This document shows positions 1-64,000 of a stretch of DNA of 64,000 nucleotides, piece after piece. The stretch's first letter is position 1. The number at the start of each line of letters is the position of its first letter. The notes under the pieces were generated by a model that saw only the letters and a program-made list of their open reading frames with translations, did not search any database and was not told the origin of the DNA. This DNA comes from Deltaproteobacteria bacterium (GTDB lineage Bacteria > Myxococcota_A > Polyangia > Polyangiales > Polyangiaceae): positions 124,001-188,000 of the forward strand of contig VGRJ01000001.1 in the NCBI GenBank assembly GCA_016875405.1. Direction: 5' to 3'. The translations under genes and the position numbers were made by a program.

Positions 1-2
1 GC

Positions 3-89
3 TGCATGTATGCGACCACGGCGCACGGTAAGGGCTACCACGACTATTCGACCGGCTTCAGGTGCTGCAAGGATGCGACGACGGAGTGA
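3..89 (+). CDS. C-terminal end of a formylglycine-generating-enzyme-type (SUMF1/FGE-sulfatase) protein, partial
   Basis: A short reading frame enters from the left edge and ends with TGA at 87-89. Its last residues include YHDYSTGFRCCKDA. The GFRCC tail is the typical C-terminus of FGE-sulfatase (SUMF1-like) domains, and the same GFRCC occurs at the end of that domain in the lipoprotein at 6429-7649. Only 28 codons are visible, so function beyond the fold cannot be judged. Many such domains in this group are lipoproteins without proven enzyme activity. The end overlaps the start of the next gene (ATG at 73) by 17 nt, which suggests the two are co-transcribed. Confidence 0.7.
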   Translation, partial: CMYATTAHGKGYHDYSTGFRCCKDATTE

Positions 90-1473
90 GCTCGCGCTCG
101 CGCTCGTGACCCTCGGGCTCGCGAGTGGCTGCAAGAAAAGGGACGAGCGCCCGGAGGAGGTGCCCGTTCCGCCGCGCAACGCCGCAACGCTCGACGTCGT
201 CAATACGGAGCTCGGGACGGGGCTCGCCCTTCGACTCGGCCTCGCGCCGACGAGCGTTCGTTGGGAGCGCGTGGTGGTGCTCGACGACGAGCGCGCCGTG
301 CTGCTGGGACGCGACAACGACGTCGCGTACGCGCTGCGGACGAACGACCGCGGACGAACCTGGTCGAGCGTGTCCGCGACCGTCAAATCGTGGGCGAGCT
401 GGGGCCTCGCGTCCTCGGGCGCGCTCGCGCTGGTGTCAGGGGCGCCGGAGCGTCCTAAGACCGCAGGGCCAGCCGTGCCGAAAGCGACACCGGTGACCGA
501 GGTGACGTGGTGGTACGCCGCGCCGGGAGACAAGTCGCTCGACGGGCCGCGCGCGCTGCTGCCGGGCGAAGGGCCGCTCGCCGGCGTCACGCTTCCGAAC
601 GCGGCCGGGAGCCCGGCGTTCGTGGAGGAGGGCGTGTCGCTGTTGGGCGGCCGCAGCGGCAAGAACGCGGTCCTCGTAAACGCGAAATCGTTAGGCTCGG
701 CGGCTGCTCCGCCCAACGAGCTGGACATGCAAGCGTTCGTGCCGTTCCCGTTCGGCAGGCCGCCGAAGCTGCTCTCGGTGGGCAAGGCGGGGGTCGAGCT
801 GCGCAGCTGGCCCGCCCCAGGAGAGCCGCTCGGCGTGGCAAGCGCGATCCCGGGGTTACGTCCGGACGCGACGACGCTCGCCCAGCTCTCGGAGGGGCCG
901 AGCTGCGAAGCGGGAGCCTTCTCGTATCGTCGACTCGCCGGAGCCCAGCCGTGGGTCGTCGGGGTGTCGGGGGAGCGCGCCCTCGCGTTCAAGCTCCCCG
1001 CGTCGGAGGTCGCGCGGCTCAGCTGCGCGGCCGATGCCGTGGTCACCGAGACGACCGTCGTCGACCCGAGCGATCCGGAGCGCAAGCGTCGCGTGCCGCA
1101 GCTCGTACGATGCGGCCAGGATGGCAGATGCTCCGAGCCGAAGGCGCCGCCGTTCGCGGTCTGGAGCGAGAAGCACGAGCGCGAGATTTGGTCCGTGCCA
1201 ACCGCACGGGGGCTCGTCGCCGTGATGCGCGCGCGCACCGGCACGCGCTGGGGGCTCTACCTCGGACAATCCAACGACGGCGGCACTACCTTCGAGCTCC
1301 CGCGGACGATCGGGGAAGGTGCCGAGTCGCGAAGTGAGCTCGCCTTCGGTGCGCTGCTGCGCTTCCAGTCGCGCCTCGTGCTCCTGCTCTCGGCCGACGT
1401 CGGCTCGACGGGCCGACGCGGTTGGTACGCGCTCGCGTCGGAGGACGATGGAAACAACTGGGGCCCGCCCTGA
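73..1473 (+). CDS. Exported lipoprotein with Asp-box (BNR/sialidase-like) repeats
   Basis: Predicted 466-residue lipoprotein. The ATG at 73 gives a short basic N-terminus, a hydrophobic stretch and the lipobox LASGC, so I prefer it to the upstream in-frame ATG at 10. Asp-box motifs of the BNR type are visible as NDRGRTW near residue 95, SNDGGTTF near 400 and SEDDGNNW at the C-terminus, consistent with a beta-propeller-like exported protein. No sialidase active-site arginine triad could be assigned, so enzymatic function is not claimed. It overlaps the end of an FGE-type gene upstream and converges on a pseudokinase gene with 7 nt between the stops. A larger relative with the same motifs lies at the right edge of the window. 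Confidence 0.8.
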   Translation: MRRRSELALALVTLGLASGCKKRDERPEEVPVPPRNAATLDVVNTELGTGLALRLGLAPTSVRWERVVVLDDERAVLLGRDNDVAYALRTNDRGRTWSSVSATVKSWASWGLASSGALALVSGAPERPKTAGPAVPKATPVTEVTWWYAAPGDKSLDGPRALLPGEGPLAGVTLPNAAGSPAFVEEGVSLLGGRSGKNAVLVNAKSLGSAAAPPNELDMQAFVPFPFGRPPKLLSVGKAGVELRSWPAPGEPLGVASAIPGLRPDATTLAQLSEGPSCEAGAFSYRRLAGAQPWVVGVSGERALAFKLPASEVARLSCAADAVVTETTVVDPSDPERKRRVPQLVRCGQDGRCSEPKAPPFAVWSEKHEREIWSVPTARGLVAVMRARTGTRWGLYLGQSNDGGTTFELPRTIGEGAESRSELAFGALLRFQSRLVLLLSADVGSTGRRGWYALASEDDGNNWGPP

Positions 1474-1480
1474 CGGCGCG

Positions 1481-3070
1481 TCAGGGGCAGCGAGGCTTCA
1501 GGATGGTCCGAACGCACGGCTTCGCGACGGGCGCCGGGAGCGGCCCAGCCTTGAAGAGGCGCATCGTCTTCTCGAGGGGCTTCTCGACGTCGACGGTCTC
1601 TTTGAGCGGAATGTAACCACCGATCGCCCGGCGCGCTTCGATGGTGTGCTTGCCGGGGAGCACCTGAACCTTCGTCTTCTCTTCAATCTTCTCGACCTTC
1701 TCGTTGTCGATGAGGAGCTCGTCGCACGCAGGGACGCAGATCAGCGTGAGCTCGACCTTGTCGGTCGGGTCGTCCGCGGGCGCCTGGGCTGACGCGGCCG
1801 CGGGGGCAGTCGCCGCCTCGGAGGCCGATGGCCCCGGTGCGGGCTCCGGCAAGGCCACCGACGAGATCGGCGGCGGCACCGCGACGGGCTCGCCCTGCGG
1901 GGCCGGCGAGTCCGCGGAAGCTGGGCGGCGCACCAGCACCACCGCCGCGATGCCCCCGACGAGGAGCGCCGCGAGGATCCCCAAGACCACCGGCTTAACC
2001 GGGAACGAGGAGCGCCTCTCCTCGGGCGGGGTCGGCGGGAGTCCGGGGCTAATCCCGACGCCCGCTTCGGCGCTCGCCCTGGTCCGCAGCGCGGACGCCG
2101 CCGGACCCGCAGGCGAGACCATCGGGCCTGGCGCCGGCGGATAGCCGTCGACCTGCGGGAACGCGACGGTCGGAACGAGGGGCTCGTTGGCGCGGTAACC
2201 GCTTCGGTAGCCGCCGCCGAGCGCCGCCGCGAAAGCTCGCGCAAGCTCTGACACGGACCGCGGCCGCTCGGCCTGGTGCACCGAGAGCGCGCTCGCGAAG
2301 ACCGCGTCGAGCGACGGAGCGAGCGAAACCCCGAGCTGCGCGGCGCGCTGCGAAGCCAACGGGCGCTGGCCCATGAGCTCGACTTGCCAACCGGCGAGAT
2401 CGGGCGGCGTGCGCTGGCACGAGCCCCAGAATGACCCGCCGGTCAGCGCGTAGAACGCCAGCAACGCGGCCGAAAACACGTCGGCCGGAGCGCCGAGGGT
2501 CGCAGCGGGCTGGAGCTGCTCAGGTGCCCACCACGGGGCCGACTTCGCGTACGACTCGTGGGTCGGGCTCGTGCTTCGGACGACCGCGATGCCGAAGTCG
2601 CAGACGCGGACGTGGTCGCTCTGCGCGCCGACGAACACATTGGTGGGCTTCAGCGCGAGGTGATGGAGCTGGCGGGCGTGGCAGGCGTCGAGCGCGCGCC
2701 CAAGCCCCTCGAGGAAGCTCGCCACTTCGGCCGGCGCGAGCGGTCGCTGCCCGACGAGCGAGGCGAGCGAGGTCTGCCGGATGAGCTCGCTCACGACGTA
2801 CGGGGCGCTGGTCGCAGGGTCGTAGCCGGAGTCTGCGACCGGCACGACGAGCTCGAACGGGAGCTGGGCGACCTGCTGCTGCACCTGGGCGAGCTTGCCC
2901 ATCGCGTCCGCACGCTGGCCGAGCGCCGGATCGAAGAGCTTGAGGACCACCTCATGCCCGGAGGCGGCGACGGCGTGGTAGGTCGCGGCCTCGGCCGAAA
3001 AGGCGAGGAGGGCGCGGAGCGTGTATCGCCCTGCCACGGCCTGCCCGGGGGCGAGGTGCGGGGCGGTCAC
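1481..3070 (-). CDS. Ser/Thr protein kinase-like membrane protein lacking the catalytic Asp (pseudokinase) with PEGA-like tail
   Basis: A 529-residue protein with a Hanks-type kinase fold at about residues 15-285, a Pro/Ala linker, one membrane span near 360-380 and a PEGA-like extracytoplasmic tail at about 430-510. Lys44 (VVLKLF) and Asp158 of DFG are kept. The HRD motif reads HLA (residues 137-139, Ala for the catalytic Asp) before LKPTN; the glycine-rich loop (LLAFSAEAATY) has no glycines, and the helix C region lacks a clear Glu. I therefore infer no phosphotransfer, perhaps nucleotide or partner binding. The GTG start at 3070 overlaps the stop of the upstream lipoprotein gene as GTGA, implying translational coupling and a shared function at the envelope. 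Confidence 0.85.
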   Translation of the reverse strand: MTAPHLAPGQAVAGRYTLRALLAFSAEAATYHAVAASGHEVVLKLFDPALGQRADAMGKLAQVQQQVAQLPFELVVPVADSGYDPATSAPYVVSELIRQTSLASLVGQRPLAPAEVASFLEGLGRALDACHARQLHHLALKPTNVFVGAQSDHVRVCDFGIAVVRSTSPTHESYAKSAPWWAPEQLQPAATLGAPADVFSAALLAFYALTGGSFWGSCQRTPPDLAGWQVELMGQRPLASQRAAQLGVSLAPSLDAVFASALSVHQAERPRSVSELARAFAAALGGGYRSGYRANEPLVPTVAFPQVDGYPPAPGPMVSPAGPAASALRTRASAEAGVGISPGLPPTPPEERRSSFPVKPVVLGILAALLVGGIAAVVLVRRPASADSPAPQGEPVAVPPPISSVALPEPAPGPSASEAATAPAAASAQAPADDPTDKVELTLICVPACDELLIDNEKVEKIEEKTKVQVLPGKHTIEARRAIGGYIPLKETVDVEKPLEKTMRLFKAGPLPAPVAKPCVRTILKPRCP

Positions 3071-3750
3071 GGTTTGGCGCTCCCGCCCTTCGAGTCCGAC
3101 GGTTTTGACTCGCGCTTCTTGAAGGCGAGCGACTGGATCGCGGCGGAGACGGACTGGCTGTCGGCCTCGGCCGCTGCGCTGCCTGCCTTCGGCACGAACG
3201 CGATGACCACGAGCTCGCGCTCGTCGACGGTGCCGACGACGGCGACCACGTTTCCGGGGGCTGCGCCACGCTTCGCGCCCTCTTGCTCCCAGATCGAGAG
3301 CTTCACACCGGCGACGTCGAGCGTGTCCGGGATGTCGGGGCCGCGCAGATGAAGGTCGACGATGTTCTTGAAGGCGAGCTGCACGTTCCAGCTCTTCGCG
3401 AGCGCGTCGAGCGCATCGATCCGGGCCTTCTTCAGCTCCCAGCTCGCCTTGGGGGGCGCGAACGAGGTGATCGCGAGGACAGCTCCCGTGTCCTTCGACT
3501 GCTCGGCCACGGTCACGTCCGCGAGCTGGGCATAGCGCCACCCCTTCGGCGGCGTGATCGTCCAGTCGAGCCCAGGCAGGCGGGCCTTGGTGTCCGCTCG
3601 AGCGAGGCAGGCCTCGGCGAGCGCCTCGCACTTCGGTAGCGGGGGCGGCGGAGGCGGAGCGCCCTTCGGCACCTCGGGCGGCGGCGACTCGCTGCAGGCG
3701 ACGACGGCGGAGCAGAGGAGCGCCGCGACGAGAGGCAACGTCGGCTTCAT
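3067..3750 (-). CDS. Exported lipoprotein, upstream partner of the pseudokinase
   Basis: A 227-residue predicted lipoprotein with the signal peptide MKPTLPLVAALLCSAVVAC and a Pro-rich linker after the acylated Cys. The mature part is a single alpha/beta-looking domain with no family I recognise; it has no Cys-rich or repeat structure. The ATG at 3750 is chosen because it opens directly on the signal sequence. It is the first gene of a two-gene unit with the pseudokinase (4-nt overlap), so the lipoprotein may be a ligand or partner for the kinase-like protein's periplasmic tail; that is inference only. A TAGAAT hexamer lies 11 nt upstream of the start and no Shine-Dalgarno sequence is seen. 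Confidence 0.75.
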   Translation of the reverse strand: MKPTLPLVAALLCSAVVACSESPPPEVPKGAPPPPPPLPKCEALAEACLARADTKARLPGLDWTITPPKGWRYAQLADVTVAEQSKDTGAVLAITSFAPPKASWELKKARIDALDALAKSWNVQLAFKNIVDLHLRGPDIPDTLDVAGVKLSIWEQEGAKRGAAPGNVVAVVGTVDERELVVIAFVPKAGSAAAEADSQSVSAAIQSLAFKKRESKPSDSKGGSAKP

Positions 3751-3761
3751 GAGGGTCGAGG

Positions 3762-3767
3762 ATTCTA
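3762..3767 (-). promoter_or_regulatory. Candidate -10 element (TAGAAT) of a near-leaderless promoter
   Basis: TAGAAT reads on the minus strand 11 nt before the ATG at 3750. With a start point about 7 nt downstream of a -10, the transcript would begin only a few bases before the ATG. A weak -35 match (TTCGTC) sits 17 nt upstream. There is no Shine-Dalgarno sequence. Confidence 0.4.
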
Positions 3768-3845
3768 CACCGTTTTTCGGGCGCGACGAACGCGCAACTC
3801 GTCGCTCGAAGCCGCCGACGCTCTTCCCCCGGCTGCGGAAATCGG

Positions 3846-3851
3846 TAGAGT
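3846..3851 (+). promoter_or_regulatory. Candidate -10 element (TAGAGT) of a near-leaderless promoter
   Basis: TAGAGT lies 9 nt before the ATG at 3861 of a stand-alone lipoprotein gene that has no Shine-Dalgarno sequence. The pattern repeats before at least nine other genes of the window. No good -35 hexamer is visible. Confidence 0.4.
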
Positions 3852-3860
3852 CCGCGCCGC

Positions 3861-4436
3861 ATGGTCGCGCCTCGCGCCACGGTGGTCTTGCTGCTCTCTG
3901 CGCTCGCGGGCTGCGAGGACTCGGGGATGCGCGCCAGCCCGAGCCCGGGCACGAGCCGCTCGACGGCGATGCCAAGCGCGTCGACGCCGAGCCCGTTGGC
4001 GAGCGCCAAGGTGAGCGCCCTACCCACCGCGTCGGCTCGTCCGACCGAGGCGCTCGAAGGCATCTGGAGCGGAAGCTACGAGGCAAAGCGCGGGAAGGTC
4101 GACCTGCCCAAAGACTCGCCCTGGCCCGCGTGGCGGAAGGATGACGGAAAGCGCCTCGGCCAGGGGGTCGTCGAGCTGACGATCGAGGGGAGCGGCGATG
4201 TCCGCGGCGCGGTAAGCGGTGCGCTCGGGGCGCTCAGCATCCGAGGCCGCGTCGAAGGCGGCGTACTCCGCGCGGGGGTCGCCGCCGAGGACCCCACGGG
4301 CGAGGCTGCGATGGCGGGCCGCCTGACCGCCACCCTGAAAGACAACGCGATGAAAGGTGAGCTGCGGGCGTCGGACGAGCGTGGCGACACGGTGCGCGTC
4401 GCCGAGGTCGTGCTGCGACGTCGGGCCGCGCGCTGA
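3861..4436 (+). CDS. Small exported lipoprotein
   Basis: A 191-residue predicted lipoprotein: signal peptide MVAPRATVVLLLSALAGC with lipobox LAGC, then a Ser/Pro/Ala-rich linker to about residue 60 and a compact C-terminal domain starting EGIWSGSYEAKRG. The mature domain has alternating hydrophobic strands (VVELTIEGSGDVRGAVSGAL, LSIRGRVEGGVLRAGV), resembling small beta-barrel lipoproteins, but I cannot name the family. It is transcribed divergently from the lipoprotein/pseudokinase pair and stands alone. The start is fixed by the signal peptide. Confidence 0.75.
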   Translation: MVAPRATVVLLLSALAGCEDSGMRASPSPGTSRSTAMPSASTPSPLASAKVSALPTASARPTEALEGIWSGSYEAKRGKVDLPKDSPWPAWRKDDGKRLGQGVVELTIEGSGDVRGAVSGALGALSIRGRVEGGVLRAGVAAEDPTGEAAMAGRLTATLKDNAMKGELRASDERGDTVRVAEVVLRRRAAR

Positions 4437-4535
4437 TCGACGAGCGTCGACAGCGGAGACCGACGCGTCGGAAGTTGGGTCTGGCGAGTCGTCCCACATT
4501 GGGGTATACGGTGGGCGCATAGGGTCTGAAGGAAC

Positions 4536-4745
4536 ATGTCCGACGCGAACAACGCTCAGCGGAGCGACAAGCGGAAGCAAAGTCTCTACTTCCCAGAGAC
4601 CATGCTGACCGAGATCAAGGACGAGGCAGCCCGGCTCGACCGCTCGCTGTCTTGGGTCGTGCAGCGCGCCTGGAAGCTCGCGCGCGCGGACATCCGGAAG
4701 ATCCCGAGCGTGAACGACGTCGGCGAGGACGACGTCGACGAGTGA
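4536..4745 (+). CDS. Small ribbon-helix-helix-like protein (TIGR04563-like)
   Basis: A 69-residue protein with an N-terminal KRKQSLYFPETMLTEIKDEAARLDRSLSWVVQRAWKLA core. The pattern of one beta strand (KQSLYFP) followed by two helices is that of ribbon-helix-helix DNA-binding proteins, and the sequence resembles the short deltaproteobacterial family I remember as TIGR04563; that name is from memory and not verified. The tail is acidic (GEDDVDE). A GAAGGA motif 4 nt before the ATG can serve as ribosome-binding site. It stands alone, with no partner toxin gene, so an antitoxin role is not supported. A role as a small transcription regulator is plausible but unproven. Confidence 0.7.
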   Translation: MSDANNAQRSDKRKQSLYFPETMLTEIKDEAARLDRSLSWVVQRAWKLARADIRKIPSVNDVGEDDVDE

Positions 4746-4788
4746 TCCCGGCGCGTGAGCGCGCCGCTCTAGGCGAGGACGCCCGACC

Positions 4789-5667
4789 GTGACCGACTGG
4801 CGCGAGCGCTTCGTCGATGGCTGCGACGGCACTCGACTCTACGTCCGCGAGCACACGTCCGAGGCACGAGGGCTCACCGCCGTCCTCTCGGACGGGATCG
4901 CCTGCGACGGCTTCATCTGGCGCTACTTGATCGAGGACCTCGCGCCTCACGCGAACCTCGTCCACTGGAATTACCGCGGTCACGGGCGAAGCGCGGCCCC
5001 CGACGATTCGACGCGGGTGGGCATGGATGCGCTCGCAGGCGATCTCGTCGCGGTGCGCCGCCAGGCGACCGACGGACCGGTCGTCCTCTTCGGGCACTCG
5101 CTCGGCTGCCAGGTCGTCCTCGAGAGTTATCGGAGCGTTCCCGCCAACGTCGCGGGCATCGTGCTCCTCTGCGGAGCGCCAGGGCGCGTCACCCACTCGT
5201 TCAAGGGAAGCGCCGCCCTCGCGCGGACGCTGCCGAAGCTGATCGAGCGGGTCGAGCGCCACCCGGTGCTCGCGCGTGCGGTGTGGGCGAACCTCCCGCC
5301 GACGGCCGCGACGCGCTTCGCGCTCGCGACCGGCGAGGTCGATGCGGGCGTCGACCCCGAGGCGCTGCTGCCCTACATGGAGCACGTCACGAGCCTCGAT
5401 GTCGCGCTGTTCATGCGCATGCTCTCGGCCGTCGGCGACGTGTCCGCAGAGGACATGTTGCCGACGCTCGCGGTCCCAACGCTGATCGTCGCGGGCGAGC
5501 TCGACAGCTTCACGCCGCCGCACCTCGCGAGGCGAATGGCCGATGCGATCCCGAACGCCGAGCTCCTGCTCGTCGAAGGAGGCACGCACGTCGTCCCGAT
5601 CGAGCGCCGCGAGCTCGTGCGCGAACGCATCGTCGCCTTTCTGACCGAGCGCGTCGCACGTGGCTGA
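4789..5667 (+). CDS. Alpha/beta-fold hydrolase
   Basis: A 292-residue alpha/beta hydrolase. The nucleophile elbow is GHSLG with Ser104, the acid is Asp239 in GELDSFTP and the base is His267 in GGTHVVP; the NYRGHGRS motif before the elbow (about residues 61-68) is typical of the family. It has no signal peptide, so it is probably cytoplasmic. The substrate cannot be told from the sequence: esterase, lipase and C-C hydrolase relatives share this fold. The GTG at 4789 is preceded by AGGCGAGGAC, a usable ribosome-binding site. The 3' end overlaps the start of the histidine kinase gene by 8 nt, so the two are probably one transcription unit. Confidence 0.85.
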   Translation: MTDWRERFVDGCDGTRLYVREHTSEARGLTAVLSDGIACDGFIWRYLIEDLAPHANLVHWNYRGHGRSAAPDDSTRVGMDALAGDLVAVRRQATDGPVVLFGHSLGCQVVLESYRSVPANVAGIVLLCGAPGRVTHSFKGSAALARTLPKLIERVERHPVLARAVWANLPPTAATRFALATGEVDAGVDPEALLPYMEHVTSLDVALFMRMLSAVGDVSAEDMLPTLAVPTLIVAGELDSFTPPHLARRMADAIPNAELLLVEGGTHVVPIERRELVRERIVAFLTERVARG

Positions 5668-6418
5668 CGGGAACCCTCGGAGGACGACGAGGATGCGCGT
5701 GAACGACCACGGACCCGAGGAGCCTCGCGGACTCGCGGCCTTGATGCGGCTCTTCGCGCATGACCTCCGGAACCCGCTCTCAGCGCTCGTGACGAACCTC
5801 GGCTTTGCTCGCCGGCTCGTCGACAAGGGAGAGGGAGAGCCCGACCCGGAGCTCGACGAGGTGCTCGCGGACTCCGAAGGCGCGTGTGAGGTGCTGCGGC
5901 TCCTCGTGACGAACCTCGAAGCGCTCGCGCGACACGGAGACTTGGGAGGCGACGAGCTTGGCGCCGCTCCGATGCAGGTCCTCGAAGAGGTCGCCGCGTC
6001 GTGTCGTTCGCGGGCGCGGATGGCAGAGGTCGAGCTCGCGATGGAGGGCGCCGAGGCAGTAGGCCGCGTGCCCGTGAGCCGTCGTGCGCTTGCGCTCATC
6101 CTCGAGAACCTTGCGACGAACGCGCTCCAGCACGCCCCGCGCGGGAGCCGGGTGACGCTCGGCATGCGTCGGGCTCCCGAGCGGGTCGAGCTCGTCGTGA
6201 TCGATCGAGGCGGCGCCATCCCCGAGGCGCTGCGCGAGGGTGCGACCGGATTCCCGAGCGAAGGAAGCAGCGCGCGCGACGCCAAGCTGCGCCGCGGCCG
6301 CGGGGCAAGCCTCTTCGTGGCGAAGGTCGTCGCCGACGCGAACGGCCTCGGGCTCGCGATTGCGGGCGAAGGCGACAGGAGCGAGCTCGTGGTGTCGCTC
6401 CCCTGCCCGCGCGGATGA
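5660..6418 (+). CDS. Orphan sensor-less histidine kinase
   Basis: A 252-residue protein with HisKA and HATPase_c regions and nothing before them. The H-box is FAHDLRNPLSAL with phospho-acceptor His34; the N-box is ILENLATNALQHAP; the G1 region is VIDRGGAIPE and the G2 region GRGASLFVAK. No membrane span or sensor domain is seen, so it should be cytoplasmic and receive its signal from a partner protein. The GTG at 5660 lies inside the end of the hydrolase gene; an ATG at 5693 would remove 11 residues without touching the H-box. No response regulator is adjacent. It converges with the next gene, with 10 nt between the stops. Confidence 0.8.
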   Translation: MADGNPRRTTRMRVNDHGPEEPRGLAALMRLFAHDLRNPLSALVTNLGFARRLVDKGEGEPDPELDEVLADSEGACEVLRLLVTNLEALARHGDLGGDELGAAPMQVLEEVAASCRSRARMAEVELAMEGAEAVGRVPVSRRALALILENLATNALQHAPRGSRVTLGMRRAPERVELVVIDRGGAIPEALREGATGFPSEGSSARDAKLRRGRGASLFVAKVVADANGLGLAIAGEGDRSELVVSLPCPRG

Positions 6419-6428
6419 CGACGCCGCG

Positions 6429-7649
6429 TCAGCGCTGCGTGATCGTGACGCGGTGCTCGTCGCGATAGGTGACGTTGCCGCTCTCCCCTGGGCACTGCCA
6501 GCCGATCGACCACTCGAGCTTCTTGCGCACGTTTGGGTTGTAGGCGAGCGCAACGGGCCCGGGCTCATCGTCCATAAGCATCGCGGCGGCGACGCGGTAC
6601 CGATCGCCCGGCAGTCGGTGGAACGCGACGACGAACGAGCGGCTCCCCGCAGACTGGCCGGCGACGAGCAGGAGCTCCTCGCCGGGGACGGGATTCCAGA
6701 GGATGGGCGCCGTCGTCAGGGTCTCTGCAGGCGTGGGCGGCGTCGACTCGGGGCACCCCTTGCCACGCTGAAGAACAGCAGCGACGCCGGCCTCGTCGCG
6801 GAAGAACTTAAGCCCCTCGGCGAACGGCTTGAGCTTCGGGTTCGAGGCGAACAACGACGCGAGGCGGTCGGTCGAGAACTCGACCTTCTGAACCGTCGGA
6901 CCGAGCTCGGGGACCGGGATCGTCGCGGTCGGCGCAGCGCCGTAGCAGCAGCGAAACCCGAGGTCACCGGCGCTCGTCGCGCCGTCCACGGCGCTGCGAT
7001 GCGCGCAGCGGTGATCGACGTCGGCGGCGTCGGCAGCCGAACCTCGCACCGCCGCAGCGGCGACCGCGCGGTAGCCCTTCAGCGGCTCGACGTCGCTCGA
7101 CGTCCACTCGCGCATGGCTCCCCCCATCGCCAGCACGGAGAAGCCCGAAGCACACGTCTCGGGGTGCTTGGCGCACTCAGGGTCCCACGCCTTCCCGCCC
7201 GCGTATTCGCTGGCCTCGGGGCCCTTGCACGCGCGCTCCCACTCGAGCTCGTGACAGAGCCGTCCGCCCGCCTGGGCGCACGCCTCCTGCGCCTTCGCCC
7301 GCGGGATCCCGGTGACGGGCGGGCGCGACGGATCGTTCGGGTAAGGCAGCGCGTCGATGGCGAACTCGCCGAGGCTCACCTCGAGCTCGCGCGCTTCGAG
7401 CGTGGAGTCACGGCCGCGATCGCCCGGCGTGCTCCCCGCGACGAAGGCTCCCGCCGGGACCGTGATGCGCTCACCGGGACGACGCGCGCTGCCCTTCTTC
7501 TGATCCCCGCGCGGCGACACGGCAGGCTCGTCGGCCGCCTCGACGAGCGCAGCGCTCCCGGTCGCCGCGGCGATAGGCGAGCTCTTGTCGTCGGCTCGCT
7601 TGCAGCCGCCGATGGCGAGGAGGCACGCCGCAACACGACCGAGCTTCAC
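6429..7649 (-). CDS. Lipoprotein with an FGE-sulfatase (SUMF1-like) domain
   Basis: A 406-residue predicted lipoprotein (signal MKLGRVAACLLAIGGC if the GTG at 7649 is the start; a TTG at 7667 would add six residues). Residues about 60-245 match the formylglycine-generating-enzyme fold: a VPAGAF-type opening, GGRLCHELEWERACKG, an AVRG segment and the terminal GFRCC. The C-terminal 150 residues form a second domain that I do not recognise. In FGE proteins paired cysteines oxidise a sulfatase Cys; no sulfatase is nearby and the lipoprotein location argues for a structural or binding role instead. The partial gene at the left edge ends with the same GFRCC motif. Confidence 0.75.
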   Translation of the reverse strand: MKLGRVAACLLAIGGCKRADDKSSPIAAATGSAALVEAADEPAVSPRGDQKKGSARRPGERITVPAGAFVAGSTPGDRGRDSTLEARELEVSLGEFAIDALPYPNDPSRPPVTGIPRAKAQEACAQAGGRLCHELEWERACKGPEASEYAGGKAWDPECAKHPETCASGFSVLAMGGAMREWTSSDVEPLKGYRAVAAAAVRGSAADAADVDHRCAHRSAVDGATSAGDLGFRCCYGAAPTATIPVPELGPTVQKVEFSTDRLASLFASNPKLKPFAEGLKFFRDEAGVAAVLQRGKGCPESTPPTPAETLTTAPILWNPVPGEELLLVAGQSAGSRSFVVAFHRLPGDRYRVAAAMLMDDEPGPVALAYNPNVRKKLEWSIGWQCPGESGNVTYRDEHRVTITQR

Positions 7650-7726
7650 GCCGCACCCATACACCAACCCCGAGCAGCGACGCGAGGCGACGTGCGGTTC
7701 GCTTCGCCCTCCGACATGCGGAAGGC

Positions 7727-7732
7727 TAGACT
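7727..7732 (+). promoter_or_regulatory. Candidate -10 element (TAGACT) of a near-leaderless promoter
   Basis: TAGACT ends 9 nt before the GTG at 7742. It falls in the divergent gap between the FGE-type lipoprotein and a small gene. Its spacing is the same as at 3846 and supports the GTG at 7742 rather than the TTG at 7736 as the start. Confidence 0.4.
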
Positions 7733-7741
7733 CCGTTGCGC

Positions 7742-8014
7742 GTGGTCAACACCAGTGCACCCGACCTCATGGCGTCGCAGATGGCGCAGCTCATCCTCGG
7801 CAGCGATCTCGACGAGCTGCGCGAGGTCGTGAAGCGCTGGCTTGCCGAAGCACCGACCGGCAACGTGCGCCGTCAGTACGAGGTGTTTGGCGCCAAGCTC
7901 GTCGAGCTGAAGCAGGCCCTCGCCGAGCAGCCGATCCAGCCGACGCGCGAGGAGCTGGAGCTCGCGCTCACCATGATGCTGAAGCTCGCCGCGCAGGGCG
8001 AGCGACCGCGCTAG
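7742..8014 (+). CDS. Small conserved-looking protein of unknown function
   Basis: A helical protein of 90 residues with charged heptad-like stretches (GSDLDELREVVKRWLAEAPTG and PTREELELALTMMLKLAAQG). No signal peptide, Cys motif or known domain is visible. I take the GTG at 7742 as start because a -10-like TAGACT is 9 nt upstream; a TTG at 7736 is the alternative. It ends with TAG, 16 nt before the prepilin peptidase gene, and may be co-transcribed with it. It could be a cytoplasmic adaptor, but nothing in the sequence gives a function. Confidence 0.6.
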   Translation: MVNTSAPDLMASQMAQLILGSDLDELREVVKRWLAEAPTGNVRRQYEVFGAKLVELKQALAEQPIQPTREELELALTMMLKLAAQGERPR

Positions 8015-8030
8015 GCGGCAGGCTGCATCG

Positions 8031-8984
8031 ATGCTCCTCGCGGATTTTCCACCTGCGTTCCTGCGCGCGTTTGCGGCGCTCTTCGGGCTCGTGTGGGGGA
8101 GCTTCCTCAACGTCGTCATCCATCGCGTCCCTCGAGGAATGAGCGTCGTGCGCCCTGCGTCGCACTGCCCCGCCTGCGGCGCGCCGATCCATGCGCACCG
8201 CAACGTCCCGGTCCTTGGATGGCTGCTCCTCCGCGGGCGGGCGAGCTGTTGCGGCGTGGCGATCCCGGTTCGCTATCCACTCGTCGAGCTCGTCGGCGGC
8301 GTGCTGTCGCTCGCGGTCCTCGAGACGCTGGTATTTGCGTTGCCTCCCGACACGAGCGCTCTCCACGCGGGGATGGTGTACGTCGCTCACCTCGCGCTCG
8401 CGCTCGGGCTCGCCGCAGCGGCGTTCATCGACCTCGAGCACATGTTCATCCCCGACGCGGTGAGCATCGGCGGCGCGCTCCTAGGGCTCGCGACGAGCCC
8501 GATCCGTGACCTCGCGTGGACCGACTCTCTGCTCGGCGGGGCGCTTGGGTTCGCGCTCGTGTACGTCCCCTTTGACTTGATTTATAGCAAGCTACGCGGG
8601 AGACCGGGGATGGGACTCGGCGACGCCAAGTTGCTCGCGCTCGCGGGCACCTGGCTCGGGCCGTCCGGGGCGATGTTCGTGCTCGGAGCGGGAGCCATCC
8701 AGGGCACCGCAGCGGCGGTCCTCCTGCTGGTGGCGGGACGTGCGCCGGGGGAGCCGGAGGCCGTCAAGCGCGAGCGCGAAGAGCTCCGCGCCGAGCTCGA
8801 AACGATGTCGGAGGAGGAGCGCGCGGCGGTGCTCGAGGAGCTCGCGAGCGACCCGCTCGCAGAGGAGCCGGAGGAGGGCCTCGGCAAGGCGCGCATCGCC
8901 TTCGGGCCCTTCTTGATCCTCGGCATCCTCGAGTGCCTGTTCATCGGCCGTGAGCGAATTCTCGGCGCGCTCCTCGACCTGTGA
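8031..8984 (+). CDS. pilD: Type IV prepilin peptidase / N-methyltransferase (PilD family)
   Basis: A 317-residue polytopic inner-membrane aspartyl protease that cleaves, and usually N-methylates, type IV prepilins and type II secretion pseudopilins. The N-terminal domain has WGSFLNVVIHRVPRG and the Cys region: Cys46-x-x-Cys49, then Cys73-Cys74 where relatives usually have a second C-x-x-C. The catalytic aspartates are Asp134 (FIDLEH) and Asp198 (GLGDAK, the GxGD motif). A highly charged insert of about 45 residues, rich in Glu/Arg, sits near residues 243-285 before the last membrane segment and is not usual. No pilus or secretion genes are adjacent. The GTGA at its end overlaps a possible upstream start of the next gene. 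Confidence 0.9.
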   Translation: MLLADFPPAFLRAFAALFGLVWGSFLNVVIHRVPRGMSVVRPASHCPACGAPIHAHRNVPVLGWLLLRGRASCCGVAIPVRYPLVELVGGVLSLAVLETLVFALPPDTSALHAGMVYVAHLALALGLAAAAFIDLEHMFIPDAVSIGGALLGLATSPIRDLAWTDSLLGGALGFALVYVPFDLIYSKLRGRPGMGLGDAKLLALAGTWLGPSGAMFVLGAGAIQGTAAAVLLLVAGRAPGEPEAVKREREELRAELETMSEEERAAVLEELASDPLAEEPEEGLGKARIAFGPFLILGILECLFIGRERILGALLDL

Positions 8985-9004
8985 CGGGGCCGAGCGGTGG
9001 TGGC

Positions 9005-9331
9005 ATGCTGAGCCGGATGGGAGCCTCGTTCGCAAGGACCGCCTCGCTCGGCACGCTCGTCGTCGCGCTCTTCGGCGCGGGCGGCTGCACGAAGCCGGTC
9101 GAGTGCACGGCGGAGGTGACGGAGGGGGCGGGGACGTACCGCGCCAGCGTTCGAACGACCGACCCAGAGGCGAAGGCGCGTCGAAGCGCGCTCGAGCAGG
9201 CGTGCGAGAAGCTCTGCCGCGCGAAGGCTCGAGACGGAGAGCCCGAGCCGAATGTGACCGGGTGCGCCGGGCGTTGCGCCGTCGACGTCCAAGCCGGAAA
9301 GATCGGCGGGCGCGTGCGCTGCGAGCGCTGA
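9005..9331 (+). CDS. Small Cys-containing lipoprotein
   Basis: A lipoprotein of 108 residues with a long signal region ending FGAGGC. The mature part has seven further cysteines besides the acylated one, in the pattern CTAEV, ACEKLC, GCAGRC and RCER, suggesting disulfides. I do not recognise the family. Starts at GTG 8981 (overlapping the pilD stop), ATG 9005 and ATG 9017 are all possible; 9005 is the middle choice, and 9017 would still give a complete signal peptide. It follows pilD by about 20 nt and is followed by the phosphomannomutase gene, so it may be part of the same transcript. Confidence 0.65.
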   Translation: MLSRMGASFARTASLGTLVVALFGAGGCTKPVECTAEVTEGAGTYRASVRTTDPEAKARRSALEQACEKLCRAKARDGEPEPNVTGCAGRCAVDVQAGKIGGRVRCER

Positions 9332-9386
9332 GCGGCTGCGCCGCCGAGGACGGGAGGCCGCGCGCGAAGAGTGGTATGCCGACGCC

Positions 9387-10784
9387 ATGAAGCTCCCGTC
9401 CCACGTCTTTCGCGAGTACGACATCCGCGGCGTCGCCGACGTCGATCTCAGCGACGAGCTCGTTCGCTTGATCGGCCGAGCACTCGCGACCGACCTTCGT
9501 CTCGGGGTCGAGACACCAGCGGACCGCACGATCCGAGTCGCGGTCGGGCGAGACTGTCGCCTGTCGAGCCCGCGCCTCTTCGCAGCGCTGACCGAAGGCC
9601 TGCTCGCTGCCGGTGCCGACGTGATCGACATCGGGGTGGGGCCGACGCCGATGCTGTACTTCGCGGCGCACCACCTCGCGACCGACGGCGCGGTGATGAT
9701 CACCGGCAGCCACAACCCGGCGGAGGACAACGGCTTCAAGTTGATGCGCGGAACGGGAGCGCTGTTCGGTGACGCCGTGCGCGCGCTCCGCGAGCGCATC
9801 GAGCGGAGCGACTACGCCACCGGGCCGCGAGGGGAGCTGTCGCGCGAGGATGTCTCGGCCGCCTACGTCGAGGCGCTCGTCGTGCGGAGCCGCTTCGGCC
9901 GTGCACCGGGCTCGCTGAAGGTCGTGGTCGATGCGGGCAACGGCGCGGCCGGACCGCTGTCGCTTCGGGTGTTCGAGGCGCTCGGCGTTCGGGTCGACCC
10001 AATGTTCTGCGAGATGGACGGGCGCTTCCCGAACCACCATCCCGATCCGACGGTCGAGGAGAACCTGGTCCAGCTGAAGGAGCGCGTGCTCGCGACGGGC
10101 GCGACGCTCGGCATCGCCTTCGACGGCGACGGTGATCGCGTCGGCGTGATCGACGACCGCGGCGGCGTGATCTGGGGCGACAAACTGATGGTGTTGTTCT
10201 CGAGGGGCGTCCTCCGCGAGCACCCTGGCGCGGCGATCCTCGGCGAAGTGAAGTGCTCGCAGACGCTGTTCGACGACATCGCGCAGCACGGCGGGCGCCC
10301 CATCGTCTCGCGCACCGGGCACTCGCTCATCAAGAAGCGCATGAAGGAAGAAGGGGCTCTGCTCGCCGGCGAGATGAGCGGCCACATCTTCTTCGCGGAC
10401 CGCTTCTTCGGCTTCGACGACGCGATCTACGCCGCGGTGCGGGCGCTCGAGATCGTTGCGGACGCAGGCAAGAGCCCGCGCGAGCTGCTCGCAGACGTCC
10501 CGCTGACGGCGGCGACGCCCGAGCTCCGGGTCGCTTGCCCTGACGCGATCAAGTTCGAGGTCGTCGCTCGGGTTCTCGCTCACTACCGCGGCACCCACGA
10601 CGTGCTCGACATCGACGGAGCGCGCATCCTGTTCGGCGAGGGCGCGTGGGGCCTCTGCCGCGCGTCCAACACCGGACCGGTGCTCGTCCTGCGATTCGAG
10701 GCGACGACGCCCGAGCGACTCGCGGCGATCCGCGCGGAGGTCGAGGCGGTGGTGGCAGCCGCCGTAGCGGAGCTCTGCCGTTGA
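9387..10784 (+). CDS. manB: Phosphomannomutase/phosphoglucomutase (alpha-D-phosphohexomutase)
   Basis: A 465-residue alpha-D-phosphohexomutase interconverting hexose 6- and 1-phosphates for sugar-nucleotide, exopolysaccharide and lipopolysaccharide synthesis. All four family signatures are present: the phosphoserine loop TGSHNP near residue 113, the metal loop DGDGDR near residue 250, the sugar-binding loop GEMSGH near residue 330 and the phosphate-binding RASNTGPVL near residue 430. The length is normal for the bacterial bifunctional PMM/PGM enzyme. Whether mannose or glucose is preferred cannot be read from the sequence, so the symbol is a family-level choice (algC is used for the same family). 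Its TGA overlaps the presumed TTG start of prmC. Confidence 0.9.
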   Translation: MKLPSHVFREYDIRGVADVDLSDELVRLIGRALATDLRLGVETPADRTIRVAVGRDCRLSSPRLFAALTEGLLAAGADVIDIGVGPTPMLYFAAHHLATDGAVMITGSHNPAEDNGFKLMRGTGALFGDAVRALRERIERSDYATGPRGELSREDVSAAYVEALVVRSRFGRAPGSLKVVVDAGNGAAGPLSLRVFEALGVRVDPMFCEMDGRFPNHHPDPTVEENLVQLKERVLATGATLGIAFDGDGDRVGVIDDRGGVIWGDKLMVLFSRGVLREHPGAAILGEVKCSQTLFDDIAQHGGRPIVSRTGHSLIKKRMKEEGALLAGEMSGHIFFADRFFGFDDAIYAAVRALEIVADAGKSPRELLADVPLTAATPELRVACPDAIKFEVVARVLAHYRGTHDVLDIDGARILFGEGAWGLCRASNTGPVLVLRFEATTPERLAAIRAEVEAVVAAAVAELCR

Positions 10785-11665
10785 TCGAGTCCGCGGGCAG
10801 TAGCGGCGAGGAGCCTTGGACGGTCCAGCGCGTGCTGCGCTGGTCGGCGGACGACTAGCGGCAGCGCGGCTCGACGAGCCCGCGGCTCGACGCGGAGCTG
10901 CTCCTCGCTCGCGTGCTCGGGTGCGATCGCGTCCGCCTCGTCATCGACGGGCAACGACCGCTCGCGCCGAGCGAGCTCCAGACCTACCGCGAGCTCCACA
11001 AGCGACGGCGTCGCGGTGAGCCGGTGGCGTACCTGCTCGGCGAGCGTGAGTTCTACGGTCGCCGCTTCGTCGTCGATTCGCGCGTCCTCGTCCCGCGCCC
11101 CGAGACCGAGCACCTCGTCGAGGTAGCGCTCGAACGGACGCGTCACCTGAGCCTCTCGGCCCGCTGCCTCGATCTCTGCACCGGCAGCGGCTGCGTCGCG
11201 ATCACGCTCAAGAAGGAGCGGCCGACCACCTCGGTGACGGGCTCGGACGTGTCACGCGGCGCGCTGGTCGTCGCGCGTGACAACGCCGTTCGGCTGGGCG
11301 GCCTTGTCGCGTTCGAAGAGGCGGACGGGTTCCGCGGCCTCGAGCGCCTGCGCGGGCGGGTCGAGCTCGTGACGGCGAATCCCCCCTACATCCCTGACGT
11401 GAACCACGCGACGTTGCCGACCGACGTGCGCGACTTCGAGCCGCGCCTCGCGCTCACCTCGGGCGGAGACGGTCTCGATTTGACAAGGCGCATCGTCGCC
11501 GACGCGGCCTCTTTCCTGGCTCCTCGCGGTGTGCTCGCGCTCGAAATCGACGCGCCGAGCGGGCCCGCCGTCGTCGGGCTTTTCGAGGCGGCGCGCTTCG
11601 AGGACGTTCGTCTGACCCGCGACTACGCGGGACGTGACCGAATCGTGTCGGGGCTGCGCCGGTGA
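10781..11665 (+). pseudogene. prmC: Release-factor glutamine methyltransferase gene interrupted by an in-frame amber codon
   Basis: PrmC methylates the GGQ glutamine of release factors RF1 and RF2. Read from the TTG at 10781 (overlapping the manB stop), the N-terminus is the usual WTVQRVLRWSADD, then TAG at 10856-10858 (codon 26), then RQRGSTSPRLDAELLLARVLG, continuous in the same frame. Relatives have Leu where TAG stands, so one base change (TTG to TAG) explains it. Downstream everything is intact: PRPETE, DLCTGSGCVA and the catalytic NPPY in TANPPYIP. A restart at GTG 10913 would lose about 44 residues of the helical N-domain that docks the release factor. It could be a true nonsense mutation, a sequencing error or a readthrough gene. 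TAG is the normal stop of several intact neighbours. Confidence 0.8.
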
Positions 11666-11692
11666 CGCTTTCGCCTGCGCGCGACGAATGAT

Positions 11693-11721
11693 TTTCCAAG
11701 GATACCACGCAGGAGTACGGT
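11693..11721 (+). promoter_or_regulatory. Candidate sigma-70-type promoter of pssA
   Basis: A TTTCCA hexamer and TACGGT are separated by 17 nt. TACGGT ends 7 nt before the ATG at 11729, so the mRNA would be leaderless or nearly so. No Shine-Dalgarno sequence lies between them. Confidence 0.45.
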
Positions 11722-11728
11722 CGAAGCC

Positions 11729-12619
11729 ATGGCGGACACGGCGAAGGACGGGCGTGACGGAGGCCAGGACGATAAGACCCTCGGCGTGCGCGCGGCGGTG
11801 CGCCGGTGGCGCGCAAGGCCGCGTCGCCTCGACCTCCAGAAGACGCTCTTCTTGTTGCCGAACCTGATCACGCTCTCGAGCGTCTTCTGCGGGTTCTACT
11901 CGATGGTGATGTCGAGCCGCGCGGCGACCGAGGAGGACTTCTACCGCGCCGCCGTGCTCATCGTGTTCGCGATGTTCTTCGACACGCTCGACGGGCGCGT
12001 CGCCCGCATAACGAAGACGCAGAGCGCGTTTGGTCTGCAGATCGACTCGCTCGCCGACGTGCTCTCGTTCGGGGCAGCTCCGGCCCTGCTCATCCACCGC
12101 TTCACCCTGGCGACCCTGGGCACGCTCGGTCTCGTCGCGAGCTTCGCGTTCGTGGCCGCAGGGGCCGTGCGGCTCGCGCGCTTCAACGTCCTGTCGATGG
12201 GCCACGGGGGCGCTCCGACCAAGCCCAGCAAGTACATCGTCGGGCTGCCGACCCCTGGCGCAGCGGGGATCCTGGTGTCGCTCGTGGTCGCGAACAACGC
12301 GGCGCACGGCGCCTTGGGGAGCGCGCGCTATGCCGGCGTGTTTCTCGGCGTGACGCTCGGACTCGCGTTCTTGATGGTGTCTACGGTTCGGTTCCGAAGC
12401 TTCAAGGACGTGAAGCTCGACGGCCGCGCCCTCGCGCTGGTCGGCTTCGTCATCGCGACGAGCCTCGTCATCCTGTCGCGGCTGTCGCCTGCCTTCGTGC
12501 TCGTGTGGCTCCTCGGCTGCTACGTCGTCCTCGGGATCGGTGAGACCTTGTGGGGCCTGTCGCGACGACTCCGGGGCGACACGACCCGAGGGCGCCGTTC
12601 GCTCCACCCCAAGCCGTGA
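11729..12619 (+). CDS. pssA: CDP-diacylglycerol-serine O-phosphatidyltransferase
   Basis: A 296-residue polytopic membrane enzyme making phosphatidylserine from CDP-diacylglycerol and serine, the first step to phosphatidylethanolamine. The CDP-alcohol phosphotransferase signature is complete: DG-x2-AR-x8-G-x3-D-x3-D, reading from DTLDGRVAR to DSLAD at about residues 86-112. A charged N-terminal extension of about 35 residues precedes the first membrane helix (LFLLPNLITLSSVFCGFYS); the helices and the GxPTPxAA-like segment GLPTPGAAG fit the PssA subgroup. Its stop overlaps the next gene's GTG (GTGA). The psd gene that usually partners with it is not in the window. Confidence 0.88.
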   Translation: MADTAKDGRDGGQDDKTLGVRAAVRRWRARPRRLDLQKTLFLLPNLITLSSVFCGFYSMVMSSRAATEEDFYRAAVLIVFAMFFDTLDGRVARITKTQSAFGLQIDSLADVLSFGAAPALLIHRFTLATLGTLGLVASFAFVAAGAVRLARFNVLSMGHGGAPTKPSKYIVGLPTPGAAGILVSLVVANNAAHGALGSARYAGVFLGVTLGLAFLMVSTVRFRSFKDVKLDGRALALVGFVIATSLVILSRLSPAFVLVWLLGCYVVLGIGETLWGLSRRLRGDTTRGRRSLHPKP

Positions 12620-12993
12620 CCACGCCAATCTTTCTGCCTCAGGCGCGCCTCGAGGCGCTCGTCGACTCCGGGGTGCTCGAGCTCGACGGCGACACGCTCG
12701 TGCTCGCAGGCGGCCGCGCGCGCTATCGGGTGCTCGAGGCCGTCCGTGTCCTCTCCGAAGAGGTCTCCAAGGGCGACGTCCAAGGGCTCGTCGGGACCGT
12801 GCAGCTTCGCCACCGCCTCGTCGAAGAGCTCGGAGGCGAGCTCCTCGGGACCTCGCTGCTCGTCGGAGACTCAGCCTTCGAGGTGGTCGCCGGCGTGCTG
12901 GCGGAGCCCGACGGAGAGATGACGGGGACCCCCGGCGAGGGCGATCCGCACACGTGGCGCGCCGCTCGCTCCTCGAAGCCCCCCCGGATTTGA
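12616..12993 (+). CDS. Hypothetical protein between pssA and the heme genes
   Basis: A 125-residue soluble-looking protein starting at a GTG that overlaps the pssA stop (GTGA). It has the alternating pattern LEALVDSGVLELDGDTLVLAGGRARYRVLEAVRVLSEE, suggesting small beta hairpins then helices, and a Thr/Gly-rich, poorly structured C-terminus. No motif lets me assign a family. The tight coupling to pssA indicates it is a real gene and probably co-expressed. It is followed by a membrane protein with its own candidate promoter inside this gene's last bases. Confidence 0.65.
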   Translation: MTTPIFLPQARLEALVDSGVLELDGDTLVLAGGRARYRVLEAVRVLSEEVSKGDVQGLVGTVQLRHRLVEELGGELLGTSLLVGDSAFEVVAGVLAEPDGEMTGTPGEGDPHTWRAARSSKPPRI

Positions 12994-13018
12994 GCGAAGC
13001 CTCGGGTTGAACTAGGCT
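12990..13018 (+). promoter_or_regulatory. Candidate sigma-70-type promoter of the CcsA/HemX-hemA-hemC operon
   Basis: TTGAGC and TAGGCT are 17 nt apart. TAGGCT ends 10 nt before the ATG at 13029 (1 nt before the alternative ATG at 13020), which favours the 13029 start and a near-leaderless mRNA. Confidence 0.5.
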
Positions 13019-13028
13019 GATGCAAACA

Positions 13029-13844
13029 ATGTCGGCGGCGAGCCTCGTCACCTTTGGCGCCTCGGTGCTCGCGTACCTGGGCTCGTCGGCGTTGTTTTAC
13101 TGGGACGTGGCCAAGTCGCGAGGCTCGGAGGTGCGGCCTCTCGCGACCGGACTGCTCGGCGTCGCCCTCCTCTCTCATGGCTCCTACGTCACGATCGCGA
13201 GCGCGATCGCGCACGTATGCCCCGTTCATTCGCTCCAGTTCATGCTGTCGATGGCGTCGTTGCTCGCCTCGACGAGCTACCTCCTTGGGCGCCGCTGGGC
13301 GAGGATTGACGCGCTCGGGCTGCTCGTGGCTCCGCTCGGGCTGGTGCTGACGCTCGGCACCTTCTTTCTCTCGATTCCGCAGCCGACGCGACGACTGCCC
13401 GCGAGCTTCATCGGCCTGCACGTCCTCGCGAGCCTCGCGGGCTTCGCCATGTTTCTGCTCGCGTTCGGAGCGGCCGTTCTCTACCTCGTTCAGGAGCGCC
13501 GCCTGAAGTCGAAGCGGCTTCCCGAGGGCGGTCTGCCCGCGCTCGACGTGCTCGATCGGGCCGTTCACCGCTTCCTCGTGGCGGGCTTCCCGCTCCTCAC
13601 CCTCGCTGTGGTGACAGGGACGGTCTGGGCCAAGACGCTCGAGAGCGGTACGGCCCAGGAAATCCTGCGCAACGTCCTCAGCTACGCGACCTGGGGACTC
13701 TTCGCCGTGGTGCTCGGCCTGCGCGTCGTCGGAGGGTGGCGCGGTCGGCGCGCCGCGTACGGCACGGTCGCTGGCTTCGCGTGCGTGCTCGTCGTGCTCG
13801 CGCTCTACCTCGTACGGCCTCTGCTCGGCGACGGAGGGACCTGA
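13029..13844 (+). CDS. Cytochrome c assembly-family membrane protein (CcsA/HemX-like)
   Basis: An inner-membrane protein of 271 residues with about eight hydrophobic segments, of the cytochrome c assembly (CcsA/CcmC/HemX) family. His residues in membrane segments are seen at SHGSY, HVCPVHSLQF and GLHVLAS. The Trp-rich WWD-type heme motif of true cytochrome c synthetases is not evident; the corresponding region reads YATWGLFAVV. With hemA immediately downstream (1 nt between stop and GTG) this matches HemX, a membrane protein thought to control glutamyl-tRNA reductase level, better than a cytochrome c ligase. The ATG at 13029 is favoured over 13020 by the promoter spacing. Confidence 0.75.
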   Translation: MSAASLVTFGASVLAYLGSSALFYWDVAKSRGSEVRPLATGLLGVALLSHGSYVTIASAIAHVCPVHSLQFMLSMASLLASTSYLLGRRWARIDALGLLVAPLGLVLTLGTFFLSIPQPTRRLPASFIGLHVLASLAGFAMFLLAFGAAVLYLVQERRLKSKRLPEGGLPALDVLDRAVHRFLVAGFPLLTLAVVTGTVWAKTLESGTAQEILRNVLSYATWGLFAVVLGLRVVGGWRGRRAAYGTVAGFACVLVVLALYLVRPLLGDGGT

Positions 13845-13845
13845 C

Positions 13846-15177
13846 GTGCTCGTCGTCGGACTTTCGCATCATACGGCGCCAATCGCCGTGCGCGAGCGCC
13901 TCGCGGTGAGCGGGGACGCGCAGCGCGCCGTGCTCGAGCGCCTGCACCAGCTCGACTCCGTCGCCGAGGTCGTGTTCGTGTCGACCTGCAATCGCGTCGA
14001 GGTCTACGCGGCGAGGCAGCCCGAGACGAGCCTCGAGGCCGCGGCGAGCGCGATCACGACCGTCCTCGCGGAGATCGGCGGCCGGGAGGTCGTGCCTCAC
14101 CTTCGAACCGCGGCAGACCTCAGCGCCGTAAAGCACCTGTTTCGCGTCGCCTGTTCGCTCGACTCCCTCGTCGTCGGAGAGCCGCAGATCCTCGGACAAC
14201 TGAAGGACGCCATCCGCTCGGCCGAAGACGCGGGGACCGTAGGGCCAAAGCTCGCGCCCGTCCTGCGGCATGCGCTGCAGGTCGCGAAGCGGGTCCGCAC
14301 CGAGACGGAGATCGGCGCAGGCCAGGTGTCGGTGCCGACCGTCGCCATCGAGCTCGCTCACCGGATCTTCGAGAGCTTCCGCGGACATGTGGCCCTGCTC
14401 GTGGGCGCGGGCGAGATGGCCGAAGGGGCGGCGAAGCTCTTCGCGCAGGATGGGGCGCGTCTCTTGGTGGTGAACCGCAGCCGGGAGCGCGCGGTCGAGC
14501 TCGCGAACACGGTCGGCGGCGAGCCACGCTCGTGGGAGCAGCTGGGAGAGGCGCTGGCGGAAGCGGACATCGTGGTGACGTCCACCGCAAGCCCGACGCC
14601 GGTGGTGACAAAGGAGTTGGTTCGTGCGGCGTGCAAGCGCCGACGAGGCAGGAGCCTCTTCCTCATCGACATCGCCGTGCCACGCGACGTCGCGGCCGAC
14701 GTCAACGAGCTCGAGAACGTCTACGTGTACGACATCGACGATCTGTCCCGCGCGGTGGCACGAACGCTCGAAGGGCGCGCCGCCGAGGCTGACCGCGCCG
14801 AGTCGATCGTCCGCGACGAGACGCAGGCGTTCGCGACGCGTCGCTCGCAGGACAGCGTTCGGCCCACCGTGGTCGCGCTCCGCCAGCGCTTCGACGGGGT
14901 GCTGCGCGCCGAGCTCGAGCGCAGCCTGAGAGGGCGCCTGAAGCACCTGTCGGCGAGCGATCGCGAGGCGCTCGAGTCGATGTTGCAGGCCTCAGTGAAC
15001 AAGCTGCTTCACGCGCCGACGACTCACTTGAAAGAGCTCGCGATCCAGCAGCGCAGCGACGACGCGGCGGCTCTCCTCAGCGAGCTGTTCGAGCTCGAAG
15101 AGGGGCGGACCCTCGCGGATGCGCCACCCGTGAGCGACGACGAGTCGCAAGACGAACCAAAGGTGGCAGCCCGATGA
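13846..15177 (+). CDS. hemA: Glutamyl-tRNA reductase
   Basis: A 443-residue enzyme that reduces glutamyl-tRNA(Glu) to glutamate-1-semialdehyde with NADPH, the first committed step of C5-pathway tetrapyrrole synthesis. The N-terminus LVVGLSHHTAPIAVRERLAV and catalytic Cys48 in STCNRVEVYA are classic. The NADPH-binding domain has VGAGEMAEGAAKLF, and a C-terminal helical dimerisation domain follows. The GTG at 13846 comes 1 nt after the upstream stop, with a GGAGGG ribosome-binding motif inside the upstream gene's end. Its stop overlaps hemC (ATGA), so the two heme genes are translationally coupled. Confidence 0.95.
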   Translation: MLVVGLSHHTAPIAVRERLAVSGDAQRAVLERLHQLDSVAEVVFVSTCNRVEVYAARQPETSLEAAASAITTVLAEIGGREVVPHLRTAADLSAVKHLFRVACSLDSLVVGEPQILGQLKDAIRSAEDAGTVGPKLAPVLRHALQVAKRVRTETEIGAGQVSVPTVAIELAHRIFESFRGHVALLVGAGEMAEGAAKLFAQDGARLLVVNRSRERAVELANTVGGEPRSWEQLGEALAEADIVVTSTASPTPVVTKELVRAACKRRRGRSLFLIDIAVPRDVAADVNELENVYVYDIDDLSRAVARTLEGRAAEADRAESIVRDETQAFATRRSQDSVRPTVVALRQRFDGVLRAELERSLRGRLKHLSASDREALESMLQASVNKLLHAPTTHLKELAIQQRSDDAAALLSELFELEEGRTLADAPPVSDDESQDEPKVAAR

Positions 15178-16073
15178 AGATCGTCCTCGCGACGCGACGC
15201 TCGAAGCTCGCGCTCGCTCAGGCCCGCGCCTACGTGCGCGACCTCATCCGATTAAACCCCGGCCTCGAGGTCGAGGAGCTCCACATCATCACGTCGGGCG
15301 ATCGGTTCCAGGACCGACCGCTTCAAGACATCGGAGGCAAGGGGCTCTTCATCAAGGAGATCGAGGAGGCGCTGCTCGACGGACGCGCGGACTTCGCGAT
15401 CCACTCGATCAAGGACGTCCCGGCCGAGCTCGCGTCGGGCCTCGAGCTCGCGGCGATCCCCGCGCGCGAGGATCCGCGTGACGTGCTCGTGACCCGAGGC
15501 GGCGGCCTCGATTCGCTCCCGAACGGCGCCGTCGTAGGGACCTCGAGCATGCGGCGCGCGCTCCAGCTCCGCGAGCAACGACCTGACCTTCGCACCGAGC
15601 CACTGCGTGGCAACGTCGACACCCGCCTCGGCAAGCTGGAGGCTGGTCAGATCGACGCCATCGTCCTCGCGTACGCGGGGCTCCGGCGGCTCGATCTGGC
15701 CGCGCGCGCGAGCCAGATCCTCGCGCCGGAGGAGATGCTTCCGGCGGTGGGCCAGGGCGCGCTCGGGATCGAGTGCCGCGCGGGAGACGAGCGCATCCGT
15801 GCGCTGCTTTTACGAACCGAGCACGCCGAGACGCGCATCGTCGTGGAGGCCGAGCGCGCCTTCATGAAAGCCGTCGGGGGAAACTGCCAGCTCCCGGTCG
15901 CCGCTCACGCCGTGCTCGATGACGCCGAGCTCTGGCTGCGCGGGATGCTCGCGGACGCGACCGGAGGCAACGCTCGCCGCGCGGAGCTGCGCCGTCAGCG
16001 GCCAGCGGACCATGGGTCCTGCGTGACACTCGCGAGGTCGCTCGGCGAAGAGCTCGGACGCGCGCTTCGTTGA
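15174..16073 (+). CDS. hemC: Hydroxymethylbilane synthase (porphobilinogen deaminase)
   Basis: A 299-residue enzyme joining four porphobilinogens into hydroxymethylbilane. It has ATRRSKLALAQA at the N-terminus, the catalytic Asp81 in IKDVP, the TSSMRRALQL and LRGNVDTRL motifs, and Cys238 in GGNCQLPVAAHA, which carries the dipyrromethane cofactor. The C-terminal domain is somewhat short. The ATG overlaps the hemA stop as ATGA. hemB and hemD are not adjacent. It converges on the Kelch lipoprotein gene with 27 nt between the stops; no U-tract terminator is seen there. Confidence 0.95.
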   Translation: MKIVLATRRSKLALAQARAYVRDLIRLNPGLEVEELHIITSGDRFQDRPLQDIGGKGLFIKEIEEALLDGRADFAIHSIKDVPAELASGLELAAIPAREDPRDVLVTRGGGLDSLPNGAVVGTSSMRRALQLREQRPDLRTEPLRGNVDTRLGKLEAGQIDAIVLAYAGLRRLDLAARASQILAPEEMLPAVGQGALGIECRAGDERIRALLLRTEHAETRIVVEAERAFMKAVGGNCQLPVAAHAVLDDAELWLRGMLADATGGNARRAELRRQRPADHGSCVTLARSLGEELGRALR

Positions 16074-16100
16074 TCGACGCCGCAAGCGCGCCCATCCCCC

Positions 16101-17462
16101 TCAGCCGCAGAGCGATTTGCAGCTGGGGTTTCCGGTCCGCAGGCAGGTGAGCCCCGGCAGCGACTCGACGATCGGGGTCCACGCGTTCGTCCTCGTGTCG
16201 TACCACCAGGCGTCGCTGAGGCGGCCGCAGTCGCTGTCGCCCCCGAACACCACGAACGCATCGCCCTTCGTCGTCGGCGCGAACGCGAAGGCGCTCCGAC
16301 GCTCCACGCCCATTTGCTCGGGCGTGACGAAATCGGCGGGAAAATCGCACTGGGCCTTGGGGGGCTTTTGGAAGGTGTCGCCGGGTCGGAGCACCTGCCA
16401 CTCGACCGCGCCGAGCGTCGCGAGCTCGCCGGTGGCAGGGAGGTCGAGCCCGAGCACGTCGTTTCGATTGCCGAGCGCAGAGCCGCCGTTGACGTCGTCG
16501 TGCCCACCGAACGCGAGGAGGCGAACCGGCTCGGCCCCCTCGCCCGAGCGCGCGGCGAGCCCGAGCTTGATGCGACCGAATCCGTGTCCCGCAGGGAGCT
16601 TGGCGTCGAGACGCGTGAAGGTCGCCGTGGCGAGATCGAGCGCGTAGAGATCGGTAAAAAACGGCCCTACGAAGGCGTTCTCGTCACCGCCGAACGCCAC
16701 GAACGCACGGCCTCTCGCCGCGTCGAGCGCGAACGCGTGAAAGAGGCGGCTCTCGGGCAGGTCGCCCGCGGGCGTGACGCGACGCCAGACACCGGTCTCG
16801 AGATCGAGCGCGTGCAAATCGTTCTTGGGCGTGAAGCTGAGGCCGGACGCCGAGGTCGAACCGCCAAACACCCACAGGGTGTCGCCAGCGACGATCGCCG
16901 CCGAGTTCGAGCGGGGACTCGGCGCCTCGCCGGTCGTCTGGAGCTCGGTCCAGGCTCGAGACACGAAGTCGAACGACCACACGTCGCCGTAGAGCGTGTA
17001 GCTCCCGGTGGCGCCGCTCGCGCGATGTCGACCGCCGAACAACAGCGCCCGCCCGCGCGTCGGATCGGACGCCATCGAGTGTCGGGCGCGCGGCGAGGGC
17101 GCGACGCCTGCTTTGACCTCGGCGAAGCCACCGCAGGCCGTATCGAGGATCCAGGTGTCGCCGACATGTGCGCGCTTCGGAGCGTCGCCGCACACCACGA
17201 TCGCCTCGTCGCCACCGAACAGCACGAGCTCGCGGCCGTCGGGCGACAGTGCCCCAGCGACGTCCGCTCGTGCAGACGGAATAGGCCCAACGGCAGACTC
17301 GGGGTTCGCGCATACCGGCTTCGCCGACGACGGCTCGGGAACCGGCGAGCCACCGACTCCGCTCGACGGGCCAGCCGTAGACGCGTCGTTCGAAGAGGTC
17401 GGCTCGCCGCCGCACGCGGCGAGGACGACAAGACCGAGGAGCGCAAGCACCCGCGCGTTCAT
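16101..17462 (-). CDS. Kelch-repeat lipoprotein
   Basis: A 453-residue predicted lipoprotein with the signal MNARVLALLGLVVLAAC and a Ser/Gly/Pro-rich linker to about residue 55. Repeats of the Kelch type follow: LVLFGGDEA, ALLFGGRHR, LWVFGGSTS, FVAFGGDEN, LLAFGGHDD and FVVFGGDSD, each at the beta-strand with the diagnostic FGG, with the intervening RxxHSM- and W-containing strands. Six repeats predict a beta-propeller anchored at the outer face of a membrane. The C-terminus has closely spaced Cys (CLRTGNPSCKSLC). Kelch propellers bind proteins or sugars; the ligand is unknown. It lies downstream of the HEAT-cyclophilin gene. Confidence 0.85.
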   Translation of the reverse strand: MNARVLALLGLVVLAACGGEPTSSNDASTAGPSSGVGGSPVPEPSSAKPVCANPESAVGPIPSARADVAGALSPDGRELVLFGGDEAIVVCGDAPKRAHVGDTWILDTACGGFAEVKAGVAPSPRARHSMASDPTRGRALLFGGRHRASGATGSYTLYGDVWSFDFVSRAWTELQTTGEAPSPRSNSAAIVAGDTLWVFGGSTSASGLSFTPKNDLHALDLETGVWRRVTPAGDLPESRLFHAFALDAARGRAFVAFGGDENAFVGPFFTDLYALDLATATFTRLDAKLPAGHGFGRIKLGLAARSGEGAEPVRLLAFGGHDDVNGGSALGNRNDVLGLDLPATGELATLGAVEWQVLRPGDTFQKPPKAQCDFPADFVTPEQMGVERRSAFAFAPTTKGDAFVVFGGDSDCGRLSDAWWYDTRTNAWTPIVESLPGLTCLRTGNPSCKSLCG

Positions 17463-17468
17463 GGTCGA

Positions 17469-17497
17469 ACGATAGCGCGACCGCTCAGCAGCGTCAC
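17469..17497 (-). promoter_or_regulatory. Candidate promoter of the Kelch lipoprotein gene
   Basis: On the minus strand GTGACG and TATCGT are 17 nt apart, and TATCGT ends 6 nt before the ATG at 17462. There is no Shine-Dalgarno sequence, so a leaderless mRNA is suggested. The -35 part overlaps the end of the upstream gene. Confidence 0.4.
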
Positions 17498-19740
17498 GGC
17501 GAGGCGCGCTCTTCGACCCGAGCGCGGACGATCCGATCGCCCTCGACGAGCGCATCCCATGCGCCGCGGCTCTCCCCGAGCCACGCGTATTGACCGTCGA
17601 GGTGCGGCGTAGGTGCGTGGACGACGAAGAACTGACTCGAGCCCGTGTCGCGTCCCGCGAGGGCCATGCCGACCGAGCCCCTCGAGAAAGCGATGGGCGT
17701 CGTCTCGCACGGGAGCGCCGGCCGCTCTGGCGCACCGCCGAAGCCATCCCCGGTCGGTGAACCGACCTGCGTGACAAAGCCTGGGACGACGCGGTGGACG
17801 AGCAGACCATCGTAATACCCCGAGGCGACGAGCTCGCGCAGGCGGGTGACCGCAACCGGCGCGTACGTCGGATCGAGGAGCAGACGGAGCTCTCCCGCGT
17901 CGGTCTCGAAGACGAGCGTGGTGGGCCCATCGAGGAGTCGATCCGCCTCGATCGGTACCGGCGCCTGCCCGTCTCGGCCCGCACAGCTCTCCTTCGCGTC
18001 GCCACCGAGCAGCTGGGCGAGGGCTCTCTCCGCGTGCTCGCGAACGAGCGCATGCGAGCCGCGGCAGAAGCGCGCGAGCGAGTCGCGGCCGCCGTCGGCA
18101 TGAAGCGCGCCGACGGCGTCGATCACGTTGAGCAAAACCTCGACGTCGCCGTTCACCTTGGGCTCGTCGAAGAGCCCAACGAGAAGCTTCGCTAGGTCGA
18201 CGCTGCCGCGACGAGCGGTCCGCCGCGTGCGCTTTGGTTTGGCGCCATCGCCATCGTCCTTCACCTGGACGCGATCGGGGTGGTGCGCGAGGATCTCGGC
18301 GGCGGCGGCGACGAGGGCGCCTTGCTTCGACTCGAGGGCGAGCGCGAGGACCTCGTCCGGACCGTCGAGCTCTGGATGCCAGGCGATCGCGCGCACGGCG
18401 TCGACCCTCGCGAGCCCGTCGCTCCCCGTCGCGTAGCGCTCCCACGCGCGACGACGCTTGCCCACGAGCTGCGAGCCCTCGATGGCGATCGACGCGACGG
18501 CCGCGCGTGCACCAAAGCGCCCCTCACCCTCACTCCCCTTCGGCGCGGTCCTGTCGCAGTGCGTGAGCAAGGGATAGACGAAATCTCGATCGGCGAGGAG
18601 TCTCGCAGCCGAGCAGCGAAGTTGGCTTACGCGACGGATGAGCGTGGGCGCAGCGTCGGCCGCGACCTCAAGCTTGGCGATGCGGTCGAGCGCCGTTCGA
18701 ACACCCTCGAGATCGGTGAGCGCCTCGATGGCCGAGAGCAGCGGGCCGAAGTCCGCGCCGGCGAGCGAGGCGAGGTCAGCGAGCGCGGTATCCGCTGGCA
18801 CCAGCTTGGCGACGACCGATCGGAGACCGCGCTGCCCAGCGGCACCGAGCCTCACGAGGGCCTGAACGGCGGACGCGCGCTCCGAAGGGGTCGCGTCACC
18901 GACAGCGAGCACGAGCCCTTCGAGGGCAGGAACGGCGCCCTCATCGGTTCGACCGAGGAGGCGGATCGCCAAGATGCGCTCGTCGCCTTTCTCGGTGAGC
19001 CGCGCCAGGCCCACCTCGCGGGCGCGCTCGACGACGCTCGGCGGCAAGTGCTTCATCCGGCCGAGGGGCTCGAGCGCGGCCGCCCAGGGCTTCGCCGTCG
19101 CGCTGCCCGACGCGAGCTCGAGCAGCCCGACCGCGGTCTCCTCGCGCAGACGACCGCGCTGCGTCGCGAGATCACCAAGGCCCAAGATTGCGGCCTCCGA
19201 GCCCGGTACGCGCAACGACGCCCAGTCGAGGAGGAGCTTCTCTGCGTGCTCGGAGGCACAGCGACCGAGCGCGCGGGCGAGCGCGAAGAGCGCCATCCGA
19301 TCCGCTTCGGAGGCGCGCGAGCGGAGGGAGGAGGCGCGAGCCGACAGCGCTGCGACGGTGGCGTCGCGTGCCGAGGTGCAGAGGCTCCCGAGGCCATAGG
19401 CTGCGAACGCGAGGACCTCGGGATCTTCGTCCGAGAGCGCGACGAGGAGGCGGGGCCGCTCCGAGATGAGCTGCGCTCGGGCGAGAGCACGCAGCGCCGC
19501 ACGTCGGAGGTCGACGGCGCGGTCGGAGAGGTCTTCGAAGGTCACCTCGGAGGGTCTGCGCGCGAGCTCTGCGCGGCGGAGCCTCGCCGAGGCCAGAGGC
19601 GCCGAGGTCGTCGAGGCGGGGTCGCCCGAGAGCGCCGCCGAGACGCTGGCGGTCGCGACCTCGCCAGCGTCGCCACCGGTGGACGTGCGGCAGGCGAGCG
19701 CGAACGAGAGCGAAGTCAGGATCGCGAAGCGAGCGCGCAC
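17494..19740 (-). CDS. Lipoprotein with HEAT-like repeats and a C-terminal cyclophilin-type peptidyl-prolyl isomerase domain
   Basis: A 748-residue predicted lipoprotein. From the GTG at 19740 the N-terminus is MRARFAILTSLSFALAC, a good lipoprotein signal; longer starts would run into the upstream gene. Residues about 55-575 are helical repeats of the HEAT/armadillo type (LRRAALRALARAQ, LAFAAYGLGSL, ERASAVQALVRLG and others). The last 150 residues are cyclophilin-like: VHRVVPGFVTQVGSPTGDG with the catalytic Arg, GSVGMALAGRDTGSSQFFV and LDGQYAWLG. The domain should isomerise prolyl bonds of envelope proteins while the repeats hold clients. The fusion is unusual; cyclophilins are normally single domains. 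It lies 8 nt after the YdcF-like gene. Confidence 0.85.
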   Translation of the reverse strand: MRARFAILTSLSFALACRTSTGGDAGEVATASVSAALSGDPASTTSAPLASARLRRAELARRPSEVTFEDLSDRAVDLRRAALRALARAQLISERPRLLVALSDEDPEVLAFAAYGLGSLCTSARDATVAALSARASSLRSRASEADRMALFALARALGRCASEHAEKLLLDWASLRVPGSEAAILGLGDLATQRGRLREETAVGLLELASGSATAKPWAAALEPLGRMKHLPPSVVERAREVGLARLTEKGDERILAIRLLGRTDEGAVPALEGLVLAVGDATPSERASAVQALVRLGAAGQRGLRSVVAKLVPADTALADLASLAGADFGPLLSAIEALTDLEGVRTALDRIAKLEVAADAAPTLIRRVSQLRCSAARLLADRDFVYPLLTHCDRTAPKGSEGEGRFGARAAVASIAIEGSQLVGKRRRAWERYATGSDGLARVDAVRAIAWHPELDGPDEVLALALESKQGALVAAAAEILAHHPDRVQVKDDGDGAKPKRTRRTARRGSVDLAKLLVGLFDEPKVNGDVEVLLNVIDAVGALHADGGRDSLARFCRGSHALVREHAERALAQLLGGDAKESCAGRDGQAPVPIEADRLLDGPTTLVFETDAGELRLLLDPTYAPVAVTRLRELVASGYYDGLLVHRVVPGFVTQVGSPTGDGFGGAPERPALPCETTPIAFSRGSVGMALAGRDTGSSQFFVVHAPTPHLDGQYAWLGESRGAWDALVEGDRIVRARVEERASP

Positions 19741-19748
19741 ACCGCGTG

Positions 19749-20258
19749 CTACCGCACCTCTCGGCGAGTCGCCAAGAGACGCGCGTCGCGGAGAGCCGCG
19801 ACCCGCTCGCGGAGGACTTGACCCCACGACGGCCGCGGGCCGGTGAGCCATGGCTCCGGGGCCCGCACGAGCTCGAACCCGACGAGGCGGAAGTTCTGCT
19901 CGGCGCGGGGCAGGTGCCAGGAGCAGGTAGCGAGCAGGACGCGCGCGACGGAGCGCCCCCGCAGGACCTGAGCCGCGTAGAGGGCGTTCTCGACCGTCGT
20001 GAGAGAGCGGCGCTCCGAGAGAAGCTCCGCCTCGGGGACCAGCACGGCGAGTCGCTCACGCATCGCATCGGCCTCGAGACGGCCCTCCCAGGCGCGCCCG
20101 CCACACACGACGACGAGCGGGGCAACATCCTCCTTGTAAGCTCGGGCGGCGAGCGCGAGACGGCGCTCGAGGGCACGCGAAGGGGCGCCCCGATGGAGCG
20201 CGCAGCCGAGCACGATGATCGCGTCGGCACGAACGGCTTGCCGTTGCGCCGCGACCAT
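19749..20258 (-). CDS. YdcF/SanA-like protein (DUF218 family)
   Basis: A 169-residue protein of the DUF218 (YdcF/ElyC/SanA) family: DAIIVLGCALHRG at the N-terminus, RRLALAARAYKE, PLVVVCGG, EADAMRERL and the TTVENALYAAQVL plus LLATCSWHLPRAEQNF motifs are in the family order. Proteins of this family act in envelope maintenance or polysaccharide synthesis, but the biochemical function is mostly unknown. There is no signal peptide from the ATG at 20258. The start is 2 nt after the stop of the upstream membrane protein (TGACGATG), so they form one operon. It ends with TAG. Confidence 0.8.
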   Translation of the reverse strand: MVAAQRQAVRADAIIVLGCALHRGAPSRALERRLALAARAYKEDVAPLVVVCGGRAWEGRLEADAMRERLAVLVPEAELLSERRSLTTVENALYAAQVLRGRSVARVLLATCSWHLPRAEQNFRLVGFELVRAPEPWLTGPRPSWGQVLRERVAALRDARLLATRREVR

Positions 20259-20260
20259 CG

Positions 20261-20701
20261 TCAGGGCGACGTCGCGATCCCGAGTCGCTCGCGGACGTCG
20301 CGGTCGATCGCCTCGAGCTGGGCTTCCGGCAAGTTCTCGCCGAGCACGAACTCCTCGCCGATCCGGGTCTTCAAGACGAGCCTCCGCGAATGAGGCTCGC
20401 AGCGGAGCATCCTCACCTCGTCGAGCGGCAGGGCCGTGGTGCCGCGCCATGGCAGCGGGCCATGTGCCACGCGCAGCACCCCATCTTCGACCGACAGGCG
20501 GGTAACGTTCACGATCTGCGCGACGAGCGAGTAGGCAAACAGCAGGGCGCCGCCCAGCATGGTCGCGCGGTGCACGGGCTGAAATTGCCCTTCGCGGCTG
20601 GCGATCGTCAGCAGCACCGCGACGAACACCATGATCGAGAGCGCGTACACCGGATGGAGCCGCTGCCGCCACGGGAGCGCAAGGACGGCGTTCGACGACA
20701 T
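20261..20701 (-). CDS. Membrane protein with a PH-like domain
   Basis: A 146-residue protein: a short N-terminus, two adjacent hydrophobic helices (about residues 17-36 and 47-66), then a domain of about 75 residues rich in beta strands (VTRLSVEDGVLRVAHGPLPW, VRMLRCEPHSRRLVLKT). This layout resembles small bacterial PH-like membrane proteins, though I cannot name a family with certainty. It heads an operon with the YdcF-like and HEAT-cyclophilin genes. A TAGGCT element is 7 nt upstream of the ATG and there is no Shine-Dalgarno sequence. Confidence 0.7.
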   Translation of the reverse strand: MSSNAVLALPWRQRLHPVYALSIMVFVAVLLTIASREGQFQPVHRATMLGGALLFAYSLVAQIVNVTRLSVEDGVLRVAHGPLPWRGTTALPLDEVRMLRCEPHSRRLVLKTRIGEEFVLGENLPEAQLEAIDRDVRERLGIATSP

Positions 20702-20708
20702 GGTTGAG

Positions 20709-20714
20709 AGCCTA
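20709..20714 (-). promoter_or_regulatory. Candidate -10 element (TAGGCT) of a near-leaderless promoter
   Basis: TAGGCT on the minus strand ends 7 nt before the ATG at 20701 of the PH-like membrane protein gene. The hexamer is the same as in the promoter before the CcsA/HemX gene. Confidence 0.4.
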
Positions 20715-20791
20715 CCCGACCCGCTTCGAAGGGCCAGCGAATGAGGCGGCCGAGCGGTGGCGCGCCGCCTGCCCGGAGAGTGGACAACATA

Positions 20792-20816
20792 TTGACCATG
20801 ATGGACCTTTGACCAT
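20792..20816 (+). promoter_or_regulatory. Direct repeats TTGACCAT with a central GGACC, possible activator-binding site
   Basis: TTGACCAT occurs at 20792-20799 and again at 20809-20816 (17-nt period), with TGGACC between them. The site is 108-132 nt upstream of a sigma-54-type promoter, the usual place for an enhancer-binding protein. Activator identity is unknown. Confidence 0.4.
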
Positions 20817-20923
20817 TCATCCCCACGACCAAAGCGGTCTGAGCTGGTGAAAATTTCGGTCGATGATTTCCGACTTTATCGGATTTTTGCAGCCAATTAC
20901 CAGCTCTGGACCCAGCGACAACA

Positions 20924-20938
20924 GGCACCCTTCTTGCA
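20924..20938 (+). promoter_or_regulatory. Sigma-54-type -24/-12 promoter
   Basis: GGCAC-N5-TTGCA: the GG at 20924-20925 and the GC at 20936-20937 are exactly 10 nt apart, as sigma-54 requires, and the flanking bases fit TGGCAC-N5-TTGCA except the first T. Transcription would begin near 20948, ahead of the ATGs at 20955 and 20976. Confidence 0.6.
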
Positions 20939-20975
20939 CCGGCCAGCCGGCCGAATGGCCGCCCTTCACGTGCTC

Positions 20976-22067
20976 ATGACCCCAACGCGTACCCTCGGAT
21001 TCGCCGCCCTCCTCCTCGCCGCCTGTGCCCGCGGGGGAGCCGGCGAGACCGAAGAGACCGACGACCCGACGACCCCACCGCAGACCGCGACGGGCCCCAC
21101 GTCGGGCGAAGGCACCGGGACGTTCAACGGCGCCTCGACCGCGAGCACTGGAAGCGGCGCCGGCGGGACCAGCGAACCGGTGACGACCTCCGGAGCCGGC
21201 GGGAGCGCGACCTCGACGAGCAGCAGCTCCAGCGTGGCGACCAGCGCGACGAGCACCAGCGCTTCGGTCGCCAGCAGCTCAAGCGTGGCGACCAGCGCGG
21301 CATCGACGGGAAGCGGCGGCGCACCGCCGAGCTGCGACCACGACGTCTGCACCGAGGGCGGGCCCCTCCTCAAGTCCTGCGACACCTGCTCCGCCGCCGT
21401 GTGCGGCGCCGACCCTTACTGCTGCTCGACGGCGTGGGACCCGCTGTGCGTCGGTGCCACCGGAAAGCTGTGCGCGAATGACCCGTGCGGCACGCTCGGC
21501 GGCAGCAGCGCCTCGAGCTCCAGCAGCTCCGGTGGCGGAGGGAGCACGGTCTTGCCGGGAGATCTCCTGATCACCGAAATCATGAACGACCCCGCCAAGG
21601 TCGAAGACACGAAGGGCGAGTGGTTCGAGGTGCGCAACGTCACCGCGGCGCCCATCGATCTGAAGGGCCTCGTCCTCCGGCATCAGACGCTCGCCGTCGA
21701 TCCGAACGCGGCGGAGGCGATCGCGAAGTCCGTCACGGTGCCGGCAGGTGGCTACGTCGTGCTCGGCAACAACGGCGACCTCGTGACGAACGGTGGCGTG
21801 AAGGTGGACTACGTCTATTCGAGCAAGGTCACGCTGAACAACTCGAAGGACTACGTCGCGCTGGAGACCGCCGATGCGACCTTGATCGACGGCGTGACGT
21901 ACGACGCGGCGAAGCTCAAGGTGACGGGCAAGAGCCGCTCGCTCGACCCGGCGTCGATGAGCATGCTCGGCAACGACACGGACACGAACTTCTGCGCGGC
22001 GAAGACGCTGATCGCAGGCAGCACCGACTACGGCACACCCGGCAAGGCGAACGACGCCTGCAAGTGA
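20976..22067 (+). CDS. Lamin-tail-domain lipoprotein with a Ser/Gly/Thr-rich linker
   Basis: A 363-residue predicted lipoprotein. The ATG at 20976 opens on MTPTRTLGFAALLLAAC; an in-frame ATG at 20955 adds seven residues. Residues about 20-115 are a low-complexity Ser/Thr/Gly/Ala linker. Next is a Cys-rich segment (CDHDVC, SCDTCSAAVCG, YCCSTAWDPLC), then a second Ser stretch and a lamin-tail domain from about residue 195: LLITEIMNDPAKVEDTKGEWFEVRN, YVVLGNNGD, VDYVYSS and DYVALETADATLIDGVTYD. Bacterial lamin-tail domains sit on cell-surface or secreted proteins. A sigma-54-type promoter upstream suggests starvation or developmental control. Confidence 0.85.
   Translation: MTPTRTLGFAALLLAACARGGAGETEETDDPTTPPQTATGPTSGEGTGTFNGASTASTGSGAGGTSEPVTTSGAGGSATSTSSSSSVATSATSTSASVASSSSVATSAASTGSGGAPPSCDHDVCTEGGPLLKSCDTCSAAVCGADPYCCSTAWDPLCVGATGKLCANDPCGTLGGSSASSSSSSGGGGSTVLPGDLLITEIMNDPAKVEDTKGEWFEVRNVTAAPIDLKGLVLRHQTLAVDPNAAEAIAKSVTVPAGGYVVLGNNGDLVTNGGVKVDYVYSSKVTLNNSKDYVALETADATLIDGVTYDAAKLKVTGKSRSLDPASMSMLGNDTDTNFCAAKTLIAGSTDYGTPGKANDACK
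21221..21299 (+). repeat. Imperfect 28-nt direct repeat, 51-nt period, in the lipoprotein linker
   Basis: The 28-nt unit at 21221-21248 recurs at 21272-21299 with one mismatch. The period is 17 codons, so the frame is kept; both copies encode the SSSSVATSA-type linker. It probably arose by internal duplication. Confidence 0.75.
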
Positions 22068-22080
22068 CTCGACCTCGGTC

Positions 22081-22950
22081 TCAGTCCGCAGGCCACGTCG
22101 CGTCGGCGCCGCCGAGGCCGCGCCACAGCTCGCGCAAGGCCTCGGGGATGGGCGCGACGGCCTCGAGCCCCGGGAGCTCGAGGCGCAGGCAGTGAAGCGC
22201 GACGCGATCGAGGCCCAGGACGCGGCCGTCGCGGAGGACCACGCTCGATGGGCCTCCATAGAGCCGATCTCCGAGGAGCGGCAAGCCTGCGTGAGCGGCG
22301 TGAGCCCGCAGCTGATGCATGCGCCCGGTTTCGGGGCGAAGCTCGAGCAACGACGCGGGAGCGCGGCCGAGGACGCGGTAGTGCGTGAGGGCGTCGAGGC
22401 TGCCGGGGCCGCCTACCCGCGCGCGGTCACGACCGGCGCGGTCCTTGGTGCGACCGAGCGGCGCGTCCCAAGTGCCGCGGTCGGGCAGCGCACGAGCAAC
22501 CGCAACGGCGAGGTAACTTCGGGCGACATGGCCGCGCTCTCGCCACTCCTCGAAGCGCCTGCTCGCGTCCCTACCGAGGCAGCAAGCGACGACGCCACTC
22601 ACCGCCGTGTCGAGCCTCGTCGCGGCGTGGACGTGTCCGCCTCCGAGCATCGCGAGCACACGCGCCACCACCGAGTCCTCGCCCTGGCGCGTCGTCTCTG
22701 AGGCGAGCCCCGCGGGCTTATGGACGAGCAGAACGCCGTCGCGCTGCGCGAGGACCCCGAGGCTACCCGGCTCGTGCGAGCGAGGCGGGTAGACGTCGAC
22801 GCGGTCACCGAGCTCGAGCGGGTGGTCGAGCACTGCGGGCCGACCGTTGACGAACACGCGGCCAGGAAGGAATCCTGGGACCGTCTCGAGGATCGCGCGT
22901 GGCGTGGGCGGGTCGCCTGGTACGACGACCCAGCAGAGCGCAGGCTTCAC
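22081..22950 (-). CDS. RluA-family pseudouridine synthase
   Basis: A 289-residue RluA-type pseudouridine synthase converting specific uridines in rRNA or tRNA. The catalytic Asp is in ATRLDTAVSGVV (relatives usually have HRLD and TSG, here TRLD and VSG). Other family motifs are VLLVHKPAGLASE near residue 72, RSYLAV, RPETGRMHQLRAHAAHAGLPLLGDRLYGG and the C-terminal LHCLRLELPG. The N-terminus is a short S4-like region (FVNGRPAVLDHPLELGDRVDVYPP). The target site cannot be told, so no Rlu number is given. The GTG start overlaps the stop of the PEP-synthase-like gene (GTGA), making it the last gene of the glycolytic operon. Confidence 0.85.
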   Translation of the reverse strand: MKPALCWVVVPGDPPTPRAILETVPGFLPGRVFVNGRPAVLDHPLELGDRVDVYPPRSHEPGSLGVLAQRDGVLLVHKPAGLASETTRQGEDSVVARVLAMLGGGHVHAATRLDTAVSGVVACCLGRDASRRFEEWRERGHVARSYLAVAVARALPDRGTWDAPLGRTKDRAGRDRARVGGPGSLDALTHYRVLGRAPASLLELRPETGRMHQLRAHAAHAGLPLLGDRLYGGPSSVVLRDGRVLGLDRVALHCLRLELPGLEAVAPIPEALRELWRGLGGADATWPAD

Positions 22951-25559
22951 GCGTTCCTCGCGTCAGGCAGCCGAACGACGGCCCCTCGCGAACCATCCAC
23001 TCGCAGTCGCTCGCCGACCGAGACGATCCGTGTCGCCGCCTCAACGCTCGTGACGGCGGGGATGCCGAGGGCTCGAAGCGCGCCCGCAGCGGGCGACAGG
23101 AGACCACCCGCCTCTGCCACCACGGCCCCAGCGAGAAAGTAGCGCGGGAGGTCCGCAAGCTCGAGCGCCCCCGTCACGACCACGCCCACGGAAAGCTCGT
23201 CCTCGCGCGGAACGACGGCGCCATCGACGACGCCGGCGCTGACGCCGATCCCCGAGAGCGCATCGGTGAACACGACGGGAGCAGGCATCCGTGGCGGCGC
23301 GCCTCGAAAGACGAGGGGCGGCGATGGTGCGAGCGCGTGGAGCTCGGCTTCGAAGTCGGCGAGCCTCACGAGGTGGCGGATCTCGGGGCGCCCGGTTCGG
23401 AAGGCCGCGACGAGTCGATCGATCGAGAGGGCCTCGACGCTGCGCGGGCGGGCGCTCGCATCGATGCGCCGCACCCTGCGATCGGCGTCGGCAACGACGC
23501 GGCGAAAGAGCACGAGGGTTCGGTAGAGCAACGCCTCGGCGGCGCCCTGCGATCGAGCGACCTCGCGCATCCTCGCGAGGACGGTTCGAAGCGCCGTTCG
23601 CTCGGTCCATCCGAGGTCGGGCTCGTGCCGGGCGAGCTCGGCGTCGGCACGCGCGCGAACACGCTCCTCGGCCGTCTCTACCGCGATGCGCGACGCGCCG
23701 CTCCGCTCGAGCCAGGCGCGCACGAGGCCGACGAGCTCGCGCGAATCCTCTGTCCACGTCGTACTCGCCATGTCGAAAGGTGCGCTAGCAAGCTCGCCGT
23801 ACGTCGACAGGAACTGGCCGAGCGCCCCGCGCGCAGGCCCATCGGGAAGCTCCGAGTGCGCGGCTGCTCCGCCGCAAATCGCATCCCTTGCGCGGCGGTC
23901 GTTCCGAAGCACGTCGACGACACGAGCAAGCGCCGTGAGCATCGACACTCCAAACACGCCGCCCCGCGCGCTCGAGACGAGCGCCGCCGTCCCGAGATCC
24001 ACCTCGGGGCTCGCGCGACGCAACACAGCCCTCACCACCACGAGGTGCGCGAGCTGCCGCGCAGCGAGCCGTGCCCCGAGCTCCGCGGCTCGAACGACCA
24101 GGTCCTCGGCTCGCAGCAGCGTGGTGCCGAGCCCATCGGTTGGCAGCAGGAGCAGATCGAGCTCGGCGAGCGACGTGGCCTCTCGACCGAGCTCACGCTC
24201 GAGCTCGGCGAGCTCGCGCTCCTCGGTGACCTGACGCGCCGCGAGCGTCCCGACTCGAAGCACCGAGCGCACCGGCCGCTTCGGCGTCACCGACGCGGAG
24301 CGGCGCACGTCGATGAAGTCGTGACTGCCCGTCCCAACGGCGCGGTACACGTCCTCCCAGGAAATTTCCGGCAAATCGCGGAGCGACGCGGCGACCGAGT
24401 CGACGCCGAGGTAGACCCGATCGAGGGCCGATCGGACGAAGCGACGGGGCTCGTCATGCGCGGCACCGAGAGACCGAAGCCCCGCGGCGGCCCCGGCTTC
24501 GGCCGCGTGGAGGAGCAGCGATCGACCGAGCGCGCCGATGGGTTGCGTGCTCTTCGGTGCGCGACCGAGCTCGACCCATGCGTCTTCACCCTCCGCTTGC
24601 CATGCCCGCCAGTGCGGACGTGGCTCGGTGTAGAGCACCCTGAGCGCGCCGTCCGACGCTGACCCGAGCGCCGCACACGCGTCGGGGCCGACCTCCTCCT
24701 CGAGCGCTTCGGCGACCTTCGCAGCGAAGTCACCCACGTTGGGGCCGAGGCGCTCGAGGGCTCGCTCGATGATGCGAGAGCGATCCGCGCGAGCGAAAGC
24801 GCCTACCGCCGCGAAGGCGAGTGGCGCGCTCGAGTCGAGCGCCGCCTCACCGACCGGGAGCCCGAGGCTCCACGTCCTCCCCTCGCCGCGACGCTGGGGG
24901 TCGAAGTCTCGCGCCACCCAGGCCGCGGGCTCTCGAAGCCTCGATCGCTGAACGAGCAGGGCGACGCCGAAATCACGAGCGCCGCACTCCGCTCGACAGT
25001 CGAGCTCGGTCGTCGACACCGCTCCTGCGTAGGCACGTAGGATGGCCTCCGCGAGGTCGCCGCGGCAACCACGAGCCGGCCACGCGACCGCCATCGAGCC
25101 GCCGTCGGTCGAGAATTCGCCGCGCGGGACGAGGCTCGGACGGACGACCCATCCGTCCTCCTCGCCGTCGACGCCGAGGAGCGAAAGCCACGCGTCGAGC
25201 GACGCGACGAGCGGCTCCGGCAGCGGCGCCGCGAGCAGCTCCTCGTGGAGGCGCGCCGCGCGCTCGCCTCCCTCGGGCGTGCGCGCGAGCTTGAGCAGAG
25301 TGCGCTGCTCGAACGTGTTCGGCAGGTGATGGCGGAGGATCCCGTCGAACACGCTCGGGGCGATCACCCAGGTCGGCGCGATCGCGATCCCGCGCGCCGC
25401 GAGCTTCACGAGGCCGACGCCGCGCTCTCCGACGCGTGACGCGAGATCGCGGAGGCCACCCAGGGCCTCGAGCGGCACGATGAGAGGCGACGAGGGCGCG
25501 CTCGACGAGCCGCGCGCGCCGGGACTCGACGGTCGTGGGGCGTCGTGCGACCGCGCCAC
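22947..25559 (-). CDS. PEP-synthase/rifampin-phosphotransferase-like protein with lost catalytic histidine
   Basis: An 870-residue relative of phosphoenolpyruvate synthase and rifampin phosphotransferase. The N-terminal ATP-grasp-like part (about residues 28-320) is degenerate: the usual VRSSA region reads VRPSLVPRGEFSTDG. The middle has FLSTYGELASAPFD followed by TTWTEDSREL, matching the FLxxYGHR region. The C-terminal swivelling domain is recognisable (SGIGVSAGVVDGAV, AGAVVAEAGGLLS), but the phospho-accepting His of the SHxA motif is Pro (GGLLSPAAGALRALGIPAV). I infer that it cannot do the phosphoryl transfer of the family and may bind nucleotide or PEP as a regulator or scaffold. It starts with GTG 7 nt after an upstream lipoprotein gene. 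Confidence 0.8.
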   Translation of the reverse strand: MARSHDAPRPSSPGARGSSSAPSSPLIVPLEALGGLRDLASRVGERGVGLVKLAARGIAIAPTWVIAPSVFDGILRHHLPNTFEQRTLLKLARTPEGGERAARLHEELLAAPLPEPLVASLDAWLSLLGVDGEEDGWVVRPSLVPRGEFSTDGGSMAVAWPARGCRGDLAEAILRAYAGAVSTTELDCRAECGARDFGVALLVQRSRLREPAAWVARDFDPQRRGEGRTWSLGLPVGEAALDSSAPLAFAAVGAFARADRSRIIERALERLGPNVGDFAAKVAEALEEEVGPDACAALGSASDGALRVLYTEPRPHWRAWQAEGEDAWVELGRAPKSTQPIGALGRSLLLHAAEAGAAAGLRSLGAAHDEPRRFVRSALDRVYLGVDSVAASLRDLPEISWEDVYRAVGTGSHDFIDVRRSASVTPKRPVRSVLRVGTLAARQVTEERELAELERELGREATSLAELDLLLLPTDGLGTTLLRAEDLVVRAAELGARLAARQLAHLVVVRAVLRRASPEVDLGTAALVSSARGGVFGVSMLTALARVVDVLRNDRRARDAICGGAAAHSELPDGPARGALGQFLSTYGELASAPFDMASTTWTEDSRELVGLVRAWLERSGASRIAVETAEERVRARADAELARHEPDLGWTERTALRTVLARMREVARSQGAAEALLYRTLVLFRRVVADADRRVRRIDASARPRSVEALSIDRLVAAFRTGRPEIRHLVRLADFEAELHALAPSPPLVFRGAPPRMPAPVVFTDALSGIGVSAGVVDGAVVPREDELSVGVVVTGALELADLPRYFLAGAVVAEAGGLLSPAAGALRALGIPAVTSVEAATRIVSVGERLRVDGSRGAVVRLPDARNA

Positions 25560-25566
25560 GTCGCCC

Positions 25567-26073
25567 TCACCAGCTCAGCACGAGCTGGGTCTCGATCCGA
25601 TGCACGGCGTCGATCGGACTCCACGACTGCTGGATTGACTCGTCGACCTCGACGGTGCCGACTGCCGAGAGCGCACACCGGTCCACGTCGGCGTCGACCC
25701 CGCTCTTGTCGACGACGTGGACGTGCGTACGCCCTGGCTCGGCGACGAGGCGGAGCACGAGCTTCCCCGTCGACGACGTCCGGCAGCGCTCGAGCGCCTC
25801 GACCGCCGGCGCCAGCATCGCGCCGACCGCGGCAGGCGTCACGCCGACGAGCTCGAGGATCCGCAGCGAGGGACCGACCCGCGCGGGCGGCACCAGCTCG
25901 GCGAGCTCGCGCTCGTCCTCCGCGTCGAAGGTGGGCGCCGACGGGACCGGCGCTGGTGCGACAGGGGTGAGCGGCTCGAGCTCTGCGAGGGGTGTGTACG
26001 CGGGTCGCGTGACCTGCCAGCACGCCGAGAGCAGCGCGGGGAGCAGGGCGCACGCGATGCGCGTCGAGGTCAT
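25567..26073 (-). CDS. Small exported lipoprotein in the gap-secG operon
   Basis: A 168-residue predicted lipoprotein with the signal MTSTRIACALLPALLSAC. A Pro/Ala-rich linker is followed by a domain with PAVEALERCRTSSTGKLVLRLVAEPGRTHVHVVDKSGVD, which looks like the TonB/AgmX-type C-terminal region of myxobacterial proteins (two cysteines, one conserved with CRTSS and one in DRCALSAV). Binding partner is unknown. The ATG overlaps the secG stop (ATGA) and the gene is followed after 7 nt by the PEP-synthase-like gene. The tight packing suggests it is part of the operon that starts with gap. Confidence 0.7.
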   Translation of the reverse strand: MTSTRIACALLPALLSACWQVTRPAYTPLAELEPLTPVAPAPVPSAPTFDAEDERELAELVPPARVGPSLRILELVGVTPAAVGAMLAPAVEALERCRTSSTGKLVLRLVAEPGRTHVHVVDKSGVDADVDRCALSAVGTVEVDESIQQSWSPIDAVHRIETQLVLSW

Positions 26074-26345
26074 CGAGATTGCTGCGTGGCGTCGAACGCC
26101 TTCATGTCCCGATCGCCCGCGGACGAGAGGTAGGCGAGCAGCATGCTCGTCACCATGAACGCGACGGCCATCGCGGAGGTGATGCGCGTCATGACGTTCG
26201 CCGAGCCTCGACCACCGAACACCTGCGTGCTGCCGGCCCCGAGCGAGCCCGAGAGGCCGCCACCCCGCGACTGCTGCACCAGAATCACGAGGATCAAGAA
26301 CAGGCAGATGATGATGTGCAGGACGTTCAAGATCGAATGAAGCAT
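26070..26345 (-). CDS. secG: Protein-export membrane protein SecG
   Basis: A 91-residue protein with two membrane helices (ILNVLHIIICLFLILVILVQ and SAMAVAFMVTSMLLAYLSS) joined by the hallmark loop QQSRGGGLSGSLGAGSTQVFGGRG. It is the small subunit of the SecYEG translocon. The ATG at 26345 gives the standard N-terminus MLHSILNVLH. The order gap-pgk-tpiA-secG is found in many bacteria and supports the assignment. The gene ends with TGA inside the next gene's ATG (ATGA). Confidence 0.92.
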   Translation of the reverse strand: MLHSILNVLHIIICLFLILVILVQQSRGGGLSGSLGAGSTQVFGGRGSANVMTRITSAMAVAFMVTSMLLAYLSSAGDRDMKAFDATQQSR

Positions 26346-26391
26346 GGCGTACTCGAGCGGGTTCGAACGGAGACAGCGCGTCCCTAGAAAA

Positions 26392-27300
26392 CTAGCTGTT
26401 TTTGCCCTGGCGGACCAGTTTGGCCGCGATGTCGATGATCTTGCCGAAGCCCTCGGCCTCGAGCGACGCGCCGCCGACGAGCGCCCCGTCGATGTCCGGC
26501 TGCGACAGGAGCCCTTCGGCGTTGTTCGCCTTGACGCTGCCGCCGTAGAGGACGCGCGTCTGGTCGGCGAGCTCGGCGTCGGCGTCGGCGAGCAGCTGAC
26601 GAATCGCAGCATGCACCTCCTGAGCATCCTCAGGGCTTGCGACCTTGCCCGTGCCGATGGCCCACACCGGCTCGTAGGCGATCACGCTGTCTCCAACCGA
26701 GCGTGCGAGCTCGGGAAGGACGGCCGAGACCTGAGTGCGGATCACGTCGAGCGTCTGCCCCGCCTCGCGCTGGTCGAGCGTCTCGCCGACACACACGATG
26801 CACTTCAAGCCCCCGGCGTTCGCGGCGACGAGCTTCTTCGCGACGAGCTCGTCGGTCTCTCCGAACAGCTGGCGCCGCTCGCTGTGACCGAGGATCACCC
26901 AGTTCGCGCCGGCGGTGCGGAGCATCGATGGGCTGATCTCGCCAGTGAAGGCGCCGGACTCTTCGAAATAGACGTTCTGGCCCGCGACGCCGACGTCGCT
27001 CTTCTTGTTGTAGAGCTCGTTGGCCACGGCCGCGATGGCGGTGAAGGGAGGCGCGACCACGACCTCGACCTCCTCGCGATCAGCCGCCGAGCGCGCGATC
27101 GCGATCGCGAGATCGCACCCGTCCGCGCCGCCGGCGTTCAGCTTCCAGTTGCCCGCGATGAGCGGACGGCGCCCCGCCTTGCCCGCCGCGGGGACGGTGT
27201 CCTCGGGCGTCGCAGGGGCAGCCTCCGTCGACTCGCTCGAGGGGGCCGCCGTCGTCGCCTCTTCCGCTGGGTTCGTGTCGTTCTCTTCGTTCGAGCTCAT
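26392..27300 (-). CDS. tpiA: Triosephosphate isomerase with an acidic N-terminal extension
   Basis: A 302-residue enzyme; usual length is about 250. The extra 44 residues at the N-terminus are Glu/Thr/Ala/Pro-rich (DTNPAEEATTAAPSSESTEA) and look disordered. The core is normal: GNWKLN with the active-site Lys, GHSERR with the catalytic His, AYEPVWAIGTG with the catalytic Glu, and LYGGSVKANN near the end. It interconverts dihydroxyacetone phosphate and glyceraldehyde 3-phosphate. The start ATG overlaps the pgk stop (ATGA), so the extension really is translated if that start is used; no good alternative start lies at the core. It ends with TAG. Confidence 0.93.
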   Translation of the reverse strand: MSSNEENDTNPAEEATTAAPSSESTEAAPATPEDTVPAAGKAGRRPLIAGNWKLNAGGADGCDLAIAIARSAADREEVEVVVAPPFTAIAAVANELYNKKSDVGVAGQNVYFEESGAFTGEISPSMLRTAGANWVILGHSERRQLFGETDELVAKKLVAANAGGLKCIVCVGETLDQREAGQTLDVIRTQVSAVLPELARSVGDSVIAYEPVWAIGTGKVASPEDAQEVHAAIRQLLADADAELADQTRVLYGGSVKANNAEGLLSQPDIDGALVGGASLEAEGFGKIIDIAAKLVRQGKNS

Positions 27301-28556
27301 GGTCGCGCTCCGCTCCGCAGGGCCTCGATTCCGGGCATGCGCTTGCCCTCGATGAACTCGAGCGAGGCCCCTCCGCCGGTGGAGATGTGATCGAACCCCG
27401 CCGCGATTTCCTCACCGGCCTGGTTCACCGCCGCGGCGCTGTCGCCTCCGCCGATCACGGTGAAGCCATCGACCTTGCTCATCGCCCGCGCGAGCTCGAA
27501 CGTGCCTGCGGCGAACGGTGCCGACTCGAAGAGACCCATCGGTCCGTTCCAGAACACCGTGCGCGCCGTGCCGAGCGCGTCGAGGTAGGCGGCCACGGTC
27601 TTCGGGCCAATGTCGAGCGCCATCGTGCCGGCCGGGAGCGCGTCGACGGGGACGACCTGTCCCTCGGTCGCGTCGACGCCGGCCCCGACCACCACGTCGA
27701 CCGGGAGGTGGATCTTCACCCCAGCGGAGTCCGCCTTCGACAGCAAGGACCGAGCGAGCGCGAGCTTGTCAGACTCGACGAGGCTCCTCTGAAGGTTGCG
27801 GCCGAGCGCCGCGAGGAACGTGTTCGCCATCGCGCCGCCGATGCAGATCGCGCTGCAGCGCGCGAGCAGCGCCTCGATGACGTCGATCTTGTCCGACACC
27901 TTCGCGCCGCCGAGCACCGCGACGTAGGGGCGCTCGGGCGACTCGACGAGCCGGGCGAGCGCGCGGAGCTCCGCTGCGACCAGCATGCCCATCCCGCGGT
28001 CCTTCACGAGGCGCGGCAGCGCGTCGACCGAGGCGTGGGCGCGGTGCATCGCACCGAAGGCGTCATCGACGTAGACATCGCACAGCTCGGCGAGCGCACG
28101 CGCGAAGGTCTCGTCGTTCTTCTCCTCACCCTCGTGGAAGCGAAGATTCTCGAGGAGGCAGAGCTGCGGGCCACCGCGCTGACCAGCGGACGCAACTCGG
28201 AGATCATGGATCACCTTCTTCGGTGCGTCTCCGATGCAGTCCTCCGGGAGGTGAACCTCCCAGCCGGTGAGCTCGGCGAGGCGCGCGCCGACAGGCTCGA
28301 GCGAGAGCTTCTCGTCGCGGCCCTTCGGTCGCCCCAGGTGCGACGCGAGAATCACCTTGGCGCCGGCCTCGACCGCGAAGCGAATCGTCGGCAACGCTGC
28401 GCGAATGCGCGAATCATCGGTGATCGCGCGCGTCTTCTTGTCGAGCGGGACATTGAAGTCGACGCGAATGAAGACGCGCTTGTTCGCGAGCCAACCGCCC
28501 TCTTCGAGCGGCCCCTGCTGGAGTTGTTGGATCGTGACGATGTCGCTGTGGGCCAC
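27297..28556 (-). CDS. pgk: Phosphoglycerate kinase
   Basis: A 419-residue enzyme making ATP and 3-phosphoglycerate from 1,3-bisphosphoglycerate. It has the N-terminal RVFIRVDFNVPLD, the substrate loop ILASHLGRPKG, LLENLRFHEGEEKND, DAFGAMHRAHAS, VLGGAKVSDKI, FWNGPMGLFE and the C-terminal GGGDSAAAV and ISTGGGASLEF motifs. The length is close to the family norm. It lies between gap (37 nt upstream) and tpiA (4-nt overlap). Confidence 0.96.
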   Translation of the reverse strand: MAHSDIVTIQQLQQGPLEEGGWLANKRVFIRVDFNVPLDKKTRAITDDSRIRAALPTIRFAVEAGAKVILASHLGRPKGRDEKLSLEPVGARLAELTGWEVHLPEDCIGDAPKKVIHDLRVASAGQRGGPQLCLLENLRFHEGEEKNDETFARALAELCDVYVDDAFGAMHRAHASVDALPRLVKDRGMGMLVAAELRALARLVESPERPYVAVLGGAKVSDKIDVIEALLARCSAICIGGAMANTFLAALGRNLQRSLVESDKLALARSLLSKADSAGVKIHLPVDVVVGAGVDATEGQVVPVDALPAGTMALDIGPKTVAAYLDALGTARTVFWNGPMGLFESAPFAAGTFELARAMSKVDGFTVIGGGDSAAAVNQAGEEIAAGFDHISTGGGASLEFIEGKRMPGIEALRSGARP

Positions 28557-28593
28557 GCGCGCCTCCGGGTGATTGAACGACCGCCAGCGCCGA

Positions 28594-29613
<1,020 letters not shown>

Positions 29614-29654
29614 GACAAGCGCTCCTCGATGGGGGGTTGGGAAAGAGGCAGGTC

Positions 29655-29683
29655 TAGGTACTCACACGCGCGATGCCGGTCAA
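29655..29683 (-). promoter_or_regulatory. Candidate sigma-70-type promoter of the gap operon
   Basis: On the minus strand TTGACC and TACCTA are separated by 17 nt, giving a leader of about 35 nt that holds the GAGGAG ribosome-binding site of gap. The -10 match is poor, so this is tentative. Confidence 0.35.
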
Positions 29684-29729
29684 GGACCGTCCGGGCCTCG
29701 CCGCTCGAGCCCACGAGGGGTGCTCCGAC

Positions 29730-29797
29730 GTTCAGCACAGCGAGGTCCTTGCGTTCAGCGCAGCGAGGTCCTCGCGTTCAGCGCAGCGAGGTCCTGA
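29730..29797. repeat. Three tandem 23-nt repeats
   Basis: The unit GTTCAGCGCAGCGAGGTCCT plus CGC occurs at 29730-29752 (two differences), 29753-29775 and 29776-29797 (last copy incomplete). Copies abut with no spacers, so it is not a CRISPR. It lies between the gap promoter region and the end of the broken glycosyltransferase gene. Confidence 0.85.
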
Positions 29798-29800
29798 CCG

Positions 29801-30589
29801 TCACGGGCGGGTCGCCCCCGTGAGCGCCTTCACCCGCTCCACGTACGCAAGACCCGGGGCACCAAAGCGCTCGGCGAACACGAACTCAGGAAGGAGGTAC
29901 TGAGGAAAAGGAGGTACTGAGGAAACAGCGTCGAGCCCTCGCCGTGGCGGAAGCAGCAGAGGTGCCCTGCCTGGTCATGGACGATCCGCATCGACATCCC
30001 GCTCGCGTCGACCGCACGAAGGAACTCGCTTGTCGCCGAAGCGACAGCGCTCCGCCGTCGTGCGGGGGTAAATGAACGAGAAGCCGAGCGCGTAGAGGAA
30101 ATTGTCGCGGAATCGCGCGCGCGCCTCCGCGGAGTAGTTCTTCACGGGAACCGGGTGGAGCGGCTCCGAGGGCGCCAGCTTGAAGTGGTGGGGCGCCTCG
30201 GTCACGACGTCCTACTAGGCGAACGCGTCGTGCAGCACGCTCATGCTGTAGAAGCCGCCGACCTTGACCGCGTCGTGGCCCGCGAGCTCGCCATGCATCC
30301 AGCGCAGGTAATCCGGGGCGTAGTAGTCGTCGTCGTCGAAGTGGGCGATCACCTCGCCACGCGCGAGCCGCACGAGCAGATCGCGCTTCGGTCCGATCGG
30401 GATGCGTGGACGCACGTGGCGATAGACGACCCGGCGGTCCATCAGGCCCGAGAAGAACGGCGATGGCTCGGGGCTGTCGTCGACGACGACGAGCTCCTTG
30501 TCCTCCCAGTCCTGCGCGTCGAACACGCGGTAGAGCAGCTCGTGCCAGCCCGGGCGCTGGTAGGTCGGGGTGACGACGCTGATCTTCAT
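29801..30589 (-). pseudogene. Decayed family 2 glycosyltransferase gene
   Basis: The N-terminal part is a normal GT-A glycosyltransferase: ISVVTPTYQRPGW, VVVDDSPEP and the metal-binding stretch AHFDDDDYYAPDYL. At 30212-30217 two successive TAG codons follow VLHDAFA, and the same frame continues DVVTEAPHHFKLAPSEPLHP. A frameshift near 30030-30033 moves the frame to SEFLRAVDASGMSMRIVHD. A perfect 17-nt tandem duplication at 29891-29924 shifts it again. Removing one copy lets the protein run on as FPQYLLPEFVFAERFG and end in TGA at 29801. At least three independent lesions make a functional product unlikely. It lies 21 nt downstream of accA and probably shared its transcript. Confidence 0.85.
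29891..29924. repeat. Perfect 17-nt tandem duplication inside the glycosyltransferase pseudogene
   Basis: AAGGAGGTACTGAGGAA is present at 29891-29907 and 29908-29924 with no mismatch. A 17-nt insertion changes the reading frame, and deleting one copy restores it, so it looks recent. Confidence 0.9.
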
Positions 30590-30610
30590 GACGGCGCGGC
30601 TTGTCGCTGG

Positions 30611-31567
30611 TCAACGCTCGACGAAGGAGCCGAGCTTGCGGAAGCGCGCGTAGCGGTCCTCGACGAGCGCCTCGGGTGAGAGCCGCGCGAGCTCGGCGAG
30701 GACATCGCGGAGCGCCGCGCGTAGGCGATCGGCGGCGCCCGCGAGATCTTGATGAGCGCCCCCGGGCGGCTCCTCGACGATGCCGTCGACCACGCCGAGG
30801 CGAAGCAGGTCGGCCGCCGTGATCTTGAGCTGCTCGGCGGCCTCATCGGCGCGGGCGCCATCCTTCCAGAGGATCGCCGCACACCCCTCGGGGCTGATGA
30901 CCGAATAGCAGCCGAGCTCGAGGACCAGCACTCGGTTCGCGACGCCGAGCGCGAGCGCGCCGCCCGAGCCTCCCTCGCCGATGACCACCGACACGATCGG
31001 CACACGCGCCCGCGCCATCGCGGCGATCGACGCGCCGATCGCCTCGCTCTGCCCACGCTCCTCCGCGCCGAGGCCGGGATAGGCGCCGGGCGTATCGATG
31101 AAGGTGACGATGGGCAGCCCGAAGCGATCGGCCATCTCGAAGAGCCGGATCGCCTTTCGATACCCCTCGGGATGCGGCATGCCGAAGTTGCGCTTCACGT
31201 TGTCCTTCGTGCCGCGGCCCTTTTGGTGCCCGACGAAGACGACGCTGCGCCCCTCGAAGCGGCCGAGGCCAGCGACGATCGAGGCGTCGTCGGAGAAGCG
31301 GCGGTCACCGTGGAGCTCCACCCAGTCTTCGACGATGCGCCCGATGTAGTCGAGCGTGTACGGCCGGTTCGCGTGCCGCGAGAGCTGCACCTTCTGCATC
31401 GGCGAGAGCGTCGCGAACAGCTCGCGCGCCACCACCTCGGCTTGCCCTCGGAGCGACGCGAGCTCGCCCTCGAGCCCGGGCTCCGTCACGGCGGCGACCT
31501 CGAGCTCACGGATGCGCTCGAAGAGCTCCACCACCGGCCTTTCGAACGGAAGGGTCAGCGTTGCCAT
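30611..31567 (-). CDS. accA: Acetyl-CoA carboxylase carboxyltransferase subunit alpha
   Basis: A 318-residue alpha subunit of the carboxyltransferase that, with AccD, transfers CO2 from biotin to acetyl-CoA for fatty acid synthesis. Family motifs are ELFERIRELE near the N-terminus, QLSRHANRPYTLDYI, FVGHQKGRGTKDNVKRNFGMPHPEGYRKAIRLF, FIDTPGAYPGLGAEERGQSEAI and VIGEGGSGGALALGVANRV. The ATG at 31567 follows AGGAGGCTCGGGCC, a strong ribosome-binding site. The start is the usual one for the family. accD and biotin carboxylase genes are not in the window. Confidence 0.95.
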   Translation of the reverse strand: MATLTLPFERPVVELFERIRELEVAAVTEPGLEGELASLRGQAEVVARELFATLSPMQKVQLSRHANRPYTLDYIGRIVEDWVELHGDRRFSDDASIVAGLGRFEGRSVVFVGHQKGRGTKDNVKRNFGMPHPEGYRKAIRLFEMADRFGLPIVTFIDTPGAYPGLGAEERGQSEAIGASIAAMARARVPIVSVVIGEGGSGGALALGVANRVLVLELGCYSVISPEGCAAILWKDGARADEAAEQLKITAADLLRLGVVDGIVEEPPGGAHQDLAGAADRLRAALRDVLAELARLSPEALVEDRYARFRKLGSFVER

Positions 31568-31662
31568 GGCCCGAGCCTCCTACCATGACGGGCGCGATGC
31601 CGCAGCCGGGCTGCCGCTCCGCTCAACACGCCCGAGGGCGCCGCGGACCGAGCGCCGCGACC

Positions 31663-33690
31663 TCACGCCGGCACGCCGCGAACGCTCGGTGGCATCGCGC
31701 CGGGGACCGAAACCAGGGGACGCGAGCGCACGACGTTGAAGACGCGCATCGGCTTCTCTTTGCCTTTCACGCGAAGGGGCGCGAGCTCCTCGAGCTCGAA
31801 GCGCGACGGGAGCCGGACGCGAGTGTCCTCGCTGACCACGATCTGCCCTGCGAGCGCTTGCCCGCACAGGCGCGCCGAGGTGTTCGCGACGTCGCCGATG
31901 ACGGTGTAGCTGAGGGCGCGCTTCGTGCCGATGTACCCGGCGACGAGCGGCCCTGTATGGACCGCCGTCCCGACGCCCAGCGGCGCAAGGCCTCGCTCGA
32001 TGCGCGAGCGGTTGAAGCGCCCGAGCACCTCGGTCTGCTCGAGCGCGCACTCGACGGCGCGCTCGGGGTCGTCGTCGTGATGAACGGGCGAGCCCCAGAG
32101 CGCCATGATGCCGTCGCCCATGAACTTGTCGAGCGTGCCGTCGTACTTGAAGATCACCTCGACCATCGCCTCGAAGTAGGCGTTCAGCATCTCGACGATC
32201 GCCTCGGGCGACGTGCTCTCGCTCATCCGGGTGAAGCCGCGGATGTCGGAGTTGTAGACGGTGCACTCGGTGCGCGCGCCGCCCGGGTTGAGATCGACCT
32301 GACGGCTGATGACCTGCTCGGCGACGGCCGGCGAGACGAAGCAGGAGAGGCGCTCCTTCTGCTTGTCGAGGATGTTGATCTCCATGAACATCGCCGCCTG
32401 ACTGGCGACGGCGATCACGAGCTCGAGGTCCTTCTGCTGGAACTGAGCGAGCGACGTGCTGTCGAGCCAGAGGACGCCGAAGAGCTCCTCGTTGTGGATC
32501 ATCGGCGCCACGATCGCGCTGTGGATCTGGTGCAAGATCATGCTCTTGCCCTTCGACGCGGCGAAATCGAGCCCGGCGTCGTGCGTGATCACGGCCTTCC
32601 GATCTTCGAGCACCTTTCGCATGATGGTGTTCGAGACCGAGATCGCGCCCCTGCCCCCGTCCTCGCGGTGGCTCGCGACCGGCTTCATCTCGCCGTCGAC
32701 GTCCGGCATAAAGATCACGCCGCGCTGGGCTTGCGTGAACTTGAAGACCGTCTGCAGGATCTTGTCGAGCAGCTTGGTGAGATCGGTCTCGGACGCGATG
32801 TTGCGCGTGAGCTCGTAGGTGAGGCGGAGCCGCTCGTAGTCGGCTCGCAGCTGCAGTGGGTTCTGCGCGATCTCGTCGTAGGGCCGGAAGTCGGCCTCGT
32901 TCGCTGCGATCTCGGCGCCGATTTGCTGGGCTTGATCCTCTTCCTGGTCGACGGCGGTGGTCGGCGCAGGCATCGCCGGAAGGAAGGCCGTCGCGAAGGC
33001 TCGCGAGGCGGCGCGGGTCGGCGGCGGCGGCGGCGGCGGGCGACGAGGCTCGAGCGACGAGGGGCGGGTCTGCCCGAAGGCCGGCGATGCGCTCGGGAAG
33101 CCCAGCGGCTTCGATGGCTGCGCGTGACCTTGAGGGAACGGCGCGGGCGGGGGCGGAGCCTGGTAGCCCGAAACGGGGGCTGCCCCAGCGTACGGTGCGG
33201 GGCTCGACGGGTAGAGTCCTGGGCGCCCGGGAGCGGAAGGGTAAGGCGCGGGCCCCGAGCCGTGGGCCTGCATCGCGCTCGCGGGGACGACGCTCTGAGG
33301 CTGCGGCCAGGCCGGTCGCTGCCCTGGCGGTGCGGGTGCGGGCCTCGAGGCGCGACCCGGCACGGCGACTCCTTGCGGCTGCGACGGCGTTGGGTGCGGG
33401 TAGGCCGGCGCATCCTCGAAGCGCGCCTTGGTCTGCCCCATCGAGATCTCGTCCCCGTGGTGCAGGTCGCGCTCGCCTGCGACGCGGGTGCCGTTGACGT
33501 AGGTGCCATTCAAGCTCCCGAGGTCGCGGAGCACGAAGCCCGTCGCGCGCAGCTCGAGGATGCAGTGCTCCTTCGACACGATCTTGTCGAGGAGCTGGAT
33601 CGTGTTGTTCGGGTGGCGCCCGAGCGAGTTATGAGCCCGCAGCTCAACCGTCTGCTGACCTTCCCGGGAGTCGAGGACCAGCCTGGCCAT
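31663..33690 (-). CDS. FHA-GAF-class III adenylate/guanylate cyclase
   Basis: A 675-residue signalling protein. Residues about 1-93 are an FHA domain (LGRHPNNTI, VSKEHCIL, LGSLNGTYVNG) that would bind phosphothreonine peptides. A Pro/Ala/Gly linker runs to about 235. A GAF domain follows (DLTKLLDKILQTVFKFTQAQRGVIFMPD to VIAVASQAAMFMEI). The C-terminal class III cyclase domain has SDIRGFTRMSE, KFMGDGIMALWG with both metal aspartates, TGPLVAGYIG and YTVIGDVANTSARL. The first metal Asp, the Lys before FMGD and the later Asn/Arg positions look intact, so it should be active. No membrane span is seen. It links Ser/Thr kinase signalling to cAMP or cGMP. Confidence 0.88.
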   Translation of the reverse strand: MARLVLDSREGQQTVELRAHNSLGRHPNNTIQLLDKIVSKEHCILELRATGFVLRDLGSLNGTYVNGTRVAGERDLHHGDEISMGQTKARFEDAPAYPHPTPSQPQGVAVPGRASRPAPAPPGQRPAWPQPQSVVPASAMQAHGSGPAPYPSAPGRPGLYPSSPAPYAGAAPVSGYQAPPPPAPFPQGHAQPSKPLGFPSASPAFGQTRPSSLEPRRPPPPPPPTRAASRAFATAFLPAMPAPTTAVDQEEDQAQQIGAEIAANEADFRPYDEIAQNPLQLRADYERLRLTYELTRNIASETDLTKLLDKILQTVFKFTQAQRGVIFMPDVDGEMKPVASHREDGGRGAISVSNTIMRKVLEDRKAVITHDAGLDFAASKGKSMILHQIHSAIVAPMIHNEELFGVLWLDSTSLAQFQQKDLELVIAVASQAAMFMEINILDKQKERLSCFVSPAVAEQVISRQVDLNPGGARTECTVYNSDIRGFTRMSESTSPEAIVEMLNAYFEAMVEVIFKYDGTLDKFMGDGIMALWGSPVHHDDDPERAVECALEQTEVLGRFNRSRIERGLAPLGVGTAVHTGPLVAGYIGTKRALSYTVIGDVANTSARLCGQALAGQIVVSEDTRVRLPSRFELEELAPLRVKGKEKPMRVFNVVRSRPLVSVPGAMPPSVRGVPA

Positions 33691-33701
33691 GCGAAGCTCG
33701 G

Positions 33702-33730
33702 AGGCTATCCGCCTCCCGCAGACTCCACAA
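33702..33730 (-). promoter_or_regulatory. Candidate sigma-70-type promoter of the FHA-cyclase gene
   Basis: TTGTGG and TAGCCT are 17 nt apart on the minus strand; TAGCCT ends 11 nt before the ATG at 33690. No Shine-Dalgarno sequence is present, which suggests a near-leaderless mRNA. Confidence 0.45.
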
Positions 33731-33839
33731 TTTGATTCAGCGGCCCAGGTGCATGGGGCCCCGCCGGCGCGCCGCGGCTCGGAGGCCAAGACGCACGTTC
33801 CGGTTGCCGCCCGCCGCGGGCGCGGGGTAACCCGATGCT

Positions 33840-35321
33840 ATGGCGAGCTCGCTCATCCTTGCGATCGATCAAGGCACCACCGGTTCGACGGCCCTCGTGA
33901 TGGACCTCGAGGGCAAGACCCTCGGTCGCGCGACGGTGGAGTTCCCGCAGCACTTCCCCCAGCCAGGGTGGGTCGAGCACGACGCCGAAGAGATCCTGGC
34001 GAGCGTCGACGCGGCAGTCCGCGGCGCGCTCGCGAGCGCGAGCGTCGAGGGCCGGGCCATCGCCGCGATCGGGATCACCAACCAACGCGAGACCACGCTG
34101 CTCTGGGATCGGGCGACCGGAGCGCCCATCCACCGCGCGATCGTGTGGCAGGACCGAAGAACGGCCCCCATCTGCGCGGCGCTGAAGCCGCACGAAGAGG
34201 AGGCGCGCGAGCGCACCGGCCTCGTCTTCGACCCGTACTTCAGCGGCACCAAGGTGCGCTGGCTGCTCGACGAGGTCCCCGGCGCTCGAGCGCGAGCGGA
34301 GCGGGGCGAGCTCGCCTTCGGGACGATCGACTCGTTCCTCATCCATCGGCTCAGCGGCGGCGCGGTTCACGCGACGGACGTGACCAACGCGTCGCGCACG
34401 CTGCTCATGAACCTGAAGACGCTCGCGTGGGATGATCGGATGCTCGAGCTCGTCGGCGTCCCGCGAGGCGTCCTGCCGAACATCGTCGCCTCGGCGGGAC
34501 GGATCGCCACGACGCGCGGGTTCGGTCCGCTGCCCGATGGCATCCCGGTCGCGGGCGTGGCGGGCGATCAACAATCCGCGCTGTTTGGCCAGACCTGCTT
34601 TGCGACGGGTGACGCGAAGTGCACCTACGGCACGGGCGCGTTCGTGCTCGTCAACATCGGTGACGCGCCGAAGGTGAGCCAGCACGGCCTCTTGACGACG
34701 GTGGCGTGGAAGGTCGGCGACGACGTCCGCTACGCGTTCGAAGGGAGCGCCTTCATCGCGGGCGCCGCAGTGCAGTGGCTGCGCGACGGGCTCGGGCTCG
34801 TGAGGTCGGCGGGCGAGATCGAGGCCCTCGCCGCGCAGGCGCCCTCGAGCGAAGGGGTGTATTTCGTACCGGCGCTGGCAGGGCTCGGCGCTCCCTATTG
34901 GGACCCCGAGGCCCGCGGCCTCGTGTGCGGCCTGACCCGCGGGTCGACCGCGGCACACCTCGCGCGCGCCACGCTCGAGGGGATCGCGCACGAGGTCACC
35001 GACCTGCTCGAGGCCATGACCGAAGACCTCGGCTCGCCGCTCGGGACGATGCGCGTCGACGGCGGCGCCGCGGCCAACGTGCTGCTCATGAGCGAGCAGG
35101 CCCGCCTCGCGAACCTCACCATCGAACGCCCGTTCGATCTCGAGACGACCGCGCGCGGCGCGGCGATGCTCGCGGCGGTCGGCAGCGGCCTCTTCGCGGA
35201 CCTCGACGACGCTCGCCGCATGGCGCCGGTGGAGCGACGCTTCGCGCCGACGACGGACGCACGCCGCGCGGCCGATCGCGAGGGGTGGAAGCTCGCCGTC
35301 GCGCGCGCGCGCCTTCGCTGA
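33840..35321 (+). CDS. glpK: Glycerol kinase
   Basis: A 493-residue FGGY-family kinase making glycerol 3-phosphate. The N-terminus is ILAIDQGTTGSTALVMD; GITNQRETTLLWDRATG, IVWQDRRT, FSGTKVRWLLD, GDQQSALFGQTCF, GTGAFVLVNIG, PALAGLGAPYWDPEARG and MRVDGGAAANVLLMSEQA are the successive family motifs. The length matches glycerol kinases closely. No aquaporin or dehydrogenase gene is adjacent. It is transcribed divergently from the FHA-cyclase gene across about 150 nt. Confidence 0.95.
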   Translation: MASSLILAIDQGTTGSTALVMDLEGKTLGRATVEFPQHFPQPGWVEHDAEEILASVDAAVRGALASASVEGRAIAAIGITNQRETTLLWDRATGAPIHRAIVWQDRRTAPICAALKPHEEEARERTGLVFDPYFSGTKVRWLLDEVPGARARAERGELAFGTIDSFLIHRLSGGAVHATDVTNASRTLLMNLKTLAWDDRMLELVGVPRGVLPNIVASAGRIATTRGFGPLPDGIPVAGVAGDQQSALFGQTCFATGDAKCTYGTGAFVLVNIGDAPKVSQHGLLTTVAWKVGDDVRYAFEGSAFIAGAAVQWLRDGLGLVRSAGEIEALAAQAPSSEGVYFVPALAGLGAPYWDPEARGLVCGLTRGSTAAHLARATLEGIAHEVTDLLEAMTEDLGSPLGTMRVDGGAAANVLLMSEQARLANLTIERPFDLETTARGAAMLAAVGSGLFADLDDARRMAPVERRFAPTTDARRAADREGWKLAVARARLR

Positions 35322-35431
35322 CGAAACCCACGCGGTCGCGGGCCCGAGGCGCTGAACGGACGCTCCGCGCGGCCCCGCGTTTGCATAATCCCGGACTCGA
35401 TCCACTCGGATTTCGTTGTACGTTGGGGAGT

Positions 35432-35447
35432 GCGCCTCGCGAGGCGC
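35432..35447. promoter_or_regulatory. 16-bp perfect palindrome, possible operator
   Basis: GCGCCTCG followed by CGAGGCGC reads identically on both strands. It lies about 170 nt upstream of the UPF0158 start. It could bind a dimeric regulator or form part of an RNA structure. Confidence 0.4.
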
Positions 35448-35528
35448 CCCGCACCTCGCGCGAGCAGCTTCGAGACGCCCACGCCGCGAAGCTTTCACGT
35501 CCATCGCTTGTTACACACTTCATCGTTC

Positions 35529-35551
35529 CTCGTCCGCGACGCGCGGACGAG
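35529..35551 (+). other. Hairpin with perfect 10-bp stem in the UPF0158 leader
   Basis: CTCGTCCGCG and CGCGGACGAG are exact complements separated by ACG. The stem is about 65 nt upstream of the ATG. It may be part of the 5' leader; no U-run follows. Confidence 0.5.
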
Positions 35552-35615
35552 CGCTTGCTCGCGTGAGGAAGCCCACCCAGCCACGCTGGTCCTCGCGCGG
35601 AGGAGACACGACATC

Positions 35616-36485
35616 ATGCCGACCGAATCGTTGCCCAAGACGCCTACCGGGACCGAGCCCCAGGAGTGGAGGGACGTCCCGATCGACTGGGAGGCGCTCG
35701 AAGACGCGTTCGAGAACAACGCTCCTGAGGTGCACTCGTACCTCCATGTCCCGACCGGTGACGTGCTCCGCGTCGTCGACGGCGTCGCGGATCCGCAGAT
35801 GCACGCGCGGATCGCCGCCGACACGAGCTACCTGCGCATCGAGCCCGTGAGCTCGCGTGAGCAGTACCGCTGGATGGAACGCTACATCCCGATGGTCGAG
35901 GACAAGGAGCTTCAGGAGAAGCTCGCGCGCGCCATCGACGGGAAGGGCGCGTTCCGCCGCTTCAAGGACGTGCTCATGACGTATGGCCCCGATCGCGAGA
36001 AGTGGTTCACGTTCCGCAGCGAGCGGCTCCGAATCTTCATGGAAGCGTGGCTCAACGCCCACGCGCTGACCCCGGTGAAGCGCCCGACCTGGACCGGTGA
36101 CGCTACGGCCGCCGCGACCCTCGAAGCGGCTCCGCCGACCATCCCTGGAACCACACCGGCGCCCGAGCGCGCGAGCCAACCCGCGATCGCACCGGCGCCA
36201 CGTTCGCGCGCCGCGGACGCGCTCCGAAGACGGCTGCGCGACGTCATCGAGGCGCTCGGCCCGCGTGAGCTCGATCAGCTGACCGCGTTCGGTGAGTTTC
36301 TCCAGTCGCGTCGGATGAGCGCGCGGCTCGCCGCTGGGCTCGACTCGCAGCCCTCGATGCCCGGACCACTCGAGGGCTTTGACGACGGCGACCTTGGCTC
36401 CTCGGACGGAGGCGCTCCCACCACGGCCGGCACGGCGACGCCGTCTTCGGCGACGGTGGCGCGCCGAAAGATCGCGGCGACGTGA
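35616..36485 (+). CDS. UPF0158-family protein
   Basis: A 289-residue protein. Residues about 18-150 match the UPF0158 family: VPIDWEALEDAFENNAPEVHSYLHVPTGDVL, PVSSREQYRWMERYI, RAIDGKGAFRRFKDVLMTYGPDREKWFTFRSERLR and the W-rich end. The rest is an Ala/Pro linker and a helical segment (ALRRRLRDVIEALGPRELDQL), then a Gly/Ser-rich tail. The family's function is unknown. The ATG at 35616 has a GGAGGAG ribosome-binding site about 10 nt upstream. It converges with the SurA-like gene with 1 nt between the stops. Confidence 0.8.
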   Translation: MPTESLPKTPTGTEPQEWRDVPIDWEALEDAFENNAPEVHSYLHVPTGDVLRVVDGVADPQMHARIAADTSYLRIEPVSSREQYRWMERYIPMVEDKELQEKLARAIDGKGAFRRFKDVLMTYGPDREKWFTFRSERLRIFMEAWLNAHALTPVKRPTWTGDATAAATLEAAPPTIPGTTPAPERASQPAIAPAPRSRAADALRRRLRDVIEALGPRELDQLTAFGEFLQSRRMSARLAAGLDSQPSMPGPLEGFDDGDLGSSDGGAPTTAGTATPSSATVARRKIAAT

Positions 36486-36486
36486 G

Positions 36487-37173
36487 TCAACGCCCGTAGG
36501 TCACGAGCTCGACGCTGACCTTGGTGCGAACGCTGCGGTAGAAGCTGTCAAGCGCGGCGCGGAGGCGGGCCGACACGTACCAGCTCCGCAGGCGAGCCTC
36601 ACTGGCCTCGAAGGACTGGTCGGTAAATGGCGTGTCTCCGCGGCTGTGCGCCTCTCGAAGATCGGCCTCGCTCGGTTGCAGCATCGGCGCCACCATCTTG
36701 TCGAGGTAGTAGCTCGCGCGCGCACGGCGTCGCAGCATCGCGTTCAGCTCCTCGGCGGTGATACCCTCCGCGACGGCGGCTTCGTTGAGGCTCCCACGAC
36801 CGCCGACCTGCTGCTCGATGAGGACGCGCGCGTCCTCGGCGTAGCGACCGATGTCGCGAGGCTCCGGCGCGGGCTCGACCGGCAGCTCGGCGAGAATGTC
36901 CTCGGAGATGCGTCGCTGGATCGCGGCACGCACGTGCGCATCGGTGAAGGACTGAGTGGGCTTTCGCCCCTCGGAGAGCGCCTCGATGCGCGCCTCGAAG
37001 GCGAGCTGCCGCGCCGTGATGAAGCGGGGCCGCGTGTCCCCGCCGGACGCGCGCGTCGCCCAGCGAACGACGACGCGATCGTACGAGCGCGGCGCGGCGT
37101 CGCTCGTCGGCTCGCCAAGCACGCTACCGACGAGCAAAGCGGCGACCGCGGCAACCTTCACGCGACTGGCCAT
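36487..37173 (-). CDS. Exported SurA-N-like protein
   Basis: A 228-residue protein with a signal-like N-terminus (MASRVKVAAVAALLVGSVLG). The mature part resembles the N-terminal chaperone region of SurA/parvulin-type periplasmic isomerases: ITARQLAFEARIEALSEGRK, AAIQRRISEDILAELP, RYAEDARVLIEQQVGG, EELNAMLRRRARASYYLDKMVAPMLQPSEADLREAH. There is no parvulin isomerase domain after it. It is probably a periplasmic chaperone-like protein. It is transcribed divergently from the TPR gene, with 22 nt between the starts. Confidence 0.7.
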   Translation of the reverse strand: MASRVKVAAVAALLVGSVLGEPTSDAAPRSYDRVVVRWATRASGGDTRPRFITARQLAFEARIEALSEGRKPTQSFTDAHVRAAIQRRISEDILAELPVEPAPEPRDIGRYAEDARVLIEQQVGGRGSLNEAAVAEGITAEELNAMLRRRARASYYLDKMVAPMLQPSEADLREAHSRGDTPFTDQSFEASEARLRSWYVSARLRAALDSFYRSVRTKVSVELVTYGR

Positions 37174-37180
37174 GCCGCGC

Positions 37181-37186
37181 TATCGT
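37181..37186 (+). promoter_or_regulatory. Candidate -10 element (TATCGT) of a near-leaderless promoter
   Basis: TATCGT ends 9 nt before the ATG at 37196. It lies in the 22-nt gap between divergent starts, so the promoter overlaps the upstream gene's beginning. No Shine-Dalgarno sequence is present. Confidence 0.4.
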
Positions 37187-37195
37187 CGCACGAGC

Positions 37196-38227
37196 ATGAG
37201 CGTTCGAGCCACCATCGTCGCAGTCCTCGTCACCCTCTCCGCGACCGCGGTCACGGGCGAGTCGCGCGCGACGCCGTCGTCGGCCGAAGACAAGGCCGCC
37301 GCCGAGACGCTCTTTCAAGAGGGCCTGCGCCTGAAGACCGCCGGGCAGTACCTCGACGCAGCGCGCAAGTTCGAGCAGGTCCAGAAGCTCGACCCCGGGA
37401 TCGGAAACCTCCTGCACCTCGCCCAGTCTTACGAGCTCGCAGGCCGCTTCGCGAGCGCTTGGGGAAACTACGCAGAGGCCGCGGCGATCGCGCGACGTGA
37501 CCGCGATTCGCGCGAGAAGCTGGCCTCGGACCTCGCCTCGAAGCTCGCGCCGAAGCTCGCTCGGCTCACCATCGACCTGGGCCCGAACGCTACGCTCGAA
37601 GGCCTCGTCGTCACCCGGGGCGGGATCGCATTCAACGCCGCGACCGCCTCGGTGGCGCTGCCGGTCGACGCTGGCACGGTCGTCGTCGAGGTGAGCGCGC
37701 CGGGCTATGCTCCGCACCGCGAAGAGGTCGCCTTGCGCGACGCCGAGCAGAAGAGCATCACCATCCCGGCCCTCACGCCGCAGCCACCGACGCCGACTGC
37801 CGAGCCGGTCACGACAACGCCGAAGCGCCCGACCATGCGACCCGAGGCCACCCCCGTGCCCGAGCCCAATCCCCGCGCGTCCGCGCTGCGCGTCGGTGCT
37901 CTCGCGGCAGGGGTCGCTGCCCTCGCGAGCGCGGGCGTCGCCGTTGGCTTCTCGGTGCGCGCGGTCGGGCTCGACGACGAAGCGAGCGCGCTCTGCTCGA
38001 CGCCGACCTGCACCTCACAAGAGGCCGTCGACCGGAGCAACGAGGCTTTCGTGGCGGCGGACGTGGCGACCGCGACGACCATCGCGGCCGGTGTGCTCGG
38101 GGCCACGTCCCTCGGCCTGATGTTCGGCTCGATCTTCGCCGCCGCGAAATCGCCATCGGTGGGCCTGTCGATCGCCCCGTGGCTCGACGGACGCACCGCC
38201 GGCGCGGTGGTCGGGGGTGCGTGGTGA
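37196..38227 (+). CDS. Exported TPR protein with C-terminal membrane segments
   Basis: A 343-residue protein: signal peptide (MSVRATIVAVLVTLSATAVTG), then TPR-like helices (AAETLFQEGLRLKTAGQYLDAARKFEQVQKLDP, LLHLAQSYELAGRFASAWGNYAEAAAIAR). A beta-rich PEGA-like part follows (TIDLGPNATLEGLVVTRGG to APGYAPHREEVAL). A Pro/Thr linker precedes two hydrophobic segments (ALAAGVAALASAGVAVGFSV and ATTIAAGVLGATSLGLMFGSI). This layout is frequent among myxobacterial envelope proteins of unknown role. The stop overlaps the next gene's GTG (GTGA). Confidence 0.75.
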   Translation: MSVRATIVAVLVTLSATAVTGESRATPSSAEDKAAAETLFQEGLRLKTAGQYLDAARKFEQVQKLDPGIGNLLHLAQSYELAGRFASAWGNYAEAAAIARRDRDSREKLASDLASKLAPKLARLTIDLGPNATLEGLVVTRGGIAFNAATASVALPVDAGTVVVEVSAPGYAPHREEVALRDAEQKSITIPALTPQPPTPTAEPVTTTPKRPTMRPEATPVPEPNPRASALRVGALAAGVAALASAGVAVGFSVRAVGLDDEASALCSTPTCTSQEAVDRSNEAFVAADVATATTIAAGVLGATSLGLMFGSIFAAAKSPSVGLSIAPWLDGRTAGAVVGGAW

Positions 38228-39843
38228 GGCGCGTGGGCGGACTCGTGGTCACGCTGAGCGTGCTCGCCGCGCTCGCGGGCTGCGACCGCGTCCTCGGCCT
38301 CGAGCGCCGCACGCTGGCCCCGAGCAGCTCGAGCGGACCCGGCGGAGCCGGAGGCCAAGGCGGAGCCGGAGGCCAAGGCGGAGGAGGCGGCCCGGCGGGC
38401 TGCACGAGTGCGCTCGAGTGCGAGCAGGGGCGCTTCTGTCAGGCGGGCGCCTGCACCGCGCTCCCCCCGATCCCGAATGGGGTCGAGTGCAAGGTGCTCG
38501 AGCCGACCGAGAAGGCGACCGTCGCGGAGTTCGACTGGACGACGAAGCACCACGTCCTCGGCACGCTCTTCCGGCTGAAGAATCAGGGAGAGTTACCTCG
38601 TCTCCAGGCCATGCGGCTCGCGGTTCGGCAAATCAACGAAGCAGGCGGGATCCGTGAGCCCATGGGGCCGTCGACCAAGCTCGCGATGGTCGCGTGCGAC
38701 TACGGCGGGAGCGAGGGGATCGACGCCGGGACGAAAGCCGAACCGGCCATCCGCGCGGGTCTCGACTACCTCGGCCCGGGCCTCGGCGCGCGCATCGTGG
38801 TCGCGGGCAGCTCCACCTCCGCGACGAACACCGCGATTCAGCACCTGGTGGATCAGGCGATCCCGGTCGCGCTCCTCTCGTCGTTCTCGACGAGCCCGAC
38901 CCTGAACGACTTCAACGACGTCCTCCCCGGGGCCAAGGCCGGGCTCCTCTGGCGCACGGCGCCGGACGACACGATCCAGGCGCGCGCTCTCGCGCGAATC
39001 GTCGACGGGACGAAGGACGCAACGCGACTCGCGATTCTCTACGTCAACGACGACTACGGCACCGCGCTTCAAGAAGCCGTCGCCAATCTCGCCGACCTTC
39101 CGAAGAAGCTCCAGGTCAAGCTCGCGGCGTTTTCGGCGACGCCGACTCTCGAGGAGTTCGAGGAAAAGCTGAACGAGCTGATGAGCGGCGACGACAAGCC
39201 CGACGTCCTCCTCATCATTGGCACCGATGGCAAAGCCGCAACGCTCGCGTTCGAGGCCGTCCTCGCGACGAAGAACGAAGGAAGCTTCAAGGGCTACGTC
39301 CTCGCCGACGCTGCGAAAGAGGCGACGACCTTGCTCGATCCGAGACTCTCGGTGGGCGTGCGCACGCTGGTCTCGAAGGCGCGCGGCACGGCCCCGTACC
39401 ACAGCACGGGGCCGCACTACTCCACCTTCGAGACGCAGCTCATGACGACGTTCAGCATCGCCGCCAAGGACTACAGCTTCATCGCCAACTCGTACGACGC
39501 GGTCTACCTCGCCGGCTACGCGCTCAGCTGGGCCCACGCGAGCAGCGAGCTCTTCGACGGCCGCAACGTGGCCGAGGGGCTCGCGAGCTTGTCGTCGGGC
39601 AAGAGCGTGATGATCGGCTCGAGCAGCTGGAACACCGCCACGAAGGGCCTCACCGACCTCGCTCTCATGCCGCGCAGCATCGACGTCGACGGGACATCCG
39701 GGCGGCTCGACTTCGACTCGAACGGTCAGGCGCCTGGGCCGATCGAGATCTGGCGTGCGAGCGCGAGCGGCACATCGTTCGAGACGTGCGCGGTGTGCTT
39801 CGCCGCAGGCGACAAGTGCGATCCGACGCCCTGCACCCCCTGA
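38224..39843 (+). CDS. Periplasmic ligand-binding lipoprotein (type 1 Leu/Ile/Val-binding fold)
   Basis: A 539-residue predicted lipoprotein: signal MRRVGGLVVTLSVLAALAGC, a Gly/Ala/Gln linker, a small Cys region (CTSALECEQGRFCQAGAC), then a type 1 periplasmic-binding domain: TLFRLKNQGELPRLQAMRLAVRQINEAGGI, MVACDYGG, IVVAGSSTSATNTAIQHLVDQAIPVAL, RLAILYVNDDYGTALQEAVANLA and GYVLADAAKEATTL. These proteins bind amino acids or related ligands. The transporter permeases and ATPases that usually accompany them are absent here. The GTG start overlaps the TPR gene stop, so the two proteins may act together, perhaps as a sensor rather than a transporter. Confidence 0.8.
   Translation: MRRVGGLVVTLSVLAALAGCDRVLGLERRTLAPSSSSGPGGAGGQGGAGGQGGGGGPAGCTSALECEQGRFCQAGACTALPPIPNGVECKVLEPTEKATVAEFDWTTKHHVLGTLFRLKNQGELPRLQAMRLAVRQINEAGGIREPMGPSTKLAMVACDYGGSEGIDAGTKAEPAIRAGLDYLGPGLGARIVVAGSSTSATNTAIQHLVDQAIPVALLSSFSTSPTLNDFNDVLPGAKAGLLWRTAPDDTIQARALARIVDGTKDATRLAILYVNDDYGTALQEAVANLADLPKKLQVKLAAFSATPTLEEFEEKLNELMSGDDKPDVLLIIGTDGKAATLAFEAVLATKNEGSFKGYVLADAAKEATTLLDPRLSVGVRTLVSKARGTAPYHSTGPHYSTFETQLMTTFSIAAKDYSFIANSYDAVYLAGYALSWAHASSELFDGRNVAEGLASLSSGKSVMIGSSSWNTATKGLTDLALMPRSIDVDGTSGRLDFDSNGQAPGPIEIWRASASGTSFETCAVCFAAGDKCDPTPCTP
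38341..38376 (+). repeat. Two tandem copies of an 18-nt unit in the lipoprotein linker
   Basis: GGCGGAGCCGGAGGCCAA is repeated exactly at 38341-38358 and 38359-38376. The unit is six codons (GGAGGQ), so expansion would lengthen the linker without changing the frame. Confidence 0.8.
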
Positions 39844-39866
39844 GCCGCGAGCTTGACGAAGCCCGA

Positions 39867-41942
39867 CTAGAAACGCGACACGAGCTCGAGGCGCGCACCC
39901 TCGAAGGCCGGGAACACCCGGCACACTCCGCCTACGCAGCGCAGCGCGGCGCGGCGCTGCCCCACGAAGAGGCGCACCGACTCGGCGAGCCTTTGGTACC
40001 AGCGATCTCGGGACTTGGCTCGGTAGGCGATGGTGCCGTTGAAGTACGTCGTCGGAAATCCCTCGCGGGTCGTGTACTCGGAGCCAAAGATGAACGAGAA
40101 GCTCGGGTTGTAGTTAAAGGCGAGGAGGTTCTCGCCCTCGACCCAGGTCTCGAGCGCCTGCGTGCGGTGGCGGTGGTAGCCGAGCATCCCGATTGAAAAC
40201 GGCCCCCGAAGATGTTGCCCGAGGTCGTAGCGCACGTAACCCTCGCGGTAGAAGACGGTGGTGGGCTCGACCTGCTCCGCGTTCAGCAGCGTGGGCTCCG
40301 CGAGGTCGGTGAGTCGTGCGCCGAGCCAGCCCCAGTAGTGCGACTTCCCGTCGACGGTCGAGAGCTCCATGCCGGCCGCCATGTCCCAGGTGTCGGTGCG
40401 GAGCGACGCGTCCGTCTTGCAGTCGGAGTTGGTCGCGTCGAGCTCGGACCAGCTCGCGAAGCGACCCATCCACGCGTAGATTTTCTTCTCGCGCGTGAGC
40501 GAGTAGTCGAACCGACCGCGACCGCCCGAGATGCACACGTCGGGCGCGCCGATAGGCTCGGTGTAGATCGACTCGGCGCGCGGCGAGAGGCTGTAGGTGA
40601 GCAGGTTCAGCTCAGGCGCACCAAAGGGCGGTCCGCCGGCGTCGGTGTTGGAGGCGAGCGGAAAGAACGACCGGTAGTGCTTCCCCTCGAGCGTGGCCGA
40701 GAAGTCGCGGACGTGCACGTTGACGTTGGCGTAGAGCGCATAGCCGAAGAGGTCGTGCTCGCGCACCGCGCCGTCGGGACCAAACGACGAGACACGCCCC
40801 TGAGTCTGGTGCTGAACCGCGGCCTCCACGTACGCATCGAGCACGTCCTTCACGTCGGGGAGGCGTAGCGTCGCGCTGAAGTTCTTGATCTGGTCGTGAA
40901 GCCGCGAGGCGCCGACCTGACCGAAGGTGGGGAACGACGCTTGGCAGGCGTCAACGTCCGCGCCCGGCTGGGCCTTGCAGACCTCGAGGTCGAGGCTGTT
41001 CGCCTGTCGCAAGAGCGCGACGCCGTTCAGCCCGACCTCGAACTGACGGCGGCCGAAGGTGACGTTGGCACCGACGACGGTGTCCTCGAGGTAGCTCGGC
41101 TTGGCGCGCTTCGTGGCGAGGATGAACTCGGGCTCGATGCCCGGGTTCTTCGGGTTGTAGCGAGGGTTCGGCACCCAGGACTGAAAGTCGGATGCGGTGG
41201 GGAAGCCAAAGAACAGCGGCGAGCCGGCGCCGTGGAGGATGCGCCCCGTCGGATAGTCGATGCGGATCGGGTTGAACTGACCCGCGAAGGCGCTCGCCTC
41301 GATCCGCGTGTCACCGATCGATTTGCCGATGCGCAACTTCGCGCCGCGGATCGTCGTGTCGACGCCGACCTCGTCGATCTTGCGGACGCTCAGGATGAGG
41401 CCTCGCCCGAGCTGCTGGTAGAAGTCGCCGACGGTGGCTTCGAGCCAGTCGTTCTTGTAGCCAAGCCAGAGCTTCGACGGATAGACGAGGCCGCGCGCGC
41501 CGCCGGGCAAGAGCTGACCGAAGTGGGAGTGAAGCTCCTCGCCAAAGCGGTTCTCGAGAGCGAGGTCGTCGCGACCGAGCTTCTCGCGGATGAACTCCTG
41601 CACACCCTGGCGATCGAGGAGGCGAAAGAAGACCGCGCTGTCGACGCGCAGCCCGAACGACAGCTTCTTGTAGAAGCCGCGCACCTGAAGACGGTCGAAC
41701 CAGTCGCCGTAGTCGTCGTCGAGGCGGTTCAGCGGCGCGATCGTGGGGTTTTTCGGATCGAGCGGCGCCGTGTTGCGGTTGTCGAAGTGATAGCCGACAT
41801 CGCTCGTGTTGCTCACGTCGAGCGTGATCGCGTCCTTGCCGATCGGGACGTCGAACGCGAGCGCGTCACCACCGAGCGCCCCTGCAGCGGCAGCAAGCGC
41901 GAGCGACGTTCCGAGGCGACAGCGCGTGCGGGCTCGGCTCAC
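39867..41942 (-). CDS. Predicted outer-membrane beta-barrel protein
   Basis: A 691-residue protein with a cleavable signal (MSRARTRCRLGTSLALAAAAGALGGDALA) from the GTG at 41942. The mature chain has many short amphipathic strands with aromatic girdles (LSFGLRVDSAVFFRL, LWLGYKNDWLEATVGDFYQQLG, VREHDLFGYALYANVNVHVRDFSATLEG, HYWGWLGARLTDL) and ends in Phe (RLELVSRF), the signature recognised by the Bam machinery. Four cysteines occur in two pairs (CKAQPGADVDAC and CVGGVC) and others singly. I do not know its function. It is the last gene of a minus-strand unit with two thioredoxin-fold lipoproteins. Confidence 0.75.
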   Translation of the reverse strand: MSRARTRCRLGTSLALAAAAGALGGDALAFDVPIGKDAITLDVSNTSDVGYHFDNRNTAPLDPKNPTIAPLNRLDDDYGDWFDRLQVRGFYKKLSFGLRVDSAVFFRLLDRQGVQEFIREKLGRDDLALENRFGEELHSHFGQLLPGGARGLVYPSKLWLGYKNDWLEATVGDFYQQLGRGLILSVRKIDEVGVDTTIRGAKLRIGKSIGDTRIEASAFAGQFNPIRIDYPTGRILHGAGSPLFFGFPTASDFQSWVPNPRYNPKNPGIEPEFILATKRAKPSYLEDTVVGANVTFGRRQFEVGLNGVALLRQANSLDLEVCKAQPGADVDACQASFPTFGQVGASRLHDQIKNFSATLRLPDVKDVLDAYVEAAVQHQTQGRVSSFGPDGAVREHDLFGYALYANVNVHVRDFSATLEGKHYRSFFPLASNTDAGGPPFGAPELNLLTYSLSPRAESIYTEPIGAPDVCISGGRGRFDYSLTREKKIYAWMGRFASWSELDATNSDCKTDASLRTDTWDMAAGMELSTVDGKSHYWGWLGARLTDLAEPTLLNAEQVEPTTVFYREGYVRYDLGQHLRGPFSIGMLGYHRHRTQALETWVEGENLLAFNYNPSFSFIFGSEYTTREGFPTTYFNGTIAYRAKSRDRWYQRLAESVRLFVGQRRAALRCVGGVCRVFPAFEGARLELVSRF

Positions 41943-42024
41943 GTGACTCGTCGGAGAGCTCTCGTCGGCGCGTGCGGCGAGCACCTTGCGAGCATCGGAG
42001 CCCTCCCCCCCGACGCCCGAGGAC

Positions 42025-42579
42025 TCACTGCGCCATGGCCTTGTCGATCGCCTCGACGAGTCGCTTCTGCGACTCGACGTCGCCCGGCTGATAGCCACTG
42101 CGCTTCAGGACGACGTTGCCGTTGCGATCGATGACCTCGGTGAACGGCAAGCGCCCCTCAGGATTGTAGCGATCGAGGACGGTGGTCTCGGTGTCGAGCA
42201 GCACGGGGAAGACCATGTTCTCGGCCTTCGCGACGCGGCTCACGTTCGCGACCGTCTCAGGTCCGTCGGTCGCGACGGCGAGCACGACGAAGCCCTTGTC
42301 CTTGCGCTCTTGGTAGAGCCTCACGAGCTCGGGCATCTCCTTCAGGCACGGGTCGCAGATCGTCGACCAGAAGTCGACGAGCACCACCTTGCCGCGGAGC
42401 GACGAGAGCGTGATCGATTCCCCGTCGAGCGTCTTCAGATCGAAGTCGGGCGCCTTCGAGCCGACGGCGTCGTCGGCCGCAGCGGGGACGGCGTCGCCGT
42501 TCGCGGGAGCCTTCGCGTCTGGGGTCTCGGTGCAGCCGCCGAGGAGCGCTCCGACGAGCGCGATGGGGACGAGCTTCAT
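42025..42579 (-). CDS. TlpA/ResA-like thioredoxin-fold lipoprotein
   Basis: A 184-residue lipoprotein: signal MKLVPIALVGALLGGC, then a redoxin domain with SKAPDFDLKTLDGESITLSSLRGKVVLVDFW and the active site CDPC (Cys75-x-x-Cys78 in WSTICDPCLKEMPEL). Family members such as TlpA and ResA reduce disulfides in exported proteins, for example in cytochrome c or other Cys proteins. GGAGG lies 4-8 nt before the ATG. It sits 25 nt downstream of a second thioredoxin-fold lipoprotein and 82 nt upstream of the barrel protein gene. Confidence 0.88.
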   Translation of the reverse strand: MKLVPIALVGALLGGCTETPDAKAPANGDAVPAAADDAVGSKAPDFDLKTLDGESITLSSLRGKVVLVDFWSTICDPCLKEMPELVRLYQERKDKGFVVLAVATDGPETVANVSRVAKAENMVFPVLLDTETTVLDRYNPEGRLPFTEVIDRNGNVVLKRSGYQPGDVESQKRLVEAIDKAMAQ

Positions 42580-42604
42580 GTGAGCCTCCGGGGTTCGACG
42601 GTCG

Positions 42605-43402
42605 TCAGTTCGCGCTCTCGAGCGTTGCTTCGAACGTCGGCCAGTACTGGCAAGCCGGCTCGTCCGGGAACTGCTTGCAGTCGGCACTCGCCGCGTCCAG
42701 GGGAGCGCCTGCCGCAACGAGCACAATCTTCATGTCCGAGGTCCGAATGACCGCGTTGCTCGGTAGCGAGGGCGGGAACAAGCGCGGCAAGAAGCCGTTG
42801 GGGTCGGCCACGAGCGGGTACGCCACGTTGTACTTTTGCGTCCACTTCGTGATGTCGGTCAGCGTCGCCGCGGTGCCGGGCTTCGGGCCGTCGATGAGGC
42901 CGACGATGAATTGCCCGCCCATCGGCGCATACTTGGCGACCTTGGCGGGGAAGATCGACTTCGCTTCCTGGTTGCACGGGCCGCACCACACCGCCGACTG
43001 GCCAACGCTGAGCGCGCGCGGCTTCGGCGTGCCCGCGCCCCAAGGCGAGCCTTCCGGGAACACCGCGTCCGGGTACTTTTCGGCACAATCCGCGGCGGCG
43101 CTCTCGACGCAATCGGCGAACAGGTAGCCATTCGGATTGTAGAAGTCGCCAAGGCTCACCATCTGGTAACCCTGCAGCGCCGGGTCCTCCGAGTTGGCGA
43201 AGCCGATGAACGACCAGTTCGGCACGACCTTGTCGACGTCGGTACCCCAGTCGGCGTTGCTCGGATAGGAGGCCTGCGCCACTGGCAGCTGGCCCTGGCC
43301 CTCGGCGAATTCGCCAAGCGGGATGGTCTCGCTGTCGCCGGCGCAGCCGCTGAGGAGCGAGGAGAGGAGGGCAACGGAACCGAAAAGTGCAAGGTTTCGC
43401 AT
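42605..43402 (-). CDS. Thioredoxin-fold lipoprotein with CGPC active site
   Basis: A 265-residue lipoprotein: signal MRNLALFGSVALLSSLLSGC, then a region of about 100 residues with two Cys (DCVESAAADC), then a redoxin-like part with VWCGPCNQEAKSIFPAKVAKYA (Cys140-Gly-Pro-Cys143, the thioredoxin signature). The C-terminus has two more Cys (ADCKQFPDEPAC). It should carry out thiol-disulfide exchange on exported proteins. It is the first gene of a minus-strand unit and is transcribed away from the Cys-rich protein gene across a 176-nt gap. Confidence 0.82.
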   Translation of the reverse strand: MRNLALFGSVALLSSLLSGCAGDSETIPLGEFAEGQGQLPVAQASYPSNADWGTDVDKVVPNWSFIGFANSEDPALQGYQMVSLGDFYNPNGYLFADCVESAAADCAEKYPDAVFPEGSPWGAGTPKPRALSVGQSAVWCGPCNQEAKSIFPAKVAKYAPMGGQFIVGLIDGPKPGTAATLTDITKWTQKYNVAYPLVADPNGFLPRLFPPSLPSNAVIRTSDMKIVLVAAGAPLDAASADCKQFPDEPACQYWPTFEATLESAN

Positions 43403-43578
43403 GGTGTCCTGGTCGTGAGCGAGAGATGAAGGCACGAGGCCTCGAAGGGATCGTGACGCGAGCGAGGGCGTTGCAGTAGGATTCTCCTCGCGTTCGTCCG
43501 ATGGAGTCAACCTTGGCTCGCGCGGTCGCGCGCTTCAACTCCTCGCCGTAGACCGACGCTCACCTCCGGGACCACCCC

Positions 43579-45063
43579 ATGACCGCCTTCCTCGCTCGGG
43601 CGCACGCCCTCCGCCTGTCCACCTTCGCCCTCGGCCTGGCCGCGCTGGTCGGCTCGGCCGTGCTCCCGACCACCGGCTGCGACCCCGCAGAAGAGCCCTC
43701 CTGCCTCGGCTATCTCGAGGCCGACGGCGACTGCGTCCCGAAGTGCGATCCGTCAAAGTGTCTCGCGGGGAACGTCTGCGTCGAGAACGGCTGCCGCCTC
43801 ACCTGCACCTCTCACGGCGAGTGCATCGCCGGCGGCCTCGTAAACGGTGTCCTCTTGCCGGCCCAGTCGTGTACGGCCACGACCGACGACGCGGGCGCCG
43901 CGGTCGCGGTCTGCCTCGAGACGGGGCACCAGCCTCCCGCGACCGGTCTCGCGCAGGGCCAGCCCTGTCCGTTCGGCGATGGGGACTGCGCGACCAAGGC
44001 CTGCGCGAACGGACTCGAGTGCGACCCGACCGCCTGCGGCGGCAAGCCCGAGGACTGCGTAAAGGACGCGGTCGCCTGCGGCGACAAGGAGCTGTGCAAC
44101 ATCGGCACGTGCACCTCGGACGGGAGCCGCTGCACGGTCACGACCTGCCCCGCGTCCGAGTGCAAGGCGCTCAGCTGCAACTCTGCGGGCGAGGGTGATA
44201 CCCGCGCGTACTGCATGCTTACGGACTGCGCCTCCGACGACCAGTGCGGCTCCGGATTCTACTGCGGCTACGTCCGGGACCCGCATGACGTTTGCGGCGA
44301 GACCTGCAGCGATGGCAAGTGCTCCGACGGTCGCACCTGCGCGAAGGACGGGGACTGCCAGAAGGGAAACAACGCGTTCTGCGGAAAGACGCTCGAGCCG
44401 TGCGTCGACCCGAAGGCGAAGCCCGCCGGGACCACCTTCGAAGAGGGGCCGCTGTGCATGATGCGCCGCGCGTGCTTGCGCCGCGACGAGTGCCGCCCGT
44501 GCGCGACGAACCTCGACTGCTCGGCCGGCGACGGCGACCTCTGCCTGAACCTGGGCGTGACGCAGGACAAGCCGGCGCTCGCCTGCGCCCACCTCTGCAC
44601 CGATGACTCGAACTGCCGGCCCGATCAGGCGTGCGTGGCGGTCGGTGGCAACACCTGCACGGCGACGCCCGGCGTCTTCTGCACGACGGCGGTGGACTGC
44701 CCAACCAAGGACGACACGTGCCTGCCGCGCAACATTTGCCGTCCGCGCTCGGGAGGTTGCAACGCCGAGGGCGCAGGCGAGGAGCCCTTCTGCTTTGCCT
44801 GCGTGTCCGACCTCGACTGCGGCGGCCCTGACAGCTCGTGGGGTTGCGCGGAGCTCGGCAACGGGGAGCGCGCCTGCTTCGACCAATCGTTCTCGAAGAC
44901 CTGCACCAAGGACTCGGAGTGCCCGAAGTCCCCCGGCGGCGCCTTCGGCACTTGCCTCGACGAGAACGACGGCGTGAACCAGGGCGATGACGTCTACCAC
45001 CGCTGCTACTTCCCCGCGAAGAAGGACGGTGGGCAGGTCATCGGCTATAGCTGCTTCCCGTGA
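43579..45063 (+). CDS. Cys-rich exported lipoprotein
   Basis: A 494-residue protein with a signal (MTAFLARAHALRLSTFALGL...) ending TTGC. By my count it has about 60 cysteines (12%), spread evenly in small units such as CDPSKCLAGNVCVENGC, CSDGKCSDGRTCAKDGDC, CRPCATNLDC and CTKDSECP. These look like short disulfide-bonded modules of the kind seen in myxobacterial secreted proteins with repeated DC/GxxC patterns. No enzymatic motif is seen. The neighbouring thioredoxin-fold lipoproteins could keep its cysteines in the right state. The ATG is fixed by the signal peptide. Confidence 0.8.
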   Translation: MTAFLARAHALRLSTFALGLAALVGSAVLPTTGCDPAEEPSCLGYLEADGDCVPKCDPSKCLAGNVCVENGCRLTCTSHGECIAGGLVNGVLLPAQSCTATTDDAGAAVAVCLETGHQPPATGLAQGQPCPFGDGDCATKACANGLECDPTACGGKPEDCVKDAVACGDKELCNIGTCTSDGSRCTVTTCPASECKALSCNSAGEGDTRAYCMLTDCASDDQCGSGFYCGYVRDPHDVCGETCSDGKCSDGRTCAKDGDCQKGNNAFCGKTLEPCVDPKAKPAGTTFEEGPLCMMRRACLRRDECRPCATNLDCSAGDGDLCLNLGVTQDKPALACAHLCTDDSNCRPDQACVAVGGNTCTATPGVFCTTAVDCPTKDDTCLPRNICRPRSGGCNAEGAGEEPFCFACVSDLDCGGPDSSWGCAELGNGERACFDQSFSKTCTKDSECPKSPGGAFGTCLDENDGVNQGDDVYHRCYFPAKKDGGQVIGYSCFP

Positions 45064-45080
45064 TGGAGGGCGGACACGCG

Positions 45081-45109
45081 CGCCCGCCGAGGACGTGCTC
45101 GGGCGGGCG
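45081..45109 (+). terminator. GC-rich hairpin after the Cys-rich lipoprotein gene, possible terminator
   Basis: CGCCCGCCGAG pairs with CTCGGGCGGGCG, with one bulged base and a 6-nt loop. No U-tract follows, so it could be a terminator, an mRNA end-protector or simply structure between the two Cys-rich genes. Confidence 0.4.
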
Positions 45110-45169
45110 GCGGACGCCTCGATCCGCGAAGATGGCCTTCGAACCTCTTGCTGCCTTGGAGTACCCACA

Positions 45170-46309
45170 ATGAAGCTCGCTACCATTGTCCGCTCGATCG
45201 CCTTCGGCCTCGGGCTCGCCGCGCTTTCGACCTCGGGCTGCCTCGTCGACAACGCGCTCGACCTGGTCTGCGACGACACGATCGAGGCGCGCTTCAACGC
45301 CTACGCGGGCGCCGTGGAGGCGCTCGTCAACGTGAGCCAGGACCTGAAAGCGTCCGTCGGCGCGAGCTGCGTCGCGATCGCGAAGGACCTCGGCGCGACC
45401 GACGTGCCGGACCTCTCGAACCTCGATGACCCGAAGTTCGACGAGAAGCTCACGCAGGCGTGCACGAAGGCGAACGAGGCGATTAAAGCAGCGCTCGCCG
45501 CGAAGCCCTTGCTCGCGGTCGAAGTCATCGGCGGCGAGTGCCGCATCGACGCGAGCGCCCAGCTCGCGTGCGAGTCGAAGTGCGTCGTCTCGGGCACCTG
45601 CGAGCCGGGCAGCGTGGAACTCCGCTGCGAGCCGGGCGAGCTCTCGGGGACCTGCGACGCACAGTGTACCGGCGAGTGCACCGTGACCACCGGCAGCGTG
45701 GAGTGTCAGGGCGGCTGCAGCGGCACTTGCAACGGAGTGTGCGCCGGCACCTGCTCGCTGAAGGACTCGAACGGCACGTGCATCGGCAAGTGCTACGGCG
45801 AGTGCAAAGGCGCCTGCACCGGCACGTGCGACGTCGTGCCGCCGAGCGCGAAGTGCTCGGGGTCCTGCAAGGGCGGCTGCAGCGTCGACTACAAGGCCCC
45901 CTACTGCGAAGGCAAGCTGGTGCCGCCGAAGTGCAACCTCGACGTGGACTGCCAAGCCGCGTGCAACGCGCAGGCTCAGCTGAAGGCCGAGTGCACGCCG
46001 CCGACGCTCATCGTGACGCTCGATGGCGTCGGGGACGGTGCGCTCGCGAAGACGCTCACGACGAACCTGCCGGCGCTCTACGTCGCGGCGCTCGAGTACG
46101 GCCCGAACCTGGTCGAGGCGGGCGCGGACGTGGCGGTCAAGGGCGTCGAGGCAGCCGACGCTGCGGTCGACGCGCTCGGCTGCGCGGCGCTCTACAGCAC
46201 GTCGATCCTCGCGACCTTCAACGCCTCGGTGGTCGCATCGGCCAGCCTGTCGGCGTCGATCCAGGCGAGCGTGACGATCAACGCGACGGTCGGCGTCGGC
46301 ATCCCCTGA
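45170..46309 (+). CDS. Cys-rich exported protein with CxGxC-type repeats
   Basis: A 379-residue predicted lipoprotein (signal MKLATIVRSIAFGLGLAALSTSGC). A helical N-domain up to about residue 115 (RFNAYAGAVEALVNVSQDLKAS, DEKLTQACTKANEAIKAALAA) is followed by a dense Cys region at about 120-265 (CQGGCSGTCNGVCAGTC, CIGKCYGECKGACTGTC) with spacing of 3-4 residues. A helical Ala/Val-rich tail ends the protein. I count about 31 cysteines. Function unknown; the repetitive Cys spacing could bind metal or form a rigid rod. TTGGAGT upstream may be a weak ribosome-binding site. A strong terminator follows. Confidence 0.8.
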   Translation: MKLATIVRSIAFGLGLAALSTSGCLVDNALDLVCDDTIEARFNAYAGAVEALVNVSQDLKASVGASCVAIAKDLGATDVPDLSNLDDPKFDEKLTQACTKANEAIKAALAAKPLLAVEVIGGECRIDASAQLACESKCVVSGTCEPGSVELRCEPGELSGTCDAQCTGECTVTTGSVECQGGCSGTCNGVCAGTCSLKDSNGTCIGKCYGECKGACTGTCDVVPPSAKCSGSCKGGCSVDYKAPYCEGKLVPPKCNLDVDCQAACNAQAQLKAECTPPTLIVTLDGVGDGALAKTLTTNLPALYVAALEYGPNLVEAGADVAVKGVEAADAAVDALGCAALYSTSILATFNASVVASASLSASIQASVTINATVGVGIP

Positions 46310-46343
46310 GCGCTCGCTGACGGCGCCGAGAGGCGATCGTCGT

Positions 46344-46380
46344 CAATCGCCCGGCCTGTCAGGTCGGGCGATTGCGTTTT
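46344..46380 (+). terminator. Intrinsic terminator of the Cys-rich gene unit
   Basis: CAATCGCCCG and CGGGCGATTG are perfect complements (10 bp) with an 11-nt loop in which CTG/CAG can extend the stem; CGTTTT follows at once. It is the clearest rho-independent terminator in the window. Confidence 0.85.
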
Positions 46381-46409
46381 CACTCCGCGCGATCCATCTT
46401 CCGCGGGCC

Positions 46410-47519
46410 ATGAGCCTCACCCTCGAAGCCGTTCACCGCTCGCTCGCAAGCGTCCTCGATCCCGAGATCGGCAGGCCGCTCGCCGAGCTCGGCATGATCC
46501 GAGACGTCAAGGTCGAGGGTGACGCCGTGACGCTCGGCGTCGACCTCACGACCCATGCTTGCCCATTGAAAGGGAAGATCGAGGGCGATGTCCGCGCCGC
46601 GGCTCAGGCCGCCGGCGCGCGCGACGTCACCATCGAGTGGGGCGTGAAGCCGCTCCAGCGCCCCATCGCCGACGACGATCCCTGCCCTGGCGTGCAGAAC
46701 ATCATCATGGTCATCAGCGGCAAGGGCGGCGTCGGGAAGAGCACCGTCGCGACCAACGTCGCGCTGGCGCTGAAGCGCTCGGGGTGTCGGGTCGGCCTCC
46801 TCGACGCCGACATGTACGGCCCGAGCGTGCCGACGATGTTCGGCGTGATGGGCAAGCCTGCGGCGACCGAGTCGGGAAAGATCCGTCCGCTCGAGCGCTT
46901 CGGCGTGAAGCTGATGTCGATTGGCTTCCTCCTCGAGGATGACAAGGCGGCCGTCATCTGGCGCGGGCCGATGCTTCAAGGCGCGCTGCTGCAGTTCCTG
47001 AAAGATGTCGACTGGGGCGACCTCGACTACCTCGTGCTCGATCTGCCCCCCGGCACCGGGGACATCGCGATCACGCTCGCGCAGCGCGTGCGGACGACCG
47101 GCGCGGTGGTCGTGACGACGCCGCAGGAGGTCGCCCTCGCGGACGTTTACAAGGCGGTGGCGATGCTGAAGAAGGTGAGCATCCCGATCCTTGGGGTGGT
47201 CGAGAACGAGAGCTACTTCCTCTGCGACGGCTGCGGCAAACGCCACGAGCTCTTTGGCGCAGGCGGAGGGCAGAAAGTCGCCGACTACGCAGAAGCGCCC
47301 CTCCTCGGACAGATCCCGATGAACCCGTCGGTGCGCGAGTGGGGAGACGCCGGGACGCCCATTGTCCAGGCAGCGCCCGGTACTCCGATCGCCGAGGCCT
47401 TCCAATCCGTCGCGGAGCGGATCGCTGACCGCGCAAGCGTCGTGAACGCGGAGCGCATGCCCCGCCTCACCATCGATCGCAGCGGCGGGAAAAACCGACA
47501 TCTGCCCATCGCTCGCTGA
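46410..47519 (+). CDS. apbC: Mrp/ApbC-family Fe-S cluster carrier ATPase
   Basis: A 369-residue P-loop ATPase that carries and delivers Fe-S clusters. Residues 1-80 are a MIP18-like domain (ALASVLDPEIGRPLAELGMIRDV-type segment). The ATPase domain follows: ISGKGGVGKSTVATNVALAL with the deviant Walker A at 104-111, LLDADMYGPSVPTMFG, YLVLDLPPGTGDIAITLAQ and the cluster-binding C-x-x-C in YFLCDGCGKRHELFG. The C-terminal tail adds about 30 residues (MPRLTIDRSGGKNRHLPIAR). It is the first gene after the terminator and seems to start a new unit. Confidence 0.92.
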   Translation: MSLTLEAVHRSLASVLDPEIGRPLAELGMIRDVKVEGDAVTLGVDLTTHACPLKGKIEGDVRAAAQAAGARDVTIEWGVKPLQRPIADDDPCPGVQNIIMVISGKGGVGKSTVATNVALALKRSGCRVGLLDADMYGPSVPTMFGVMGKPAATESGKIRPLERFGVKLMSIGFLLEDDKAAVIWRGPMLQGALLQFLKDVDWGDLDYLVLDLPPGTGDIAITLAQRVRTTGAVVVTTPQEVALADVYKAVAMLKKVSIPILGVVENESYFLCDGCGKRHELFGAGGGQKVADYAEAPLLGQIPMNPSVREWGDAGTPIVQAAPGTPIAEAFQSVAERIADRASVVNAERMPRLTIDRSGGKNRHLPIAR

Positions 47520-47622
47520 GCGAAATCGTCGTCGCGAGGCGCGCGGTTTCGCGCTATGACTCGCCGCCCCAACGGAGTCTTCGTCGTCGCCGTGTGCCTC
47601 GAACGAGCTCCCAAGTCCCGCC

Positions 47623-49446
47623 ATGAGCACCGACGAAACCATCGCAGACGCGGCGGCCCAGACCGACGCGCCCGACGTAGAGACGAGCGCCACGCCCACC
47701 ACCGCGGAAGGTCCGAGCGGCGGCTCGAGTGAGCTCGCCAGCACCGCCGAGGACGCGACGTCGAACGACGCCGAAGGGGAGACCGTCGCGACGACGAGCG
47801 CAGACGGCGCGGCGGCGAACGCCGAGGACCGTCCGAAGAAGAAGCGACGGCGGCGGCGGCGCAAGAAGAAGCCAGCGACGGAAGGCGGCGCGACGACCAC
47901 CCCTGCGGAGGGCGACGACGGCAGCGACGCGGGCGATGGCGGGGAGGAGTCCGAGGACGACGGGGAGTCGTCGAGCGAGGACGACGCCGCGAGCGAGGGC
48001 GACGCGGCGAGCCCCGACGCGAGCGGCGCCAAGCCTAAGAAAAAGAAGCCGAAGAAGAAACCCGTCCCGGCAGAGCGCCCCGCGTTCAACGTCGGCGACG
48101 AGGTCTTCGGCCGCGTGTCGAAGGTCACCCGCGACGCGGTGTTCATCGATGTCGCAGGCGGCAAGGCGCTCGGGCTCTTCGACCGCTCGCAGCTCATCGC
48201 CGTCCCGCCGCTCGTCGGCGAGCAGTTCATCGCCAAGGTGCAGGGCCTCAGCACGCGCGGCGGCATGCTCATCCTCGGCCCGGAGCCCTTCGATACGAAG
48301 CAGACTCGGCTCGAGCTCCGGGTCGCGCTCGAGTCGAAGAACCCCATCGAGTGCTGGGTGACCGGGCTCGTGAAGGGCGGCATCGAGGTCGACTACAAGG
48401 GCGTCCGAGGGTTCGCGCCCGCGTCGCACGTCGAGCTCGTGCCGGGCGCGTCGCTCGCGCCGCTGCTCGGCGAGAAGCTCCCGTTCTTCGTCTCGCAGTA
48501 CGGAAAGAAGGGGCGGGACCTCGTCCTGTCGCGCAAGGAGATGCTCGAGAAAGAGTACTCCGAGCGGCGGGCCGAGGTGCTCTCGGCGATCGAGCCGGGC
48601 GCGGTCTGCAAGGCGGTGGTCCGCAACGTCCTCGCATGGGGCGCGTTCGCGTCGCTCCCCGACCACGGCGACATCGAGGGCGTGATCCACATGACCGAGG
48701 TCAGCCACGACCGAGGCGCGCGCCTCTCGAGCGTGCTGTCGCCCGGTCAGGAGATCGAGGTCAAGGTCCTCCGCATCGACGAGAAGGGCAAGCTCTGGCT
48801 GAGCCGCAAGGCCACCATCGAAGACCCATGGGCCACCGTCGCGGAGAAGTACGGCGTCGGTAGCGTTCACCGCGCGAAGGTCGCGCGGATCACCGAGTTC
48901 GGCGCGTTCTTGCAGCTAGAGCCCGGCGTCGATGGCCTCTGCCACGTCGCGGATCTCTCGTTCGAGTCGGTCGAGCACCCGAGCAAGGTCGTCCGCGAAG
49001 GCGACGAGCTCGAGGTCATCGTCGCAGGGCTCGACCGCGAGAAGCACAAGATCGCCCTCCACCCCGCGCCGCCTGAGGACGAGCGCGGCAAGCCACGCGT
49101 GAAGGTCGCGCTGCATCAGGTGCTGCAGGTGCAGGTTAAGCAGATCAAGGAGGCGGGTCTCGGGGTTCGCATCGTCGGGCTCACGGGTCGAAACGCGCGC
49201 GGCTTCATCCCCGCCGGTCAGACAGGGACTCCGCGCGGCACCGACCTCCGCAAGACCTTCCCGCTCGGCTCGATGATGCAGGCGAAGGTGATCGACCACG
49301 ATCCGCGCCGCGGCGAGACGCGCCTGTCGGTGCGCGCCATGAAGGACGACGAGGAGAAGAACGCGTACCGCGAGTACCGCAAGAAGGTGGCACGCGAGGC
49401 GACCTTCGGGACCTTCGGCGACCTCCTGAAGAAGCTCGAGCGTTGA
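47623..49446 (+). CDS. Multi-S1-domain RNA-binding protein with basic and acidic low-complexity N-terminus
   Basis: A 607-residue protein. Residues 1-150 are low complexity: acidic and Ala/Ser/Thr-rich blocks around two Lys/Arg tracts (PKKKRRRRRRKKK at 71-83 and KKKPKKKP near 140). About five S1-type RNA-binding domains follow: FNVGDEVFGRVSKV, NPIECWVTGLVKGG, PGAVCKAVVRNVLAWGAF, GSVHRAKVARITEFGAFLQL and a last one near VLQVQVKQIKEAGLGVRIVG. It resembles ribosomal protein S1 but lacks its usual N-terminus, so it is probably an accessory RNA-binding or translation protein. Its TGA overlaps the TTG start of the SlyD-like gene. Confidence 0.82.
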   Translation: MSTDETIADAAAQTDAPDVETSATPTTAEGPSGGSSELASTAEDATSNDAEGETVATTSADGAAANAEDRPKKKRRRRRRKKKPATEGGATTTPAEGDDGSDAGDGGEESEDDGESSSEDDAASEGDAASPDASGAKPKKKKPKKKPVPAERPAFNVGDEVFGRVSKVTRDAVFIDVAGGKALGLFDRSQLIAVPPLVGEQFIAKVQGLSTRGGMLILGPEPFDTKQTRLELRVALESKNPIECWVTGLVKGGIEVDYKGVRGFAPASHVELVPGASLAPLLGEKLPFFVSQYGKKGRDLVLSRKEMLEKEYSERRAEVLSAIEPGAVCKAVVRNVLAWGAFASLPDHGDIEGVIHMTEVSHDRGARLSSVLSPGQEIEVKVLRIDEKGKLWLSRKATIEDPWATVAEKYGVGSVHRAKVARITEFGAFLQLEPGVDGLCHVADLSFESVEHPSKVVREGDELEVIVAGLDREKHKIALHPAPPEDERGKPRVKVALHQVLQVQVKQIKEAGLGVRIVGLTGRNARGFIPAGQTGTPRGTDLRKTFPLGSMMQAKVIDHDPRRGETRLSVRAMKDDEEKNAYREYRKKVAREATFGTFGDLLKKLER

Positions 49447-50114
49447 ACGCAAGGCGAGGCGGCGAGCGAGGCGGCGGTCAAGCTCGGCCGCGGAGACCGG
49501 GGGCGAACCCCGCGTCTCGCGCGGTCGCTCCCGACGCTCACGTGACCGTCGCGTACCGGCTCTACGACGCGAAGGGCGCACTCCACGACGAGGTGACGCG
49601 AGCAGAGCCGCTTCGCTACATCCATGGCTACGCGCAGGTCATCCCCGGGCTTGAGGCTGGCCTTGAGGGCGCGCGCGCGGGCGAGCGGCGCAGCCTCGCG
49701 CTCGAGCCGGAGGAGGCCTTCGGCGAGCGCGACCCCGAGGCGCTCCTCGAAATCGATCGCCGTGACTTCCCAGACGCGGACGGCGCCAAGGTCGACGACG
49801 AGCTCGTCTGCACGGCGCCGGACGGCAGCGAGTGCACCTACCGAATCGTCTCGATCGGCGAGAGCGAGATCGTCGCCGATCGCAATCATCCGCTCGCGGG
49901 CGAGCGCGTTCGCTTCGACGTCGACGTGCTCGCGGTGCGGGACGCGACCGACGAGGAGCTCGCCTCGGCAGAGGCCGACATGGACGAGCGTATTGTCTAC
50001 GCCGAGACGATCGGGTATCAGACCGAGCCCGACGAAGGGTCGGACGGCCACACCGCCGCGGAGCCGCCCCTCGTGCAGCTCCGCGTGAACCCAAAGACAG
50101 GACCGACACGATGA
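49443..50114 (+). CDS. SlyD-like FKBP-type peptidyl-prolyl isomerase
   Basis: A 223-residue protein. After about 32 residues of basic, Gly/Arg-rich leader, an FKBP-type domain begins (HVTVAYRLYDAKGALHDEV, PLRYIHGYAQVIPGLEAGLEGARAGERRSLALEPEEAFGERDPE) with the SlyD-type insert-in-flap region after it. SlyD relatives are isomerases and chaperones. The His-rich metal tail of E. coli SlyD is absent; here the C-terminus is acidic, then Pro/Lys. The TTG at 49443 overlaps the previous stop; a downstream start near the VTVAYR core cannot be excluded. Its stop overlaps the next gene as ATGA. Confidence 0.82.
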   Translation: MNARRGGERGGGQARPRRPGANPASRAVAPDAHVTVAYRLYDAKGALHDEVTRAEPLRYIHGYAQVIPGLEAGLEGARAGERRSLALEPEEAFGERDPEALLEIDRRDFPDADGAKVDDELVCTAPDGSECTYRIVSIGESEIVADRNHPLAGERVRFDVDVLAVRDATDEELASAEADMDERIVYAETIGYQTEPDEGSDGHTAAEPPLVQLRVNPKTGPTR

Positions 50115-50311
50115 GCAGCAAAAAGGTGAACTGGACTGAGATGGACAAGCGGATCCTGAACCGCAGGGCCGTCTGGACGTCTGACGAGCGCAACGCGGTC
50201 ACGGAGAGCCTGAAAAAGCTCCCCGACGCCGCCGACGGAGCCGAGGCTCTCGGCCTCGATCAGCCCGCGGTCGGTGGTGGCGCGGACGACGACGACGACG
50301 ACTCGAACTGA
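50111..50311 (+). CDS. Small acidic-tailed protein of unknown function
   Basis: A 66-residue protein, start ATG overlapping the SlyD-like gene stop (ATGA). The N-terminal two thirds (KKVNWTEMDKRILNRRAVWTSDERNAVTESLKKLPD) are helical and charged; the C-terminus is DDDDDDSN. No family recognised. The coupling suggests it works with, or is folded by, the isomerase, but that is conjecture. Confidence 0.6.
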   Translation: MSSKKVNWTEMDKRILNRRAVWTSDERNAVTESLKKLPDAADGAEALGLDQPAVGGGADDDDDDSN

Positions 50312-50366
50312 GCCCGCCATCGCGTAGCCGCGAGACAATTTCGAGGTTCGAGGAGACACGCGAGCC

Positions 50367-50675
50367 ATGAGCGCCGACGATCAAGACGAGGAAGCTCTGC
50401 CCCCGAGCGGAGCCATCGAGATCCCACCGCTCGACTTCGCGACGTTCATCATGTCGGTGCTGGGCTCGGCGTTCGTTCACCTGGGCGACGCTCCGGATCC
50501 AGAGTCGGGCAAGGCCGCTCCGCCGAACCTACTCCTCGCTCGGCAAGACATCGATCTGCTCGCGCTCTTGCAAGAGAAGACGCGCGGCAACCTGACCGGT
50601 GAAGAGGAGCGCGTGCTCAGCCAAGGTCTGTACGACGTTCGGCTGCGCTACGTAGAGGTGGCGAAGGGCAAGTGA
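50367..50675 (+). CDS. DUF1844-family protein
   Basis: A 102-residue protein matching the DUF1844 pattern: LDFATFIMSVLGSAFVHLGDAPDPESG and NLLLARQDIDLLALLQEKTRGNLTGEEERVLSQGLYDVRLRYVEV. Its function is not known. GAGGAGA lies 12-18 nt before the ATG. Its TGA overlaps the GTG of htrA (GTGA), so the two are translationally coupled; DUF1844 genes next to serine protease genes have not, to my knowledge, been explained. Confidence 0.85.
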   Translation: MSADDQDEEALPPSGAIEIPPLDFATFIMSVLGSAFVHLGDAPDPESGKAAPPNLLLARQDIDLLALLQEKTRGNLTGEEERVLSQGLYDVRLRYVEVAKGK

Positions 50676-51784
50676 GGGTCGCCCTCGCGCTCCTCGTCTT
50701 GCTCACTGGCTGCACCGTCCTCGAGCGGAAGCGCAGCCCGGGCGGAGCCGCGTCGCTCGGCCTCCCATCCGGTGCCATCCCGGTGGCGAGCGGCGCAGAG
50801 CCGCTCACTCCCCCTCCCGTCGCGCCAGCCCCGTCGACTGCGCTCGGCGCGCTCCCCTCGCTCTCGCCGCTCGTGACGAAGGCCGGTCCGAGCGTGGTGA
50901 CCATCAAGTCCTACGCCCGTCGACAGAACGCGTTCGGCCGCGGAGCGCTCGAAGAACGCGGTGTCGGCTCCGGATTCGTCTACGACCCGAAAGGCCTCAT
51001 CCTTACGAACAACCACGTCATCGAGGAGGCGGGTCACCTCGTCGTGAAGCTCGACGACGGGCGCGAGATCGAGGCTCAAGTCGTGGGCGCCGACAAACCG
51101 ACCGACGTGGCGGTCATCCGGATCGAGGCCGAAAAGCTCACGCCTCTCGCGCTTGGGGACTCGCGTGCGGTCGAGGTCGGCGACTGGGTCGTCGCCATCG
51201 GCAACCCGTTTGGCCTCGAGCACACCGTGTCGGCGGGCATCGTCTCGGCGAAGGGTCGCTCGCGCGACGACGTGAAGGGTCTCGACCCGACCGGCTATTT
51301 CAACTTCATCCAGACGGACGCCAGCATCAACCCCGGCAACTCGGGCGGGCCGCTCCTCAACATGGCGGGGCAGGCGGTCGGCATCAACGCCGCGGTGCGC
51401 GCGAATGCGAACAACATCGGCTTCGCCATCCCGATGGAGATGGTGGTTCAGCTCCTGCCCATGCTGCTCCGCGACGGCCGCGTGACTCGCAGCGCGATCG
51501 GGATCCTCGTCGACGAGGTCGCCCCGAGCGACGCCGAGAAGCTCGGCCAGGCCGTGCGCCACGGGGCGAAGGTGCTGAAGGTGTTGCCGGGCGGCGCGGC
51601 CGACCAAGCCGGCCTCGCGCCGGGCGATGTCATCCTCGGGTTCGACGGAAAGCCGGTGAAGGATCCGAACGAGCTTCGCTGGCTCGCGAGCATCGCCGGC
51701 GTGCGCCGCACGGTAAACTTGAGGGTCGCCCGCAGCGAAAGAACCTTTGACATGCGCGTCACCCTGGGCGAACTCACCGAGTAG
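50672..51784 (+). CDS. htrA: HtrA/DegP-type periplasmic serine protease lipoprotein
   Basis: A 370-residue trypsin-like protease with one PDZ domain. The N-terminus is a lipoprotein signal (MRVALALLVLLTGC) and a Pro-rich linker. The catalytic triad is His115 (TNNHVIEEA), Asp145 (KPTDVAVIR) and Ser224 (NPGNSGGPLL). The PDZ domain covers about residues 275-365 (KVLPGGAADQAGLAPGDVILGFDGKPV). It should degrade or refold misfolded envelope proteins. It ends with TAG and is followed by an ECF sigma factor and an anti-sigma gene, an envelope-stress arrangement like that of mucD with rpoE-type genes. Confidence 0.92.
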   Translation: MRVALALLVLLTGCTVLERKRSPGGAASLGLPSGAIPVASGAEPLTPPPVAPAPSTALGALPSLSPLVTKAGPSVVTIKSYARRQNAFGRGALEERGVGSGFVYDPKGLILTNNHVIEEAGHLVVKLDDGREIEAQVVGADKPTDVAVIRIEAEKLTPLALGDSRAVEVGDWVVAIGNPFGLEHTVSAGIVSAKGRSRDDVKGLDPTGYFNFIQTDASINPGNSGGPLLNMAGQAVGINAAVRANANNIGFAIPMEMVVQLLPMLLRDGRVTRSAIGILVDEVAPSDAEKLGQAVRHGAKVLKVLPGGAADQAGLAPGDVILGFDGKPVKDPNELRWLASIAGVRRTVNLRVARSERTFDMRVTLGELTE

Positions 51785-51920
51785 CTCTCGGACGCGCGCC
51801 ATCGTGGCCCTCAAGTCGCCCCCCTCCCCCGACGCCGGTGTCGCGCAGACGCGCGAAGACGACGTTCGCCGCGGCAGCGAGGCGGCTCCTCGACGAGCCG
51901 TACCTCGGCCGGATTTCGCC

Positions 51921-52589
51921 GTGAATACGCGCGTCAGCGCCTCGTCTGACCCTCAGGGGCGTCGACGAGAAGCGGAGGAGGACCGTGCCTTGGTGGAGCG
52001 TGCGCGCGGCGGAGACAGACAGGCCTTTCGCGTGCTAGTGGAGCGATATCAGCGCGGCGCGTACGGCGTCGCGCTGCGGCTCCTGCGGGACGAGGACGAG
52101 GCTCGCGAGGCCGTTCAAGAGGCCTTCCTGCGGGCCTACCGCAAGCTCGATCGCTTCGAGGGCACGTCGGCCTTCTTCACGTGGCTCTACCGGATCGTCA
52201 CCAACGTCTCGATCGATCGTCGGCGCAGACCTGGGCAGCGCGGACACGAGAGCCTCGAGGCGAGCCAGGAAGAAGACCAGAGCCCGATCCAGCTCGTTGC
52301 GCCACCCGACGGTGACCCAGGTGAGGCCGTTCGTCGGCAAGAAATCGGCGCGCGAATCCAGACCGCGCTCGATGCCCTCCCGCCCTACCATCGCGCCGTC
52401 ATCGTCATGCGCGAGGTCGACGGGCTCAGCTACCAGGAGATGGCCGAGGCGATGAACGTGTCCAAGGGGACGATCATGAGTCGCCTCTTTCACGCGCGCC
52501 AGAAGCTGCAGCGCGCGCTCGTGGATTGTTACCGCGAGCAACTGGGCTCGGAGCCCAAAGCGAGCCAGGATGGAATTGCGTCCGACTGA
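51921..52589 (+). CDS. ECF-type (RpoE-like) RNA polymerase sigma factor
   Basis: Sigma-70 region 2 (FRVLVERYQRGAYGVALRLLRDEDEAREAVQEAFLRAYRKLDRFEG then FFTWLYRIVTNVSIDRRRR) and region 4 (ALDALPPYHRAVIVMREVDGLSYQEMAEAMNVSKGTIMSRLFHARQKL) are clear. The start is uncertain: GTG at 51921 gives 222 residues with a normal N-terminus; GTG at 51804 or 51839 would add a Pro/Arg-rich segment. It lies 15 nt upstream of an anti-sigma gene and downstream of htrA, so it probably controls envelope stress and is held at the membrane by its anti-sigma. Confidence 0.85.
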   Translation: MNTRVSASSDPQGRRREAEEDRALVERARGGDRQAFRVLVERYQRGAYGVALRLLRDEDEAREAVQEAFLRAYRKLDRFEGTSAFFTWLYRIVTNVSIDRRRRPGQRGHESLEASQEEDQSPIQLVAPPDGDPGEAVRRQEIGARIQTALDALPPYHRAVIVMREVDGLSYQEMAEAMNVSKGTIMSRLFHARQKLQRALVDCYREQLGSEPKASQDGIASD

Positions 52590-52604
52590 GCGCGAGGAGC
52601 CAAC

Positions 52605-53273
52605 GTGACCACGATCAACGACATCCCGCGAGCGGAGCCCGATGACCTCGACGACGTGCTGCTGATGCGGTTCATGGACGGGGAGCTCGAGCCGCAGGAG
52701 GCGGCCGCGGTGCGGCTTCGCCTCGAGGCGTCGCCGCTCGCCCAGCAGAAGCTTGCGTCGCTCGTCGCCGTCGGTGACGTCCTGCGCGCGGACGCCGAGC
52801 GCGCCGAAGCCGGGCTCACCGATGCGCGAGTCGACGGGATCGCCGACGCGGTGATGGCGTCGCTCGAGGAGAACGTCCGTGAGGCCAGCGAGCCGGCACC
52901 CCAGCCGACGTGGCGCCACCGAGCTCCGCTCGAGTCTGCGCCGGCCAACGACAACGCGCGCAGCATCTTCGCGGTCGCAGGCCTCGCGGCGGCGGCGGCG
53001 GCAGCCCTCTTCGTGTGGGGCCGCGGCGAGACGGCGGACCTCGACCTCGTCAAGGCTCCGGCGCCGGAGGCTCCGCTCGTCGCCGAGATGTCGGCCGGGC
53101 TCGCCGTCCCCGCGCCTGCGACGAGCGAGCCGAGCGGGGTCGCGCCCGGCGAGACCGGGGTCGAGGTCGCGTCGGTAGAGTTCGGCTCCGAGGAGGGCTC
53201 GGTGTTCTACGTACCAGGCGATGGTGCGGCGACCGCGGTTGTCTGGATCAACGATTCGGGAGATGAGCGATGA
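52605..53273 (+). CDS. Putative anti-sigma factor, single-pass membrane protein
   Basis: A 222-residue protein directly after the sigma factor gene. The cytoplasmic N-terminal helix bundle (DDVLLMRFMDGELEPQEAAAVRLRLEASPLAQQKLASL) matches anti-sigma domains, but the HxxxCxxC zinc motif is missing. One membrane segment (IFAVAGLAAAAAAALFVW, near residues 121-139) and a Pro/Ala/Glu-rich extracytoplasmic part follow. The GTG is preceded by GAGGAG. It likely holds the ECF sigma factor until the periplasmic part is cut, perhaps by HtrA or a site protease. Its stop overlaps the next gene (ATGA). Confidence 0.75.
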   Translation: MTTINDIPRAEPDDLDDVLLMRFMDGELEPQEAAAVRLRLEASPLAQQKLASLVAVGDVLRADAERAEAGLTDARVDGIADAVMASLEENVREASEPAPQPTWRHRAPLESAPANDNARSIFAVAGLAAAAAAALFVWGRGETADLDLVKAPAPEAPLVAEMSAGLAVPAPATSEPSGVAPGETGVEVASVEFGSEEGSVFYVPGDGAATAVVWINDSGDER

Positions 53274-53779
53274 GAGCCTGGGCCGCGATGATCGTGCTGC
53301 TGACCACCCTGACCACCGGGCGCGCAGCGCTGGCAGGTCCACCTGAGTCCAACGAGCGCGTGTCGCGCGGGCAAGGCGGCAAGACCGCGCAGATCGAGGC
53401 CACCGTCGAGCTCGTCGTGGCGCACGGGAAGAACGACGGGAAGGGCATCGACCCACGCCTCGCGAAGCACAAGGAGCTGCAGAGCCCGCCGTTCTCCTCG
53501 TACAACAGCTACGCGCTGCTCGAAGAGACGACCCGGCCGCTCGCGCAGAACAAGCCCGTCGCGCTGCAGCTCCCCGATGGGGGGGAGCTGCGGGTCGTCC
53601 TCGACGACTTCGAGGGCAAGGGCGAGCGGCCAGGGCGCTTTGTGCTCAAGGCCATCGTGAAGAAGCCAGGCGGCGACGAGTCGACCGTCCAGGTCAAGGC
53701 AAAGCCTGGCGCGATCTTCTTCGTCGCCGGGCAGAAGCACGACAAGGGGATCCTGGTCCTCGGCATCAAGGTCCGCTGA
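53270..53779 (+). CDS. Exported protein in the sigma/anti-sigma operon
   Basis: A 169-residue protein with a cleavable signal peptide (MRAWAAMIVLLTTLTTGRAALA). The mature part is beta-rich (GKTAQIEATVELVVAHGKNDG, FVLKAIVKKPGGDESTVQVKAKPGAIFFVAG) without known motif. The ATG overlaps the anti-sigma stop, so it belongs to the envelope-stress operon and may be the sensed factor or a target. Confidence 0.65.
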   Translation: MRAWAAMIVLLTTLTTGRAALAGPPESNERVSRGQGGKTAQIEATVELVVAHGKNDGKGIDPRLAKHKELQSPPFSSYNSYALLEETTRPLAQNKPVALQLPDGGELRVVLDDFEGKGERPGRFVLKAIVKKPGGDESTVQVKAKPGAIFFVAGQKHDKGILVLGIKVR

Positions 53780-53836
53780 CCCCACACGCGAGCCCTCCGT
53801 CGACAGAGGAAGCTGGTGCCCCGCGCGCCGCAAAGG

Positions 53837-53842
53837 TAGCCT
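53837..53842 (+). promoter_or_regulatory. Candidate -10 element (TAGCCT) of a near-leaderless promoter
   Basis: TAGCCT ends 7 nt before the ATG at 53850, with no Shine-Dalgarno sequence between. The same hexamer is used in the FHA-cyclase promoter. Confidence 0.4.
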
Positions 53843-53849
53843 TCCGCAA

Positions 53850-54731
53850 ATGTTTCGCTGGTTCTTGCGAATGGTGCTCCTCGCGACGGTCGCGCTCGCC
53901 GTCTGCTCGCTGCCCGGCAGCGCGCTCGCACTACGCGGCGGCCAGAACGTCGCTGGCCTGATCAAGAAGGGACAGAACTTCTTCGACGACCAGCGCTACG
54001 AAGAGTCGACGCAGACGCTCTCGGCGGCGCTCCTTCGCCCGGAGATCAAGCAAGCGGAGAAGATCGAGGTCTACAAGCTCCTCGCCTTTAACTACATCCT
54101 CCTCGGCAAGCAGGACGAGGCCGACGGCGCCGTCCGCGGCCTGCTCGTGACCGACGAGACGTTCGAGCTGCCGAAGAGCGAGTCGCCCCGGTTTCGCGAG
54201 TTCTTTTCGACCTCGCGGAAGCGCTGGGTCGAGGAAGGGCGCCCTGGGCTGAAGGCTTCGGAAGCGTCCGGTGGCGAGGCGCCAAAGGCCACCGTGAAGC
54301 TTCGGCACTCGTCGCCGGCGCAGGTGAGCTCAAACGACGTCGTACCGCTCAGCGGCGAGCTGGATGACTCCGAAGGCGTGGTGAGCCAGGTGCGGCTCTA
54401 CTTCCGCCAGGGCTCCTCGGGGAAATTCGAGTCGCTGAAGGCGCGCTATGCGATGCGGCGCTTCAGCGTCGACCTGCCCGCGTCGGTCGTGGCCCCGCCG
54501 CTCGTCGAGTACTACCTCGTGGCGCTCGACAACAAGGGGATCCCCGTCGCGACCCGGGGCGACGCCGAGTCTCCGTTGCGAATCGCGGTGCCGGAGTCGC
54601 AGAGCGTGATCACAAGCCCCTGGCTTTGGGTCCCGGTCGGCGTCGCGGTGGTCGCGGCGATCGTCATCCCGATCGTGGTGGTGTCGGCGCAAACCTCCAG
54701 CGCAGACGTCACGATCCGCGTGACCGAGTGA
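53850..54731 (+). CDS. Exported TPR-like protein with C-terminal membrane anchor
   Basis: A 293-residue protein: signal or anchor MFRWFLRMVLLATVALAVCSLPGSALA, a TPR-like helical part (KKGQNFFDDQRYEESTQTLSAAL, AFNYILLGKQDEADGAVRGLL), a beta domain (PLSGELDDSEGVVSQVRLYFRQG) and a C-terminal hydrophobic segment (WLWVPVGVAVVAAIVIPIVVV) with a short tail. Domain layout resembles the envelope TPR protein at 37196. Function unknown. It stands between the stress operon and prmA, with a prmA start 4 nt after its stop. Confidence 0.7.
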   Translation: MFRWFLRMVLLATVALAVCSLPGSALALRGGQNVAGLIKKGQNFFDDQRYEESTQTLSAALLRPEIKQAEKIEVYKLLAFNYILLGKQDEADGAVRGLLVTDETFELPKSESPRFREFFSTSRKRWVEEGRPGLKASEASGGEAPKATVKLRHSSPAQVSSNDVVPLSGELDDSEGVVSQVRLYFRQGSSGKFESLKARYAMRRFSVDLPASVVAPPLVEYYLVALDNKGIPVATRGDAESPLRIAVPESQSVITSPWLWVPVGVAVVAAIVIPIVVVSAQTSSADVTIRVTE

Positions 54732-54735
54732 TCCG

Positions 54736-55632
54736 GTGACGACCGAGCCTCGCTTCCCCTACTTGCAGCTCGACGCCGCCCCCGAGCTCGCGGAGGAGTT
54801 CGCGTCACTCTTGTTCGACGTCGGCGCGACCGGTGTCGAGACGCGCGATGACACCACCACGCCGCGGGGACCGGGAGGCGGCCTCGTACGGCTCGTCGCG
54901 AGCTTCGACGAGCAGGCGACGGCGGACGAGGCGCGCGCGGCCGTCGTCGAAGCGTCCCCCGAGGTGCGCTGCGAGCTCGGCGAGATCGTCGGGGACGCGT
55001 GGCGGGACGCGTACAAGCAGTTCTTCGCTCCGTTCGCCCTGACCGCGGGGATCGTCGTGGTTCCTCCGTGGGTCGATGGCCACGTCGTCGAGCCTGACCA
55101 GCGCGTGCTGTGGATGGACCCCGGCCGCGCCTTCGGCACCGGCCTCCACTCGACCACACGCCTCGTCGCCGAAGCGCTCGAGGCGCGCAAGTCGACCCTC
55201 GACGGAGCGCGTGTGCTCGACGTCGGCACCGGCAGCGGCATCCTGGCGCTCGTGGCCCTCTTGCACGGTGCGTCGCACGCGGTCGCAGTCGACAACGATC
55301 CCGAGGTGATCGAAGTCGCTCGCGAGAACGCCGAACGGAACGGTCTCGAGCACGCGGTCGAGGTGAGCACGACGCCGCTCGAAGAGGTGGTGGGCGAGTA
55401 TCCGGTGGTGGTCGCGAACATCCGCGCCACGACGCTCGTCGGCATGACGCACGCCCTGCGGGCACGCCTCTCCCCAAGCGGCGTGCTCGTGCTCTCGGGC
55501 ATCCTCGCGAGCGAGCGCGAGGAGGTGGAGCAACGCTTCTCCGACGACGGCTTCGTGGTCGACCGCGTGACCCACCGCGGCGAGGGCGAGGACGCCTGGG
55601 TGGCCATCGCGGTACGACGCTCCGACGGCTGA
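54736..55632 (+). CDS. prmA: Ribosomal protein L11 methyltransferase
   Basis: A 298-residue SAM-dependent methyltransferase that trimethylates ribosomal protein L11. The N-terminal domain (DAAPELAEEFASLLFDVGATGVETRD) leads to a Rossmann domain with the family motifs GTGLHSTTR (about residue 135), VLDVGTGSGILALVALLHGA, VDNDPEVIEVARENAERNG and VVVANI in place of the usual NILA. The GTG at 54736 is 4 nt after the previous stop. It precedes rsmE; the prmA-rsmE order is common. Confidence 0.9.
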   Translation: MTTEPRFPYLQLDAAPELAEEFASLLFDVGATGVETRDDTTTPRGPGGGLVRLVASFDEQATADEARAAVVEASPEVRCELGEIVGDAWRDAYKQFFAPFALTAGIVVVPPWVDGHVVEPDQRVLWMDPGRAFGTGLHSTTRLVAEALEARKSTLDGARVLDVGTGSGILALVALLHGASHAVAVDNDPEVIEVARENAERNGLEHAVEVSTTPLEEVVGEYPVVVANIRATTLVGMTHALRARLSPSGVLVLSGILASEREEVEQRFSDDGFVVDRVTHRGEGEDAWVAIAVRRSDG

Positions 55633-55637
55633 GTCGA

Positions 55638-56405
55638 ATGATCGAGCTCGACGGCGAAGCGGACGCGGGGCCTCCAAGCGCACGTCCGGGGGATGTGCAT
55701 GGTGGGTTGCTGCGAGTGCCGCTCGCCGACCTCAGGGTGGGCCAGCGGGCGCTCGAGGCCGACGCCGCTCGCTACGTCACGCGCGTGCATCGCCTGGCCG
55801 AGGGAGAGTCGTTCCTGGCCTTCGATCCAGCAAGAGCCGAGGAGGCCGAGGTGCTTCTCGTCAGCGTCGGACGCCAGACGATCATCGAGGTCGCCGAGCC
55901 GCGGCCCTCCGAGCGCGTGCCGCGGCGGCGCCTCACCGTCGTGCAGACCGCGAGCAAGGGGAGCAAGATCGACGACGTGCTGCGCGACGCGACCGAGCTC
56001 GGCGTGACCCGGTTCGTGGTGGCGCTGGGCGAGCGCAGCGTCCGAAGGCCCGACGGCGAAAGCGCGGCGCGCTGGCGTCGTGTCGCCGAGGACGCCGCGC
56101 GCCAGTGCGGTCGCGGCGACATGCCCATCGTGGCCGGACCGATGCCGCTCGTCGACGCCATGCAGGAGCCTGCAGACGTTCGCTGGCTGCTCGACCCGCG
56201 CGGCGAGCCGCCGCGAAAACGGATGGCGAGCGATGCCCAGAGCGCGCTCGTGCTGGTCGGTCCCGAGGGCGGGTTCTCGCGAGAGGAGCTGTCGGCGGCG
56301 ACGCGGCTCGGCTTCATGCGGATCAAGCTCGGCGAGTTCGTCCTGCGCACCGAGACGGCATGCGCCGCCGCGCTCGGGGCGCTCCGAGGGCTCGGTTTTG
56401 ACTGA
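55638..56405 (+). CDS. rsmE: 16S rRNA (uracil-1498-N3)-methyltransferase
   Basis: A 255-residue SPOUT-type methyltransferase that makes m3U1498 in 16S rRNA. The start ATG is 5 nt after the prmA stop. The N-terminal PUA-like part (HGGLLRVPLADLRVGQRALEADAARYVTRVHRLAEGESF) is followed by SPOUT motifs: KGSKIDDVLRDATELGV, RWRRVAEDAARQCGR, LVLVGPEGGFSREEL and LGEFVLRTETACAAALGALR. The knot residues in GPEGG and RTETA are intact. Confidence 0.92.
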   Translation: MIELDGEADAGPPSARPGDVHGGLLRVPLADLRVGQRALEADAARYVTRVHRLAEGESFLAFDPARAEEAEVLLVSVGRQTIIEVAEPRPSERVPRRRLTVVQTASKGSKIDDVLRDATELGVTRFVVALGERSVRRPDGESAARWRRVAEDAARQCGRGDMPIVAGPMPLVDAMQEPADVRWLLDPRGEPPRKRMASDAQSALVLVGPEGGFSREELSAATRLGFMRIKLGEFVLRTETACAAALGALRGLGFD

Positions 56406-56420
56406 TCGCGACGCGCGATC
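56404..56420. terminator. Short hairpin between convergent genes, weak terminator candidate
   Basis: GATCGCG and CGCGATC are perfect complements (7 bp) separated by ACG, just after the rsmE stop. There is no U-run. The remaining gap to the convergent FabV-like gene shows no other feature. Confidence 0.3.
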
Positions 56421-56478
56421 GCAGAGCCCAGACCAGGACCACCCAGCAGACGCTCGCGTCGACGTGCCCCGCTGGGGC

Positions 56479-57579
56479 TCAGAGCGCGCTGCCGAACAAA
56501 CGATCGAAGCACGACGGGAGGTCCGACGACATGAGGACGTCCTTTCGTCGATGCCACTCGGGCAAGCAGCGCTGGTACGCCTCGTCGAGGCGGAGCTCGG
56601 TCTGCGGATACGGCTCTCGGTAGAGCGCCATCGTCGCGCGCGCAAGGTCCTCGATCGACTGGTATTCCCCGCGCTCCTTCAGGATCTGCGCCGAGATCAT
56701 GAACATCGCGAGGCCTCCCGGGATCGCCCCGAGCGCGGTGGTGCACACCGCCGGGTAGCACAGCTTCACGGTCCGCACGCCGTAGCGCTCACGGATCTGC
56801 TGCATGGTCTCGCGCTGCAGGACCTTTGCGCTCGCCAGCGGCCCCATTCCATAGACCGGGTCGTCGGCCTCGTAGTCGTAGTCGCAGAACGAAACGGTGC
56901 TCTCGCCGGGCACCAGAAGCCCTGCCTCTGCGAGCGGTGCCGCCCAGAACATCGACGAGGTGCCCATGAACTTGTGGGTCCGCTCGATCTCGGCGTCCGT
57001 GGCGCACTCGACGTCGACGAGGCCAACCCCTCGAACGGCCGCGGGGTTGGTGCAGTCGGGAACCTGAAGCACTGGGTCGAAGGCGACGTCGACGTCCTTC
57101 ACCTGCGTCGGCCCGTGCTGCGCGAAGCGCTTCGTCGCGCCGGCGGCGATCCCATTGACGAGGTGGACGGCCCTGAAGCGCCCCTTGAGCGAGGCGACGA
57201 CCTCCTGCACCGACTCCTCGCGCGTCGCGTCTCGGTTCCAGAAGGTGCAGTCGAGCCCCTCGGCCTCCGCAGCCTCCCGAATCGCGGCGACGTGATGCAC
57301 GCCGATCTGCATCTTCTCGCTGTCGTAGTGCACGCCGGCGACCGCGACGCGCTCCCCGAAGAGCAGCTGCACTGCGAGCTGGCGCGTGATGCCGTTGGAG
57401 CCGCCGAGGATCAGGACCGCGACGTCCTTCGGCAGCGCGACGCCCTGCGGAGTGAGCCTCGAGCGCTGCGCGGCGAGGAGCTCACGAGCCACTCTTGGTC
57501 CGTGCGCCGCGAGCAGGTTGACGAGCTCGCGTCGATCGACGCCTCCAAGCGGCAATTTCTTGAACGTCGCGAGGGTCAT
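56479..57579 (-). CDS. FabV-like enoyl reductase (divergent trans-2-enoyl-ACP/CoA reductase)
   Basis: A 366-residue protein. A Rossmann-type opening VLILGGSNGITRQLA lies near residue 57, with HYDSEKM after the next strand. The C-terminal half follows the FabV layout: MFWAAPLAEAGLLVPGESTVSFCDYD, then Tyr243-x8-Lys252 in VYGMGPLASAK, the spaced catalytic pair of FabV, then AMFMISAQILKERGEYQSIEDL. FabV reduces enoyl-ACP in fatty acid synthesis and resists triclosan. Sequence differs enough that substrate use may differ too. The start ATG at 57579 has no clear ribosome-binding site. It is divergent from a small winged-helix gene. Confidence 0.7.
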   Translation of the reverse strand: MTLATFKKLPLGGVDRRELVNLLAAHGPRVARELLAAQRSRLTPQGVALPKDVAVLILGGSNGITRQLAVQLLFGERVAVAGVHYDSEKMQIGVHHVAAIREAAEAEGLDCTFWNRDATREESVQEVVASLKGRFRAVHLVNGIAAGATKRFAQHGPTQVKDVDVAFDPVLQVPDCTNPAAVRGVGLVDVECATDAEIERTHKFMGTSSMFWAAPLAEAGLLVPGESTVSFCDYDYEADDPVYGMGPLASAKVLQRETMQQIRERYGVRTVKLCYPAVCTTALGAIPGGLAMFMISAQILKERGEYQSIEDLARATMALYREPYPQTELRLDEAYQRCLPEWHRRKDVLMSSDLPSCFDRLFGSAL

Positions 57580-57685
57580 CGGGTCGGATGTCCCACGGCC
57601 CTGGGCGGCTGTAAAGGCGACGCGCCGAAGGGCCGCTCGCGCTCATTACTGGACATTTATTCAGTATTCGTGAGAGGCTCCGCCC

Positions 57686-57952
57686 ATGCTCACGCCATCC
57701 CCGCTCACCGTCCTCCGTGCCCTCTTCGATCTCGCCCAGCGTGCCCGTCCCGCAGGGCGCGATGCGCTGACGTCGCGCACAGGTCTGCCCCCGAGCCAGG
57801 TCGCGCGAGCGCTTCGACACCTCGAAGCCCGAGGGCTCGTCGATGCGGCGCGCTGCCGACTGACGCTCGCGGGGCTCGCCTTTGCCGTCGCGGCGCGTGC
57901 CGCCGAGCCGCGCGCGAGCGACGCCACGTCGACAACCGCCCGCGCGGCCTAG
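57686..57952 (+). CDS. Small winged-helix DNA-binding protein
   Basis: An 88-residue protein consisting of one winged-helix domain: TVLRALFDLAQRARPAGRDALTSRTGLPPSQVARALRHLEARGLVDAARCRLTLAGLAFAVA, the MarR/IclR-like HTH plus wing. It could regulate the divergent FabV-like gene; the 106-nt gap between them is AT-rich at 57645-57675. It converges on bioF and their TAG stops share the palindrome CTAG. Confidence 0.75.
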   Translation: MLTPSPLTVLRALFDLAQRARPAGRDALTSRTGLPPSQVARALRHLEARGLVDAARCRLTLAGLAFAVAARAAEPRASDATSTTARAA

Positions 57953-59091
57953 CGATGGCGTGGCGCGAGGACGAGGCGGAGCGCCCCGAGCGCCCGTTCG
58001 AGCTCGGCGTCGGAGAGCCTCGCGTGGAGCGTCACGCGCAACCTCGACGTCCCCTCGGGAACCGTCGGCGGACGGATCGCCTGCACGTATACACCGGCCG
58101 CGAGCAGGCGCTCTCGGAGCTCGACGGCGCGACGCGCGTCGCCGACGACGATGGGCACGATCGGGCCCGTCGAACCGTGAAGCGGAGCGTGCATCGAGCG
58201 AAGCTCCGAACGAAGGCGCGACGCGAGCTCGTCGAGGCGCGCACGGCCGAGGTCGTCGGCGAGAACTCGCTCGACGCGTAAAACCGCGGCAGCGGCGAGC
58301 GCGGGGCCGATGCCGGTCGAGAAGACGAAGCTCCGCGCGCGGTTCCACAGCCACGCTTCGAGGTCCGGTGAGCCGGCGACGAACGCCCCCTGCAAGCCAA
58401 TGGCCTTGCCCAGCGTCCCGACGAGCACGTCGGGGACGACACCCTCGAGCCAACAGCGCCCGCGCCCGCCCGCGCCAAAGACCCCTAGCGCGTGGGCCTC
58501 GTCGACGATCAACGCCGCGCCGTAGGCGTCGCACAGCGAACGAAGCTCGGCGAGCGGAGGAGCATCGCCGTCCATGCTGAAGTACGACTCCGTCACAACG
58601 AAGCGGCGGCGCGCGGTTGCGTTTGCGGCGAGGGCGCGCTCCACGGCCGCGAGGTCAAGGTGTGGCGTGACGACGACACGCGCGCGGCTCAGCCGGCAGC
58701 CGTCGATGATCGAGGCGTGGTTGAGCTCATCCGACACGATGACGTCAGCCTCGCCCGCGAGCGCCGGCAAGAGGCCGACATTGGCAGCGTAGCCCGACGA
58801 GAAGATCAGCGCAGCTTCGAGACCCACCCATCGCGCGAGCGACCGCTCGAGCTCGACGTGCGCGGGGTGCTCGCCGCTGACGAGGCGGGAAGCTCCAGCT
58901 CCAGACGGAGGCACCACGGTCGGCGCACGAGGGTCGTCGAGCGGGTCGGCGGCGTAGCCGAGGTAATCGTTGGAGCAGAGGACGAGCGCGTCTCCGACCT
59001 TGGGCCGCTGCCGGAGGAGATCGCCATGTTCGAGCGCCTCGAGCTCGGCGCGGAGGAACGACAGCCCGCCCACGTCGGAAGGCGAGCGCAC
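57949..59091 (-). CDS. bioF: 8-amino-7-oxononanoate synthase-type PLP enzyme
   Basis: A 380-residue alpha-oxoamine synthase. Motifs: LVLCSNDYLGYAADP, SGAGASRLVSGEHPAHVELERSLARWVG, FSSGYAANVGLLPAL, DELNHASIIDG, TESYFSMDGDAPPL, Asp197 and His200 in VDEAHALGVFG, and the PLP Lys229 in VGTLGKAIGLQGAF. It condenses pimeloyl-ACP/CoA with alanine in biotin synthesis; related enzymes (Kbl, HemA-type) share the fold, but this fits BioF best. No other bio genes are adjacent. The GTG at 59091 is 1 nt after the stop of the ZapA-like gene. Confidence 0.85.
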   Translation of the reverse strand: MRSPSDVGGLSFLRAELEALEHGDLLRQRPKVGDALVLCSNDYLGYAADPLDDPRAPTVVPPSGAGASRLVSGEHPAHVELERSLARWVGLEAALIFSSGYAANVGLLPALAGEADVIVSDELNHASIIDGCRLSRARVVVTPHLDLAAVERALAANATARRRFVVTESYFSMDGDAPPLAELRSLCDAYGAALIVDEAHALGVFGAGGRGRCWLEGVVPDVLVGTLGKAIGLQGAFVAGSPDLEAWLWNRARSFVFSTGIGPALAAAAVLRVERVLADDLGRARLDELASRLRSELRSMHAPLHGSTGPIVPIVVGDARRAVELRERLLAAGVYVQAIRPPTVPEGTSRLRVTLHARLSDAELERALGALRLVLAPRHR

Positions 59092-59092
59092 G

Positions 59093-59602
59093 TCAGTCGC
59101 GCCCTCTCTCCTTGTCGTTCGGGCGCGGGCGAACCTTGTCGACCCTGACGACGTCACGCAGACGCTCGGCGGTCACGTCGGGGACCGGCTTGCGGCCCGT
59201 CGACGTTCGAACCGGCGCCATTCGTGGCGCGAGCCGAGGCTCCTCACGAAACTCGGGGCGCTCCTTGGGGCGGGCCTCCGCGCTTGCGTTGCCATGACGC
59301 TCGAGGGCGAGGTCATCGCTCGTCGCGAGCACGCCATCGACACGCTCGAGCAAGCGCGACAGCGTGGTCCTCGCGCGGTCGGCGATCGCGCGCGCGCGTT
59401 GGCGCTCCTCGGTGACCTCGTGGGCGAGGGCCACCGCGACGAGGGCGAGGGCTTGCTTCGTGACGGGACGACCTGACTTGAGGATCGCGGCGAGCCGCTC
59501 ATCCACCAGCGCTGCGAGCGTGACGAGCTCGTCGTCTGTCGCCGAGGTGACGACGCGACACGTCATTCCCGCGACGGTGAGATCGACGGCTCGGCTGCCC
59601 AT
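59093..59602 (-). CDS. zapA: ZapA-like cell-division protein
   Basis: A 169-residue protein whose N-terminal part matches ZapA: RAVDLTVAGMTCRVVTSATDDELVTLAALVDERLAAI, then a long helix (LALVAVALAHEVTEERQRARAIADRARTTLSRLLERVD). ZapA stabilises FtsZ bundles. The C-terminal 65 residues are a Pro/Arg-rich extension not found in the usual ~110-residue proteins. The ATG at 59602 is chosen: TACGGT is 8 nt upstream and there is no Shine-Dalgarno sequence. Confidence 0.72.
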   Translation of the reverse strand: MGSRAVDLTVAGMTCRVVTSATDDELVTLAALVDERLAAILKSGRPVTKQALALVAVALAHEVTEERQRARAIADRARTTLSRLLERVDGVLATSDDLALERHGNASAEARPKERPEFREEPRLAPRMAPVRTSTGRKPVPDVTAERLRDVVRVDKVRPRPNDKERGRD

Positions 59603-59610
59603 CGGATGGG

Positions 59611-59616
59611 ACCGTA
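59611..59616 (-). promoter_or_regulatory. Candidate -10 element (TACGGT) of a near-leaderless promoter
   Basis: TACGGT on the minus strand ends 8 nt before the ATG at 59602. The same hexamer precedes pssA. Confidence 0.4.
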
Positions 59617-59665
59617 GCACGGCTGGCGTTTCGAGTGGGCGCGCGGTCGCCCGAGCCTCCTGCGA

Positions 59666-60400
59666 TTACTGGCAGTCGGTGCCGCTCGAGTCCTGGCAGA
59701 AGCTCCCGCCGACGGCCGCCTGGACCTCGCGGCAGTCGTGAGGGATGTCCTGGCCTCGGAGGCACGCGAGGTTCAGGTCGTCTTCGCACGAGGTAGGTCG
59801 GCTCATCGTGATGCAGGGGCCCTTGTTGGCTCGGTCGCCGCAAACGAAGATCGGGAAGTCGTAGATGCCCGTTGCGACGTCGACGCCGCCAAGGGTGGTG
59901 CCGCGCACCACGATGCGAGCCACGACGAAAGTTCCCTGAGGGCCGTTGACCGTAAGGACGCCGTCGACGGTCGAGCTCGTGAGCACGGGATTGACGGCGA
60001 CGAGGCCGTAGCTCGGCGTGGTCTCAGCGGCCTCGTCTGCGAAGCCGGAGACCGGCACGGTGAACTCGTCGACGAGCACGTCGCTCACGAAGATTTGCAC
60101 GTCGGCTTCGTAGAACTGGACGCGCGAGGTCTCCGGAAGCAGGCGCTGCGCATCGCCGCGCGCGATCATCTGGTTTCCGACAAGGAAAAACTGTTGGTAC
60201 GTCGTCGCGAGCGTCGCGTCGAGGCGACCGGAAAAGAGAGCCGGCGCGCTCGGGTCAGCCGTAACCGAGCACTGGTCTTCAGGATCCGGCACCGGGACCT
60301 GACGGATGAAGAGCGTCTGCTGGTTGTCGGTACAACCCGTTCCAAAGGAGAGCGCTGCCAACCCGATGATGGCCGCGAGGCCCTGGTTCTTCCTGTTCAT
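59666..60400 (-). CDS. Exported lipoprotein
   Basis: A 244-residue lipoprotein: signal MNRKNQGLAAIIGLAALSFGTGC. The mature part is beta-rich (LFIRQVPVPDPEDQCSV, YEADVQIFVSDVLVDEFTVPVSG, GTFVVARIVVRGTTLGGVDVATGIYDFPIFVCGD) with Cys pairs near the C-terminus (CEDDLNLACLRG, DCREV, FCQDSSGTDC). Family not recognised. The promoter ahead of it is the best sigma-70 match of the window. Confidence 0.75.
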   Translation of the reverse strand: MNRKNQGLAAIIGLAALSFGTGCTDNQQTLFIRQVPVPDPEDQCSVTADPSAPALFSGRLDATLATTYQQFFLVGNQMIARGDAQRLLPETSRVQFYEADVQIFVSDVLVDEFTVPVSGFADEAAETTPSYGLVAVNPVLTSSTVDGVLTVNGPQGTFVVARIVVRGTTLGGVDVATGIYDFPIFVCGDRANKGPCITMSRPTSCEDDLNLACLRGQDIPHDCREVQAAVGGSFCQDSSGTDCQ

Positions 60401-60415
60401 GGTGCCGCAAGGCAC

Positions 60416-60444
60416 ATTGTAACGGGGACCTGCGGACTCGGCAA
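60416..60444 (-). promoter_or_regulatory. Sigma-70-type promoter of the lipoprotein gene
   Basis: TTGCCG and TACAAT are 17 nt apart on the minus strand. TACAAT ends 15 nt before the ATG at 60400. A small hairpin (GTGCC-TTGC-GGCAC) lies between the -10 and the start codon. Confidence 0.55.
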
Positions 60445-60452
60445 AAAAGCGC

Positions 60453-60980
60453 TCAAGTCCAGCCGAGCCAGAGGTGCGCGAGGTCGCTCGCGAGGTCTTC
60501 TACCGAGCGGCCATCGCTGCGTACGGTGACGTGGGCGTCTGCGTAGGCGCGCGCTCGCTGAGCGAGCAGCCTGGGAATCGCGACCTCGGGTGTCGGCGCG
60601 AGGAGCGGGCGAGCGCTTCCTCGCGTGCGCTGAACGAGCGTGTCGACGGTGGCTCCGAGCACGACGACGAAGGAGCGCTCGAGCGCCGCCTCGCGGAGCC
60701 GCGGCTCGAGCAGGGCTCCTCCACCAAGCGCGACGACGACCGGCGCCGGAGCCTCGAGCGAAAGCAGGACCTCGGCTCGCTCCAGGGCCCGAAAGGCCGC
60801 TTCGCCCCTCGACGCGAAGAGCTGCGCGACACTCACACCGGCGCGCGCCTCGACGCGGTCGTCGAGGTCGACGAACTCGACCGCGAGCCGCTCGGCGAGC
60901 CGCCTTCCGACGGCCGATTTGCCGACCCCCATGAAGCCCCACAAGAGGAGGACCCGGCGACGGGCTGGCGATGGACTCAT
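60453..60980 (-). CDS. aroK: Shikimate kinase
   Basis: A 175-residue kinase phosphorylating shikimate in aromatic amino acid synthesis. The P-loop GFMGVGKSAVG (about residues 15-25), the shikimate-binding DLDDRVE, FASRGEAAFRALE and ALGGGALLEP, and the lid Arg in RTRGSARPLLA are all present. The start ATG overlaps the stop of the large Asp-box gene (ATGA). The nearby lipoprotein gene downstream has its own promoter. Confidence 0.92.
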   Translation of the reverse strand: MSPSPARRRVLLLWGFMGVGKSAVGRRLAERLAVEFVDLDDRVEARAGVSVAQLFASRGEAAFRALERAEVLLSLEAPAPVVVALGGGALLEPRLREAALERSFVVVLGATVDTLVQRTRGSARPLLAPTPEVAIPRLLAQRARAYADAHVTVRSDGRSVEDLASDLAHLWLGWT

Positions 60981-63900
60981 GGCAGCTCCTCAGTGGCCGC
61001 AAAGTCGCGTACCCAGGGCGGTGCGGACGCGGCCGGCGACTCGGAGCATTCCATGGGTGCGACGTCGAGCCCCCGAAGTCGCGTGGGCGAGACCTGGAGC
61101 AGCCAGGAAGAGCGGCCATCGAGCGCCACGAACGCACGCACACCGCCGCGGCGGGGCGGCTCCGCGACGAAGCCGAGGACGCACGGGCGTTCTGGAGTTC
61201 CGTGGAGGATGGCCTCGCTCGTCATGAGCGGCTCGCTCTGTCCATCGACGATCACGGGATGGCGCGAGCCCCTCAAGAAAGGAGCGATCACCCTCGGCGT
61301 CGAGCGTCGGTCGCGCTCGGTGCAGGGGGTGAGCCCGGCCGCGCCGAGGTCGAGCTGGGTTGGAACGTTAACGCCGGTGGGCGCGCGCGCGTCGAGGGGC
61401 AAGGGGACAAAGGCACTTGATGCCCGAGTGCGATCGCGCTGCAGCACGTGAACCACGACGCCGGCCGACTCGCCCTCGTAGCTCCAGTGCGTCGACACCT
61501 CGCGGGTCGCGGTCGCTGGCGGCGCGACCGCGGCGTCATGGCGGCCTCCCCCTCCAAGCTTGACCGTCGTCAATGCGCGCACCGCGTGCCGCGCGTCGAC
61601 GTGCGCGGTGACGACGATCGGCCCCTCGGCGAAGGTCGCGGTCTCGACTCGCGCGAGCGGGCTCGCGACCGTGGGGCCGAAGACGAGTGGGCCATCGACG
61701 CGACCCGTCGGATCGACGAAGTACGACTCGCGTCCCTCGGCGAGCCTGAGCCACGCGCCGCGCGGCGTGAGCGCGAGGGACACGCCGTGGAGGAACGGTC
61801 GTGGTCCGGCCCCGAATGCCGCGCTCGGCAACGAGCCCGTGCGGACCACGCCTCGGCCGCGGCGACCGAACGCGAGGTCGTCCCAGGCGACGTCGAGGCG
61901 GTGCCCGCCGGTGCGCATCGAGACCGCCCGAACGCCGACCCAGCCTTCGGCCTCCGCTTCAATGCGTTCGGCCGTTCGCTCGCGACCGGGCGACGGGAAT
62001 AGAACGTGTTTCTCGAATCGCACCTCGCCGTGTGGCCCAAGCTCGCGGGGGCGAAGCGTGACCGCCGACCCATCCTCCGGGCGAAGGAGCAGCGACCACG
62101 GGGAGTCGCCGCGAAAGGCGTCCTCGGGCGCGGGGAGCGCGCCGGCCTCGACGTCGTCGATCGGCTGGAACCCTGACGAGCGGAGGGCGCATACGAGGGG
62201 CGTCTGCGCCACCACGGCCCTCGCTTGGAAGTCGAGAGCGGCCACCGATGGCAGCGAGTTCGTGGCGGTGGTCCAGCCGAAGCGAGTGAGCTCATCGCCG
62301 ACCACGCATGCGTCTTCGTTGCAGAAGAGTTCAAGGGCCTCGCGTCGCTCGTCGCTGAGCGCAGACGGGGGAGCGACCGCGTCGAAGGACGCGCCGTCAT
62401 CGAGCGTCTGCCAGAGGTCGATGCGACGGTCTGTTCGGTGGCCGCGGGTCGCGAGCAGCCATCGCCCGCGCGCGCCCGAGATGGCGAGGACCTCACCGAG
62501 GCCACGCGGCGTCACGGTAGCGACCACGGTCCCGTCACTCGCGATTCGTGCGGCGACGGGGGCGGCGCCAGCGTCGAGCTCGAGCGAGAGGCTTGCGTCT
62601 CCCCAGGTGCGTGCTCGAATTCGCCGCACGTCCGTCGTGGCTTGGAAGCGACGAACGAAAGCCTTCGCACGCTCGGCTCGACCGCTCAGCGGGAGCGGTC
62701 GGAAGGTGTGCCCGTCGTCGTCCGAGACGAACGGCGCAAGCCCGTGCTTCTCGGTCAGGCCGAAGGCGATCGGGCGCGGACCCGACCAATCGAGGAAGGG
62801 CGCCTCGAGCGCGGGACGAGAGCGCCCGCGGTCCGCGACCATGATGGCCTCGAGCGTCGTGGCCCCTGGCGCAAGACGGTAGGTCATGTCGCAGCGCGCG
62901 CTCGCGCAGGCGCCAATCCCAGCGAGGAGGAGCGTGCCGCTGGGTCCGTAGGCGAGCGCGACTCGGCTGGTGGCCTCGAGCGGAAGGGCGACGCGAACGG
63001 GCCAGGTTCGACCGAAGTCTCGACTCGACCAGACCATCGCCTCCGTTCCGGATGCGCAAGCGATCGACACGCGATCGTCCCGTCGAGCAAAGCCGACAGG
63101 GTCGCAGGTGACGCCGAGGGGTAGGTGGAGCCCGACGCGCGTGAGGGGCCCGGCGAGATCGCCGTGCCAGAGCGCGAGCGAGGCCTCCCTTCGCTCTGCG
63201 GCTTCCGAGGCCTCGAGCACCTCGAGCTCGGCGTAGCTTCGCCCCGAGAGTGAAGCTCGCCCATCGAGCAGCGCCCGCGCGCTGGGCCCACGATGAGGCT
63301 CCATGGTCTCGCTCGCGCTCGCGCGGAGGCCCTCGCTGGGCATGGCGTCTCGCCACGAGCCCTCGCGGGTTCGTAGGACGAGGCCGCGAACGCCCTCGAC
63401 GAGGACGGTCCCATCATCCCGAGCCATCGCGTCGAAGGCGCCCACTTCCTCGAGGGGCGCGCGGAGGAAGGTCGCCCCATCCGCGCCCGTCGCGCTGATG
63501 CGTTCGGGGAACCCAAGCGCGACGAAACCGGCGGCCCCCGCGACGAGCCGATGGACCGGATGCGGCACGGCGACGGGCGTCCAGCCGTCCCGCTCGAGCC
63601 GGAGGACGCCGCCGAACGGATCGACTCCGAGCACGGACGAGCCGATGCTCGCGTACGAGTCGAGCAAGCGCGAGGTCGTCGCGACGAGCTCGAGAGGCGC
63701 GTCCGGCGCGGGCGCAGCGAAGGCCTCGCCCCCTTCGGCCAAGAACAGGTAGCTACCGTCTGCGCGACGCGCGACGTGGCGCAATCGGAGCCTGCTCGGC
63801 TCGGGGACCGCGTCCGCGATCCAACCCGAGCTGGTGCGCGTCGCGAGCCATCGTCCGCCGGCCTCATCCACGACGAGCAACCGACCGTCGTCGAGCGGGA

Positions 63901-64000
63901 CGCGTGCACGCATCGAGAGCCTCGCGGGGTGGAACCGCCATGGCGGAGGCGGAGGCCGCACCGTCACGCTGGCCTGCGGCGGCGCGGGAGCTCGGGGCGC
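60977..64000 (-). CDS. Large exported Asp-box (BNR-like) protein, 5' end beyond the window
   Basis: At least 1,007 codons, with the frame open to the right edge (reading APRAPAPPQASVTVRPPPPP there), so the signal peptide and true start lie outside. The visible N-terminus is a Pro-rich linker. Asp-box motifs occur as SSRDFGRTWP, SDDDGHTFRP and TLDDGASFDA, suggesting one or more beta-propellers. Paired Cys (CASARC, CNEDAC) are scattered. The protein is probably anchored or secreted; catalytic residues of sialidases are not recognised. It overlaps aroK (ATGA), an unexpected pairing of an envelope protein with a cytoplasmic enzyme. Confidence 0.8.
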   Translation of the reverse strand, partial: APRAPAPPQASVTVRPPPPPWRFHPARLSMRARVPLDDGRLLVVDEAGGRWLATRTSSGWIADAVPEPSRLRLRHVARRADGSYLFLAEGGEAFAAPAPDAPLELVATTSRLLDSYASIGSSVLGVDPFGGVLRLERDGWTPVAVPHPVHRLVAGAAGFVALGFPERISATGADGATFLRAPLEEVGAFDAMARDDGTVLVEGVRGLVLRTREGSWRDAMPSEGLRASASETMEPHRGPSARALLDGRASLSGRSYAELEVLEASEAAERREASLALWHGDLAGPLTRVGLHLPLGVTCDPVGFARRDDRVSIACASGTEAMVWSSRDFGRTWPVRVALPLEATSRVALAYGPSGTLLLAGIGACASARCDMTYRLAPGATTLEAIMVADRGRSRPALEAPFLDWSGPRPIAFGLTEKHGLAPFVSDDDGHTFRPLPLSGRAERAKAFVRRFQATTDVRRIRARTWGDASLSLELDAGAAPVAARIASDGTVVATVTPRGLGEVLAISGARGRWLLATRGHRTDRRIDLWQTLDDGASFDAVAPPSALSDERREALELFCNEDACVVGDELTRFGWTTATNSLPSVAALDFQARAVVAQTPLVCALRSSGFQPIDDVEAGALPAPEDAFRGDSPWSLLLRPEDGSAVTLRPRELGPHGEVRFEKHVLFPSPGRERTAERIEAEAEGWVGVRAVSMRTGGHRLDVAWDDLAFGRRGRGVVRTGSLPSAAFGAGPRPFLHGVSLALTPRGAWLRLAEGRESYFVDPTGRVDGPLVFGPTVASPLARVETATFAEGPIVVTAHVDARHAVRALTTVKLGGGGRHDAAVAPPATATREVSTHWSYEGESAGVVVHVLQRDRTRASSAFVPLPLDARAPTGVNVPTQLDLGAAGLTPCTERDRRSTPRVIAPFLRGSRHPVIVDGQSEPLMTSEAILHGTPERPCVLGFVAEPPRRGGVRAFVALDGRSSWLLQVSPTRLRGLDVAPMECSESPAASAPPWVRDFAATEELP

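Follow-up and report, generated by a model that had tools for sequence, protein, structure and literature searches.

The UAG codon is read by RF1 only, and RF1 is a substrate of PrmC, the release factor N5-glutamine methyltransferase. The prmC gene is growth-important in E. coli K-12, and its deletion in E. coli is lethal or severe when RF2 carries Thr246 and viable when RF2 carries Ala246 (PMC5373646); PrmC has also been termed non-essential (PMC8131318). In B. subtilis, depletion of RF1/PrmC increased the readthrough of cognate stops approximately fivefold (PMC8073009). In-frame stops occur widely in bacterial genes that are held under purifying selection (Belinky et al. 2021, PMC7918605), and the frameshift motif of the RF2 gene, prfB, is conserved across bacteria (PMC12421855).

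In the window, which is the whole 64,000-nucleotide stretch of DNA analyzed here, we found a prmC frame on the plus strand (10781-11665) that runs from a TTG start to a TGA stop (11663-11665). The sole interruption of this frame is an in-frame TAG at codon 26 (10856-10858), and no frameshift accompanies it; the translation reads LIESAGSSGEEPWTVQRVLRWSADD, the stop, and then RQRGSTSPRLDAELLLARVLG, and is open from there up to the TGA. A Shine-Dalgarno-like GGAG (10769-10772) is located 8 nt upstream of the TTG. The upstream neighbor on the same strand is a phosphomannomutase/phosphoglucomutase (PgmG-like; 9387-10784), the TGA stop of which overlaps the prmC TTG, and the downstream neighbor, also on the plus strand, is pssA, encoding CDP-diacylglycerol--serine O-phosphatidyltransferase (11729-12619; TIGR00473, 110.1 bits against a cut-off of 107). 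If the TAG terminates translation, the product is a 25-residue peptide (10781-10858), and the next in-frame ORF starts with a GTG and encodes 250 residues with a complete methyltransferase domain (10913-11665).

When the TAG was read through, the product scored 265.8 bits with TIGR03534 (cut-off 199.1), which places it in the PrmC family, and 210.9 bits with hemK_fam over residues 14-292; Pfam PrmC_N matched with 72.1 bits in an alignment that spans the stop. The NPPY catalytic motif (ANPPYIP) and the SAM-binding motif (LDLCTGSGC) were both present, and their columns were invariant or nearly so in 30 sequences. The best solved relative was E. coli PrmC (PDB 2b3t), and an AlphaFold2 model in which Leu stands for the TAG showed a mean pLDDT of 94.6 and a target-normalised TM-score of 0.96 against this structure. 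In the model, helix 1 of the N-terminal domain spans residues 15-28 and thus includes codon 26, and what the gene lacks is a continuous frame through this helical domain. A search of the whole assembly (5.02 Mb, 218 contigs) revealed prmC to be single-copy, with no second gene of the kind that the initial annotation had suggested looking for. Its description of a single in-frame amber codon in an otherwise intact prmC was borne out by the translation, the profile matches and the copy number.

We compared codon 26 with the corresponding position in 29 relatives of the same genus, family and order, including three congeners. None of the 29 had a stop there; the residue was Leu in 12 and Phe in 17, and the N-terminal helix was intact. 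In the genome under study, the codons flanking the TAG keep this conserved helix in a single frame, just as in all of the relatives, and at the level of sequence the interrupted frame was thereby confirmed to be beyond chance. The residue had been described as a conserved leucine, which is true within the genus but not in the wider family, where the residue is Leu or Phe. The proposed origin of the stop by one base change, from TTG to TAG, could not be established, as the three congeners having this region carry CTG, CTG and CTT, and two changes are needed from CTG. A change from TTG is only one possible path to the stop, and the single step is an assumption.

Private changes around the stop were scored relative to two congeners that agree with one another. 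In the 18 codons from the TAG to the GTG at 10913, we found four synonymous and no nonsynonymous private changes, against a neutral expectation of approximately 21 nonsynonymous changes over the branch of this genome (branch dS approximately 0.55); the stop has therefore either arisen very recently, is false, or is read through. Ahead of the TAG, three private nonsynonymous changes were present in two codons. As a rough estimate, with dS near saturation, the segment from the TAG to the GTG could have been untranslated for at most approximately 14% of the branch. The relaxed selection past a lesion that marks a pseudogene was not observed, and a very young lesion would look identical in this respect.

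The ORF from GTG 10913 alone scored 255.4 bits with TIGR03534, above the cut-off of 199.1, because the model begins at approximately residue 37. In the AlphaFold2 model, the form starting at this GTG has lost helix 1 together with almost the whole of helix 2, and the nearest GGAG (10894-10897) lies 15 nt upstream of the GTG, which is a poor spacing. The initial annotation had raised the case of homologues that begin at this GTG. The segment preceding the equivalent of GTG 10913 was present in every PrmC homologue examined (29 close and 80 distant loci), and even the shortest of the distant loci, from Neisseria and related genera, retained it. A naturally short PrmC was rejected, since the upstream segment was present in all relatives examined.

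A profile search of the whole genome for RF1 revealed nothing above the cut-off and found only RF2, which has the SPF motif; RF1 was found in the congeners G001 and G004. With the RF1 neighborhood of G004 as the query, contig C101 matched to one side and contig C150 was found to start inside RF1 (C150:1-58), encoding its first 18 residues, MLPIEKLESLTRRHDELE, compared with MLPIEKLETLTRRFDELQ in G004. Because this N-terminus at the edge of C150 occupies the syntenic place, we consider RF1 to be present but unassembled, with the remainder predicted by congener synteny to lie in the gap between C101 and C150, and loss of RF1 was rejected. Automated surveys would count RF1 (prfA) as absent despite a completeness of 99.13%.

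The terminators of 1,707 predicted genes (2.33 Mb) were TAG in 178 (10.4%), TGA in 1,455 and TAA in 74, and the family profiles of the TAG-ended tpiA, htrA and bioF in the window aligned up to the protein end or close to it. No CTA anticodon was found among 37 tRNAs, a set that is incomplete, as no tRNA for Tyr, Asn or Ile(gat) was found either; the search for an amber-suppressor tRNA that the initial annotation had proposed was therefore negative within this set, and a suppressor tRNA within a gap is possible. In addition to the normal tRNA-Gln(ttg), ARAGORN reported one of 98 nt (L119:2372-2469), which is probably spurious. Pyrrolysine decoding was rejected, as the best PylS match reached 21.9 bits against a cut-off of 178, and ordinary control genomes also give matches below the cut-off. 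General amber recoding, which had been judged unlikely from the TAG-ended neighbors, was not supported by the terminators, the profiles, the tRNAs or the PylS search.

Other in-frame stops were surveyed by codon usage in 2.33 Mb; this survey was not exhaustive, had limited sensitivity and was judged by eye, and prmC itself scored modestly in it. As positive controls, the survey recovered two selenocysteine genes. In an NtrC-type response regulator, the position of the conserved receiver-domain Tyr is occupied by an isolated TAA (C2:84911-84913, minus strand; L202:4911-4913), across which the domain scored 96 bits. Isolated lesions are thus not amber-specific. A TAG was also present in a kinase-like gene (C2:6988-6990, plus strand; L198:6988-6990) that is missing part of its kinase domain and looks like a decaying pseudogene. 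Isolated nonsense codons, both TAG and TAA, therefore occur at a low rate in the assembly. A tblastn survey with the ORFs of relatives, also judged by eye and cluttered by wrong-frame shadow ORFs, revealed prmC as the sole well-supported interrupted gene. The assembly, a draft, is probably metagenome-derived.

We also found genuine recoding in this genome. The prfB gene (C6:56222-57235, minus strand; L149) carries the classical +1 frameshift site, AGGAGG TAT CTT TGA C, and at least two genes with an in-frame UGA match selenoprotein families. One encodes a SelW/Rdx family protein with a CVMU motif, in which the in-frame TGA probably specifies selenocysteine (L292:749-751, contig C54, minus strand; PF10262, 63.4 bits), and the other encodes a thioredoxin-fold (seleno)protein with a TUGYCR motif (L298:9266-9268, contig C60, minus strand; NF053656, 209.8 bits, cut-off 100). 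The prmC TAG resembles none of these cases. RNA folding 3' of the TAG was no better than that of shuffled sequences (z-scores of 0.80 and -0.01).

These observations bear on several readings of the stop. If TAG were a sense codon in this organism, through loss of RF1, pyrrolysine or a suppressor tRNA, a whole-genome search that gives RF2 only would be expected; however, the RF1 N-terminus at the contig edge, the use of TAG as the terminator of roughly one predicted gene in ten, and the negative PylS and CTA tRNA searches, the latter in an incomplete set, have already largely refuted this reading, which we regard as having next to no probability. That GTG 10913 is the true start, the upstream match a remnant and the shorter PrmC normal here would agree with the profile score of this ORF alone, but the upstream segment is carried by all relatives examined and is still conserved here, with a favorable initiation signal at TTG 10781, and two helices would be largely lost, so this is highly improbable. 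A further reading is a stop that regulates its own gene: unmethylated RF1 would terminate poorly at the prmC UAG, and more full-length PrmC would be made when PrmC is low, as in the RF2/prfB frameshift. The decoding of UAG by a PrmC substrate alone, the readthrough response to depletion in B. subtilis and the preserved N-terminal coding segment are consistent with such control. Nevertheless, none of the relatives shares the stop, whereas true release-factor autoregulation is conserved, as at the prfB site; neither RNA structure beyond chance nor, among the 37 tRNAs, a suppressor was found; and a new or false stop would leave the segment just as conserved. The feedback loop put forward in the initial annotation is thus unsupported and improbable. 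The specific form in which a real, recent prmC amber is read through at a rate set by RF1 methylation, with PrmC controlling its own synthesis in a UAG counterpart of the RF2 frameshift loop, is very unlikely.

The reading that we favor, with a probability of approximately 50%, is a base error or a minority allele in the draft assembly. The prmC TAG would be an isolated one-codon lesion without a mechanism of its own, arising from a base-level error or from a minority-strain base that entered the consensus, and cells of the species would most likely encode an amino acid at this position and produce normal PrmC of full length. That the TAG base itself is wrong or minority is what we infer from the absence of a stop in the relatives, congeners included, from the lack of nonsynonymous private changes between the TAG and GTG 10913, from the single copy of a gene that is growth-important in E. 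coli K-12, from the fragmented draft with RF1 in a gap and three tRNAs missing, and from the second isolated nonsense codon, a TAA, in the response regulator. Two observations count against it: given the congener codons, an error would have had to strike an earlier TTG or alter two bases, and the assembly has few errors overall, since most surveyed genes are intact. The alternative is a real, very young nonsense allele, in which translation ends after 25 residues, a low natural rate of readthrough or weak re-initiation at GTG 10913 supplies scant PrmC, and poorly methylated release factors are tolerated thanks to Ala246 of RF2. RF2 of this genome reads RAGGKGGQ, with Ala at the equivalent of E. 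coli position 246 as counted back from GGQ; because prmC deletion is viable in E. coli with this residue, a real null allele is credible on this analysis, and the description of PrmC as non-essential and the wide occurrence of such in-frame stops are in line with it. In contrast, the absence of decay near the stop would require an extremely recent origin, the Shine-Dalgarno spacing at the re-initiation site is poor, and the segment before GTG 10913 is missing from none of the close or distant loci. We regard the real allele as a strong competitor, and an error or minority allele as more likely.

The main value of the lesion is one of caution, as the stop is masked in annotation and RF1 is seemingly absent though in a gap. 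Gene callers will place the start at GTG 10913 and label prmC intact, and the lesion is thus hidden, because the truncated form scores well above the cut-off of the family model. Should the TAG prove real, prmC would offer a naturally occurring nonsense allele combined with an Ala246 RF2, and with it a useful test of the dispensability of release factor methylation in nature.

Compared with bacterial PrmC/HemK, as represented by E. coli PrmC (PDB 2b3t/1t43; TIGR03534), the product has the same fold, N-terminal domain, DLCTGSGC and NPPY when the TAG is read through, and it differs in the in-frame TAG in helix 1. The in-frame-stop genes of Belinky et al. 2021 (PMC7918605) likewise have a single stop with the frame and coding signal retained on both sides, whereas the prmC stop is private to one draft assembly and unconserved. 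The programmed +1 frameshift of prfB likewise involves a stop early in a gene with a role in termination, where the gene's own product could sense it. However, the stop in prfB is a UGA and comes with a slippery codon and a Shine-Dalgarno-like element, all conserved across bacteria; none of these accompanies the prmC TAG, and the two sides of the prmC TAG share one frame.
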